DNA of 64,000 bases from Meghimatium bilineatum (Eukaryota > Mollusca > Gastropoda > Stylommatophora > Philomycidae). This document shows, piece by piece, positions 1 to 64,000 of the stretch. Location: NCBI GenBank assembly GCA_034231615.1, contig CM067306.1, positions 35,732,019 to 35,796,018 of the forward strand, in the 5' to 3' direction. Below the pieces are notes generated by a model. That model made no database searches and was not told the DNA's origin. It saw only the letters and a program-made list of their open reading frames with translations. Every line of letters starts with the position of its first letter. Within the stretch, counting starts at the first letter, position 1. The position numbers and the translations under genes were made by a program.

Positions 1-584
1 TAAAAAAAAACCCATAACAATAAAAAAAATACACAAAACCGTAAAAATATTTAAAACTGGGATGACTTGGACATGTTTTTCTCATGACAATGTATCCCAT
101 TAATTTCTTCCTGTTGGATCGTAATGCGGAAAATTGTCCTTGTTCTTTGTTTTATTTCTAGTTATTTATTTTTAATATTGATAGGATTTTATAGTAACCT
201 TTAGGCCTCTATACTTGATTCAGTATACTACTTATTCATTTGGTTACTGTGGCACTCTCCATTTTGTTGGACACCCTCTGATATTTTGACTATTAATATT
301 TGCAAATAGAATAACAAAGTTACAACTATTAAGCAGTTATATTTTTCCAGTGGCAACATGTGGTTTGATTTCTTATTCACTGCGGTATTACTCCAGCATG
401 TCTCAGCCTCAGCTAAATGGCTACATTTATCCAACTATAGAATTATCACTCTAAACGAAAACACAATGAATTGCACAATGAAAAGCCAATTGGCTTGCTC
501 CATGAAATATGTTTGTGCACAAATACTTCTATCGGCTCGCAAAGCCAGTCACAAAAGCTAGCTTGGGTAGGACCTGAATGTTTA

Positions 585-770
585 CACATCCATGACCACC
601 ATCAGAGATCAAATGAGATCAGGGTACAAAGCCAGAGGAAGACCATGGAAAAGATGGATAGATAATGTCAGGGACATCCTGAACAGACACGGTCATAGCA
701 CAGCCGAGGCCACACATCTGGCTTTAGAATGTAAGCTCGAGCTCCAATCACACTTTACGCTTAAGGGCAA
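585..770 (+). mobile_element. LINE 3' fragment (reverse transcriptase C-terminus)
   Basis: Open stretch with GYKARGRPWKRWIDNVRDIL, the GRP.kRW...i tail seen after the RT domain of many non-LTR elements. It is 5'-truncated and not functional. Confidence 0.7.
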
Positions 771-1728
771 GAGTGGATGATAAAACCACTGGGGAAAGTG
801 CAGGTCTTCTGAAGATGACTTAGCAATCCATATAGTGTTAGTGGCTGTTGAGGGTGTCTATAAACCTGGCAGTTTAAAGGAAAGGGCAGTCAATACAGAT
901 GTGTTTCATAGGGATAAGAGCAGTGTCCTGTTCGAAACTGAAACAAAAACATTATTGATTTGTCCTGCAGAATTTGTTATGTTGTCATTGTCCTATGGTC
1001 ATGTCCTTTCACTAGTACATTTGACCAATGTCAACTCATTTGCACATCTGTTCAGCTAAATTTTCCTAGTGTTGTTTCTGAGAATCTGTGTTATTATACT
1101 GCAAGGTCTTTCCTTTTGCTGTTTTGAGGCACCTTATTTTGCATGACTTCTATTTCTATTTCGTGATAGATTTCTATGTCCAGGATCTATTGCAAGGTCA
1201 CACTGGTTGAATACACAGAGATAATATTATGTACCATTCTTGTTAGATAGATCCTGATTTTCAAAGGAATATATAAACTTGTTTGTTTGTTTATTACTGG
1301 ATTTACCTTTCTTGAGAAAGTCATGCCCTTTTCAACCGTGAAATAGTTTTCTTTGGTTATATCAGGCTTATCTTGTGGTCGAATGACCTGGGTGGTGTCC
1401 TGTTAGGAACTGAGGGAATGACCTGGGTTCTGGTCTGTCCTGAAAAGGATATTAAATAGTGGGGGGAGAGGGGGGATTAACAGCCCTTTGCCAAGATAAT
1501 AGTACTTAATTTTGACCACCAACCCAATAAGGTTGAATACTCTGGGAGGGGTACCCTAAACTTTACTGGTTTCTAAGTATGAAATGTCATGTCCTATTTT
1601 CCTAGACAAGTATGGGGTTAAACCCCTCAATAACATTCTCCCCCACTCTTCCCCACCACTACTAGACCTTGATCCCTAGTATCTTCCAAAGAAACCTGTA
1701 ACTGGTAACAGAATTAACAATGACCTAC

Positions 1729-1850
1729 CTTGGTGAGAGTTGCTATCTGAGTTGTGTCCCATCATAACACTGTTCTCTATATGAGCCAATTGCTGTTGTA
1801 TATGTTGTTTGTTAGAGTCGACATCTACAGTTCTGGAGCAGCAAATACAA
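1729..1850 (-). CDS. CHS: Chitin synthase exon 18 (Cys cluster, coiled segment)
   Basis: Residues 1069-1109 plus one base. It begins with a Cys cluster (CICC) and a Gln/Leu heptad-like run, HIQQQLAHIENSV, comparable to the Cys-rich then coiled region after SWGTRE in insect enzymes. Acceptor TCTGGCAG|T completes Ser; donor CAAG|GTAGGT (phase 1). Later exons were not found in bases 1-1728. Similarity is weak here; phase and order carry the call. Confidence 0.78.
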
Positions 1851-4800
1851 CTGCCAGAAAATACAGTCAGAATACTTTATTAGCATCATTATCAGGTCAA
1901 ACAAAGGACTAAAAAAAGACAAGAGTAGTTACTTGACTGTAAATGATTCTAGTGGTTCCTGTGCGTTTTAACCCTTAGCCTAATCCCATGTAGTGATATC
2001 TGCAGATGTTTGTCAGTTGCTGCTGTGTTCCATATAGTTAGTTAATTTTAGAACAATGATGGTACATAGGGCGTTGGTCATTGCTTTCCATCACCTCTGT
2101 GTCCATCTGGGCAGGCAGCACAGACAGCGGAACATTCCTGTAGGACTGCATTACACTAAACTAGCTAAGAGAGGAATACTGGCCCACAAAGATGGATATC
2201 CACAGAAAACTGTATGGTAGCACCAAGGAGCTTTCAAAAACAGCAGCATTCATTAAGAAAACCAGATGTGCTGTGTAGACGTTAAATTGCGAACGAGAAG
2301 AAGAAGATTTATTTTTACAGTGTGCGCCTCATTGCAAGTTGCTGTAGTTCTTGTTTACTGCCTATGCCCAATATTGAGCTTCCTCTATTGATTGTTCTAT
2401 GCAATTTATCTTGGGTGACCAACAAAGGTAAGTTTTCATCCATCTTAAAAGTACATGGTCAATGTAATTCCACTGTCTTCTTCTCATAAAACTAGACCCA
2501 AATTATTGGTTTGTTACACCTCTCCCATCCTCAACTGTATTAGCAATAGATGTTTCCATAATCTGTCCCTCAGAAGTGTTTAAAAAGTGTGCTTTCGACC
2601 ATCTGTCAAGATGAATAAGGCTGTGTGTGTATGTATGCATGTGTGTGCTCTCATTTTGTTTATGATGATGTATGCCTATCTAGTATGTGATGGAAGAAAT
2701 TTGGAATTTGAAATTTATCACTGAACTAATGGTGATATAAGGAGAAAAATTTTTACAGCTCGACCAACAAGCCACAGGAATTATAAGCATGCATACTTCT
2801 GCCATATGCTGGAGTGAACTAAGCTCCTATGGGTCTACCTAGGTAGCTATAAAAGTGGCTCAAAAACGTCATTTTTTCTAATAAATGATTTATTACTCAC
2901 ACCCTTTTCACCTGTGTGTTGCCAGACCTAAAAGAGAGCAAAGAATAGTGTTGCTGTAACCTGCCATACATGTCATAAGAAGTGGCTGCAGATGTTTTGA
3001 GGTTGGAGTTGGTTGTTCCATCCCATTTGGCCAACTGGCCAAAAATTTATACTGAATTCGAATGTGTCGGATGATTCTTCTGGCTCACCAGTCTGATCTA
3101 AAAGTATTATATGCAATGGCACAAGAGCATACTGCTCGGAAGTTTTAAAGTACTAAACAAAAAAAGCTTAACCTCATGCCATATGAAAAAAGAATTATCC
3201 AGCCTGTCAACTCATAAAAATTGCCCAACTATGGACTATGCCCTGCACCCTAACGATCTCATAAAATGTGACACTCACCTTATGATACTGCCTGTACTTT
3301 TAAGACTTTCCATTTCAAATCCTGCTGTCAGTTTGGACATCCATTTCTGCACAGTATTTTGTTTCTTAGTTTTGGCCTCAGATGTCGAAGTCACTGGTTT
3401 TGCTACCTCTCTTGTGCCCCAAGACACGACATGTAAGTTTCCCAGAGAATAAATGATCAGCAGAAGTGACATTGATGGAACAGAAACAAAATAAAGTAGG
3501 CCATGAAAGATACAGGTAAACTCCTGTTAGGAAAAGAAAACGTAAATAAAAAAGTGATTAATACTAGTGATAATGTAAAATTTAACTTCACAATATAATG
3601 AACATCATGATGACAAAATCACAAAAACAGAGGTGCTGCAGCGGAAATAATTACCATCAAAGATGGGAATACTCAGCATTAGATGACTAAGATAGCTGGG
3701 TCATGTGCGAAGAATGACTAACAATAGTAGGCCTATCACAAAAGTAGATATTGTTTGGTGAACTTTTGGTAGAGAAAAGAGTTCATGGCAGACCACTGAC
3801 GAGATATATGTAAGGCATCAATGAAAGACTTTACTACAATAGCTGGGAAAATGTTGCAGAAGACTGAGGTGCATAGAGGTAAATGTTATGCAATGATGCA
3901 GAAACTATTGAAGCACTTCTGAGGGACAGAATTTAACACAAACAACACACACGTAAAGCATATAATATAAAATAGTTATCTAAACTGTGAAAATAAACAC
4001 CTGAACATAGAAGAAAATTGGCTCCCCAAAATTAAAATACTAAGTTTTTGGACATATAAAATGACAATGGGTTAGAAAGAATAATTATGGAGGGAAATAT
4101 TCCAGATATGAGAACAAGAAGCAGACCAAAACAGAAACTGGATAATTTTACAATATGAATATTATTTTTTGTTTTTGTTTCTTGATTAGAAATTAACTTC
4201 ACAGCATGTTGGGCATTTCCATAAGTGCTCCGCACTCCGTTCCAGCAGTCATTCCAGTGTATGTAGACTTAGAGCCCCAGTCAGGTGTTGATTATGTGAT
4301 CTTGGGGGTCTTACAAAAAAATTACTTTTCCTTCCCTCCCCTCTAGATACTCCCATTTCTGGCATTTCTGTATGTGCACGTTCTCAGTCTTATTGACCTC
4401 ATATAGACCTTGGTGTAATGGGTGGTGGTTGTATTATGTCACTTTAAGGTACAACCTAACCTGTGCTACCTAATGTCGCACTCTAATACAGGGAAGATCA
4501 AGCAGAAATCTCATAGCAGAGATGGGTGTATCCCTAGTACACTCCAGTACCCTCTAATTGCCTCATGTTGGACGTTTCTTAATCTATCAATTTGTGTCTT
4601 TGACAACATTAGTAGGCCAAGGCCTTAATCTATAGCAGGTAGCACCATCACTTGTAGAAGCAGAAACAGTACCCTTTGCTGCATGTCGAAGGTCACCATA
4701 ACCTTGATAACACTGATCCCTCTTTTAGCCTTCTGAATCATATTTGTGATGTGTTTGTTGAATGAGAGACTTCTATCAAAGGTTATCCCAAGATATTTAA

Positions 4801-7800
4801 GGTTCTGTTCTCTTTCAATAAAAACAGACCATGCAACTGACAGCTGGCAGTGTGTCCCTGACCAGATTATTATTTAAGGAGTACCAGACGACCTTTGCGT
4901 TGTATATTCTGCACCATATCGACAATTGATCTAGTCCACACTGTACACTGTCACAGATATCTATTCTACTCCTGTCCATGTTGTATAGTAGGATATCATC
5001 AGCGTATGTCAGAACTCTACAATTGCTTGAGGTTTTAAATTGAGCAATGTTTAACATATAGCCTACACATTAAACAGCACTGGGGACAGAGGAGATCCTT
5101 GTGGCAGACAAGGTGCTATTATTCTGATCTTAGACCCAGGATTAGCACTTCAGAGCGTTTATACAGAATAATACATATGCTATCCAGCATATGATCCAGG
5201 GATGGATATCGTGTTCCCTTAGTATGTTGACAAGATGGGTGTAACCAACTCTATTGCACGCATATTCTAGGTCTATCGCTGCAACTACATATTCTTCTTA
5301 ATTCTGAAAACCTTCATAAAATGTTGTTTTTACTGCTTGTAATGATTATTTGTAATAATTAATATATTTAAAAATTATTCTATAAGCACCCTATTCATAA
5401 TATTAAGACTATTTATAATTAGATATAGCCATGATATGAATTGTGTGTTTTGAAAAATACCACCTCATTCTATCTATCTAATGTCTTTTCTCTGCTTGTG
5501 CTGTGAGGCATCGCAGGATTGAATGACGATCGGTTTTTGGGCTATGGCACATTTGGTCACTTGATATGCAGTAATAATGTGATGTCTCAGAATATTGGTA
5601 ACTCCTTATGGTCTATCAAAAGCTATCTATTGACAGCTAAAGAGATTATTTCATCACCATAATCATATGGCAAGAGCTAACTGCTCACAGCTAAAGGGAT
5701 TACTTCACCATCATCATATGTCAAGTGCTAAATTTTTGCCTATACACGTTTGTCCCAAAAATGGGGTAAAAGTGACGTTTTACAAATGTTAATAAATTCT
5801 AATTCTACACGTAATTGTATTGTTTCAATACTGTCACTAATGTAAGATAGATAAATAAGTTATACACTGCTGCCAGTTTGGTCTCTCATAGTTAAGTCTA
5901 GTTGTCAGAATATGCTTAAAATTGTCTGTATGTTTGCCCCCAGCTACCTTATATGATGGCAAAAACAATGATGATCATTCTATTGTATATGATGGCAAAA
6001 ACAGTGATGATCATTCTATTGTATATGATGGCAAAAACAACAAGAATAACATACTTGAGGATGTAGAATGGCTGCCATAACAAAAATGCCAACAACTGCG
6101 ATGAAAAAGATGGTAGTTACAGAACAAAATCCATAGTCTGCGATCTGTCTGATGAGGCCGACAAGGACTATCATCATGAGGATGGCATAAATGATGGACA
6201 CAATAGCTGCAAACTGAAGCTGTAGAGATAATATAATATGCAACGTTAATTTATCCTATACCATAGCTCGCCACACCAGGAAGGCCTAAAGGTCTCATAA
6301 ATGATCTACTGGACGAACAAATGTAGGTCTGAAGGTTTCATAAATGATCAACCTTATCAACAAATGATGAAGACCTCATAAATAAGCTACTGGACAAATA
6401 CATGTGGAAGATATGAAGGTCTCATAAAGGACCCACCGAACCAACACATGCTGAAGGTCTCATAAATATCTATCAAACTAATGCACACAGAAGGTGTCAT
6501 AGATGTCCCATCACAAATTTCCACTTTTGGAAGATCTAATAAATTTTGTTTTAAACTGGCAGATGAGGGATTTAAAACTAAAGTTTCCATCCCTAAAACT
6601 TCCTTTTGTCTCATCCACATGTTGGTGTAATTGGTGGTGAGTATATTCTGTTACTTCTTAGATATGACTTCACTTGCGCTACTTGATTTTTGGAGTAAAG
6701 ATCCTTATGTTAGTGGGGCAAAAATTTGCATGCAAATGTATGAGAAATAATTCTTCAGTAAGTTCAATGTCATGAGGAAATTGCAGATGCTGATCCAAAG
6801 CTGGGAGAGATCAATATATATGATTATAATAATTATTCTATGTTAGAAAGACATAATTAGCTTTGAAGTGGAACTTACCATTTTTTTCTAACATATTTTT
6901 CTGATTAAGGTTACATAACTACACAAAATTTTAGTGTTTTATAATGTTCACATAGTGCAGCTATGTAAAGACACACAGTGAATCAATTATTTGACAGTTT
7001 TTGTCAATTCTCCCTCGATTTTATAATCGTTTGTATCACCTTTATGCCCGCAGATCTTTGCCCCTTCAGATGGGGCAGAAGTCCGAATTTACATAAATTC
7101 ATAAACTCTCATTCTATTGTCTACCAATGAGTCATTTATTGTCTATAGGTAAATTTTAGGTTTTCAATACCCTCACTAATGTTAGATGGATAGATAGCTA
7201 TACTAATGACAGTTTGTTGTCCCATAGTTAGGTTTTAGTGTCAGAATACACTAAAAAGTGTATAATGCAGATCTTTGCCCTCACCTACCCTATAAATAAT
7301 TAAGCAATACAAATTGTATTAGTTATCACAAACCTGTATGCTTGATTTTGCTGTAAATACCAGCACAGTAAATAGGATAACGGGAATAAGATTAATAATC
7401 AAACTTCCAAAAAGAGGTATGTCAGGGTACGCTGTATTAACAGCACCGACAATCATTATAAAAATAGTCCCTGGAGTCAAGATTGAGGATGTCATCATGG
7501 CCATTTGGTAGGCTATATATAACAAGGATATGTCCTCATTTTTCTTGGTCACCGTTCTCCAACTTTCAAGTAAATCTGTGAAAGACAGAAGATCACATCT
7601 TAACTCTTAAGAGTCCCTACAGGATATGTAATTGGTATGCTACTTAATACTAGTAATATCAAATGCAGGGTGTAAAGTTTCTGTGCACTCATTTACATTG
7701 TTGGTGGCACTATGTTACATGAATTGTGGGTCTGCAAACAGAAATCTGTGATTGCATTAGCCATACTGGTTTAGCGCGGAGTTGTCTGCTAATGATGTGC

Positions 7801-10800
7801 TATTTCTGTGATGACACAAAAGATGCTTAAACTGTAACAGAATTTGCATGGTTGTGTGCATAACATTTTGAAAGTTTCAAAAGTTGAACTGTTATCATGT
7901 GATGAGGCCAAATCTGCCTAACATGTACCACATATATCACAGCCATGCTGTAAACCATCACACAATGTATTCCATTCTCTGGACTACATTCAGAAAACCA
8001 GCAGGAACAAATTATTGCTGAAAGTTAAATTATGTCATGCTATAAGCATTCCAGTATTAAAGAACAACTACATCATTGCATGCACACAAAGGTAAATGTA
8101 TCATCAACTTACCCAGAACATTGGCCATTGTTGAAGGTGCCCACCTTCTTCTTTGATTATAAAACTCATAAAACCCCTCAGGAGCATAGGTGAAGCTGTC
8201 TGAAGCAGCACAGTATTCAACTCTATAGCCTTGTTGAAGGAGTAGAGTACACAACCACCTGTCCTCACCTGTTAACAAGTATTTGAATCGAGTATTTAGC
8301 AGGTATCAGTATGTTATTTGTCTACCTGTAACACATATTACCATTCTGAGGTAATAACCTGATCACTATCCATCTATATTGTTTTGTTCCAACTTAGTTC
8401 AGGGTTGCAAAGAATAGGGCAACTGTCTTTTCCAGGCATGTCATAGGAGATGACTAAGGAAAATTGTGGGATAGGCTGGCAACCTATCACCTATGAAAAA
8501 AATCATTTTTGTCACATCTGGTCTCAATATTTTACTTTTGTCTTCTATCAAATAAACTCCATAGATAACAATGAGATGCAGGCCAGCTGACAGTGCACCT
8601 TTGTCCTTTTGTGACAGACTCCTAGGTGATGGGGAATGTTAGATGTGCCATCACTGCCGAAGGGTCAACAAATTGGACAGAAGAATGGCCCAGAAGTGTG
8701 TGCTGTGTTTCTGGCACGACATGGGATACTGGTATACCTCACCTCATGGACTAAACATGAATCCATAAAACCCCTTACACAACTATGCCTTTGAGACAAC
8801 CTTATATGTGTCAGGGTGTCACCTCAGTTACACAACTAAGAAGAACCTGTGCTTTTATCAGAAAGACCATGAGCTGTCAAGAGCTATCTGCTCATAGCTA
8901 AAGGGATTATTTTTTCATCATCACCTTCATCTAGGTTCCTTCAGCATCGAATACTGAAGTGAATAGAGAAGAAACCACTGCTCTCTAGTTGGAGTGATGT
9001 AATGCTGTGGTCTCTCTAGTTGGAGTGATGTAATGCCATGGTCTCTCTAGTTGGAGTGATGTAATGCCATGGTCTCTCTAGTTGGAGTGATGTAATGCCA
9101 TGGTCTCTCTAGTTGGAGTGATGTAATGCCGTGGTCTCTCTAGTTGGAGTGATGTAATGCCGTGGTCTCTCTAGTTGGAGTGATGTAATGCCGTGGTCTC
9201 TCTAGTTGGAGTGATGTAATGCTGAGGTTCATAGTTCTTGCATATTATTGGAACTCATAATCATCATCATGAAACATGGTGGATATGCGCAACAGCTTTG
9301 AGCTCCTGAAACTTTCGCAAATGTTAACCAGCTAGAGATGTGTTTTCAGGGATTTTGTTATTTTTTTCCTATTCATTGGATATTTCTTGTGTATTTATTG
9401 GATATTTCATGGACATATTTAAAAATGTTTATTTATATGTGCACACATGAACTGTTATAAATGATGTTTACAATAGTATGTGTATTCATTACATTGAATA
9501 TCAAATACACAATATCGAGTGGTTATCTATTGTCACACTTTTTTCGTGGTGTGGACTATGACTAGCTTTGCTCAGAACATTATAATTTGTGTGTATTGCC
9601 TCCCTGCACATGTCACAATTAAAATTTCCTTTACAACTGTGTCTGCTGAAATGTGCTCACTGCATCCCCGAGCAGTACTCTATAATGGTTGTTCTGTAAA
9701 AAGTCTCTCTTGTTCTTTCTCTCGCTTTGCCATCCGGTACCCTTTTTTAATGCTTGTAGTGCAAGTATATTTTCATTATAAATATGTATAAAGCGACATA
9801 TTCTTTCCAGAATTTTGTCTTCATCATGGCTTCTCTGAATGCATTGACCAGAGATATATTTATACATTTTTCGATGACAATAGTTCATCATCTTCTTGGT
9901 CTTCCTCTTTCTCTCTCTTGTCTGGCACTCAACCCTCCAGAATCAGCCTTTCGATAACATCATGTCGCTTTAAGTGTCCAAAATACTGTAGCATCCTTCT
10001 TATGATGGTATTTAGAAGTCACCCTTCATTTAGTTTCAGTAATTTCAATGTTCTTCTTTTTTCTCTGCTCATGATATTCATAAGATCTTTCTGTAAATTT
10101 TCACTTCAAGTGAATTTATTCTTCTGAATATTGTCTTGTTTAAAGTCCAAGTCTCACATTCATATGTTGTCACTGGGAAAACACATGATCTGAAAAGGAT
10201 TAATGTAGTATGGTTATTACTACTTTGCCACAGCTTTCTCATTTGTGTTACTTTGAGTGTTGCAATTGAGAGTCTTCTCCAATCTTGACTAAACAATTCC
10301 CAGAACTGTTTATATTTTCTCTAAAAATGAATTTCCCCTGTGCTGAATATTTTTCTTGTCCTACAAAATAAGAGACCTTCCACAGAACTGGATTTTTATT
10401 TACACCAGAAATTATATACCGCATGGATATGATGCTTAAATATGACACTTGTGAAATATCATTTTTAGCAATGAGGAGTTAGAAAACCAAGAAACCAGTT
10501 AACTCATCAATAGCTGTCAGATGGAAGAACGAATAAACTCACGCATAATAGCTAAAGGGTTAAGAGTTTTCTTATTCTCCGTCTTATGGTCCATGCCTTG
10601 TGGCATTGGTTGTCATGTATTTCCTCATTGTTCTGTTTCGTGTGCTGACAATCATTTCTTCTTAATAGTCCATGCCATATTGCGTTGGTTTCATATCTTT
10701 CCACTGCCTTCTATTTCGTGTCCTATCAATCATTTCCAATACAGATGTTCTCCCATGCCGCAATGCTAAACTGTCAATTATCTTCCCTCTTGATTTTCCC

Positions 10801-13800
10801 TTACCCCTCTTGCTCTTAAACTTGCCTGTTGTTACAATGTGTTTCATATTTTCTCTTCTCATGATGTGTCCAAAAACATGAACTGTCTCTTTCTGATGCG
10901 GGTAAGAAGTTCTGTTTTTGAATTAACACCTTTCAAGATATCTTTATTTTGCTTTTTATCTGTCCACTGTGTTCTTAACATTATTCTATAAGTTTCCTAA
11001 GGCATTTATTTTCAAATCAATCTAATTTAGTACATAATACTAATAAATATCATACAAATCAATAAAATAATATGAACACAGAAACAGATGAAGGAGTTTG
11101 GATTTGTCACACATGTTTCTTGTGCCAAGCATTGGAGTTATATTTTCAGCTCAAGATTAGTTTTTCACTTGCACTACCTGTTGAATTATAATCTGGTTTT
11201 CTTACTGATGACAGCTATTGATGATTCATCTGTGAACTCTATAACATCACCATTTCCTGAGTTATCAGCAAAATAATTTCATGGTCTGTTTTTCTATTGC
11301 TTAACTCTCTACATGCTGCCCCTCACTCTATATATGTTGCCTCACTCTCTACATGTTGCCTTACTCGCCGAGAGTAATTATTAAATAATGATGTAAATGT
11401 ATGATCTCCTGAGAACGGTGCTTCTTACCTGCTTGGACATGGAAACATGTCTACCGGACCACAAGAGTGTCTTAATAACAAAATCTCTTTGGTCTTAATA
11501 ACAAAATTATTTTACCAGACTGAGATCAAAAAAGGTTGAAAAGTTATACATTAGAGCCTGCATATTTACAGTTGCAGACATAGAAATAAGAAGAGGGGTA
11601 AGACAAGGATGCATTTTATCACCAAGCCTATTTAATATCTACACAGAGAATATCTTTAAAAATATAGAAGAAATACCAGGACTAAAGATCAATGGGAAAA
11701 TAATAAACAACATTAGATATGCAGATGACACTGTTCTTTTAGCAGAAAGTGAACATGAACTACAAAGACTAATAGATCAAGTCAATAAATCAAGTAATGA
11801 ATATGGACTGGATATAAACATTCAAAAAACAAAAACCATGATAATCATTAAAGACACAGAAGAACAGGAGGTAAATATAAACATACAGGGAGAGAAACTA
11901 CAACAAGTAAAACAGTATCAATATCTTGGACACATAGTCACAAATGATGGCAGATGTGAAACAGAAGTTAAAAGGAGAATAGGAATGGCTAAAAGTACCT
12001 TCAATGACATGAGGAAATTATTAATATCTAAACAAATTACAAACAAGTTAAAAATGAGAATTATAAAATGCTACATCTATTCCATATTAATGTATGGCTC
12101 AGAAACATGGACACTAAATAAACAATTAGAAGACAAAATTGATGCCTTTGAAATGTGGGTATATAGAAGAATAGGGAGAACATCATGGAAAGAGAAGAAA
12201 ACAAATAAAGAGGTGCTAAAGACACTTAATATGAAGAAAGAACTACTAAGAGAAATAAAGATCAGGCAAATAAAATACTTTGGACACATTAAAAGACATG
12301 ACACCCTATTGAAGACCTTACTTGAGGGTAAAGTCAAAGGGAGGCGAGCAAGAGGTAGGCAGAGATACAAATGGGAGAGTAACATTACACGATGGACAGG
12401 TTACAGTCTAGCAGAGTGCACCACCAAGACAAGAGATGTTGGAGATACGTTGCAGCCAACCTTCGTTGCGGAGACGGCACTTGATGATGATGATTTACAG
12501 TTGCAATATATGGATGTGAATCATAGACAATCACCAATAAAGTTAGAAAAAAAATTGTAGCATTTACAACAAACGTTACAGAAGTATCCTCAGAATACCA
12601 CGGATAGACAAAATCACCAACATCCTGAAAGAATTGAATGTAAAAGAAAACTGGTTAAACAAGCTTCTCTCCATAAATCTGCAATATTTTGGCCATATAA
12701 AATGGCACAATAGCCTAGAAAAGATCACAATGGTGGGGATGATTCTATGGCAGTGAAAAGAAGTAGGTCATGAAGAAGATCAATGCAAGACATCAAAGAG
12801 CACCTGAAAATGACACAGAAAGCAGAAAGGTTAGCTCAAGATCTGCAAGAGTTTCGAAAGAATGTAATGACTGCTACATCCTGTCCTGGATATGCTACCA
12901 GATGAAGATTGATGTAAATAGTGATTTGGTTAGGTAAAATGTACCTCTTATTGGAGGTATGCTCCTTTCAACCGCAGATGTTAGTCTAATTTGATTATAT
13001 CAGAGCTTTACAACCATACAAAATAGTGGAGGTTGCACTTCTGGTAATCCAGCCACCATGGCCTCCTAAGTAGTATTAAAAAAGTCATAATCAAATTACC
13101 TTGGTCATATTGCACATAATGTCTGGCAACAGATGGAGGTGTGGCATATTTCCTCATCACATTGTCATCCATCAGGCAAGAGCCACGGAACAAACTGAAA
13201 CAGCCTGGGCTACAAAGTACACAACCAATCACATGCTCTGTTGCTTTTTGCAACCAATGGCTGATGGCGTATTCAAATTTCTGATACCAGACCATAGGCC
13301 CTGTGGAAAAATCAGCATTAAATTATTGTAATGACATATTTTATATTATATAGTAGATTATCTGGTTCCTAGCACAATAAAAGCAGCACTGAATTATTGT
13401 AATTTTACATTATGTAGATTAATTGGTTCCTAGTGCAACAAAAACCAAGAGGAATTATTCAGGCTGTCAGTCAATAAAATAAAAAAAATAGATGCTTGCA
13501 GGGTCATAGGAATCGCTACTTTCATCACTAAAGATGGATGTGTCTGGGCATTGGCAAAAATAAAATGACACAGCAATATATTTACATTCTCTGAACTACG
13601 CACATCCTGATGGAAATCTAGTGGGACCATCCTGCTGCAAGAGACATCCAGTAGGAGTTTGAGAACAAACAGTCAGAAACACTTTCAATGGTAAAATTAC
13701 AAAAAACTTGCATGGTTTGAACATGTAAACCTACATGATTCCCTATAAAAAATGATTCTGCAGGAAACAGATGATGATGGAAGAAGCAGAGAATGCCAAA

Positions 13801-16800
13801 GAAAATCATGGATAGACAAAATTAAAGAATGAATTGGTATGATGTTTTTACGCCCATCTACATCATTAAAGATAGTAATTGCTAGAGGATTCTGTATTAT
13901 GATGCAGTAATTCTACAACCTTTATGGACTACGGGTTCTATGGAAAGGAATATAAACATACCTGATCCAATTGGATGAATTCGGCCACAAGCTGCAGCAA
14001 CATGTGGATTGAGCTTTAATCTATCGATCAAGAGTCGCAAGGAATCTGGCTGAAAGTCTACATCACCATCTAGAGCCAATAAGAATGTGTTCTGTGCACG
14101 GATCATCTTCCGAGCATCACTGATTGGTTCAGACATCAGTTGGTGAGCCAGAAAGTAATACAGATACATAACCTGGTGTGACCAATTAAATACATTTGAT
14201 TTAAACAAGGTCAGTACTCAAACTTTATAAATGATAATAATAACTGCAGTCTATATCCTGTACAGAACATATCATAATAATAATTGCAGCCTATATCCTG
14301 TATATAATACATTGGTATTCAAATGATGATGATGATAGTCTTTGTGTTTTTACAGACCAGTGTAAAATTTCAAACAGACTACGAGACACTCAAAATTGTA
14401 CATATGATTGCTTGTCTGGACAGGTTTTAGTGAAAATGCCTTGCCTATTTACACTAAACCCCCTCTTGACTGCGTTGATTAATTCCAAGGAAAATGCAAC
14501 ATCAATATGCTGGGAAACAGGCAGAACTGCAGGAAATACCAGTAGATGATTTAATACACAGACGACTGTCTTCAGGTTTTCCCTATTAATTTTCTGTAGG
14601 GTTTTACTCTCTTAGCCTCAGGTCGTCTAGTGCTAACCCGTGAACCGGGGGGGGGGGGTTGTCTCCCTTAGCCTAAAGCATTTTATTTTATAACAATTAA
14701 ACGGTCGTTGTACATTAGTTGTATATGCTAATAATATATTCAATCACATTGGTCAGTACAGTGTGGACAATCAACTTTGAAACCATGAACGAGTTCATAA
14801 ACTTAATTTGTGTTTGTGAGATGGACAAACTAACCACTCTACCACTGAGTCAACAAAGCTTTCAATATAAATACTATATGAATGTAATATTGATACTATA
14901 TAATCTAACAACCAAATTGTAAAACCAATTTAAAATAGAAATAATAAACAAAAGAACAACAACTTTTTCTTTTTAAGTCATTGTCCCTTTGTTTACTGTT
15001 ATTTCTATTTTACATTAGTTTTACTACTTGATAGTTAGATTATCTAGTAACAATAATACATTAACATACATAGTATTTATCGCTTCTTAATATTGTTTCT
15101 TGCTGCACTTTCCACCTTGTTGCATGTTCTCTGACAGTTTAATTATGTATACTTTAGATATAATAATTTCTAATGTGTACAGATAATATTTGCTTTGGTT
15201 TTTTACTTCAATCCCAAGATTAGATTTATGATTGTTTTCCATAATAAAATAAATAATTCCTTGAACTATGATTTGACACCCGCATGTTGTCTAGACCCAA
15301 AATGGATTCAAAGAAAAATAATTTGAATTGTTAGATGATTATTCTACTCAATATATCGCTATGGTGCAATTTCACAAGTTGAACAGTCTTATTTTCTAGA
15401 AGAGTCTTGGTCATGAAAAATTGTTGTGGGGTGTTCATTCTTAAGCTGCAGTGGATCTCTCTTGTAGCAGGATAATGGTCCAACTAGATTCCCAGGAGGA
15501 TATTGTCGAGACAATGAAAATAAGTTGTGTCAACGTGTATTTTGTGTCAATGGCCTGTCACATCCAACTTCAGCGGTGGTAAATCATATGCTCAGTGATC
15601 TTATCACTTCTACTGAACAATGGATGTTTGTAACCTATCACTAGTAGGCCAGCAATACAAGAGAACTGGTTCCAGGACTACACACTGGTCCCCAAACTAA
15701 AGCTAACCACAATCAATCTTGCTACACTTATTTTGCTGCTTTCTGTGCCACTATTGACAAAGCCACTGATGCTCATTATAAATTGGTTAGGGAGAGCAAA
15801 GAATAACAACATTATTTACTTACCTTCCTTACATATTGTAAGAGGCGACTAAGGAGGCTATAGTGTGGGGTTGATCGTCCCATCCCACACAGTCAAAGTT
15901 ACCCAGAAGCATTTTACCCAGATGCTGAAGTCGAAAGTGTCAACCAAAATGCACAGATATTGCAGCAAAACTGTACACTATGACACAATACATTCCATTC
16001 TCTGGGTCACTTAGTAGACTACATCTTACTAATTTACAGGAGTTTGAAAACGAATGTAGAAGATTTTAAATATAGGTTTTCAGCAGGCTACATTGCAGCA
16101 GCAATCATATATTCAGAAACCAACCTCTCATTTGACTGCCTTAATCTTACAACATGCATGACACGTGGCAGTGTTACTATTTTTGCTCCCCTTTCAGGAC
16201 CCTGGTAACACAGAAGCATAAAACTAGATCTGATTTTTATACTATTTCATTTGCACATGCTCTAATTTTTCTGCAATATTTGCCAAAGTTGTCACATTTC
16301 ACCAATGGAAGATGGGAAACTTTGGAATTTTTTATTTTTTTCTCAGTCTGATGTGGAAAGACAAGAGGTTGGTTTCTTTGATGTGGGGAGAAAACAGGTT
16401 GGTTTCCGTTCCTGGATTTTTTACTATTTAGCCACAGGCTACAGATACTTTTTTTTCACTGACAAATATTCATTATTGGAGCAACATCAGTGTTGGAGTG
16501 ACAATCAAACTTTATAACTCAATGCTTTCTATTGTGTTATATGGTAATGAGAATTGGACATTCACTGCTGATATGGAGATGGATGCAGGCCTTCAAATAG
16601 AAATGTTATAGACAAATTCTGTGCATCTCCTTTATAGAACATAAGACAAATTTTTACACAAGAAATAAAATAGAGATTACACAGTTCCACAAGAACCATT
16701 ACTTTAAATAGCGAAATGCCAAAATTTGCATGAGTTGGACATGTGTGCAGACATGATTCCGTGTCCGAAACAATACTACAGTGAATAATGTGGAAGAAAC

Positions 16801-19800
16801 AGAAGAAAAAAAGATCATGGACAGCCAACATAAAGAACTGGACAGGTCGGAATGTTTCCATACTCATCTGTATCGCTGAAGATAGATATCAATGGAAGTT
16901 TGTGTATTGATGCATCTAATGTGGTATCCCTATGACCCTAGTGGCTTATGGATATGGATTAGTTATTGGACACATGGGGTAATTTATTGGCAGCATTGGT
17001 ACCACCTACAGTCCCTCTGGTTTTGATAGCATGGCCATTTTACCTGCTGTCTGTTCAATTATAAAAGTAACTTATGTCACAGGTAATATAACACTACATG
17101 TCTGAAGGCAACTTCATTTTCTGCCACTCATGGGTGCATTTAACAAGAATTAGTTGCCCTTTCTATCAGGATCTCTCCTTAAAATCTCTTAGAACAACAA
17201 AATCAAATTAACAAACTATGTACCACACCTGGCTCCATCGTTTTCTGTGTCTAATCTGTGCCTTGTCTTTCAGGTGTGCAGTGAGTGTATTGCCTCCAGG
17301 CAATCTCCAAACCAAACGGCCACCGTAAGGTGTGTTCACCATTGTTGCCATAGGAACATTCATCTCAGCTCCATGTTCAAGACTGTGAAGTTGATGTCAC
17401 ATATCAATGAGGTATCAATAGACAATTGCATACTTGTCAACCCGTAAAGTTTTCCCATACAAAGTAACCTTGTCAGTCATAATTAGCAATGTTACCATTA
17501 TAACACTGAAATAAACTTTTTCATAATTTTCAGCCTTCCGTGACTGTTTTTAGATGTGTTCTATAAGGATGCTTTAAGAACTCACTAAAGGTCTTTCTAA
17601 AAACCTATGACATAAACCATGATACATGAGAAGTTGCTGCACAAAATTGAGCTGCATTGCAATCTGCCATCAAAAAGGGTGCAAAATCTTGTGAAAACAG
17701 GAGATATGCAGCAGCTCAATAGCAGAGAGTAGCTAGAAAGATACAAGCAGATAAAACACCATTTAAAGTTATCAAAACATGCCCTGTTTTTTCAAGAACT
17801 TTTGTGGAACCAGCATAGAGCTTATTAGCCATCTACGAAGTAATTCTTAAGAAAATAAGTCTAAATGAATTTCATAAAGTGGATGTAACAAATGGTCATC
17901 TTCGTTTGTGATGGAAGAGCAACAACAGATGTATTCCAAGACAGGTTCTACAAACCAGTTTGTATAATTTCTAATGAGGATATTAGAGAAGCATCTTCAA
18001 TATGATCTTAAAGAACATTTCAAGATAAAAATCAATTTGAAAAATATATGCACAAATGTGTTGCCGAAGCCAGAATTAGAACAAAGATTAGCAACACTGT
18101 TACCTGTCAGACATGTTACAAGAGGCAGCTATGAAGGTTTAAGGGGTGATATTGGCTCTCTCATCCCACAGAGGTTCAAGTGAGTCATGTTGGACTCAGA
18201 TGTGTTGTGCCATTAGGTACACATATTACAGTTGAGCTGTAAACAATGACAACACATTCTATTTTCTGAACTATATTCTGCAATTCTGTAGAAGTTTGAG
18301 AATGAACATAACAGACAGTTTCTAATCATTTAATTGTCATTTATCAATCAAATAATTATTTTATAAATATATTTATCTGCTCTGTATGCTTTTTTTAAGA
18401 TTTGCAAGGTTTTTTTATGACTATTGGCCATTTAACAGGTTTTCAACTCAAGTTGACAGGTATGCAATTGTTTTATAATTTTTCATGTGAATAACTAAAA
18501 ACCACTCACATAAATTATTAAATATTACATACATAAATGTTCAAATACTACACCTAATTATCTTTTAAATATATAAATTTACCTAAACATTAGGGGGCCC
18601 ATGCACACAGATGACAGTTTTTAATGAATTTTCTAAACATTACTAATAAAGATTTACTAGATTTTTATTTGATCGCTAAAACATTAGCCACAAGAATGAC
18701 AAACTTTACATGAATTAAAAATATTACATTGATAGCTAAACACTACAGGCATAACTAAATATTCAATGAAAACTCAACATTACCTAGAGGATGGATATAT
18801 TTTATATAGATAACTAATCATGATTTGTAGGGATTACTAAATATTGCATGGATAACTAAACATTACCTGCAAGGATAACTACATATTACCGGTACATGTT
18901 TAACTAAACACTACCTCTAAGGAACTCCGGTGTGACAATCAGGGCTGGGATAACATTCAGAGTGCAAAGAATAGGGACACTGTCTTCTTTCCAGGTATGC
19001 CATGACAACATTTTACATAGATGAAGCTAAACACTACCTGTAAGGATGACTACACATCATAAATAGATAACTAAACACTACCTAGGATGACTACATTTAC
19101 TTTGGATTATTAAATATTTCCCTCACAAGTAAACATACATCCTCACTTCAGAACACTTAATGCTCGTAATCACGAACCCTTCCACACAACCCTTCTCAAA
19201 TTACACAGACTTACTCTGTAGCATCTGGCACAACTCTGACCAACATTTTAACCCAGTCATTGACATCATATCTTTTGTCACTCTCGTCATGCTCCTCAAA
19301 GGCATCATCAAAGAAGATGTGTGCTGATGTTGGGAAAATTGTAGAAAGTTATAGTGGAGAGAAAAAACATATAGAAATGTGTGAGAAGAGCATATCAAAC
19401 CAGCATAATGGATAAGAGGAGAATACATAAACAATAATAGTCATAACTGCAACAAAACTGTTATCCGACAGGCAAATTTTGGAAACAGTGTAATGAAGTT
19501 TTCCTGATCACTGGAAACGTACAGTATAGCATATAAATATAGATTTTTCGACTAAAAGGCATTTATAAAGAACACAATAGAACACACAACAAGTAATGAA
19601 CAGCACTGTCCATGATCGCATTATAGCAAAGCCAAAAGGATTGTTATGGCGTTCGTCCATCACAAGTGATGAGGATGATGTTTTACATCCCTTTTTTAAA
19701 TTCAGCTAGAGATATGTTCTTGCCTATGAGTTCATAGATGGTTAATAAGCCCTATTCGAGCTGCAAATATCCTTGAACAGTTCAGGCATGGAATCACCAG

Positions 19801-22800
19801 TGTAGACTGTTTCTGGTCTATCCATGACTTTCTAGCTATTTTCCGCTGTTGAGTTGCTACATTTCACCTCTTTTCACAAGATGAATCACCATTTGTTACT
19901 GTAGAGCACCATGTTGATCTATTTTGTGCAAGTTCTGCCCATGTATTTTGGTCTATTTCAAAGGCTTTCAATGAAGTTTTTAATAAGTCCTTGAAGATCT
20001 TCTTTTGGCCACCTTGAGATCATATACCCTTTTCCAGCTCACCATAAAGAAGTATCTTTGGCAGGTGATATGGTCTGGTATAGGAATCAAATTACCCGTC
20101 CAACAAATTTGTGTCTGCATCAGGATAGTGTCAATGCTAGGGATACCAGATCTGTCAAGGACAGTGGTATCTGGAATCTTGTCTTGACATCTGATGTTCA
20201 TAACTTTTCTCAGACAAGTTATGTGAAAGTGATTGTGTTTCCTCACATGATGTCTATACATAGTCCATGGTTCACTAGCGTATAACTGCACTGGTCATAC
20301 CACTTTTGTGCTATATCGATAGCTAAATTTTCAGCTTAGTCTGTAGGTTAAAGCCATTTCTATGTCATATAAATGCTTACAATCTGCAGAAAGAGGTTTT
20401 TGCCTTGTTGATCCTTGTATACATTTCATCATCAACGTTGGCATTTTGTGATAAAGTACTACCTAAAAAATGGGATACATTATTGATAAAGGCCTTTTGA
20501 TCAAAACATCAATTCAATTTGTGTTATATTTTCAGTGATTAGAAAAAAAATATATTATATATCAAATAAGTTTTCACATAACCTCTGTATGCCTTGCTGA
20601 ATCAGGGAAGAAGGAGGTCTCTGGAACTATCTCTTGTATGAGTCTTATAAAAAGATTGTTTTCATAGCATCTGCCATCTCTGCTGTCTATCTTCCGTGTG
20701 GATCTTCCCATTCTTTGTATCCAATGTATTTAAACAGCTGCTATATGTCCTTCTATCATTGCTATCATTCTACTATTGCTGTTAACTGTACTACTATTGC
20801 TGTTACCTGTACTACTATTGATGTTACCTGTAGTACTATTGCTGTTAACTATACCACTACTGCTGTTAACTGTACTATTATTGCAGTTAACTGTACTACT
20901 ATTGCTGCTAACTGTACTATCATTCATATCAGTCAAACTATTGCTGAAACTTATACTGTTGCACTTATATTTCTGCTTTGCACTTATATGTCTGCTATTT
21001 TTATTAATATATTTTAACATTGGTAGCATATCCTACTGAAAATGAAGCCACCGGGGATCTCCCTAGACTAATGCTGTTCGCTTTGAGCTCATGAAGTATT
21101 GTGTTCAATTACCACTTGCAGCACCAAGTTTACAAAGTGAATTTTTGTGACCAGTATAAGACATGGACCTGATAAAAACGCTCTTGAGAAAGATTACAAC
21201 ATGCAAAATGAAATGCCTGAGAAAGGCTATAAATGTCATCAGAAGAGACTGAATGAGAAAAAGATTCATCAGAAGAGACTGAATGAGAAAAAAGATATCA
21301 GAAAGTTAGTAAAGACCATATTATGCAAACAACATATAGAAAGCCAGCAGATCAACTGGTTCGGACACATGCGAATGAAACCATCACAACCAGCCATCCA
21401 GGCATACAACAGAAGAAATAACTGCTAAAAATCAAGAGAAAGACCAAGAATGAGATGGGAAGATTCAATCAGAGAGATTGTTAAAAACCATGGTATAACC
21501 ATGGTAAGCACAACAAAGATGGCGAAAGACAGAAAACTTCAACTCCCCACGACATGTGATGGCATTTGTGGAAAAGACGATAAATAGACTGCTAAGGAAA
21601 TATCTTACCCTCAAATTCATAGTAATCTGTATCAGCCTCGAATGCCTTCATAGCTATTCTCCTTGCACTTTGGTCTGCATCAAGTCTGACAATTGATCGA
21701 AGCATCTAGAAATTAAAACATAATGTGTAGTTTTAAAACAATGTGGGTAGCACACATCTTATTCATGACACAGTGATAAACCCAGAATTTCTTAGTCGTG
21801 GTGATTTTCTGGAAATTATCTATGTTCTATAAGATGTCACTCATTTATGAATGATGAGGATGCACATCTGCCTGCATTGAAAATTGAACTTAGTATCTAG
21901 AATTTCTAAACCTCACTCTGTAAACTCTCCATTTCAGATCCGAACATAATTTGTATTACTGGGATTAATAGTAAAATAAGTATAACTGGAAGGTTAATAC
22001 AAGAAATATGACTATGCATTTCTCTAATGTGTACATTAGTGTTAAAATACTAACCAAGACTCTTAGTAATCTCAACATGGTGAATCCTGGAAATTCTTCT
22101 TCTTCTTCTTTCATTTGCTTAAAATTTTATATCCTGGAAACTGACAATTCAACATTTAAAGATGTGTCTGGCCGATATTTAGGAATCAAGCAGAGAGATT
22201 TGCTGACATCCCAGATGAAGTACAGCTCTAAGTACCACTAAGAAACCAACACTTCTCATTGAGCTTTGGAATCCTGAAAGTTTCCATGTTGGTAATAATA
22301 GCTGGGGGGGGGAATGATGTAAAACTGTTGCCCATAGGTAGAAACAGAGAACACAGTGTAATATGTTTTACAGTTAAAACTAAAGACTACCTTTTAAGTG
22401 CCTAACTAGTGATAACAAAACAAAAATACTGAATTAAACAAACACATAGAATTTAACAAACACACTGAATTGAATAAACACACTGAATTAAACAAACATA
22501 CCAAATTGACATTCCAACCACAATGCCTTTGTCAATAAAAATTAAAAGGCAGAGAACAATCAATAAAACTTTTAGTGCTAAAGGAAATAGCCTGTAGAAA
22601 AACTCGGGTTGTGATTTCTCGCTTAACACGACCACTCCTCCAGTCGACTCAGCTGTAAATGAGTACCTGACGCATGAGTTAAGGGAGGTAAAGACCGAAA
22701 GAAAGGGAATTGGCCACCCCACCCAATAGTTGCTGCGGTTTAGTACATGAAGAGTTATCTTCATACCCAACGGCAGGTATGTACAAATGACGATGACTCT

Positions 22801-25800
22801 TATTCCATGATTAAAATAAAGGAACTTGGTTTGAAATGTGGTGTCGCTAGAAAGGAGAGTTTCCGTGGGTAAAAAAGAATGATGGTCAATCAACGACGTA
22901 CCAGGACTTTATGTCAACATGTAATGGCGGATACACTCACGGAAAGATGTGAGCACCTATGGACTTGTCCAGAGTGCAATGACGATGATCCAACGACTAA
23001 CTAACTAAGGTTGCTACCATAGGACATACCTTTACCTTTTACTAGTCTGTAGACCAGTGGGGGCAAAATACAACACACAGGCCAAATCCAGCCAGACATT
23101 TGTTTCTGGCCCACTAAAAGTACTTAATGTGTGACCTCAGACATACTACTTGGAAATTCTTATGACTAAAAACAAGTTTTTATGGTTTCATACTACATGA
23201 AAGAAGTTCATTCCGGCCCGCGACCCAAAGAAGGTTGCTATCCTGATGATGTGTAACCCAAGGAATTTACATCATGCCTGTTTAGTTTTTTTGTTTGTTG
23301 TTGTGTCTGTACTTTGATCCAGGCATTAACCTAACCACAAACTTAAAAGTCTATAACACCATTGAGGTCACTACCACGCTATACACTTGTGAGACCTGGA
23401 AAGTGTACAGTAGACATCTTTCTATGTTCCTTCAGCGCAGTGAGTTCCTTAAGTGAAAACGACTTGCCGGAAGACAGAAGAGGTACTTCAAGGAGTCTCT
23501 CAAAATGTCTTAAAGGGCTTCAACATCAACGTCTCATCCTGGGAGTCTGTAGCTCAAAATCTCCCAGTGTGTCAGCATCGCTGAGAATAATAAAATCTCA
23601 GAGGCACAGAGAAGATGTGTTATCTGAAAAGACCAAACAACAGACACAAAGATGCCCAATTCTAATAATACGTGTCCCAAATGTGACATGGGATTCTATG
23701 CCAGGATTGGACCTTTTCAGTCATGTCACATGCCAGAGAGATGCAACAACACAAGCCTGATACTGTTGTCATCATTGCCTGTGTTAGATGGCCATTACTA
23801 TTATAATTATTACTTCAACTAGTCTATATTTCACGATAGCAAATAAAGTATGTGATATATAAATATATTTTCTAGCCCAAAAGGGAAGCACAAAAATATA
23901 TGTAAGAATAAGACATCATAGTGCTACTTTATGAGTCAGCTGATGGTTTACACAGAAGTCGTCAGTCAAGGAATCGGTAGAGGAAGCAGACTGAAAAACA
24001 TTTGCACATAAACTAGTGATCAAATCCAGTTCACTTAACCTTTAATGGCTTTCATATAAAGCCACCCATCTATAAACCCATAATCAATCAGGGTAGTAGG
24101 GGTTCTACATTGGATGAATCAACACGCAGTCCTCCAGCAATTTATATTTTTACCAGTGTGGATGAATATAAAGAAATCGAGCTGTCCAGTATCTTATATT
24201 GTCTACCCATGATTTTGTCTTGCCTCCATTGCTTCTTCTACCATCAACTGTACCCTGCAAGATTATTTTTGACAGGGAACCATGTTGCAATAGATGTCCA
24301 AACCATGCAAGTTTTCATCCCAAAAAAAATGTATAATGAATCCATTTATGAAATTATGTTTTTAATTTCTTTATTTTAGTTATTTATGAGCAACCCCTCT
24401 TTCAATCAGGTTTTTTTTTTACAAAATGTATCCAACTTTCTTCATTCCTTCCTAGCTCAACAGTATCCTAATGTTCTTCATTCCTCTCTAACTCACCTTT
24501 ATCCTAACTTTCTTAATTCCTACCTAACTCACCTATATCCTAACTTTTTCCATTCCTGTCTAACTCACCTGTATTCTAACTGTTTTCATTTCTCCCAAAC
24601 TCACCTGTATCATTTCATTCTCTGTTTCATGCCACATAGTTGCACAAATGTACACATAAGGTGTATAATCTGTTCTATTGCGGGAGGTATCAGCCAGGTC
24701 AAATGTACTGTCATCATCTTCATTCAGTTCAAAATTTGCCCACGGAGCTTGAATTATCTATTGGAAAACATTATATTGTAATTAAAACAGAAAGCTTTGA
24801 AACTATAAAGCTCTATCCTAACTCACATGAGATCAAAGACAATATAGTCTCCTTGAGAAATGAGTTGCTGTATATTACTGGGTTATATATATCAACGTGG
24901 ATAGGTAAAACTGAAGTAGTACAATTAGTAAACTAATGGACAAAGAGATATAAACTACATTAAATTACCAGTGAGAACATGTTATGAAGTTAAAAGCAAT
25001 AAATTGATAACACTGATATGTTCCCCTGTGGACAATCTGCAGAAAAAACAGAACATATTATAAAGAACTGCCCACTGTACAGCACAACAAGAATAAAACT
25101 GTGGCACTGAAAAAATTCAGATGGACAAGCTCTTCACCCTATCTCTGAGCTATTAACCACAGTTCAGTTAGTTGAAGAAATCCATATTCATATATGACTC
25201 TGACAGGACAATGAAGAGGAAGAAAGAATTTTAAGCAGGTATAAAAGGACAAGCAAAGAGCGATACCACAAACCTGTTTAAATCATGCATGTGTTGTCAA
25301 CTGTCAGCAACACAGGCCACAACAAAATGCGGCAGTGAAGTATACATCATGTTTCCAGACATCGCATACAAATAATCCATTGCCACAAGAATAAAATGCA
25401 CAAATTTTAGGGCAGAGGCAATTGCCATACTCACTGCTATTCAAATATTTAACAACCGAGCCCATACTCCAAAACATTGCAATCTTCAGTAATTCATGAT
25501 CAGTCTTACAAGCCATCTAAAGTACGAAACAAGACAAACTCATTCACAACATCAGACAAAATATCTTTGAATTATCTAGAACAACCACATTAGTACTACA
25601 ATAGATAAATAGATAGCAGCTCAATGTGGCATCCCTGGTAATGAAAAATGAAAGACAAATTGTCAAAAACAGGAAGCAATCTCTCTCAGACCCACATAAC
25701 TCATAGCTTCAGGGAAGTAGTGACTGCTAAAACAGTCTATGTAACTTCAGTGGAGACAAAACAAAACAGAAACTATAGTCACAAGCAAGACAACATTAAC

Positions 25801-28800
25801 AAATTTAACAGAAATTAACAGATCATATTTTGACTATGTATGAAATGAGATATCTAAGAAAAACAGAAAACAGAGCAAGAAGAGATCATGTGAGAAATAA
25901 GGAGATTACAAGAACTGTTGGAACAACCCCAATGGTCAAATATATTGAAAAACAGAGATTTAAATGGCTCAGCCACCTAATGAGAATGAAGACTTATTGG
26001 CCAGTGGCAAGAGTATACAACATGAAAATGGAAATAGCATGACACAGAGGAAAACCAAGAATAAGGTAGGTTAAAGCAGCTACCAACATTATTACATGGC
26101 ACAGTATTACTGCATATCGAACCACCAAATGTGCAATAGCCCGAAAACCGATCATCATTCAACCTGTGATTCCTCACAGCATAAGCAGAGAAAAGACAAT
26201 AGATAGATATTTTGACTGAGAACATGACATTGCCTTCTAAAAGCACACTTACGCCAATCAGGATCAGTAATTCTGCAGCCTGCATCTACGGAGCAGCAGC
26301 ACAGACACCAGAACACATACTATAGAAATGTCCCAGTTTTGCTATTTACCAAACGACAATCTGGCCCACAGGAACTTCTATGCAAAACAAGTTATGGGGG
26401 AACCAACAATGACCTAAAACAAACTGCTCTATACATGACCAATATTGGACTGGATGTTTAACAATTGATCGCAGAAGAAGAATATAAGGCATGAGGAATA
26501 GACAGAAGAATTAAGTTAAATTAAAGCTAAATTGTTTACAATGAATTTTTTGTGAGTAAAATTATGATTACCGTAATCAATGTATTTTAGACATGAAAAA
26601 TCAATTCACTATGACTAAAGTTATTTTTTTTAAATCATCTGTATGGCAAGAGCATGATCATGACATTTTCGTAAACTGACACATGTGACAAACATTGCTT
26701 CTGTAAGTTTTTAAAAGAATACTAGTTAAGCTGGCCTAAAGTTATGGACAATCAAGGTTGTTTAAAACTGTAATCAGTGCATTTTCATTGTCGATTTACC
26801 TTCTTCTCTTGAGGCACTCTATCTCTTGATCTATAGAACACCAAAGATTGTTCTAGAAGCACTCCACAGTAGAGAGGTTTAGAAAACAGCCTGAAAAAAC
26901 AATAATTGATGCAATTTATAGATAATTGTTAGATGGAAGAAATAAAGAAAACTATTTGAGGTAACCTATTTAACTAAAATCTGGAAAACAGGCTAGAATC
27001 TGGTTCTACTAATCTACACTCAGAATCCTGATATAATGCCAACCAGGCATGACCACCAATGACAGACAATGTAAAAACCTTCAGACATTAAGTATCTATC
27101 TATCTATTTTCTGAACCCTTTGTTGCCTTTCAGCGTCAGGGGTAGAAGAGTTTTCTGGAGATGGCTCTCTTGTGTGCTGAGTATATTGTGGAATTTGTCG
27201 CCTCTTTAATTTCGGTGGTCCATCTTTTTCATGGTCAGCGTCGTCTATTGTTTGTTTTTGTGAATATAAAGTCTATCTGGCTCTTGCATTCCAGGCTGTT
27301 TCATTTATACCATGTGTACACTTGTGATTGTCTATGTTTATAAAGAAGGTGTAATTAAGTATCAGCTACATTATAAACCAGTTTTATATAGGTATCTTTA
27401 TCCCAGTTAGTGAGCTCTTCTGGGAGACTTTCCAGAAAGGAAGCATCATCTTCCCAAGTTAGACATTACTCTTGACTGTAGTGATATGTGATTAAATTAA
27501 CTAACACCACTGCACACCTGATGCACCCACAAGCCAACCTGTAGATACTTGGGTCGGGGAAGGTTGTAGAGTTAAGGCCTCAAAAGATGGTATGCCCCCC
27601 CCCCCTTTTATATAACTAGAGCACTATATTTATTTATTACTCCAAAAAAGAATAAGACACTCTTAATCTCCACCCCCCCCCCCTCAATTTTTTAATGATA
27701 AAACTTCCTGGGCTATAGTAGTTTCACAAAAAAAGATCTCTGAATACCAATATATTTTAAAGTGAAAAATGCTGTTTATAGAAAAGCAAAAATCTTTTTT
27801 TTAGGAATTAACCCTTTTAGAGCTGTCATATCTATGCCCTTGTCCCAGGTGTTCAAACTCTTTTTTTTCAAGATTGTGAACTATATGTATATTGATAGTT
27901 CACGTAACTTGCTAATTTGTGTTCTCCTCCATCTCCTTCTTTCTCTCTTTGTGCACAATTTCTAATTCATGAAATCTTAATTTAAAAACACTTAGGGCCT
28001 ATATGGAACAAAATGAAAGCTCACAAATGCATAGACTATATCACACAATGGCATTGGGCCAAAGAACATGAGCCCATGGGCCGCTGGATCAGTAACCAAC
28101 CAAACCCTACTTTATTGTAGAATTGATTGTTGCTCCAGAGCAGTGAGCTCCTTACAACTGGGACCATACTCAGAGTATAAAGTGTTACATCATCTGTCAG
28201 GACTTACATACATCACCGTTGATACTTATCAAAGATTATATTAGATTATACTCTAAGAATTATTTGAACAATAGAGAATCCATACAAGTTACACAACTCT
28301 ATAAAGTGCATTCTAAATTTCCCAGTGAATATTCATGCAGATGACATTCTAAATTTTCCAGTGAATATTCATGCAGATGACATTCTAAATTTTCCAGTGA
28401 ATGAACTGCGTCACCTGCATATCTACTTTCTGTCACCCGCTGTTCTCGGATGTTAAGACTCTTACTATTTTCTTAATAAAAGGATAAAACTTGGTATGGT
28501 GCCTCTTATCTTTTTTTAAGATTTAATCTAATGTACCTCTTATTGTGAGATAAGCTTCTTTCAACTGTGGACATTAGTCAAATTGGCTATATCAGAACTT
28601 TTAACTATAAAAAATAATGGAGGCCGCGTTCTGACAAAAAAAACAGTTACCACACCATCTGAGATTAAATATGACGATTTTGTGATCTCTTACATTTCTC
28701 ACTATGCTTTTGTGTATGGCCTTTTGTGTAAGGTAAAGGTAGATCCTGTGGTAGCAACCTGCCATCAGGAAGAAGATACTCTTCATGTACTAAGCACCAG

Positions 28801-31800
28801 CATATATTAGGCCAGTTCCCTTCATTGCTGTCTTGACCTCCCCTAACTCATGCGTAGGTACTCATTTACAGCTGAGTCAACTAGAGGAGTGGTATTGTCC
28901 AGCGAGAAATCACAACCCAGATATTGTTTTTTAGGTCCAGACATGGTTTTGAACCTGGCACGCTGTAACCCAATGATAGCAACTAGGCTACCGCGCTCCT
29001 GTATGGCCTAGATGTTCAATAAATATGAGTAGAGAGCATCCTTGTCTTACTCCTTTCTGCACATTAAACCAATCTGATGTTTCCCCCATCTACTTCTGAC
29101 TGCTAATTTTTGTTTTGGTTGTGTACAGCATCGCTATTATTGGCATATTACTCATAGTAAAGTATGTACGCATGAGTAGGTATTTTATGAATCCTTTGCA
29201 GTTTGCTTAGCTAATAATTACTGCCTGACTACTAATTGTCCCCAGTTAGAGATGTAGGCCTAGTCTAAAGTTTTGGCATACTCAATAGAACAGGCATGTA
29301 AATCGATGTTGCATTCCTACATTTTTCTATAATAATTATCATATGGAATATGTGATCTCTTGTGCTTCTGTCAGACTTGTAAATCATGTCTGTTAAGTTT
29401 GTGCTTCCATGAAGCCTTCATCATCATCATATTTTATAATTTTAATGTTATAATAATATATATATATATAATAATAATAATATCATTACAAGGGATATTA
29501 TCAAACATATGTATTTACGACAACTAAAACTGACAACTTCTACATTGTTGATACATTTTAAATCAACAAACAAATGTCTTCGAGTTTATATTTAAGTAAT
29601 TACAATAACAATATCTATGAAAGCAGGTTGTATGTTTTTTTGAAACGACTAGTAATACTTACATGTGTGCATGCGCCATTCTGCGCGTCTGCTCTCTAAA
29701 TATTTGCCGGCCAATCAGAAGGTATGAAAACAAGACAATTACACTACTAGCAAACCAAAATTGTTCATTGTAGACATGGAAGAAATTTGACATGTCCTCG
29801 ATAGGAGATATCCATGGGAAGTTGCAAGAAAACAAGATTCTGTGAAATTAGTGAATTTAAAATAATATATTCATTTTGATAAATTTGTTTGGGCAGTTAA
29901 ATTATATTTGCAAATTATATGCATGAATTGAAGATGGGTAGATTACCTGGCATATAATAAATATTTAGTGTGTGAAATTGTACAAATTTGTGTTCTGCTA
30001 AAGTTAGAATGTTACTAAAACAATCATATCTACAAAGGTATCAAGATAATACATGCTGGCATATTTCAAAACTCAACAGCAATATCAAGTTTTGTAGAAT
30101 GCATTTGATCGCAGTTAAAACTGTAGGCTATTTGTGCTCTGGGTACTCGTGGGCACGAAAATTAATAAAGATGCTAAGCAGTATGTGTACTGTAGTCTTC
30201 TTCTTATGGTCCATGCCGTGTGACGTTGGTTATAATGCTTTCCACAGCCTACTATTTCGTGTGGTGTTTTTTTTTAATATTGGGGATATTTTTCTATGCT
30301 GATGTTCTCTCATGCCACAATGCTAGGTTATCAAGCATCTTCTCTCTTGGTCTTCCTCTGCCCCTCTTGCTCTTCAACGTGCCTATTGATACAACAATTT
30401 TAATATTCCCTCACCTCATCTGTTAAAAGATGTGGACTATCTGATTCGGGAAAGAAGTTTTCTATTGGAATTAACCTCTTTCAAGATAGATATCTTCATT
30501 ACGCTTTTTATCTGTCTATGGTGTTCTTAACATTCTTCTATAAAACCACACCTCTGCTGTCTCAATATATTGTTCACTATTTTACTGAACGTCCAAGATT
30601 CACTTTCAAACAGCAAAATTGGTTCTATATAATTTCTAAGAACTCTCTCACCTCTACAGGCACAAATATATTTCATAGGATGGTCTTCATCTTGTGAAAT
30701 GTTGTCTTTGTATGGAAAATTCTACATTTGACTTCTTTAATGCATCGTCCATCTGATGTTATTAATGCACCTAAATATAATATTTTGACCTGCTTCCGAC
30801 TGATCCCATCTACTGTGATGTTGCATTCTAGAAGACATTTGTTCTTTGAGATTACCATTACTTCAGTTTTTCTGCTATTCAGACTAAACCCAATAGTAAC
30901 CTGCGAATAATGAATACGCGATTGCTATCATCAAGGATAATTAATCAGAGCTGCCAAGACATTTACTCCATCTTCAAACGGTGATCATGAATGACAGGCC
31001 ATAACTGAACAGTTTTATTAAAGTGTAGAAATTAAAGAGTGAAGGTTGTCTGGTGTCCAAAAATTCCATAATAAAATTCGATACGTCAATCTAAAGTGCG
31101 TAGATAACACAGCTAAGTCTCACCTTATAGTCATAACATGAAACCTTTTTTCACGATCACAATACAAGAACACAAATCTCATCTTCTGTTTACAACTTTA
31201 AAATGTAAATTTGTTTTCACTGTCACAAAATGAAAACGCAAATCTTATCTCATGATCACAACATGAAAATACAAATATTATCTCACGGTCACAACATGAA
31301 AATGTAAACCTTATCTCCAGGTATCAAAGCAACCACATTGCTCATATATAGTTTCATTTACAGATGACATCTGCAAAGTAGCAAAGACAATGAAAGAAAA
31401 CAATATGAAGGATAACTTCAAAGAATTACAATTTGCAGAAAACTAAGCACTAGTGGCATCACCAGAAGAGCAACTGCAAAGACTAATAGACAGATTACAT
31501 CAAACATGTCAAACCTTTAGCATGATGGTAAATATAGAAAAGACCGAAGTAATGAAGATAGGAAGAATAGAAAGAAATACCAATATATATAGCTAACAAC
31601 AGACTTGAACAAGTGCCAGTATTCCCATACCTAAAAAGGTAAAATAGCAACAAACAGCAAGAACAGCAAAGAAATACTCAATAGATGTAACAAAGCATAC
31701 TAAGCCCTAGAGAAATGACACACAAAAATGTAGTTTTAAACACCAAAATAACACTATTAGAAACGATTATTTGCCAACACTGTGCTACCAAAGCCAAACA

Positions 31801-34800
31801 TGGACAACGACTGCACCGGACAAAAGTAAACTTATGACAGCTGAAATGATATGCTTACGCAGAACCCTAGGAATATGGATAAGAGAGGGTGAGGAATGAG
31901 GACATTGGACAAAAAAACCGGCATCACCCCAATCTTGGAATATATTAAGAGACAATAGATTAAATCGTTTGCACACATCAGCAGACTACCATCAGACAGC
32001 ATACCACAACAAGCTATGCTACACAGATTCAGTGAAGGCAGATCTTGGGCCAACCATGAAAACGATGGACCACTGAAATAAAAGAGGCGACAAATTCCAC
32101 AATATACTCAGCACACAAGAGGACCGCGTCCAGAAAACTCTTCTACCTCTTACACTGAAAAGCAACAAAGTGTGTAGCGAATAGATAGATAGATAGCACG
32201 AAAACACAACCCTTATCTCACGGTCACAACACGTGAACACAAATTTCATCTCATGGTGACATGACAACAACACACATCTCATTGTCACAAAACAAATAAG
32301 CCTTATTCTGAAATATCACAAACACATGGACACTAACCTATTTGTGTTTTTCGTTGAGTATGATAACACGAGCAATGCAAACGTCAGGGGAGTCGACAAC
32401 ATCAGAGGAAATGCGAAGCACAATATCTGAGCTCTGACCTGACAAGCTGCTTTGCCGACATTGTAACAGACGGCGCTGGCAAGAATGCCCACTAAAGCAT
32501 AGTAGAACGCCTGGTAGGTCCCACATCCATCTGGCCCTCCAGAAAAGGCAGTTCCATCAAATATGGTCACGTTGTTAAATATACTGCATACTGCTGATCC
32601 GTTACCATACCGAAAGAATAGCACATTCATACAATGGTTGCCTCCTGATCCAAACATGATAATAACTCCAACAAATGTTACAACCATTTTCCATAGGTAT
32701 GTCAGCAAATCGATCTTCACCTGTAAATATACAGTTTTTTAGTAGATCACCGATTTATTAGCGTTCTGTTCGTGAGTAGATCGGTCGTGTATTAAATTTT
32801 CATGTGAGCCTAAAGCTCAGTCCATTTTTCTATGGTTCCTCATTGTAATTAAAATTAATTACGGACATTCTTGATTTCTAAGAAATGTAATGACAACAAT
32901 AAAGATTGATAATTTAGCAAGAATCGCCGCCCATGTGTTGCGTGGCCCGAAACGGAAATAACAAAAGGAACACTCTTACCTGTCAGGTATGTTGTAAAAG
33001 GCGACGATGGAGGTTTGAGGGATATAACTGGCTATCCCATCTGATAGAGGAACAAAGTAACCCATTGGTTACTCTGAAGTCGGTTGTGTCTTGCTGAAAG
33101 GCGCTGATATCAGAGCTATGCTGTAAAATCTGAGATAACGTATTTCGTTCTATGGACTATATTCTGCTAATCAGTAGAAGTTTCAGAACTAGCGCAGAAG
33201 AAGTGGTCATTCTGAAGATCAAAGAGAAAGAGGTACAGAAAGAGAAATAGTGAAAGGGGCCGGCTGGGTTATCTTCAAGGCATGGGAGTGTATCACCGAC
33301 TGAATTTATTCGCAACACAAAAGACAACAAGTAATTTATGAAGAAACATGATAGTCTTCGCCAGTGGTTATCGACGTGGGTCATACGGAAGTCAGGGGAC
33401 CACATAATTTTGCTGTGGGATATAAGAAAGTTAACTACTTTGACGATATTTATAAGCGCATGCGGTTGTGTCTGTGGGTCTCACCAATGGCTCACTAGAC
33501 AAACCAACCATCAAACAGAAAACCTTAGTAGATGACATGCCTGTATATTGAGGTTATCTTCTTATAGAAGCTCAATGGCATGTCATCTATACAATCCCGT
33601 AGTCGTAACCTTCGATAACAGTTAGCATGTTGTTCCGGCAGGCAGTCATTGCACTTGAACTAATTACGGGCAAGGCGTGGGTGGGCGGAACAACAAAGAA
33701 ACCTGTCGCAAGGGCCAGAGTTGTGGCCTGATGTCGACGCATGTTTCAGCGGCATTAGACTCGAAACACCATCGAGTCTAATGGCTGCTGGAACAGAGGG
33801 CGGAGTACTTATGGGAATGCCTCATGTGATGTGAGGCCAGTTTTCTAATCAAGAATAAAGAAGGATATTTATAATAATAATAATAACAATTACAACAACA
33901 GTAATAATTGTCATATTTGTAATAATACAACAATAATAAAAATAATAATAATAATAGTGATCATAATAACCATAATAATAATACTTATAACAATTGAAGC
34001 ACGTCATGTATAACAGTGTTTCTCAGAGCGGTGGTCTGATGAACGGTGCCATTATTTACCAGGTATATGTGAGTGTAACCTTGATAAAGACCTTGTGGTC
34101 GAAGCGTCGATTTGTGTGTGTTGTTATGTGTGTTTCCTGTGATTAGCAAAACTTCATTACCTTGTTTTAAGACTTACCAGTCCGCAAGCTTTGGTTAAGT
34201 AAAATGCTCCTGTTATGGTCAGGTACGCTCTTTTCAACGGCGAACGTTAGACCAATTTGGTTATATCAGAGATCTACATCCAAGGTGGATCATGTGGCCG
34301 TATGGTTAGAGTACATACCCATGAGATGTGAACCTTGGGACCTTAGGTTCAATCCACGATTGTGGGTTGAATGATTTGTGTCTTTCGGAGGTGCAACAAA
34401 AATTCCTCCAGTACACGTTACGACAACTTTTTTTTAGAAATAAAGCGGCCCTTATTTCCACAGCCCAAAAAAGCCTCTCTGCACTCCTTAACAGGAAAAC
34501 ACGCAGTAATGAACGTTTTAATTTTGTTTTACAACCATTAAAAATAGTGAAGGTTGTGGTTCTGGTAATTCAGTCAGCACGACCTGGATCAGTGCAAGTC
34601 CTTATATACACCAAATAAGACCGTTGAGATGGATTTTTACCGACCTTTTGATAAAGTTCCTAATACTAAACGTCATGTTCAGATTTGCTATGGGGAGAGT
34701 TTAAATACCCCCAAACCCCTCCCCCCTCACCCTTATCTATGGGCTTGTGTACGGGGATTATTTTGTAATAGGTTACTGAGCTCTAGTTTTCTTAATTTTG

Positions 34801-37800
34801 AAACATAAATATTATTGAAATATTATTAACAGCTGGAGAGGAGATGGGCACCACTAGCTAAACCTTTTGCCCACTGAAATACTACAATGGATAATCACAC
34901 AGCAAGATATTTCCACACCGCACCACATCACATCCAATGTGGTAACCCTACGACCATGAAGGGTTATGGGTTTATAGATAGATTATTGAAATAATTGTAT
35001 CGTTAATTATTCATACATTTTCCAGGAAAGGGACCACAAGGCACACCAAAGCTACGATAAACACAAGATATCGAAGACCTGAACATGACACTAGAAGAAG
35101 CTGGACAGCTGCACAGAACATAGAGAATAATATAATGGCAGTGAGAATAACGTTCTGTAAAGGTCAACTCACATAGATTAATATATTGAATGTTATGTAT
35201 GACTTTGTTACCGCTTGATATTTACTCGCTGTTGCAGCAAACTCCTTCATTGAAACATCATCTATTTTCTCCTTGGAATTATAATTGCGTCTATGCAATG
35301 CAATTTCTCAATATCTGTTAACAATGTTGTTAGTGTGTTTCTCTGTCTTTCTTATTTCCTCTGTCCACGAGAATACTAGATCTGTTTTCTGTCAATACTT
35401 TTGGTTTGTTTTCTTAATGTATGTTCTGTCGATTGCCAGCTGTTTCTATGTTGTTGTTTTTTGTGTGTTTAAAAAAAAATTAAAACAGTTAAATAACAGT
35501 TTTACGTTGTAATTGTTTGTATCCTTTCTTGATAGTCCTTTTGTAACGAAACGTCGATCAGATAGGATCGACGTTTTGACTAAAAGGACTATCAAGAAAG
35601 GAACGAACAGTTACAGAATGGAACTACAAAATCAAACTGAGACTACAAGTAACAGGTCTCAAAAACAACAAATAGAGAGGAAGAGATTTGAGAATCAGGG
35701 AAATATGATTGCATGATGAGAAAGTAAAATAGGGGACGCATAGAAAGTGCAAAATTAAAAATAAAATGATTAAAATGGGTTTATAACAATACAACATTGA
35801 GATAAGGCTTTTAAAAAAAATTGATATTTACCCATTTTAATACTTGTGTTTTCATTTTTATATTTTCTGTGTGTGCCTTACTTTAATTTCTCATCATGGA
35901 ATCACATTTCCATGGTTCTCGTATCTCTTCCTCTTTGTTGTTTTAGAGAGTTGCTGCTTGTAGTCTGCGTTTGATGTTGTGGTTTCATTCTGTGTTCGTT
36001 CGTCCCTTTCTTGATAAATACCAGCTTGTCGAGACGTCGACCTCGTATATTTTTCAAGGTAAAACTACTTGTTTTTTATATTTTTTATTCAATGTTTACT
36101 TACCACACAGTGTTACAGTTTAATTACCATACAGTTTCATGGGATTGCAGTTTTACTGCAATCCCATGATCACTCTTTTTTTTTAGTTCATTACCGATTT
36201 CTGTTCAATTCTGTCCATGAGTTCCTCATTTTGTGATTTTAGCAGATTCACCCATGAGTCCTTTTTATTTTAAATCTCTGAACTCTGCAGTATATTTATA
36301 AACTATTTTAAGTTCGATCAGTTGGCAATGAAAATATTCGATGAAATAGTTATATCGATTGATGGGCACTACAGAGTCAATGGGTTAACATATCATTTCA
36401 AGCCATACGTTTGATGTGCCTTGTATTCCATGTAACCAATTCTTAACAAACGTCTTTAGCACTTGTAATGAAAAACCTAAATATCTCTTTTCGTGTCTGC
36501 ATTGAGTGTCAGCTTTCACTGCCGTATTAAAATATACTTATCACTGGCGATCTGAAGAGATTGACCTTTACTGTAATATTGATCTTACTTTTCCAAATCA
36601 CATTAAACCTCGCCATGGCATTTATTGACATCTCTAGTCTTTGCGTCATAGCATTTCCCGAGTTGCTATCATCACATAATTGGGACCTGAGATATAGTTC
36701 TTCTATTTTGTGACCGTTTAACCAGATGTTCATGTGATTTTGCTTTAGTGGGCATTAATTTAAAATAAGGTATCATTTGTCTTTTTATTCTATATTTCCA
36801 TGTTTCTAAACCATCAATAATGAAAACGATACTAAAGGAAATAATATGTGTAAAGAGAATAATGTATGGGTGTAAAGAGAATAATGTATATGTGTAAAGT
36901 GAATAATGTATGTGTGTAAAGGGAATAATGTATGTGTGAAAAGTGAATAATGTATGCGTGTAAAGTGAATAATGTGTGTGTGTAAAGATAATGGAAATGC
37001 ACGGAAGTATGACGAGAAAATGTGTCCCTTGAAAAACTCGGAATATCGCATATTCAATTTCCGACTCAGATTTTGAGTCTGCATACTCTTTGGTCGCTGC
37101 TGAAATGGAGAGTGGATCACTTATGGAATCGTCCAGTGTGCGATAGCGCTGGTTTCTAATCAAATAATCAAGTAGTTAGTCATACAATGTCGTCATCATC
37201 ATCATTAAGTGCCGTCTCCGTAATGAAGGTTGGCTGCAACAGACCTCCAACATTCCCCTGTCTATAGTCTTGATGGTGTACTCTGCTAGACTGTAACCCG
37301 TCCACCTCGCGATGTTACTCTCCAACTTGTATCTCTGTCTACATCTTGCTCGCCTCCCCTTGACTTTACCCTGAAGTAAGATCTTCAACATGGTGTCATG
37401 TGTTTGAATACGTCCAAAATACTTCACTTGTTTTATCTCTACTTCCTTTAATAATTATTTCTTCATACGAAGTGTTATTAAAACCTCTTTGTTGGTTTTC
37501 TTTTCTTTCCATCATGTTCTCCATATTCTTCTATATATTCACATTTCAAGGTTTTTGTTGTTTTGATGTTGTTTATATCTAGTCCACATTCTTTACTTAA
37601 TTTATCGACTTGATCTATTAGTTTTTGTAGTTCCTGTTCAATTTCTGTTAAAAGAACATTGTTATCTTCATATTTCAATATCACCGATTTAATCATCTCA
37701 CTTGTGTCAAATGTCATGAACCTATATACCGCTAGATCAGCAACCAATAATTCCATTCAACGGTAGAGAAATCTTTTGGTTTCAGAATGTTACTCTTAGT

Positions 37801-40800
37801 AGGTTGCGTGTGGCTTTGTTGAGAACTATGGGTAATATATATATAATCTAGTATGTTCTTTTGATGGACATCTCATGATTGAATGATGAGTGATTTTCGA
37901 GCTATAGATCTATCTCATTTGTATGGTTGATATGCAGTAATATTGTGACATATCAGATAGTTTTAATATTGTGAAAGTTGGGAACTTCTTCAACCCCACT
38001 CACGCAACAAAAACTTAATGACGCATTAGAATGCTTCCCTTCGACTGAGGAATATACAAGCATCCATAACACCCTCCCCCCCCCCCTTTTTTTTTTCTCT
38101 CTCCTTTTACAGAACGATGCCTTTGAGGCAACCTTAAATGTGTCCGTGTATCGCTTTAGTTACAAAATTTAGAAGAACATGTGCTTTTGTCAGAAAGAAT
38201 ATGAGGTTATCAAGAGCTGCTTGCTCACAGTTAAAGAGATTATATAAACATCTACTAATAATTTACCTGGCATTCTTTGATTTGCGCTCGGATTGATGAA
38301 AAAGCAAAAAATCTTTGAACATAATTTGGCCACCAGTTGAGAGAAATCAGGCAAGAACTGACAGGAAATAGTACTGTTAAAGATGTGTTTCCATAGACGT
38401 TATGTGTCCTAATTGTGAATATCACAATTACTACAATTTGACCAACGAGCCCTAAAATGTCGAATATCCATTTAAAGAGTGAATGTACAGGGTTGTGTTT
38501 CTTGTGACTCTGTTTTGTAATTGAGGCACAACACAGGGAGGCGGAATCTTCCAAAACGCGAAGGACTGCCGGGCACGCGCAGACTGTAAGCATCAGGATA
38601 ATAGTCATCATGGGGTCAAAGCTTGGAAGTATCACGTAGACAAAAATAAGCAGTGACACTGAGTGAATGCTTTCAATGACAATGTTCTGAAAAGAGAAAA
38701 AATAATAAATGGCTCTATTAATATATGATTGATTCTTCATTGATCTTGTGCATAATCATAATAATTATCATGTATCGTGCCGATTGGTAGATTATATCAG
38801 GCATGGCACTCATTTATCTCCACAAATGGAAATGTTTTTCAGATCGCAACGGCACCCGGATCGACCCAGCCTTAAAATGGGTACCGGATTAATCTGGGAA
38901 GTAAAGACTGCGAGGGAGAGGATATGGCTACCGCCCTCATTTGCAGAGCCACTGAAAAGTGAGATCGCTAACATCTCACACCCCTACGGCATTAATAAAT
39001 GCTATGGGTTACTTTATTTACAACGTTTTGTAACATTACACTTCAGATTGAAGCATTGCCATTATATCGGTAGTGTGTTCAAAAGTAGACCACAATCGTT
39101 GATACTATTCTTCTTCTGCGATGAATTGTTAAACACTCAGTCCGATACTTGTTATACACAGAGCAGTTTATTTTATGTCATCTTGGGCTCCCCACAACTT
39201 GTTTTGCAAAGCAGGGAATGTTTCCTGTTTGCCAGATTGTCGTTCTGTGAACAGCGAAACTGTGCCAATCCTGTAGTGTCAGTTCTGGTGTGCGGTTTCT
39301 GATCTGAAGATGCAGGCCACAGAGTCGCTAATACTGATTCTGTTAGTTAGTAGATACCATTAAATGGGTGCATACAGTCCCGTAGATAAGGTGGGGGGGG
39401 TATGATGAACAACCCCCCCCCTTTAATGAGTTTAAGTGACTTTTAGAACTAGAAAGAACTGAAAGATCGATAATTAAAAAAACACCTTACCAATTTTTCG
39501 CAAAAAAGTCTTGAAATTTCCCGTCAAACATCGAAATTTACACACGAAATCGGACGAATTATATTTTCTAGCCAAAATGTTTAGGTAAAACCCCCTCCTC
39601 AAGATACTTATATCTATGGCCCTAGATGCAGGTGATGATGAGAGATGAGTCGTGACTTCTCGTTATAACGTTTAACGGAGGTCACGATGTGAGTTGATGC
39701 GATACCCTCTAGAGTAAAGACCTCTGTACAGAAAGTAAGCATGACCTGAAATGCTGGTTATTAATGCGTGCGTTTCGTTGGTCGGCCGTGACATTTTTTG
39801 GCATGCGGCTCCAAGTATATAAATAGTGACCAAGGAAAATTACGACAATAATCAAAAACGTCACGAGTGATGTCTTGTTTACTTTCGTTGATAGGTCTAT
39901 ACAGGAACACGGTCATTGTTGATGTCTGTAGAAAAAAATGGTGGAACGTGCTGTCTCCAAAGACACATATTGCCTCTGTGTAGTAGGCTTCTTCTAAAAT
40001 CATTGTATACCGCTGAAAGTTGGTGCACACCTTTGAGAGCTGTTGCATTCTGCAGAAAGTTGGTGCACACCATTGAGAGCTGTTGCATTCTGCAGAAAGT
40101 TGGTGCACACCATTGAGAGCTGTTGCATTCTGCAGAAAGTTGGTGCACACCATTGAGAGCTGTTGCACACTGCAGAAAGTTGGTGCACACCATTGAGAGT
40201 TGGTACACACTGCAGAAAGTTGGTGCACACCATTGAGAGTTGGTGCACACTGCAGAAAGTTGGTGCACACCGTTGAAAGCTGTTGCACACCGCTGAAAGT
40301 TGTGCACATCGCTGATAGCTAGTGCACGCCCTTGAGAGTTGGTGCACATCGCTGTGAGTCGGTGCACACCGTTGAGAGTTGGAGTCTTCTTTTTTAGTAT
40401 GAAAGAAAGTTCTGGAGAAACGTCTCATTGCTTATACGAAACAAGAGCTTCATCCCTAGTGATTCTGGAATCTAAATGAACAAAAAAACAAATAAATAAA
40501 CAATCGGCTGTACTGCGTATCAGCTGCACATATCAATATACCCTTTCATGATGTCAAAATATCCATCACTTTCTCTTTGATACCTCTGTATCTTTCCGTT
40601 AATTGTACATTCTTCTTTTTCAGTGTTCGTTCTCAAACTCCCTCTGGATCTCTCTTGTAGCAGGACAAGGGTCCTGAAAGATTTCCAGCAGGATGTAGTC
40701 CAGATAATAGAAATTCCTTGTATGGTTGTTTTATTATTCGAGTGGTCCGACACATTAGTCTTCGCCGTGTAACAATGAATTCATATCTCATATCCATATT

Positions 40801-43800
40801 TCATTTGATATGGAAATATCTCGCTCAATATAAATCTGACATCTATTGTGAAACTGTAAAGAAGTAAGGGGAGGTAGCTAAATAAGATTGTCTGCTTTTG
40901 GAACATGTTTCATAAATTCAAAGGTTTCACTTACCACTATCAAAGGAGTTAATGCCAGTGGCGGGCACTTCTTGAAACACATGTGAAACAGTGAAGATAC
41001 AACACAGAAAAAATATGGGGCCCATATTGTTAGCATCAGAGCCCATATCCAGGAAACGTCGATGCTGTCGGTTGCAGGCTGTACGATGTTTCCAAATGTG
41101 AGATGTGGATGAGACAAAATAAGGGGCGGTAAATATATATATGAGATAAATTAAGGCAAGGCAAAAACATGGATACGAGAACATCAAGAGAGGAGAGAAC
41201 ATGGATGAAGAGAAATTAAGGGGAAGTAAATATATAAATGAGAGAAATTAAGGGGAAATAAAAACATTGATTGTGACAGATATTGGATCTGCACGTGGTG
41301 TCCTTGATGAAAGATCTGCACTTCGTTGACAGAATAACAAGTGTCGTCACTTTAGTGTGACAATAGAACAATCTGAATCAGCGTCACAAATAAGCGTGAC
41401 AATAAAACAAGATGCTTGTCTAGCGTTGTAGACAAGATCCTTTCTGGAACCTCTGGTGCTGTGGCCAGGTCTAAACCTGTGGAACTCTTCTTGACATCAA
41501 ATCATCACAAAGGCACTTCTTGTCTCAGTATAAGAACGACTTTTAATGTGAACAACAAATTCCAGAGTATTTGCTATCTCCGAAACGGACATCAGAATAT
41601 GAATATAAAATGTACACGGTCAAAGCATTACTTAATCAACTCTAACACTTCCAAAGGAATAAGCACATGTTACGGTATAAACTTAATGAGAATAATATAA
41701 CATCTCATTTTTCAACTCTAATCTCACTTTTCCAATACTAATTCTAGACAGCCCTACTGCACGCGTGGGTTTCACGACAAACCGCCTGTGCGGTTTAGGA
41801 ACTGTTTCCTCAGGAGCGAATGCGACCGCCCGGCTCGGCAGTCGATAATCAAATCCATTCTTCCTCCTCCATTCCTAAGTTCCTCCAAACTTTCAGAAAC
41901 TTCCAACCAATCAAAAGCTTTCATTTCCCCAGAGGAAAACCTCTGGCCAATCATAAATTTATACTTCTGGTTACAATAAACCCACGTTGCTTCAGACCAA
42001 CCAGAAAGCTTCTACCTGGTATGATTCCCGTCTGTGTATTATCTGACATGTTCTTAGGTAAACAAACGTTGCACTTGATCGTCTCTTGATGCGTTCTTAG
42101 AAAAACACACCTTTGCATTTTGTGCCACCAGCGTCCGTAGTGACAACATTTACACAAGAGCAAAACATTCAATGTGTTGCATTTCACGCCGTCCATCTCT
42201 CGCTATCTTTGAAGGGTTCTCACTTCTTACTGTGAAACCCCCTGCCTGTGAAGGGTTCCGTAAGAGAAAATCATATGGAGTGGAAACATGGATAAAATAA
42301 ATTAGGTAAGGTAAAGACAGGGATACGATAGAATATGATAGATCTGAAATATGGAAAAGGAAATAAGAGGAAATGAAATCATGGATTAAGTAAAATAGAA
42401 TGGAGTGGAAAGCTGGATCAGAGGAAATTTTGGAATTGACAGTATGGATTACAAAAAATAAGGAAAAGTCAGAGAATGAATAAGTGCAAATAAGTGGAGA
42501 TGCAAATCACATCCCAATGCATTTTGTTTTCTGGACTCCATCCTGTCAACTGCAGGAACTTAGGAACGAATACATAACAAGGAGAAAGAATCGTTTAAGA
42601 GATTAAGGAAACCAACGTTTAATGTGAAGATACAAAATGAAATAACTATATGGAATCGATTTATCAACTTGCCTTGAGTAACACAGTATCGTTGCTAGAG
42701 TTCCTATGCGCCATGTTGGTTGCCAGGGACATTGGATTAATTCTGTAACAAATACATTCATTCTAATTAATACTTATATAAAACACAAGTTTGGTAAGCA
42801 TTACAGTGAATGGATATCATCAGATTACAGGGTATTAGTACGAAAAATACAAATAAAATTATTCAAGCCATTTTCAACGTTTCGACCTTACGGTCTTTTA
42901 AAAAAAGAAAATACAATAGAAACAGTAAAAACAATGGTACTATCACAAAAGCATTAGACCGCAGACATTGAACAGCGACGATACCATCTGGCATAAGACG
43001 GACGGGACAAAAGGTGCAGCGTTACTGGCACACTACACCGCAAAAATTGGTCAGAGAAATGTGGAGGCATATCAAGAAATCAGGAAAACAATTACAGACA
43101 CATGTAAGAACTTGAGCATGGAAAACCATATGATAATCACAGTTGAAGAAATCAGGAAGGCGATGAAAAGTACAAAAAACAAAGCACCAGGGCCAGATGG
43201 CATTAGATACGATGACATTAGTCGGAGAACGGATGAGGAATTGGGAGAGTTGGCGGACATGTTCAATAATAGCTTTCTAAAGGGCACAGTAAAAGAAGAC
43301 TATTTGCACAGCTATTTAGTTCCACCACCCAAACCTGGGAAGGACCACACCAGGATACAAGGCTACAGATAAATATCAATGCAGAATACGATAGGCAAGC
43401 TTTTGGAAAAAATTGCGGCCTGGAAGGTATCGTGTTATCTTGAAAAAAATAAGTGTTTACTAACATTGTTAGGAGGGTATCGCCTAGGAGAAAGCCTTTA
43501 TCAAGATACGCAAAAAAACATCAAATGACGACGAATAGAAATTACCACACCACATAAACATGTTCGACCGAAAAAGAGATGAGGTCATTTCTATTCGTCT
43601 TCTTTTGATGTTTTGTGCGTATCTTGATTAAGGTCATTTAGTCGAAACGTTGATTATGTCATGTGAATTGTTATTTGTATGATTTTAGCTTGTTTTCCGT
43701 TGTGTGGATTATCTTCCGATAGTGATAGTGTGTTAGTCGTCATGCAGTAAAACTTCATCACCTGTTTTCTACGTAAGTACTATTAGCAAAAATAGTCAAG

Positions 43801-46800
43801 ATGTTCCTGTGTAGCATGTACACGATGCTTCTATGCAATAGTCCTGCATGATGATTTCGTACAGAGTCATTCGTTATGGCTGTTGGGATATATTATTTGT
43901 TGCTTTGTGTATGTTATATATTATTTGTTGCTTTGTGTATGTTATATATTATTTGTTGCTTTGTGTATGTTATATATTATTTGTTGCTTTGTGTATGTTA
44001 TATATTATTTGTTGCTTTGTGTATGTGTCGTTAGACGATTAAAATCCCGGAAAACGTTGAATATACCATGATAAGTGACGCTGCATGAGTTTGCAGTGCG
44101 AAAGCTCTCATAGAGACGTGCATGGTTTTCCGTAAGATATGGTTCAAAATGGGAAATCTCCGATATTTTTTAGTAATATATCGCTCCTCCGATATCAGTG
44201 GAGATGATTTGATATAAGACGATAGTTAGAAAATGAGATAAGATGTAAAGATTGTTTCACAAGTGACTAGTTGTGAGTAAATCTCTTCGACCCCCCCCCC
44301 CCCCACCTTTCTCTTTCTGTTATTCGTGCTACAACCATGTATCTATAAGTCTATGACTATGACAGCACCTGTACGTCATCACAAGGAAAATGAGCTTGGA
44401 TAAAACGCTCGAGCCTAGAACGAGTCCAAACAGCAGAGCACAAAAGACGAGTTTTACAACAGCGTTAATAATCTTCCATATCCTCTGTTCAGACGTTGAT
44501 GAGGTTGTCTGGTCTCTGTCTGTTCTGAAGATGTCCCATCTGAAGAATATAAAACAGAAAAATATATAAATGAGAAGGACAAGTTGAAAGTGTGGAGGAC
44601 TGACTTCATTTTACTCGGATTACCGCATATTTGCTCCGTCCATCTCAACGAATCGGCGGGCCGAGAGTACCACTTATAACATGTAACTCTCTAGCTTCAA
44701 GAGATACCCAAGAGGTGATTCATAGATAAATACAGATAAACCGAACAATAGATGCTCAGTTCTATGGATATATCGTGACACAGACAGAGATAAGGGAAGA
44801 TGATTACACAGACTTTTAGATTGATAGAACGGCAGATAAATATAACAGACATAAAGCAGACTATCAAATATATGTGTCATCGCATTTCCAAAAATTGGTT
44901 GTTTCTCAACATCAGGGTTTTATCTATATATATTTATTATATTATCGGTTGCATACAATAATATCTCTCTATACATTTCCTTTATTCTCGGCTACACACT
45001 GAAAAGATCTCTCTTTATATTTCCCTTATTCTCGGTTACATACAATAATATCACAATAAATAAAAAATTAACACATTTGTAGAAAATTATTTTTAAGAAG
45101 TAGCCATCAACCCAGAATTTTCATGGCTGGTGTGATTCTTTAAGTTAGGTCCGATGACGGCCACCTGCTGTTGGTGATGAAGTTAACTCTTCAAGTACTG
45201 AAACGCAGTAATTGTTAGGTTCCAAATAGAACGGGGTGCAAATGGAACGCATTGCTCTCGGCGGATCCAGGGTTAGCAGATAACCAAGATCCCAAATGTA
45301 CCTCCTCGCGGTGCACCCTGGAAACAGAAATACAGCAGCTCGAGCTGATTCTGGCCACATCATTTGGGGATCGTGTCCGAGAATGTGGAGGTTGCAAATG
45401 GAAAGAGATTTGACTGCATTAGAGACAGACAATATCTCCGACACAATCAGCATCACCACATAAAGCGACACTGTCGTCATACAGTGACGCTAGTCAGTCC
45501 AGTCCGAACATTTGAGGGGTGGTCAATGTAAAAGGCACGTAAAGGTAGATGCATGGCGAGAGACAAATATATTTCATACTGAGTACATTGACACAATGAA
45601 AGGGCAGTACAGCGCCAGAGGGCAGCACGAACAGCAAATAGAAAGGGAAAAGTTCCTAGGAAAGGGGAACTATAAGCTCTGTTAGCTCGAGACGAGCTTC
45701 TAGCTACCTGTGCTCCTTATAGGCAGAGACCTAGATCCAATCATGGACGTTCGGAAAAGCAAGAAGACCTAACCCTACTCTAATGTTGAGCTTTCTCAAA
45801 TCGGAAATATGTTCGCGAAGAGAAAGGGTTCCGTACCCGAGGGGCTCAGGTAAAAAGGGACAACGACGGCAGTCCTGGCCCAACTCTACTGGCAAGGTTT
45901 TCTACACCGGAAATACACTTGCAGAGAGAAAGGGTTCAGTACCTAATGGGCTCAGGCACAAAATGTACAACGATTTTAGCCCTGGCCCAACTCTACTGTC
46001 AAGCTTACCTATACCGGAAATACACTTGCAGAGAGAAAGGGTTCAGTACCTGATGGGCTCAGGCGCTATTGGGACAAGGTCGCTCAGCTCGAGAACGCCT
46101 TGCTCTCACACCACGCGTTTAACTTGGGCCAGGGGTTCACGATGTCTGTTAACGACGCCTCGGATGGAAGGGCGAACGAGCCAGGGCCCAACTCTTCTGA
46201 AGAGTTCTTCCTTATACGGAACCAGGCTCACGGATAAGAAACGGTTCAGTACCCGATGGGCACAGGCACAGTACGTCCAAATGCATGAGGTAAGTTCATA
46301 GACGGTGGAACACCTCGTGCCAGATAGACGCGCTCGACAAGCGTCTTTGCGAAGAGACACTACACACCAGCGTGCCCGGCGACAAATAGACAGGCTGTCA
46401 CGGACTAGGGAAGCCTACCCGAATTAAAAGCATGACGAAAACGGATGTGCTGGACCTCGGATGTCCTGACCACAAGTGGCCAACCGAGGTACAAATAACA
46501 CAGTTCTACTGTAACTTGCAGCACAACGTACTTCACTCTCCCCGGCGGAAATCACACGATGTATTCGTAGTGGTTATATGAGAGCGAACGCTGAAGAAGA
46601 AGAAGAAGAAGAAGAAGGTGCCGTGGCCAGTTCCCTTCCTTGTGGAGTTTACCCTCCTTATCTCATACGTCAGGTACTCATTTACCGATAAAACTCCTTG
46701 TTGCCGAGAAACAACCATGTACCGTAAATTCCATGGCTGGGGAAAATTAAGAAATGAACAGAAATAGGTACAAGAGTTACCAATATTAGTAAATAAAACA

Positions 46801-47426
46801 TATTACAACGGCCCAGCTCTATGGCGACGTGGTTCAGCTCGTGTCTGTGATGGCCAAGGTTCAAATCCCGCATGTAAGTAGCAATTGTTCAGCCTATTCC
46901 CCCACCTCCTCTTCACTTTCGTCAGTCACCTCTTACGGCATTCTCCAATTACCCTTTCTTTGTACCCTGAACTAAAATTTCAAGCCAATGTTGTAACACT
47001 GGCGTAGTGTTATACAGAATCAAAATTGCAGTAAATAGTCTTACAGAAACTGGAAATCCTGGTTATTGTGCACTTAGCACACTTGGTGCACTTTTCATTT
47101 GAATACGCCTCGTAGGAATGTTTTAGCGACCTGCTCAAGACCAACTCGCTACTTTATATAAACTAACCATTTCGATTTGACATCAGCACTAGCATAAACA
47201 TCATCACCATTGCCATTATCATCATCATCATCATCACCATCGGCATGATTAACTTATATCAAGAAATATACAGAGCAACAAAAAGAAGAAGAAGAAAATT
47301 AAGTAAACAGCTTAAGACAACTTACGCTCCAGGTTGATAGTCATCAAGGATGGATGTCTCATCATCATATACAGGTAGTTCCTCATCAGCCTCATCGCCA
47401 TCACTTTGATAACCGTAATTTTGCAT
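1729..47426 (-). CDS. CHS: Chitin synthase, 18 coding exons found, 3' end outside window
   Basis: Integral-membrane family-2 glycosyltransferase that polymerises UDP-GlcNAc into chitin and exports it across the plasma membrane. Eighteen exons on the minus strand join into about 1109 codons with matching phases. Signature motifs appear in the expected animal order: WDIFRT near residue 35, CATMWHE at 529-535, IFFDDAF near 577-583, DGD at 697-699, EDRW at 801-804, QRRRW at 838-842 and SWGTRE at 1021-1026. Membrane clusters flank the catalytic core. The ATG has an in-frame TAA five codons upstream (if that DNA is transcribed), and no myosin head is seen, unlike the myosin-fused chitin synthases known in molluscs. 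Insect enzymes run to roughly 1500-1600 residues, so the C-terminal part is probably missing off the left edge. The span is mostly intron. Identity is near certain; the exon 2/3 junction is the weak point. Confidence 0.96.
2935..3075 (+). mobile_element. SINE-like family A, 5' part
   Basis: Contains 'gagcaaagaatag' and 'ggttggagttggttgttccatcccat'-type blocks only; the 3' half is missing. Confidence 0.6.
3279..3523 (-). CDS. CHS: Chitin synthase exon 17 (SWGTRE)
   Basis: Residues 988-1068 plus two bases. EFTCIFHGLLYFVSVPSM, then LIIYSLGNLHVVSWGTREV: the conserved tryptophan/threonine motif linked to chain translocation at 1021-1026. A Lys/Ser/Thr-rich cytoplasmic tail follows, where insect enzymes have a Lys-rich coiled coil. 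Acceptor CTAACAG|GAG, donor ATAAG|GTGAGT. Confidence 0.98.
3640..3915 (+). mobile_element. LINE 3' fragment
   Basis: A decayed C-terminal tail: 'GHVRRM'-like and 'VHGRPLTRYM'-like segments in shifting frames, then a region resembling AEDRGAHRGKCYAMMQ. It lies in the intron just after exon 16. Confidence 0.55.
4250..5300 (-). mobile_element. Decayed non-LTR retrotransposon with TYADDILLY box
   Basis: On the minus strand the translation shows RVLTYADDILLYNMD, the RT catalytic box, with upstream 'AIDLEYACNRV', and downstream a KYLGITFDRSLSFNKHI block. Stops and frameshifts occur throughout. The style (YLG...HI) suggests a Jockey/I-like LINE with an RNase H region. It is intronic and in the same orientation as the host gene. 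Confidence 0.8.
5951..6040. repeat. Tandem repeat, about 37 bp x 2.5
   Basis: 'atatgatggcaaaaaca' recurs at 5951, 5988 and 6024, starting 15 bp inside the intron after exon 16. Confidence 0.85.
6055..6219 (-). CDS. CHS: Chitin synthase exon 16 (membrane helices)
   Basis: Residues 933-987, phase 0 on both sides. It codes two hydrophobic helices and ends AILHPQ, which joins exon 17 (EFTCIF) to give the family block LHPQEF. Acceptor CTCTACAG|CTT, donor CAA|GTATGT. A tandem repeat lies right after the donor. Confidence 0.96.
6280..6510. repeat. Degenerate tandem repeat
   Basis: About six diverged units around 'aaggtctcataaatga..', roughly 40-50 bp each, between exons 15 and 16. Confidence 0.7.
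7334..7575 (-). CDS. CHS: Chitin synthase exon 15 (membrane block after core)
   Basis: Residues 852-932. NEDISLLYIAYQM is followed by three hydrophobic helices (SILTPGTIFIMIVGAV; IINLIPVILFTVLVF), matching insect NDNISLLYI...GPGTIFLMLVGA. Acceptor TTTCACAG|AT, donor CAG|GTTTGT (phase 0). Confidence 0.97.
7905..8012 (+). mobile_element. SINE-like family A, 3' part
   Basis: Contains 'atgctgtaaaccatcacaca' and 'attccattctctggactaca'. A separated 5' part lies at 8403-8490 beyond exon 14. Confidence 0.6.
8113..8268 (-). CDS. CHS: Chitin synthase exon 14 (EDRW, QRRRW)
   Basis: Residues 800-851 plus one base. It contains the catalytic-base motif EDRWLCTLLLQQGYRVEY and the product-binding motif FYNQRRRWAPST (QRRRW at 838-842), both diagnostic of processive chitin synthases. 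Acceptor TTAACAG|GT, donor CTGG|GTAAGT. Confidence 0.98.
8403..8490 (+). mobile_element. SINE-like family A, 5' part
   Basis: 'gcaaagaatagggcaactgt' through 'gggataggctggca'. Probably an independent truncated copy. Confidence 0.55.
8981..9224. repeat. Minisatellite, 31 bp x 8
   Basis: Unit 'tagttggagtgatgtaatgc' plus 'c(a/g)tggtctctc'. Copies differ mainly at one position (catgg/cgtgg), a sign of recent expansion. Confidence 0.93.
9800..10450 (-). mobile_element. LINE 3' fragment (ETWTLNK type)
   Basis: Minus-strand translation contains FPVTTYECETWTLNKTIFRRI, the Y.sE.WTl block downstream of the RT palm, in broken frames. Confidence 0.7.
10560..11030 (-). mobile_element. LINE 3' fragment
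   Basis: Minus-strand open piece with HIVTTGKFKSKRGKGKSRGK followed by DRTRNRRQWKDM, matching the iv.TGKi.g.RgrGRqr.k and DR..Wk tail also found at 59.7, 60.6 and 49.2 kb. Ordinary intronic LINE debris. Confidence 0.75.
11520..12500 (+). mobile_element. 5'-truncated LINE with best-preserved RT
   Basis: One frame is open from about 11555 to 12560. In order it shows GVRQGCILSPSLFNIY, IRYADDTVLLAESE (catalytic YADD), YLGHIVTNDGRC, YGSETWTLNK, FGHIKRHD and GRRARGRQRYKWE. It ends near a (GATGAT)n tail at 12486-12498. Lack of stops over about 1 kb indicates recent insertion, but the 5' half is missing. A related older copy is at 37.2-37.8 kb on the other strand. It sits antisense in the intron between exons 13 and 14. 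Confidence 0.93.
12560..12905 (+). mobile_element. LINE 3' fragment, decayed
   Basis: Segments resembling 'YFGHIKWHNSLEKI' and 'ERLAQDLQEFR' in mixed frames, abutting the younger LINE that ends near 12500. Confidence 0.6.
12935..13060 (+). repeat. Dispersed repeat, family D
   Basis: 'gtacctcttattggaggta', 'tcctttcaaccgcagat', 'gattatatcagagctttac' and 'aaaatagtggaggttgc'. Other copies: 28515-28650, 34200-34284 plus 34513-34605 (split by SINE C), and a decayed one near 1295-1370. Confidence 0.75.
13100..13300 (-). CDS. CHS: Chitin synthase exon 13
   Basis: Residues 733-799 plus one base. GPMVWYQKFEYAISHWLQKA and CVLCSPGCFSLFRGSCLMDD are near-identical to the family core; the block ends HYVQYDQ. 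Acceptor TTCCACAG|GG, donor CAAG|GTAATT. Confidence 0.98.
13520..13672 (+). mobile_element. SINE-like family A subtype, 3' part
   Basis: 'tttacattctctgaactac', 'catcctgatggaaatctagt' and the closing 'ggagtttgagaacaaacag'. Confidence 0.58.
13675..13960 (+). mobile_element. LINE 3' fragment overlapping exon 12 side
   Basis: Decayed WFEHVNLHDS...GRSRECQRKSWIDKIKE tail, then a 3' end resembling those at 16.9, 34.9 and 47.5 kb ('ctacgac/tac...gggtt...tatgg'). It reaches to within a few bases of the exon 12 donor at 13962. Confidence 0.6.
13962..14172 (-). CDS. CHS: Chitin synthase exon 12 (DGD motif)
   Basis: Residues 663-732 plus one base. VMYLYYFLAHQLM leads to LLALDGDVDFQP, with the metal/UDP-binding Asp-Gly-Asp at 697-699, then AACGRIHPIGS. 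Acceptor CACACCAG|GTT (phase 0), donor TCAG|GTATGT (phase 1). Confidence 0.98.
14225..15430. other. No gene seen
   Basis: Intron between exons 11 and 12. It contains a short near-duplicate (14231-14300, 'cctgta.agaacat'-like), a (GATGAT)n and a G11 run at 14649-14659; otherwise nothing recognisable. Confidence 0.7.
15437..15640 (-). mobile_element. SINE-like family A subtype copy
   Basis: Same insert-bearing subtype as at 40608-40725; it lies 150 bp from a plus-strand full copy. Confidence 0.58.
15793..16060 (+). mobile_element. SINE-like family A, near full copy
   Basis: A 260-bp repeat with recurring blocks: 'gcaaagaata', 'aggcgactaaggagg', 'cccatccca', 'atgctgaagtcg', 'gacacaata.attccattctctgg' and '..caggagtttg.aa.gaa'. 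At least twelve copies occur in the window in both orientations. I saw no A/B box or terminal repeats, so the class is uncertain. Confidence 0.8.
16510..16990 (+). mobile_element. LINE 3' fragment
   Basis: Translations show 'ILCNGNENWTFTADMEM' and 'DMCADMIPCPKQYYSE...RSWTANIKNWTGRN', typical of a decayed RT C-terminus. It shares its end sequence with the 13.7 and 47.5 kb fragments. Confidence 0.65.
17229..17382 (-). CDS. CHS: Chitin synthase exon 11
   Basis: Residues 611-662. It carries TPYGGRLVWRLPGG, then AHLKDKAQIRHRKRWSQ, one of the best conserved blocks of the animal enzyme. Acceptor TTCACAG|T completes GAT. Donor AGCCAG|GTGTGG (phase 0). Confidence 0.97.
18080..18312 (+). mobile_element. 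SINE-like family A copy
   Basis: Carries the 'ttacaagaggc...', 'tcatcccaca' and 'cacattctattttctgaact' blocks of the family, more diverged. Confidence 0.7.
18480..19110. repeat. Degenerate repeat field, 'aactaaacattac'
   Basis: Many diverged units with 'gataactaaacattacctg' and 'ggatgactacatatta', interrupted by a short family A SINE start near 18960. It fills the space before exon 10. Confidence 0.7.
19215..19323 (-). CDS. CHS: Chitin synthase exon 10 (FFDDAF)
   Basis: Residues 575-610 plus two bases. HIFFDDAFEE carries the paired aspartates of the nucleotide-sugar binding region, followed by an acidic loop and VNDWVKMLVRVVPDAT. Acceptor AACATCAG|CA, donor CAGA|GTAAGT. Confidence 0.96.
19645..20480 (-). 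mobile_element. LINE 3' fragment, copy 1 of pair with 62.2 kb
   Basis: Minus-strand pieces: HNHFHITCLRKVMNIRCQDK, IPDTTVLDRSGIPSI and WTGNLIPIPDHITCQRYFF. The 3' edge ('gttcgtccatcacaagtgat') is identical to the copy at 62243-62880, so both end at the same site. Confidence 0.75.
20763..20925. repeat. Minisatellite, 21 bp x about 8
   Basis: Unit 'actactattgctgttaactg' and variants. All three plus-strand frames stay open because of the period, giving false open frames. Confidence 0.88.
21140..21595 (+). mobile_element. LINE 3' fragment
   Basis: QINWFGHMRMKPSQPAIQAY, then SRERPRMRWEDSIREI, the FGH..Rm...rp..RW tail. It contains a 27-bp internal duplication (KRLNEKK twice). It stops right beside the exon 9 donor region. 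Confidence 0.7.
21609..21705 (-). CDS. CHS: Chitin synthase exon 9
   Basis: Residues 543-574 plus one base. MLRSIVRLDADQSARR followed by a DTDYYEFE tail closely matches insect LKSILRLDEDQSARR...DPDYYEFE in the catalytic domain. Acceptor TTTCTAG|ATG (phase 0), donor GAGG|GTAAGA (phase 1). Confidence 0.97.
22436..22502. repeat. Short tandem repeat, about 22 bp x 3
   Basis: 'aattaaacaaacacat', 'gaatttaacaaacacact', 'gaattgaataaacacact', 'gaattaaacaaac'. Confidence 0.75.
22605..22725 (+). mobile_element. SINE family E body
   Basis: 'gggttgtgatttctcgctta', 'gactcagctgtaaatgagta' and 'agggaattggcc' match the 28.8 kb copy. Confidence 0.75.
22920..23015 (+). repeat. Dispersed repeat, family F
   Basis: 'tatggacttgtccagagtg' and 'atgacgatgatccaacgact' match 55030-55095. 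The translated 'HLWTCP.C.DD' suggests a LINE tail. Confidence 0.55.
23350..23830 (+). mobile_element. LINE 3' fragment with CxxC zinc-knuckle tail
   Basis: Shifting frames give GRQKRYFKESLKMS, then TCPKCDMGFYARIGPF and the 'CNNTSLILLSSLPV' end common to one large group of invertebrate non-LTR elements. The 132-codon plus-strand open frame here is a by-product. Confidence 0.72.
24080..24340 (-). mobile_element. LINE 3' fragment
   Basis: Same sequence family as the minus-strand piece at 47.5-47.8 kb (shared 'agggg...tacattggatg...aacac' and 'aatttctat' blocks). Confidence 0.55.
24440..24605. repeat. 36-bp tandem array carrying splice-donor copies
   Basis: 'ctaactcacct' recurs at 24488, 24524 and 24560, with the true exon 8 donor context (aaactcacct) 36 bp further. 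A diverged unit lies near 24452. On the gene strand each unit reads AAGGTGAGTTAG or ACAGGTGAGTT. Confidence 0.9.
24605..24757 (-). CDS. CHS: Chitin synthase exon 8 (CATMWHE motif)
   Basis: Residues 492-542, phase 0 on both sides. After an acidic linker (LNEDDDSTFD) it carries YICATMWHETENEM, the diagnostic start of the animal chitin synthase catalytic domain. The acceptor is CCAATAG|ATA. The donor ATACAG|GTGAGTT is repeated in a 36-bp tandem array that starts at the junction (see findings), giving decoy donors at 24568, 24532 and 24496. Confidence 0.97.
24950..25800 (+). mobile_element. LINE RNase H region, decayed
   Basis: Broken frames contain AEHIIKNCPLYSTTRIK-like, 'AIAILTAIQIFNN'-like and 'QCGIPGNEKADKLSKTGSN'-like blocks. 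The last is the HcGI.GNE.AD signature of RNase H in I/Jockey-type LINEs. It is probably part of one long degraded element running into the next two entries. Confidence 0.7.
25810..26165 (+). mobile_element. LINE RT C-terminal fragment
   Basis: Open frame MRYLRKTENRARRDHVRNK, MVKYIEKQRFKWLSHLMRMK, then HRGKPRIR. The order RT tail after RNase H is abnormal, so two insertions are adjacent here. Confidence 0.7.
26230..26520 (+). mobile_element. LINE 3' end (I/Jockey-like)
   Basis: Translation resembles 'TPEHILQKCPSF...IWPTGTSMQNKLWGTNNDLKQTA', a zinc-knuckle-like end found in RNase H-bearing LINEs. Probably the true 3' end of the element at 24.95 kb, split by the 25.8-26.2 kb piece. Confidence 0.6.
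26800..26890 (-). CDS. CHS: Chitin synthase exon 7
   Basis: Thirty codons after a split Met (residues 461-491). LFSKPLYCGVLLEQSLVFYR matches the NPMYNGLLIDQSMALNRR block that leads into the cytoplasmic catalytic domain of insect enzymes. Acceptor TTTTTTCAG|G, donor AAG|GTAAAT (phase 0). Confidence 0.93.
27089..27265 (-). mobile_element. LINE 3' tail with (ATCT)n end
   Basis: Minus-strand copy of the same 3' end as at 32030-32195: 'cgcgtc..aaaactcttctac..ct' then (GATA)n. It lies 200 bp upstream of the exon 7 acceptor. Confidence 0.7.
28309..28402. repeat. Tandem repeat, 36 bp x 2.6
   Basis: Unit 'cattctaaattttccagtga' then 'atattcatgcagatga'. Confidence 0.9.
28515..28650 (+). repeat. Dispersed repeat, family D
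   Basis: Second clear copy; the small open frame across it is not a gene. Confidence 0.72.
28805..28998 (-). mobile_element. tRNA-derived SINE, family E
   Basis: On the minus strand the head reads 'gcgcggtagcctagttgcta' with B box 'ggttcaaaacc', then 'gggttgtgatttctcgct' and 'gctgtaaatgagtacct'. Other copies: 22605-22725 (plus) and 46612-46692 (minus), both without heads. Confidence 0.8.
29000..29650. other. No gene seen
   Basis: Intron between exons 6 and 7; only a short (AT)n/(AAT)n run near 29455-29485. Confidence 0.7.
29663..29839 (-). CDS. CHS: Chitin synthase exon 6
   Basis: Residues 402-460 plus two bases, identified by continuity of phase (AG+A in, AT out). It carries ILFSCNFPWISP, a hydrophobic helix FWFASSVIVLFSYLLIG and a basic tail REQTRRMAHAH. 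This is the place of the insect HAWVWLLWLLSQTW helix, though local similarity is low. Acceptor TTTCACAG, donor AT|GTAAGT. Confidence 0.88.
30195..30905 (-). mobile_element. LINE RT fragment
   Basis: Minus-strand GISRKQVKILYLGALITSDG and RCIKEVKCRIFHTKTTFHKM are the YLG..iTsdG block downstream of the palm. The later tail 'RQRKREK' follows near 30.35 kb. Confidence 0.78.
31130..32300. repeat. Minisatellite split by a LINE
   Basis: About 35-bp units 'cttatctca.ggtcacaaca' plus 'tgaaaa..caaa' at 31130-31330, resuming at 32198-32300. The LINE at 31370-32195 lies between. Confidence 0.8.
31370..32195 (+). mobile_element. LINE fragment inserted in a minisatellite
   Basis: Decayed RT: 'LVASPEEQLQRLIDRLHQT', 'MMVNIEKTEVMKIGR', 'LPTLCYQSQTWTT' and 'MICLRRTLGIWIRE'. 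It ends in (GATA)n at about 32183-32197. The same minisatellite lies on both sides (31130-31330 and 32198-32300), so the insertion point is visible. Confidence 0.85.
32338..32720 (-). CDS. CHS: Chitin synthase exon 5 (membrane cluster)
   Basis: Residues 275-401 plus two bases. It runs from VKIDLLTYLWKM through a Cys/Gly-rich extracellular-type loop (SGGNHCMN, GGPDGCGTY) to CFAFPLMLSTPLTFALLV, the match of insect FAFPVNLTIPVSISLL. Acceptor ATTTACAG|GTG, donor AATAG|GTTAGT (phase 2). The intron just downstream holds a minisatellite split by a LINE. Confidence 0.95.
32955..33202 (+). mobile_element. SINE-like family A copy
   Basis: Full-length match to the family from 'aaaaggaacactcttacctg' to '...gcagaagaag'. 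It sits directly 5' of exon 5. Confidence 0.78.
33456..33858 (+). mobile_element. Roughly 400-bp hairpin-bearing element, copy 1
   Basis: Almost collinear with 47822-48225. It starts 'gcgcatgcggttgtgtctgt' and ends 'ccagttttctaatcaagaat'. It contains a strong hairpin (arms 'agatgacatgcc' / 'ggcatgtcatct' at 33530-33592) and the block 'aagaaacctgtcgcaaggg'. No coding capacity is apparent. Class unknown; no A/B box or clear terminal repeats. Confidence 0.85.
33865..33990. repeat. (AAT)n-like simple sequence
   Basis: Imperfect ATA/AAT triplets directly after the 3' end of the 400-bp element. Confidence 0.85.
34285..34512 (+). mobile_element. tRNA-derived SINE, family C, nested
   Basis: Head with 'gtggccgtatggttagagta' and B box 'ggttcaatcc', then 'ctttcggaggtgcaacaaaa' and 'aaagcggcccttatttccac'. 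It interrupts a family D repeat (34200-34284 and 34513-34605). A second copy is at 59255-59465. Confidence 0.82.
34880..35170 (+). mobile_element. LINE 3' tails
   Basis: First a 3' end shared with 13.9 and 16.9 kb ('atgtggtaaccctacgacc'), then a decayed 'RGTPKLRYKHKI' tail from another copy. Confidence 0.5.
35521..35612. repeat. Hairpin with CTTGAT...CGAAACGT module
   Basis: Arms of about 35 bases ('tttcttgatagtccttttg...cgtcgatc' against 'gatcgacgttttgactaaaa...') around a 6-base loop agatag. Confidence 0.85.
35590..36020. mobile_element. Foldback element, arms about 180 bp
   Basis: 35595-35785 pairs with 35835-36017 as an imperfect inverted repeat ('ctatcaagaaagg.acgaac' against 'gttcgtccctttcttgat'; 'aaaatggg' against 'cccatttt' near the centre). 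It partly overlaps the shorter hairpin at 35521-35612, so more than one copy has been joined here. Confidence 0.85.
36137..36169. repeat. Near-perfect short hairpin
   Basis: tcatgggattgcagt, loop ttt, actgcaatcccatga: 15-bp arms without mismatch. No T-run follows that would suggest a small RNA. Confidence 0.85.
36848..36990. repeat. Minisatellite, 22 bp x about 6
   Basis: Unit 'tgtgtaaagtgaataatgta' plus 'tg', with small changes. Confidence 0.9.
37185..37760 (-). mobile_element. LINE 3' fragment, same family as 11.5-12.5 kb
   Basis: MKYFGRIQTHDTMLKILLQG and GRRARCRQRYKLESNIARWT match the plus-strand copy at 11.5-12.5 kb almost residue for residue, with the same (ATGATG)n end. An internal deletion separates it from the upstream piece with EIEQELQKLIDQVDKLSKEC. 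Confidence 0.88.
38267..38686 (-). CDS. CHS: Chitin synthase exon 4 (membrane cluster)
   Basis: Residues 135-274, phase 0 on both sides (TTTTCAG|AAC; TGCCAG|GTAAAT). It begins NIVIESIHSVSLLIFVYVIL, the counterpart of insect METFHTIG...FVVLP, and ends with NWWPNYVQR, matching the conserved CGWWENYV. Several hydrophobic helices are visible, with a short basic loop (KQSHKKH) between them. Confidence 0.95.
40009..40382. repeat. Minisatellite, 40 bp (20-bp half units) x about 9
   Basis: 'tggtgcacaccattgagagc' alternates with 'tgttgcattctgcagaaagt'. The halves resemble each other, so the 40-bp unit arose by doubling. The long minus-strand open frames here (Cys/Trp/Ser-rich repeats) come from the array. 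Confidence 0.95.
40608..40725 (-). mobile_element. SINE-like family A subtype, 3' part
   Basis: A subtype with the insert 'ggatctctcttgtagcagga', also seen at 15437-15640 (minus) and, in plus orientation, near 13520-13672 and 58440-58582. Confidence 0.6.
40935..41064 (-). CDS. CHS: Chitin synthase exon 3 (acceptor ambiguous)
   Basis: Residues 91-134. IDVSWIWALM aligns with the VAWIWCL membrane segment of insect enzymes and is followed by a second hydrophobic run ending ALTPLIV, with donor GTG|GTAAGT (phase 0). The acceptor at 41064 (GACAG|C) keeps the frame from exon 2. An upstream acceptor at 41078 (GTACAG|CCT) is closer to the pyrimidine tract but would need a phase-0 partner. The roughly 30-residue loop usual in this position is then missing, so a small exon between 41.1 and 44.3 kb may have escaped detection. 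Confidence 0.75.
41125..41275. repeat. Degenerate repeat near exon 3
   Basis: 'agagaaattaaggggaa.taaa' and 'aaaacatggatacgag' units; similar scattered units recur at about 42270-42480. Confidence 0.65.
42495..42590 (+). mobile_element. SINE-like family A, 3' part
   Basis: Truncated copy with 'ttttctggactccatcctgt' and 'ctgcaggaact'. Confidence 0.5.
42965..43460 (+). mobile_element. LINE RT N-terminal half (KAPGPDGI)
   Basis: An open frame of about 134 codons carries EEIRKAMKSTKNKAPGPDGI, LHSYLVPPPKPGKDHTRIQG and, after one stop, ISMQNTIGKLLEKI. These are RT fingers blocks that the other fragments in this window lack. It is followed directly by a foldback hairpin. Confidence 0.9.
43488..43640. 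repeat. Foldback hairpin, arms about 47 bp
   Basis: 'atcaagatacgcaaaaaaac...gaatagaaattacc' pairs with 'ggtcatttctattcgtc...gcgtatcttgat'. The right flank continues into 'aaggtcatttagtcgaaacg', the shared module. It follows the LINE at 42965-43460. Confidence 0.82.
43889..44025. repeat. Minisatellite, 28 bp x about 4.5
   Basis: Unit 'tatattatttgttgctttgt' plus 'gtatgtta'; copies are nearly identical. Confidence 0.93.
44369..44539 (-). CDS. CHS: Chitin synthase exon 2 (first membrane segment)
   Basis: Codes residues 34-90. The split Ala codon is followed by WDIFRT, matching the WDVFQ-like block of insect enzymes, then a hydrophobic stretch ending LGSSVLSK...FLVMTY, equivalent to insect LGSAVISKGTLLFMTS. 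The acceptor is TTCTTCAG|A and the donor TACAG|GTGCTG (phase 2). Other GT dinucleotides a few bases upstream would change the phase, so the exact donor is not certain. Confidence 0.88.
45145..45480 (-). other. Unassigned 111-codon open frame in GC-richer island
   Basis: Open on the minus strand in intron 1 with an N-terminal hydrophobic run (SLYVVMLIVSEIL). Translation has no family I recognise. Exon 1 joins exon 2 in phase without it. It may be part of an unknown element together with the 45.5-46.5 kb repeat. Confidence 0.25.
45820..46260. repeat. Degenerate 120-bp repeat, GC-richer
   Basis: 'gagagaaagggttcagtacc' then '..atgggctcaggc' recurs about four times with 'ccggaaatacacttgc' before it and 'tggcccaactctactg' after it. 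Base composition is unlike the surroundings. Confidence 0.8.
46612..46692 (-). mobile_element. SINE family E body
   Basis: 'ggccagttcccttccttgt' and 'tcaggtactcatttac' shared with the other two copies; (GAA)n flank at 46592-46616. Confidence 0.7.
46808..46925 (+). mobile_element. tRNA-derived SINE, family B, head only
   Basis: 'tggcgacgtggttcagctc' and 'ggttcaaatcccgc'; the usual body is absent. Confidence 0.7.
47326..47426 (-). CDS. CHS: Chitin synthase exon 1 (start exon)
   Basis: Residues 1-33 plus two bases of codon 34. It starts MQNYGYQSDGDEADEE, a strongly acidic cytoplasmic N-terminus as in other animal chitin synthases. The donor is GC|GTAAG (phase 2). The next in-frame triplet group upstream contains TAA, which supports this ATG. 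A CACAG two bases before the ATG could be an acceptor for a 5'UTR intron. A LINE tail begins only about 110 bp upstream, so the promoter is either very compact or lies beyond a 5'UTR intron. Confidence 0.85.
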
Positions 47427-47529
47427 GACTGTGAAGCTATTCTCTTACTACGCAGTCGCTTGTAACGTTCATAAGAACATGATGACTTGTGTAGGCTAGG
47501 TTGAAAAGAGAAGAGAGTGTGGTTGAAAA

Positions 47530-47830
47530 TATATATCTACCCATCTATAAACTTATAACCCTTCAGGATGTAGGGGAGTACCACATTGGATGCATGAACA
47601 CACATAACTCTACAGCAATTTCTATCTTCAACGATGCGGAGAAGTGAGGACAAATCTTGATGTGTCCACACCTTGATGTTGTCTGTCCATGCTTTTGCTT
47701 TTTCTGTTTCTTGATTTGCGTCTTCCACCCTTCCCTGGAGTATTGTTTTTGACAAAAAATCATGTCGGCATACATGTCCTAGCCATATTATTTCTCTGCA
47801 TCTGACTATCCATAGCAATATGCGCATGCG
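47530..47830 (-). mobile_element. LINE 3' fragment just upstream of CHS start
   Basis: MRILLWIVRCREIIWLGHVC, HDFLSKTILQGRVED and KAWTDNIKVWT: a long open RT C-terminal tail. Its 3' edge is about 110 bp upstream of the chitin synthase ATG, on the same strand. Confidence 0.82.
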
Positions 47831-48225
47831 GTTGTGTCTGTGAGTCTCACTAATGGCTCACTAGATAAACCAACCATGCAACAGAAAACCTTAGTAGATG
47901 ACATGCCTTTATATTGAGGTTATCTTCTTATAGAAGCTTCATGGCACGTCATTTATACAATACCGTAGTCGTATCCTTCGATAACAGTTACCCTGTTGTT
48001 CCGACAGGCCGACGTTGTGCTTGAACTAGTTACGGGCACGACGTGGGTTTGCTGAACAATAAAGAAACCTGTCGCAAGGGCCAAATTGTGCCCTGATGTC
48101 GACGTCTGTTTCGGCGGCATTGGACTCGAAACACCATCTAGTCGAATGGCTGCTGGAACAGAGGGCGGAGCACTTATGGGAATGCCCCACGTGCTGTGAG
48201 GCCAGTTTTCTAATCAAGAATCAAG
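47822..48225 (+). mobile_element. Roughly 400-bp hairpin-bearing element, copy 2
   Basis: Same borders as copy 1; it lies directly against the LINE fragment at 47530-47830, upstream of chitin synthase. Confidence 0.85.
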
Positions 48226-48565
48226 CAATATCTCAGTGAAAGGTTAAACTGGTGGCGTAGGTTGAAAATGCAGTCAGACAAATATATAGATTAGACAAAT
48301 AGATAGACAGACAGACAGATGGGTGAGTAGGTATGTGTACCTCATTCATGTTTTTGTGTTTACTTCGCTCTTGTTGCTCTTGTTGCGTGTTGCTATATTA
48401 CTTCCCTCGTGCATTTCGTGATATAATTGATGGCATTATTGTGAAACATCACTAGAGGAAGGATTTCTCCCGTCTTTTAGCTAAATTTCTATTACTAAAA
48501 GTCATATTCTGATTTGCTTTAGGGGAGTGGGGTTTTAGCACCTTAACCCCGCCGCGCTTAATCTT

Positions 48566-48740
48566 GAGTCCAGTGCCGCCGAAACAGACGTCGACATCAG
48601 GGCACAATTTGGCCCTTGCGACAGGTTTCTTTGTTGTTCAGCCAACCCACGTCGTGCCCGTAACTAGTTCAAGCACAACGTCGGCCTTTTGGAACAAAAT
48701 GGTAACTGTTATGTTATCGAAGGTTACGACTACGCGCTTA
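48566..48740 (-). mobile_element. Hairpin-bearing element, internal fragment
   Basis: Inverted match to the middle of copies 1 and 2 ('cgccgaaacagacgtcgaca' through 'cgaaggttacgactacg'), 340 bp from copy 2. A further decayed 3' end is at about 37090-37165. Confidence 0.8.
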
Positions 48741-49084
48741 ATCTATAGGCATGTAGGTAGGTAGGTAGGTAGGTATATGAAAATGTCAATTATTATGAAA
48801 AGTTAAGAGAAGGAATATATGTTTTGTGAAATCAGACGATTGAAAAAAAAACTTGGTAAGTTTCATATTTCAACATATTGAAATATGTGCTAACAAAATT
48901 CATGCAAAATTGAAACATGGAAAACAAAACACCTGAGTCAGTACGATGAATATCTACAAGTCATATAGAGATTCTTATATTTACATTAAATACACACGAA
49001 ATGTATGAGTTTCCATATCGAATGCTATATGTTATATTGAACGAAACCTTCTTTATGAAAGCAAACCATGGAAAATAAACAAAA

Positions 49085-49400
49085 GTGCCCAAAATAAGCT
49101 GGAGGTAACTGAGATGTAATATGGACAGCCAAGACAACTAATGTAGATAGAAGTTTTCAGAGATACTGGAGAAAAACGACAAATTATAGCAACAATTAGA
49201 AGTAGACAATCAAGAATTTTAGGACATTTGATGACGAAAGTAAAACTTGAACATTTAGTAGCCATTGGAAAAATCAAGGGGGTGGGGAGACAAAGATATA
49301 AATTTCTGGAAGGGTTCTCACTGTGGCACAAAAAGAAGTCATCAACTGAACTTATTAACAACACAAGAGACAGAGAGTTGTGGAGCAGCATTGATTTGTT
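49085..49400 (+). mobile_element. LINE 3' fragment
   Basis: VKLEHLVAIGKIKG, VGRQRYKFLEGFSLWHKKK and INNTRDRELWSSI: the same tail type as at 10.7, 59.8 and 60.7 kb. Confidence 0.75.
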
Positions 49401-49429
49401 GTACTGTGTATCAGCTTCACCGCTAACTC

Positions 49430-50419
<990 letters not shown>

Positions 50420-50420
<1 letters not shown>

Positions 50421-51770
50421 ACAAAAAAGTCGCAACCGTAAAGTAAAATGATATTTTTACACCTTTACCTTAAGGAAAACGTATATTTATGACGTCAACA
50501 ATTAGGGGGAGGGGTCTCAAAACGTTTAACAGTTTTTGGCAATGGAGACGCATATTAAAAGTTGACGTCAATAATACTGTTTTATACACTAATTAAATTG
50601 TTAGAATGTGAAACCTTTTCTAAAGACCAGCAACAAATCATGTAATATTTCGAACTTTTGTCTGATAAAGGTTTTCAAAAGGGAGTGAATTAATATTTAA
50701 TTCAGCAGGAGGGGATGTCCTTGAATTTTTTACCGTTGCAGAGGATAAAACTATTGACATAATTTATAGGACAACCATCTGATAGAAAGTGCATTCAAAT
50801 TATCTATATTCGGTTTTGAGATGTCAAGTAATAACTATGTACATAAATTCAACCATTTTCAACAACACAATTTCAGCGAAATATTCCAAAATTATGTCGA
50901 ATTCATCAATAAAAAAATATTCTTCTTCAATATTTTTCAATAATTATTTTCTGATATCTGCTGAAGGAAATGTTTACATTTAACGAAGTACAAATAAAAA
51001 TAAATTACTTAATAATATTATTTGGTTGGGAGGTTATATAACCGATCACTAATCTTCTTTCTTATCTCATGATGCCATTTATCTTTATTAACACATTGTA
51101 TTCAGAAGAATTGTTCTACCCTGCAGAAATGTATTTAGTAGTGACTATAAATTTCAGTGTTTATATTGGCCTGTCTGAGATATTGACGTTTATTTAAATT
51201 CATTTATTATTTCATATGTTCATTTTGCCATAAAATGTAATTATTTGAGTTTTATTGATTAATTTGAATATAATTTATTTGTGCGAACTAACTGTAGTTA
51301 TTTCCTACTTCTTCTGCTATTTGTTGTAAAGCTGGTGTAATGGGGGGGGTATTTTTTTATAATTAAGCAAAACATTTACAACACATTGTTTTCGTAATTT
51401 ACTGACATCCCATAGGTGGACATAAGTGTGTGTATGATCGTGTGTGTGTGTTATTTAGTCCCATCTACCTACCAGAGAAATAGGTGCGCAGTACAACCAA
51501 AATCTATTTTTATTCAAGGTGCGTCTTGAGGTAGGATTGTACAAAGGACTACAGCGAGTCATATTGACATAAATGACAGTGTGTGTTTTGAACAGTTTTT
51601 ACGAATTCAATTTAGGAATTGAATCTTAGCAAAGTGTGTGAAAGGCTTTCTTGCGTATTTACAAAGGCATGTAGTGCATTTTGTGAGGGCTTGTGCATTG
51701 AAATGTGGACTATGGAATAGTTTGATTAAGGTAGAATGGTTAAGTTAGGCTGATAGGACATACAGCAAAT
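50420..51770. other. No gene seen
   Basis: AT-rich intergenic sequence with stops in all frames and no repeat family that I recognise elsewhere in the window. Confidence 0.7.
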
Positions 51771-51774
51771 AGTT

Positions 51775-52215
51775 TTTTCCGGGCTGCCTTCCACGATGTA
51801 GTAAGAAATAGTTTGTCAAAATCTGTCTTCCATGATGTAGTAAGAAAATAGTTTGTCAAAAGCTGTCTTCCATGATGTAGTAAGAAATAGTTTGTCAAAA
51901 TCTGTCTTCCATGATGTAGTAAGAAAATAGTTTGTCAAAAGCTGTCTTCCATGATGTAGTAAGAAAATAGTTTGTCAAAAGCTGTCTTCCATGATGTAGT
52001 AAGAAAATAGTTTGTCAAAAGCTGTCTTCCATGATGTAGCAAGAAAATAGTTTGTCAAAAGCTGTCTTCCATGATGTAGTAAGAAAATAGTTTGTCAAAA
52101 GCTGTCTTCCATGATGTAGCAAGAAAATAGTTTGCTCCGAAGCTGTCTTCCATGATGTAGTAAGAAAATAGTTTGCACCGAAGCTGTCTTCCAAGATATA
52201 ATAAACAGTTTACTA
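51775..52215. repeat. Minisatellite, 40 bp x about 10
   Basis: Unit 'gctgtcttccatgatgtagt' plus 'aagaaaatagtttgtcaaaa'; edge units are more diverged. Confidence 0.95.
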
Positions 52216-52418
52216 AAAGTAGTCTTCCGATATCTAGTTGCTGTAACTAATCACGAACTAACTTCCCATGTTGCTATTATCACTGAGAGGTGCATGAACC
52301 ATAAATTAATCATATAGTCTATGAAAATAATTAAAGCAAATGGTCGGATGGTTCCGACAAAGTGGAGGGTGTCGCAGTAACCGAATGAACAAATAGTAAA
52401 GCAAAATGAATTAAATCG

Positions 52419-53085
52419 GTTACCAAAAACACTTACCTTGCCTATGAATAAAAATATATTTTAAAAAATATATAAAAAAACATACAATAAAACTAAACAG
52501 GACAATTCTCCACGTATCGGCTCAAATTGAACCTTTTTCAAGAGACAAACAATAGTAAACACCACAAAAATAAACAAAATAGTATCTCTGTCCACAGTAT
52601 TGTTATCAGGATCGTTGTTGTTTCCATGCCTTGTTAGGTTGTCAAACTAATATTTTCTCACGTTATCCCCATCTGTCTCTGTTCCCTTCAGTCATTCCCT
52701 GTTGTGACTATGTTCTTAAAACCTGCCTGTAAGATAAAGTGACAAAAAAGGTCTTATCTTATATTATTCTTGCATTAATTATAAACACCCCAACTACATC
52801 TATATTGCCACTAATTTCCCACTTTCCAGTTTGTTTATGATGAATGCACGCATTTTCTCTTTTACTAGATGCATTTCCATTCCTGTGCCATGGAGACGTG
52901 GCTTTATGAAATCTAAGTGATCGATTTTGTTTATTTTATGGTGTTCACTATTGTTTGTCTCTTGAAAAAGGTTCAATTTGAGCCGATACGTGGAGAATTG
53001 TCCTGTTCAGTTTAAAATTTTTTTTTTATATTTACTTTTTTATATATTTTTATTCATAGGCAAGGTAAGTGTTTTTGGTAACCGG
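52419..53085. mobile_element. Foldback element with long inverted ends and a LINE inside
   Basis: The left arm (52419-52600) begins 'ggttaccaaaaacacttacc'. The right arm (about 52905-53085) is its reverse complement over about 170 bases, with AT-rich indels. The central 52605-52760 is a LINE 3' piece ('tctgtctctgttcccttcag', 'gttgtgactatgttctt') of the family at 59.7 kb. A non-autonomous DNA element is likely. Confidence 0.88.
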
Positions 53086-53494
53086 TAATATATATATAGA
53101 CACACACTCTAGAAGAAATATATATCTATATATATATAACTATAACTCTGGAAGCAATATCCATCGTTGCCCGGGGTGAGAATAAGAAAAAATGTAGTAT
53201 TGTCTATATTATAATTAATAGCCCTAATTGAACACATATTCCGTTGCTGAAGGGCACCAAGATATAACCTGCGTAGAATTTAAAGTGTTAATAATTCAAC
53301 ATTGCTACCTTTCGGAAATCGTAGAAATTACCAATAGCTATGTGGTTTGAAGGAATACATTTATAATAACAAAAAGAATAGACGCAAATTATTCTTCTAA
53401 GGTTCTAAAAGACTTTTATCGATGTTGGCCTGAAAGTATAAAAATTAAAAACAAATTCCAACGTCTCTGGGAACGAACACAGAATGTCGAAATC

Positions 53495-53752
53495 TCACTG
53501 TCGTTCTAAAACTCCTGCAGATTAGTAGGAATGAACGAACGCAATGTGTTGTCATCTTTTAATGATTGGCTGCGATATTTGCTCATTTTGACCTGACACA
53601 ACTGAATTTATCATGGCTTCTGGTTTCACTTGAACCTAAATGGGATGCGACAACTAACTCCACCTATAAAACCTCCTTATGCACCTCTTACGACGTGTAT
53701 GGCAAGTAACACTATTATTGCTCCCCTTTGAACCCAGGTATGACACGGGTGT
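53495..53752 (-). mobile_element. SINE-like family A copy
   Basis: Reverse-oriented full copy, followed after 150 bp by a tRNA-like SINE. Confidence 0.78.
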
Positions 53753-53904
53753 GATATAAATAAATGGTCTAGCTTCTGCGGTTGAAGTGTTCATAACAAT
53801 AAGAGGTACATTTGAATAATGACACTTCCCGCAACAACTCAAATTGTTGGATTGAATATGATAAAGGTGAGGGATTTGGAAGTACAACTTTGTAGTGAGT
53901 ATGT

Positions 53905-54085
53905 GTCCGGCTCTGTGGCAGAGTGGTACAGCTCGCATATGTGCCGGCCAAGATACCGGTTTAGAATCCTGCCACAAGTAATTGTGCATAAAACAATGGC
54001 TTACTACTGAACGTATTTCTATTGCCTAGAAAATCACTACATACAAAAACAAGTAGTTGATGGCTGCATTCTGAAAAGGATATGC
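53905..54085 (+). mobile_element. tRNA-derived SINE, family B
   Basis: The tRNA-like head has an A box (gtggcagagtggtacagctc) and a degenerate B box (ggtttagaatcct). A conserved body follows: 'tactactgaacgta', 'attgcctagaaaatcactac', 'gatggct.catt.tgaaaagga'. The head no longer folds as a tRNA. Confidence 0.82.
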
Positions 54086-54648
54086 TAGCAATTAGTGAGT
54101 ATGATCAATAAAGTAGGATCCGGGAGTGGTTAAAACTTTAATGAATAGACCATGACAACTTAGGTCACGAAACGATGGCGATCACATTGCATATAATACA
54201 GTCATGACTTGTTGAATCAACACCCAAGTGTATACAGGCGAGGGAAAGTTAAGCGTGGGTCATCTAGATATACGTAAGGATACGCTACGACGAAACAAAA
54301 TAGTGGGTTGTTATTAAACAAAGGATTTCTCCTTACAGTAAATACCAAGTCCTTTTCCAGAATAGTCATGTGTGCTGATCTCGCTTAGTCATTCATCTTA
54401 GTTGATGCGATTGAATCGTATTACGTGTAATTGGTGTTGCCAGCCAACGAAAATCAGGCAAATGTTGTGTATATAAGCAAAGATTAGTGGCGATCCGTGA
54501 GATCATCACGCAGAACTAAGCTAGATAAGGATTTGGTATACACAGAGTTCATACATTTTCTCAGTTTTATTTGTGAGAATGGTTTAGGGACGGAAGATCT
54601 TGGCCACACTTCTTGACAACCGCCTCTTTTTGTAAATTTGTAAGCCGT

Positions 54649-54653
<5 letters not shown>

Positions 54654-54682
<29 letters not shown>
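54654..54682. repeat. (AT)n microsatellite
   Basis: About 14 AT units. Confidence 0.9.
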
Positions 54683-54685
<3 letters not shown>

Positions 54686-54904
54686 ATACATGACCGTAGA
54701 GGAGCATCATTGGTACGAGGGTTGTTATATTTGTTTTGATCCGAGAAATTGCGAGCAATGAATAGCTTGCTTTCTAGCGTCCTATTTGAACTTGGAGACG
54801 GAAGGCAAGGAAATCTTATCTTTTTCACACCCATTTATGTGAGACTGTTCAATAGACCGACCTGATATTTTGGATGTAATTATGGAGTTAGACCGGCTAG
54901 AACG

Positions 54905-55095
54905 CAGAATCAGGGAGTGAAACGTGGTGCTGCAAGAAACGAGCGACATTTAGGAATCAAAAGAAAGAGTTATCAACCAACACAGAACTGAAGCAGTCAG
55001 CTGCCACATGATGAAGCACATACTGAATATGAGATCGAAACATTTATGGACTTGTCCAGATTGTCATGACGATGTTCTAACGATTAACTAACATC
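54905..55095 (+). repeat. Dispersed repeat, family F
   Basis: Second copy, 'tatggacttgtccagattg' and 'atgacgatgttctaacgatt'. Confidence 0.55.
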
Positions 55096-55416
55096 TCAGA
55101 AGATTCCATCTATCTGCGGTATTCATTGCTTTGAGAATATGCTTACTGCTCAGAGGGCAGTAAATGACTTAGAAGACATTTCATATGAAAGCATCCAATC
55201 ACATGAAATATCAATCACATGAGGGATCACATCCAATCAAATGAGGGATCAAATGTTGATCATTATGCCCTGATTAATTTGGGTAGAGATGATTATTATA
55301 GTTTATTCTGGAACATGTTCAACAAGTACATATCACTCATTTCTAGTTTGATTTACGCAATTAAGTTTGATTAGTTCGTAAACGCTGCGTGATTAAGATT
55401 TAAAATTTAAAAAAAT

Positions 55417-55422
55417 AAAAAA
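55417..55422 (-). terminator. Pol III terminator of tRNA-Leu
   Basis: A run of six T on the minus strand, five bases after the discriminator base of the tRNA-Leu gene. Confidence 0.8.
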
Positions 55423-55427
55423 TACAA

Positions 55428-55511
55428 TGTCAGAAGTGGGATTTGAACCCACGCCCACAGATGTGGACTGCGACCTGAACGCAGCGCCTTAGACCGCTCG
55501 GCCATCCTGAC
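55428..55511 (-). tRNA. tRNA-Leu (anticodon CAG)
   Basis: Eighty-four bases fold as a complete class II tRNA. The 7-bp acceptor stem GTCAGGA pairs with TTCTGAC (one G-T wobble) and the discriminator is A. The A-box region is TGGCCGAGCGGTCTAAGGC. The anticodon stem CTGCG/CGCAG encloses the loop with CAG. A long variable arm is followed by the B box GGTTCGAATCC. There is no intron. A T6 pol III stop lies just downstream. Unlike the SINEs nearby it has no decayed stem, so it is probably functional. Confidence 0.96.
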
Positions 55512-56099
55512 TCATGGATATTTGTGTTATCTATAATTTATTATATATCAATATATATTTTAAGAAAAGTGATCAATACCTAAAATTTAATCCTTTGCAG
55601 CGTGGATAGGCCTATATATAGATGGACATGGAAACCTCGTGTAAAGACAAGGAAGCCTGAACGGAATAACGAAATACATAGAAAGTTCTACATATAATGC
55701 GATAATAGAACGCAACAGACAAAAAATAACATAAAATAATAATAAAGCCATTCATATTGTATTGCAATGAGGATGTAATTAGCTGTGCATTGAGACTTCT
55801 GCAATAATTAAAAAGCAATGCCATATATAGCCATATAATATTATTACGATGTTCTTCCTAGTATAGGCCTATATTATAGTTAAATACTCTTTAAAAAAAT
55901 AGAAACATAACATGATTATTGCAGTGCTAATGGACGTGTACCAAAATCATATTTTACGGAATTAATGTTTTAACCTTGTCATGAAGAACCTTCCAGACTT
56001 TATCAATGAAATATGTTCATTAAATTTTGTTTGGACTTTTATTCTTTGGGACTGAGGCCTCCGTTTCAGTAAAGTGTATGACCTCATCGGGCATCTATC

Positions 56100-56945
56100 A
56101 GAGAACATGGATCCGATTAACCGTTAGATCTGCTGTTGTATGATGGCTGCTCACTCTTCCCGCAGTGCAAGAGACAACTGTCGGAGATTGATTGACTGGC
56201 GCCACGTCTCTCTGGTGTAATCTTGTGTCGAATTCATTCCATTAGTGTTCTATGTGGTTCATGTTTGATGACATGGCTGTCCACCGAATGGTCTGGATGT
56301 TGTTGTCAGCGAGGAAATGGGTGGTGAGTTGTGCTACATGAGGTCGAGCGTTAAGCTACTGAGAAATCGACCTCCCTGGTGCCAAAATTGAACAGATGCA
56401 AGGGCGAACAATTTCACTGGGGCACTTCTTCCCATGAAGTTGATTGCCTCCAGATCAGTATACTTTCACCACCACGTAGAGGAGCCTCATCAACTCTGCT
56501 CTGGGCGAAGCGCTCACTGACTCTTCTCCATCTATCGTGTCGACCGTGCACAAAAAATGATTCCTCGCTAAACCAAACCCGTCTGCAGTCATTTCCAACG
56601 ATCCATAGACGATGCTGATTCCCCCAGTAGTCGATTCTGGCGATGTTGGTTCGCTAGAACTGGACCTCTGTATGGTATTCTTGCCCAAAGAGGAACGTCG
56701 TGCAGCCTGTGTCTGACAGTTTCATCTGAAATTTGACGAGCTACTGGAATTGAGTGGACTGTGCAGGACGCAGATGCAAACCGATTCCTGAGGTGACGCT
56801 TCCAGGAGCGATCTTTGGCAGGAGTTGTGGCTCTGGATATTCCTTCCACTGCGCGCTCGGTCTGCCACTGAGTCAATATGTTGAAATTAGTACCAACGGG
56901 TACTAATGATGTTTCTAGCCACATTAAAGTGTCTGACCACTACAC
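56100..56945 (-). pseudogene. Tc1/mariner-type transposase pseudogene
   Basis: On the minus strand, ISDETVRHRLHDVPLWARIP and YRGPVLANQHRQNRL match the helix-turn-helix end of Tc1-like transposases. Frameshifted pieces of the catalytic domain follow (a VSERFAQ block, 'HQGGRF', 'NHIEH'-like and LREE.AAI.QQQI near the end at about 56.15 kb). Stops and frame changes are frequent, so no enzyme is made. Clear terminal repeats were not found. Confidence 0.9.
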
Positions 56946-57116
56946 TTTGTGATTATTCAGTCTGTTAACGTTCAATTATTATACATCATTGTTTTGTAGT
57001 GAGAAGAACCCTACTTATGATATAATTTTCAAAGAATTTATTCTAGGATTGTCAATCTTTTATATGTATTCTTTTTCCTTTATTCTTTAATCTTCTTATA
57101 TGTATAAATTTCACAG

Positions 57117-57197
57117 GATTCTCATGAACCTGTCACGAGATATTATCGAATATTTTGTTTTGGCCTTGATCTCCTTCATGATCTCACGAATCAAGTG
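57117..57197 (+). other. Possible exon of an unknown plus-strand gene
   Basis: An 81-base segment with a pyrimidine-rich run and TTTCACAG before it and GTGAGTA after it. It is open in frame 0 (DSHEPVTRYYRIFCFGLDLL) and in a second frame. No family is recognised, and splice-like borders alone are weak evidence. Confidence 0.22.
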
Positions 57198-57329
57198 GTG
57201 AGTACAATTCAGGTAACCACGAGATGATAATGACTAGGTGGACACAGTCGGTGAGTTAAATATTGTCCAGCCAACGAATATCTTTTATAAAAGTAACTCA
57301 AAAAAAGTTGTTTATTTTCTTTTTTTACA

Positions 57330-57331
<2 letters not shown>

Positions 57332-57379
<48 letters not shown>
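57332..57379. repeat. (AT)n microsatellite
   Basis: About 24 AT units. Confidence 0.92.
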
Positions 57380-57384
<5 letters not shown>

Positions 57385-57484
57385 GGTGTCGAGAGGTTAC
57401 CTACACATTTCATTAGCAATTCTCTCTTTTTAGTGAAAGAAAGAAGATTACGCTTTTTTGTTACTTGCTCTCTTGTACTAAATG

Positions 57485-57735
57485 CCATCTTCTTCTGTGT
57501 TCGTTTTCAAACTCCTGTAGATTAACTGGATGTAGTCCAGAGAACGGAATGCTCTGTGTCGTTGTTTACAAATTTGCTTCAATAAGATCTTAGGTCTAAC
57601 ACATCCGACTTCAGCATGGACTCTGGGTCACTCTGATCCAATATTGAATGGCACATCCAATACCACCCTATAACCTTCGACGTGCATGGCGGTGTAAACT
57701 GTATTGCTATTCCTTGTTACTCTCTTTTGGTGATG
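57485..57735 (-). mobile_element. SINE-like family A copy
   Basis: Reverse-oriented full copy with the '(TCT)n...gttcgttttcaaactcctg' edge. Confidence 0.78.
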
Positions 57736-57914
57736 TCTCTTAATTATATGTAATATATATGGAAACAGATGGTATGTATATATCCGTATATATCCACCTT
57801 TTTATTTTTATTATTGTGTCCTGAGCAAGAACATTTCCTGTCGTTGAAAAAAACAAAAATTCTACAGTGGCAACACTGGAAATGTTTTCTCATCTATCTT
57901 TTGTCCTTTTTTGC

Positions 57915-58045
57915 TTAACTGTCAAGGACACTGACTCAAGCTATCTGACGAGCACAATAACTGTCAAGGACACTGACTCAAGCTATCTGACGAGCACAAT
58001 AACTGTCAAGGACACTGACTCAAGCTATCTGACGAGCACAATAAC
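57915..58045. repeat. Tandem repeat, 42 bp x 3
   Basis: Three identical units 'aactgtcaaggacactgact' plus 'caagctatctgacgagcacaat'-type remainder. The period keeps the frame (VKDTDSSYLTS repeats), but no gene context is seen. Confidence 0.93.
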
Positions 58046-58094
58046 TGGATTCTGCATTTGCTGCTGACTTCTCCCACTTTTGCCTGGTAGTAAA

Positions 58095-58195
58095 ATTGAT
58101 AGTAAAGAGAGGACCGTCTCTAGAAAACTCTTCTACCCCTAACGCTGAATTAAAGGCAATTAAGGGTTTAGCAAATAGATAGATAGATAGTAAAA
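58095..58195 (+). mobile_element. LINE 3' tail with (GATA)n
   Basis: Matches the last about 90 bases of the 31.4-32.2 kb element ('aaaactcttctacccctaac' then (GATA)n). Confidence 0.6.
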
Positions 58196-58439
58196 TTTAT
58201 AATAAAGATATTCCACCGTTAAGAAATAACTGATTTGAAATCAATATACCTTTGACAAAAACTAGACTATTAAACCTTGTATTTCATTATTTAATCAGTC
58301 CTGCTGACTAAGCAGATTTCATCCTTCTATAGTAACGCATTTGACTTTAACCTTGACTTATTGGTCACTTTGTGTCGACAGCCAATGAAAATCATGATAC
58401 AAGTCATTGCATCACTTTAGAAGGATCCCGCCGAAGACG

Positions 58440-58582
58440 ATGTGTCGGGCCATTGGCGCAAATAAAACGGCGACACAACGCATTTCCATTTTCTGGACTA
58501 CATCCTGCTGGAAATCTAGCAAGACCATGATCCAGCTAGATCTAGTTGGAGTTTGAGAATGAACGCAGAAGAAGAAGAAGAA
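58440..58582 (+). mobile_element. SINE-like family A subtype, 3' part
   Basis: 'cattttctggactacatcct' and '...gttggagtttgagaatgaa', ending in (GAA)n. Confidence 0.65.
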
Positions 58583-59103
58583 GGATGAATTGTAATATAT
58601 CCCACGTTTTGAAAAGTGTATGGTGACAAACACAGAAATACCGCTCCTCAATTATTAATAGTTTATAAATCTAACATGACGATCTCCAGCTGACCGATGG
58701 ATCATGAAGCTGGTCACGACTGAACGTAAAATGTTTTCTACAATTTTCAAATAAAATCAGTATGAAGTTGTCGTAGGCATTTACCGAGGTCGTTTTCCAG
58801 AATAATTCATCTGTGCTAGGACTTGGATGAAACCTTATGTAGAATCTAGATTCCAAATAATACAATTCAGAACTGTGTGTCCACTTAGATGAGTTAAAGA
58901 AAATATACTTTCTAGCAGAATATCAAACTTGGTAAAGTTACGCTTTCTATATCAACAATTTTTACTATTACTTCGAAGTAATGAAGTGTGTTTGTCTATG
59001 TTATATTAGAAAGGGGGTAAGGGGTGAATTGGTGCCAACTCTAAACAAATAATGGCAATTTTTGGCAAACTAAACATATACCAGCCGTTTTTCCTAGAAA
59101 AAG

Positions 59104-59108
<5 letters not shown>

Positions 59109-59169
<61 letters not shown>
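59109..59169. repeat. (AT)n microsatellite
   Basis: About 30 AT units, 85 bp before a family C SINE. Confidence 0.92.
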
Positions 59170-59171
<2 letters not shown>

Positions 59172-59254
59172 CCTCAGCGCCAAATACGGTGTAATTGGCG
59201 GAAACCAGAGCTCTCCACTGCGAAAAATGTGATGTTACTTTGTAATTATTGCAT

Positions 59255-59465
59255 ATTGTTGAGTGGATCGCATGGCCGTGTAATTAGAACGTCATTCACA
59301 GACCTTTGAGGTCTCAGATTCAATACGGTTGGGACAGGATTTTTTTCTTTCGAAGGTACAATCAAAATATGTTGCCGCGTCTGCTATGGCAAGGCGGCCT
59401 TTATTTCCACAGCCAATAAAAAGTATCATTGTATTCCTTCACAGGAAAACATGCAGTAACGAAAA
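59255..59465 (+). mobile_element. tRNA-derived SINE, family C
   Basis: Parallel to the 34.3 kb copy: 'atcgcatggccgtgtaatta', 'ttctttcgaaggtacaatca', 'ggcctttatttccacagcc' and 'aacaggaaaac'-like end. Confidence 0.8.
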
Positions 59466-59699
59466 TTGAGACCCACAGTTGAGATCCTCTTTCATTGTTG
59501 TTCTGCAAAGAGTCTCTCTTGGTCTTTTTCGTTCGATATCTAGTGCACATTTTAATGCTTATAGTGGCAGTCTGTTTTTATTCATTCTTACATGTCCTAC
59601 ATGTCCGATATAAATCCATCGTTCTTTTGTTATTGTTGTAGAAACATATTGCTGTTTAGTGTTTTCTCTTACTTGTTTGACTTGAATTCTTCCAACCAA

Positions 59700-60100
59700 T
59701 CATCATCATCAGGTTCCATGCCTGCTGGCGTAGGCGGTCATGGTTTTCCACAGCTCTCTGTCCACCGTATTATGTATCAAAGTCGTTATTGTAACCTTCC
59801 CGTGCCAGGTTGTCACACTGTCTAATATTTTCTCACGTTGTCGCCCTCTGTCTCTGTTGCTTTCAATTTTGCCTGTTGTGACTATGTTCTCTAAACCTGC
59901 CTGTCTCATGAAGTGGCCAAAAAAAGAAGATTGCCTTTTTCTTCTATTGTTGATTAAGGTCAACAATTAAGAATTTTATAAAACATTTATTTTCAAATGG
60001 ATTTAATTTCTTCTCCAGCGCATTTGTTATTTTCTAACTTTCGCAACCATATGTTAATACGAATATCACATTGGAGTTGAACAGTCGTAGTGTGGTATAG
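59700..60100 (-). mobile_element. LINE 3' fragment, inverted partner of 60.46 kb copy
   Basis: RRKRQSSFFGHFMRQAGLEN, IVTTGKIESNRDRGRQREKI and DRELWKTMTAYASRHGT. It ends with ATGATGATG at 59700. A close copy lies in opposite orientation 0.4-1.2 kb away. Confidence 0.85.
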
Positions 60101-60244
60101 TTACTTATTGTTTTTGATGTGTATATGTTTGTTATGTGGTTGAACACATTTGATGCCAAGGCAATTCTGGTAGAAACCTCTTTTGTTGTACACATACAGT
60201 GGTTTTTTTTTCTTTGTATATCCGGGTATATGCCCGTTTGTATA

Positions 60245-60440
60245 TCGGCGTGGTATAGAGGGCGTCTGTGGCGGCCAAGATACCGACTTGGAATTCAGCC
60301 ACAGGCAATTGTGCATCCGAACCCTTCAGAAAGAAATGGCAAACTACTGAACGTATTTATATTACCTAGATAATCACTCCAGACAAAAAATTCTGGGGTG
60401 ATGGCTACGTTTTGAATAGGATATGTTACGGAATTTTTTA
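60245..60440 (+). mobile_element. tRNA-derived SINE, family B
   Basis: Second copy, with head 'gcgtggtatagagggcgtct' and body 'aaatggcaaactactgaacg'. Confidence 0.8.
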
Positions 60441-60459
60441 TGGTAATGTTTTTTTTAAA

Positions 60460-60895
60460 CCCAGGTATACACAATACTAACATATGGGTGCGAGACTTGG
60501 ATAATTAAAAAAATTGAAAAGTGGGAAATTAGAGGCAATAGAGATTTGGTTCTACAGAAGAATGACGAGTATAACATGGCCTGTCAGAAAAACTCATGTA
60601 GAGTTGTTGAAAGAGTCAATTGCGAAACGGAACTTAATCAATAATATAAGAAAAAGACAATCTTCTTTTTTGTGGCCACTTCATGAGACAGGCAGGTTTG
60701 GAGAACATAGTCACAACAGGCAAAATTGAAGGCAACAGAAACAGAGGGCGACAACGTGAGAAAATATTAGGTAGTTGACAACCTGGCACGAAAGGGAAAC
60801 AACAACGATCGTGATACATAATACTGTGGACAGAGAGCTATGGAGAGCCATGACCGCCTACGCCAGCCGGCATGGCACCTGATGATGATGATGTT
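60460..60895 (+). mobile_element. LINE 3' fragment, same family, opposite strand
   Basis: Contains the same blocks (HFMRQAGLENIVTTGKIEGN, GRQREKIL) in broken frames and ends GATGATGATG. With the 59.7 kb copy it forms an imperfect inverted pair around a tRNA-like SINE. Confidence 0.85.
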
Positions 60896-61349
60896 ACACA
60901 ATACCCGTACATGTTTTTAAGTGAATTATTTTTGTTATTAGTAATTTGTTATTTATTCTGCGTCAACCTAACGAGACTTCATTTCCGTGGAAAAACATAA
61001 TTGTAATATAAACAACAAAAATGTTCATCTTATCTTTTTTGGGCAGTTTATGTTGAAAATCGTTAATGATTAGACAAATAGCCTCACAACAAACGCAATG
61101 AGAAACAGATAGCACAAACAAACTCATCGACTCTCCCCCAACCTTTGTTTATGTCAGTAGGATTAAGTAAAATATTGATTTCTCAAAACGTGGAAATCGT
61201 CTATTTTATATAAGTTATCCATTAGCAAAGTCATATTGAAACCAGCTTGGGGAGAGGGGGGTCACACAAATATATATTATTCGTTTTTCTTTTATCTCCA
61301 CAGTTTGTTTCTAGAAAAAAAAAGTGCATATATCCAGTAGGTCAAGCAG

Positions 61350-61545
61350 TCTGGCTATGTAGTGGCTTGGTACAGAGCTCGTCTGTGACTACCAAGGTAC
61401 CGGGTTTGAATCCCGCCGCAGGCAATTATGTATCTGGTCCGTTAAGGAAGTAATGACACACTACTGAAAGTATCTGTATTGCCTAGAAAATCACTACAGC
61501 CAAGAAAAATAATGGCTGATGGCTACATTTTGAAAAGGATAATAT
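61350..61545 (+). mobile_element. tRNA-derived SINE, family B, best copy
   Basis: Intact B box gggtttgaatcccgc and A box (gtggcttggtacagagctc), with the family body at 61456-61545. Confidence 0.85.
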
Positions 61546-61587
61546 ATCAATTTATACATAGGCTTATATTGGTGGTAGGTACACGTT

Positions 61588-61865
61588 TTCTTCTTCTTCT
61601 TTTGCTTTCGTTCACAAACTCCTGCAGATTAGCAGGATGTAGTCCAGAGAACGGAATGCGTTGTGTCATGGTTCACAGCATGTCTGCGATATCTGCGCCT
61701 TTCGGCCTGACACATCCGGCTTCAGCATGGCTTTGGGTCAATGACCCTATATGGGATGGGACAGCCAACTCCATCCCATAACCTCTTTAGTCGCCTTTTA
61801 CGACATGCGTGGAAGGTAAACAGTGTTGCTATTCTTTGCTCTCCTTTCGGGCCCCGGCAACACAC
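61588..61865 (-). mobile_element. SINE-like family A, best-preserved copy
   Basis: Reverse-oriented; all family blocks are present with few apparent changes, including a 'gggatgggacagcc' core and a (TTC)n edge. A good seed for a consensus. Confidence 0.82.
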
Positions 61866-62239
61866 GGGCGACACGTTTTACCAATATTAGTTCCCTCCAG
61901 GGCCAGATAAATGGAACACTTCATATGGAACACAACAACAGCCCGCACGCGCATGCATATATCACACAATGACATTGGGTCAAAGGGCATGAGCCCATGG
62001 ATCACTGGATCAGCAACCATCAATATTAGTCAATAAACAAACTAGCCGCTGTGTCTCGCTGTTAGTTTATTTAATTAACTAGGTTCAAAAAGTTCAAAAG
62101 GCGTTGAGGATTGACTTCACTGTACTCGGATTCCCATATATACTCCGTATCACTCATAGCACGTAACTCCGTAGCTTCAAGTGAAACTCCACTGGGATCT
62201 CCGAAAAAATCCACTAAGGTTTCTAAAATTCACTAAATT

Positions 62240-62880
62240 TACTTGTTCGTCCATCACAAGTGATGATGACCATTTGTTACATCAATTTTTGAAAATTCAG
62301 TTAGAATTATGTCCATTCCTAATAGTTCATATATGGTCAATAAGCCCTATTTGAGCTGTAAATGTCCTTGCATAGTTCGGGCATGGAATGGCCACTGTAG
62401 ACTGATTTTGGTCTATTCGTGACTTTCTAGCTACTCTCCGCTGTTGAGTTGCTGCATTTCTCCTCTTTTCACAAGATGATGCGCTCTTTTTGACTGTAGA
62501 ACGCCATGTAGATATATTTTGTGCAAGTTCTTCCCATGTATCTTGATCTATTTCAATTACCTTGTATTGATTGATCTATTTCAAAGGCTGTCAGTGGGAT
62601 CTTTAACGAGTTCTTGAAGCTTGATGAGCTTCTTTTGGCCACTTTGAGATCGTGTACTCTTCTCCAGCTCACTATAGATAAGTATCTTTGTCAGGCAATG
62701 GTCTGGCATACGTACCAAATGACATGCTCATCGAATCTATGTCTATAACCGGATAGTCAATGCTGACAAGTTGGCTGGTTCTGTTACTATAACAGGTCAT
62801 TACTGAGGCCAGGTAATGATCCAGCTCACTTTGAGTAATTTATTTACCGTCCATGCTTTACCTCCATAAAAATGAATTGG
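62240..62880 (-). mobile_element. LINE 3' fragment, copy 2 of pair with 19.6 kb
   Basis: Closely matches 19645-20480 along its length, including the 3' edge; it carries a short internal duplication around 62530-62590. Confidence 0.75.
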
Positions 62881-63414
62881 TGAAATATAACATCATAGAA
62901 CTCGAACTCACTTATAAATTGATAGTATTGCAAATAAATTGTGCACACTAAACATAGTATACTTTTAAAATGTCTATGATATAACTCACCTGGAATTCTT
63001 TTTCTAGAACACGAAAGGTAATAAATATTAAATCACAGAGTTATTAATTTAGAAGTAATAGCAATTCTTGTTACATACTACAATCCAATACTATGAAAAA
63101 TTACAGGTGTAAATGCACGAGTTAGGTGGAAGGTGGAAATAGTGGTCAATTTGAATTAATTTGGGAAAGGGGGAAGGGTGAAATACCTGGTCTAAAAGTG
63201 TATTATCGCTGCCTTCTACCTGTGTGTAGGTTTCTTTTATGTTAGAGGGGTGGGTGTGCGTTCAAATTTCAACGACAGTACCTGTCTCTGATAGAAAGGT
63301 GAATGTTGACTTATAACTTAAGCAAGTTTATCTTTGTGATGTCACTAGTTTTTTTTTTCAATTGACGGAGGGAATATAAACAATGTTTATACAATCAAAT
63401 CCTTCTTCCTGTAG

Positions 63415-63617
63415 GTCATGTGGCTGGTGTTGTTCATCTTGGCTGACCCGGTTGATCGTATTTTATATTGGTCAGTTTGCTATACTTTCTGCTGTGAGCC
63501 AATGAAAGGACAGCCAACTAGTTTGACCAGTCCGCGGGAATATTTCAGAAGCAGGTTATGGTACAGAGGGGAAAAAAGAGAAGAGAGGAATATATGTGAA
63601 AGAACAAATAGAAAAGG
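63415..63617 (+). other. Possible exon of an unknown plus-strand gene
   Basis: TTCTTCCTGTAG precedes an open stretch VMWLVLFILADPVDRILYWS, then CYTFCCEPMKG and an Arg/Glu-rich end, with possible donors at CAG|GTTATG or AAAG|GTGTGT. Phase 0 would fit the 57117 segment. Not recognised. Confidence 0.25.
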
Positions 63618-63734
63618 TGTGTAACAGGTGAAATAAAAGTAAGAAAAAAATATATTTCTAAAGAGAGAAAAATGTACTTATAGAACATATGTTTCTGTTC
63701 TGTCCACGAAGAAACATCGATATGCATTCTCTTC

Positions 63735-63990
63735 TTCTTTTTCTTCTGCGTTCGTTGTACACTCTTATATTAGGTATCAGGGTGTAGTTCAGAGAGCGGA
63801 ATGTGTTTTGCAACTGTTTACAACTTACGGATGTATACATCCGACTTCACTATTGCTTTTGAACCACTGACTTTTAGAAAGTCAATTCCATCCTCGAATC
63901 GCATTAGTAGCCTACTACGACATGCATGGTTTATCACTCTGTTGTTATTAAACATCCACCCCTTAGGACCCTAAACACACGGACTGGAAG
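63735..63990 (-). mobile_element. SINE-like family A copy at window edge
   Basis: Reverse-oriented copy running to the last bases of the window. Confidence 0.72.
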
Positions 63991-64000
63991 GAAACCTTCA

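Follow-up and report, generated by a model that had tools for sequence, protein, structure and literature searches.

Results

The window analysed here, a stretch of 64,000 nucleotides with a GC content of 0.370, carries a chitin synthase gene on its minus strand. Fourteen exons were given splice boundaries, although one lacks a placed acceptor; those of exons a to f were judged by eye, and those of exons g to o are backed by a joint frame. Exons g to o, which run from 24757 down to 6055, form one stop-free frame of 496 residues. The predicted spliced product contains the domain that would define a chitin synthase, Pfam Chitin_synth_2 (PF03142; E = 2.2e-24; residues 200-430 of 496). Furthermore, the joined protein matches four sequences of solved structure, from residue 214 onwards; one is a hyaluronan synthase, and the other three carry the name chitin synthase (best E = 4.1e-11).

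The boundary of interest is the 3′ end of exon g (24605..24757, minus strand), called exon 8 in the initial annotation. This exon of 153 nt, bounded by AG/ATAATT and ATACAG/GTGAGT, joins eight further exons in frame and supplies residues 1-51 of the joined protein; it encodes ...YICATMWHETENEMIQ and ends in ENEMIQ. It is followed by an intron of 2899 nt and by exon h (21609..21705, minus strand), whose acceptor, TTTCTAG/ATGCTTCGATC, was fixed by the joined frame and is in phase 0, so that ENEMIQ is joined to MLRSIVRL. As exon g lies outside the Pfam match, it is tied to the chitin synthase by its frame and by sequence motifs. CATMWHE resembles a strand-and-loop element where GT2 enzymes bind the nucleotide, and the earlier label of “CATMWHE helix” therefore seems imprecise to us. 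A chitin synthase intron also harbours, on the opposite strand, a reverse transcriptase fragment (11502-12557, plus strand; Pfam RVT_1, E = 7.1e-21), and a stretch at 28700-29000 (minus strand) resembles, by eye, a tRNA-derived short interspersed element.

The intron between exons g and h opens with a 36-bp tandem array (24427..24611, minus strand), described by TRF as 5.2 copies of period 36 with 78% matches; a further TRF row of period 72 scores 237, against 207 at period 36. Units start at 24604 (unit 0), 24568, 24532 and 24496, followed by a degenerate fifth at 24460, and the array also takes in the last seven bases of exon g (GATACAG, 24605-24611). Units 0-3 are alike at 27-30 of 36 positions in pairwise comparisons (75-83%), and the fifth unit resembles them at 22-25 of 36 positions in the same register. 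When the unit pattern was sought with at most three mismatches, all five matches in the window fell inside the array, where 100 shuffles gave an expectation of 0.00. TRF, the unit table and the shuffles together bear out the initial annotation, which had placed a 36-bp tandem array at the start of this intron. The difference of 17-25% between units 0-3 suggests that the array is neither recent nor an assembly artefact.

We found no dispersed relatives of the unit in the window. Indeed, alignments of the unit outside the array, over the whole window and both strands, scored at most 23, no better than the 24 obtained with the reversed sequence as a control, and a dispersed repeat family was rejected at this scope. 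Upstream of exon g, the preceding intron holds a stretch at 24826 that resembled a collapsed unit (GTGAGTTAGGATAGAG; the sequence there reads GTGAGTTAG); it was absent from the best off-array alignments listed and was set aside.

Along with the repeat, the 5′ splice site itself is repeated. The authentic site, CAG/GTGAGTT (24598..24607, minus strand; donor G at 24604), forms a U1 duplex of -12.2 kcal/mol, and copy 1 (24562..24571, minus strand; donor G at 24568) has the same sequence and the same energy. Copy 2, TAG/GTGAGTT (24526..24535, minus strand; donor G at 24532), and copy 3, AAG/GTGAGTT (24490..24499, minus strand; donor G at 24496), reach -10.6 and -10.7 kcal/mol, respectively. Copy 4, CTG/TTGAGCT (24454..24463, minus strand), is dead, with TT in place of GT at 24460 and -1.6 kcal/mol. 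The three intact copies are those proposed initially as decoy donors, at positions that we confirm; their GTGAGTT part also stands, while the preceding triplets, given as AAG or CAG, are to be corrected to CAG for the real site and to CAG, TAG and AAG for the copies.

By U1 base pairing, copies 1-3 are strong. Only six of the 3739 GT sites of the strand are as stable as the authentic donor or more so, counting itself and copy 1. Ten other donors of the gene, a set that leaves out those of exons a, c and e, range from -4.0 to -10.3 kcal/mol, and copies 2 and 3 exceed all ten. Units 0-3 show no variation in the seven GTGAGTT columns, and this might reflect selection on the donor copies; such invariance has a P of 0.029 at that place and of 0.44 for any seven adjacent columns, and we did not find the case for selection convincing.

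RNA structure does not seem to hide the copies either. The exon end and array are little structured as RNA: of 200 shuffles, 194 fold with equal or greater stability (z = +1.8). Over a longer stretch, the predicted openness is 0.26 for the real donor and 0.62, 0.40 and 0.43 for copies 1, 2 and 3, which makes the real donor the least accessible of the four, and masking by structure was rejected. None of the features computed here gives the real site an edge over copy 1, since the two pair equally well with U1 and the copy is predicted to be the more open. The advantages left to the real site would be that it lies next to the coding exon and is transcribed first. Where tandem donors are nearly equal, the acceptor-proximal one is often preferred, and copy 3 would then be a strong rival of the real site.

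Use of the copies would have contrasting coding outcomes. Isoform translation agrees with what had been stated for the first and second decoys: splicing at copy 1 (+36) would add 12 residues in frame, VSLGEMKTVRIQ, and splicing at copies 2 or 3 (+72, +108) would run into a stop at GTG AGT TAG. Unit 0 is free of the TAG found in units 1-4, and its frame is therefore open. As a single base change in TAG is enough for this, an open frame in one unit could easily arise by chance and says little about decoy use.

These outcomes raise the question of functional alternative splicing, in which copy 1 would give the longer isoform and copies 2-3 a poison extension that reduces expression through a premature stop and decay. 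The pairing energies are consistent with this proposal, as copy 1 matches the real site and the other two intact copies surpass the ten other donors scored. So are the greater predicted openness of copies 1-3 and the open frame of unit 0, which would place the 12-residue insert in phase. The composition of the array points the same way: purines make up 0.736 of its 178 intronic bases on the gene strand against a mean of 0.491, a level reached by none of 2279 other overlapping intron windows, and this purine-rich sequence (74%) holds two GAAGAA and five AGGAA motifs that resemble enhancers. However, the insert would fall in the helix that presumably follows the CATMWHE strand and loop, in what is probably a conserved catalytic region, and the open frame is easily explained as above. 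The lancelet parallels discussed below are, moreover, reported to splice normally. Altogether, we consider functional alternative splicing unlikely. Bolder still is the idea that the 36-nt unit is a portable exon end, an enhancer-like purine-rich tract followed by a strong donor, and that the array works as a copy-number dial of splicing. We regard it as a long shot; were it true, more units would shift splicing towards the 12-residue-longer form and stop-containing transcripts, and minisatellite length would set the dose of the enzyme.

The copies might also act without being spliced, as extra U1 sites that aid exon definition or shield the 2.9-kb intron from early cleavage. Three strong U1 matches, none more than about 110 nt from the real donor and all in little-structured RNA, would suit such a role, and a downstream 5′ splice site can bring SRSF1 and U2 snRNP to the upstream acceptor (PMC8724738). 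Yet no donor scored surpasses the real one, which copy 1 alone equals, and it would hardly need help. We regard this role as quite improbable.

How far the repeat extends into the exon bears on its origin. The initial annotation had the repeat begin inside the exon end, and this stands for the seven bases GATACAG, beyond which the match is unclear. The CAG of these seven belongs to the donor consensus, and the four bases before it are matched at none of the 75 other CAGGT sites of the strand. In register, the array and the exon agree at 16 of 33 positions; 0.5% of the window does as well, as do 2 of 117 other windows taken from exon g. A gapped match of exon and array has a P of 0.002 when anchored at the exon end and of 0.09 as an unanchored local match. 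Homology of about 7 nt thus appears secure and anything longer doubtful. Of the proposal that the exon-intron junction had been duplicated, we retain a minisatellite spanning the junction; the duplication of an exon stretch is weakly supported.

The two ends of the array carry the same short word: its exon-side end starts with GATACAG and its far end finishes in GGATACA. This arrangement would fit slippage between short direct repeats, and we infer that such slippage between GATACAG and GGATACA accounts for the array better than the copying of a longer exon end would. An unrelated minisatellite that simply ended at the exon, resembling it through the donor consensus, would be a chance neighbour. 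Arrays are common in the window, and the exon matches by four bases beyond CAG and no more, both of which this reading would accommodate. However, the real donor and the first 36 intron bases themselves constitute unit 0, identical to unit 1 at 28 of 36 positions; the array therefore includes the intron start rather than merely abutting it, and we judge a chance neighbour very improbable.

The merging of TRF rows with a period of at least 15 bases gave 25 minisatellite-size arrays in the window. When the 21 arrays starting below 45000 were placed randomly, a mean of 1.43 of the 27 exon boundaries fell inside an array (P = 0.75), and with a slack of 20 bases the two cases observed compare with 1.92 expected (P = 0.56). 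With arrays this common, a hit on some exon boundary needs no special cause. Arrays that reach just 1-10 bases into an exon across its donor are seldom produced by random placement (mean 0.058, P = 0.056; 20 arrays, 13 exons), a point against the explanation favoured below. No array was observed to cut deeper into an exon, where the simulation gave a mean of 1.69 and none in 17% of runs; among surviving arrays, coding constraint would favour the abutting pattern. The window is rich in minisatellites for its 64 kb, and several are nearly perfect (8981-9222, 43888-44026, 51783-52204 and 57916-58047). Another 36-bp array (5950-6040; 2.5 copies, 96% matches) lies just downstream of exon o, whose last base is 6055; it starts at intron base 15 and is devoid of a copy of the exon o donor.

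The 27 boundaries of the chitin synthase gene were also scanned for duplications. Besides the exon g donor, low P values were obtained for the acceptors of exon h (0 of 150 shuffles) and exon o (P = 0.013). A stricter test of exon h, with two probes and two scorings, gave P values of 0.012, 0.063, 0.0017 and 0.0033, and 2 of 411 other segments did equally well. As 27 boundaries were tested, the exon h signal was not counted. The matching stretch (21905-21878, minus strand) lies within the intron that precedes exon h, some 190 nt upstream of the real acceptor; its 28 bases match the exon h acceptor boundary at 22 of 28 positions, with ILSSIF facing MLRSIV, and it is perhaps a decayed copy of the start of exon h.

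Discussion

We consider it probable that the array is a minisatellite of the kind known as a mirage, which arose by slippage with the donor as a passenger, and whose donor copies are tolerated while splicing takes place mainly at the real site. In the ancestral gene, a second GATACA(G) would have stood near the start of the intron, 36 bp downstream of the word that closes the exon. Slippage during replication, or an unequal exchange, from one of these short repeats to the other may then have duplicated the 36-bp block, and the real donor, lying inside it, would have been copied along. Further slippage would have brought the array to about five units, among which units 0-3 have since come to differ by 17-25%.

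Under this proposal, main splicing is predicted at 24605/24604, and any use of copy 1 or of copies 2-3 should be minor. The copies may be tolerated because exon definition across the 153-nt exon and the order of transcription favour the first site. We judge the array to be mostly neutral and predict little decoy use. The strongest argument against a silent array is that the computed features give the real site no advantage over copy 1; in addition, the intact copies match or surpass the ten other donors scored, and the RNA is little structured.

The locus offers a natural test of donor choice, with several near-equal donors spaced 36 nt apart in a near-identical context within one gene. Junction reads alone would tell apart the effects of transcription order, exon definition and acceptor distance.

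Minisatellites at exon-intron boundaries have been described in human segmental duplications, where boundary internal tandem repeats have a mean unit of 30 bp and about 4 copies; cryptic splice sites can be activated there and new introns form (PMC2812944). The array described here is likewise a minisatellite at an exon-intron boundary. The human repeats vary between recent paralogues and are supported by transcripts, whereas our array is known from genomic sequence. Intron gain by duplication of AG/GT proto-splice sites, an idea cited in the lancelet study (PMC3087553), also involves splice signals duplicated in tandem, as here. Unlike that process, the array sits in an existing intron and no new intron is seen. 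The worm minisatellite CeRep25B is enriched near alternative splicing and is not a boundary repeat (PMC4039745).

The closest parallels are the mirages of lancelets, which are tandem duplications of exon-intron boundaries. The original study describes them in Adh3 (units of 10-72 bp) and in the globin genes BflGb6 and BflGb9 (150-160 bp), with many repeating AG/GT signals; the Adh3 data and that study's globin RT-PCR suggest that they leave regular splicing undisturbed (PMC3087553). A second study adds troponin C and PGBD5, the first 108-bp repeat of the latter abutting the 5′ splice site; it reports that the mirages of Adh and troponin C yield no aberrant mRNAs, and extends this conclusion to PGBD5 by inference (PMC3902484). 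As in these mirages, a unit of minisatellite size includes a splice boundary and repeats its signal. Indeed, both structural features of a mirage are present: a minisatellite-size repeat spans the boundary at 24605/24604, with an exonic share of 7 nt, and its units carry copies of the splice signal, three intact donors and one dead. The array differs from BflGb6, whose units are 81-100% identical, by the 75-83% identity of its units 0-3, and from the lancelet cases in general by its host, a chitin synthase gene, and by an exonic share that is secure for seven bases only. If the host organism is not a lancelet, the array would extend the mirage cases that we found in print to another lineage. 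It is a useful natural experiment and another case of a mirage rather than a new kind of element.
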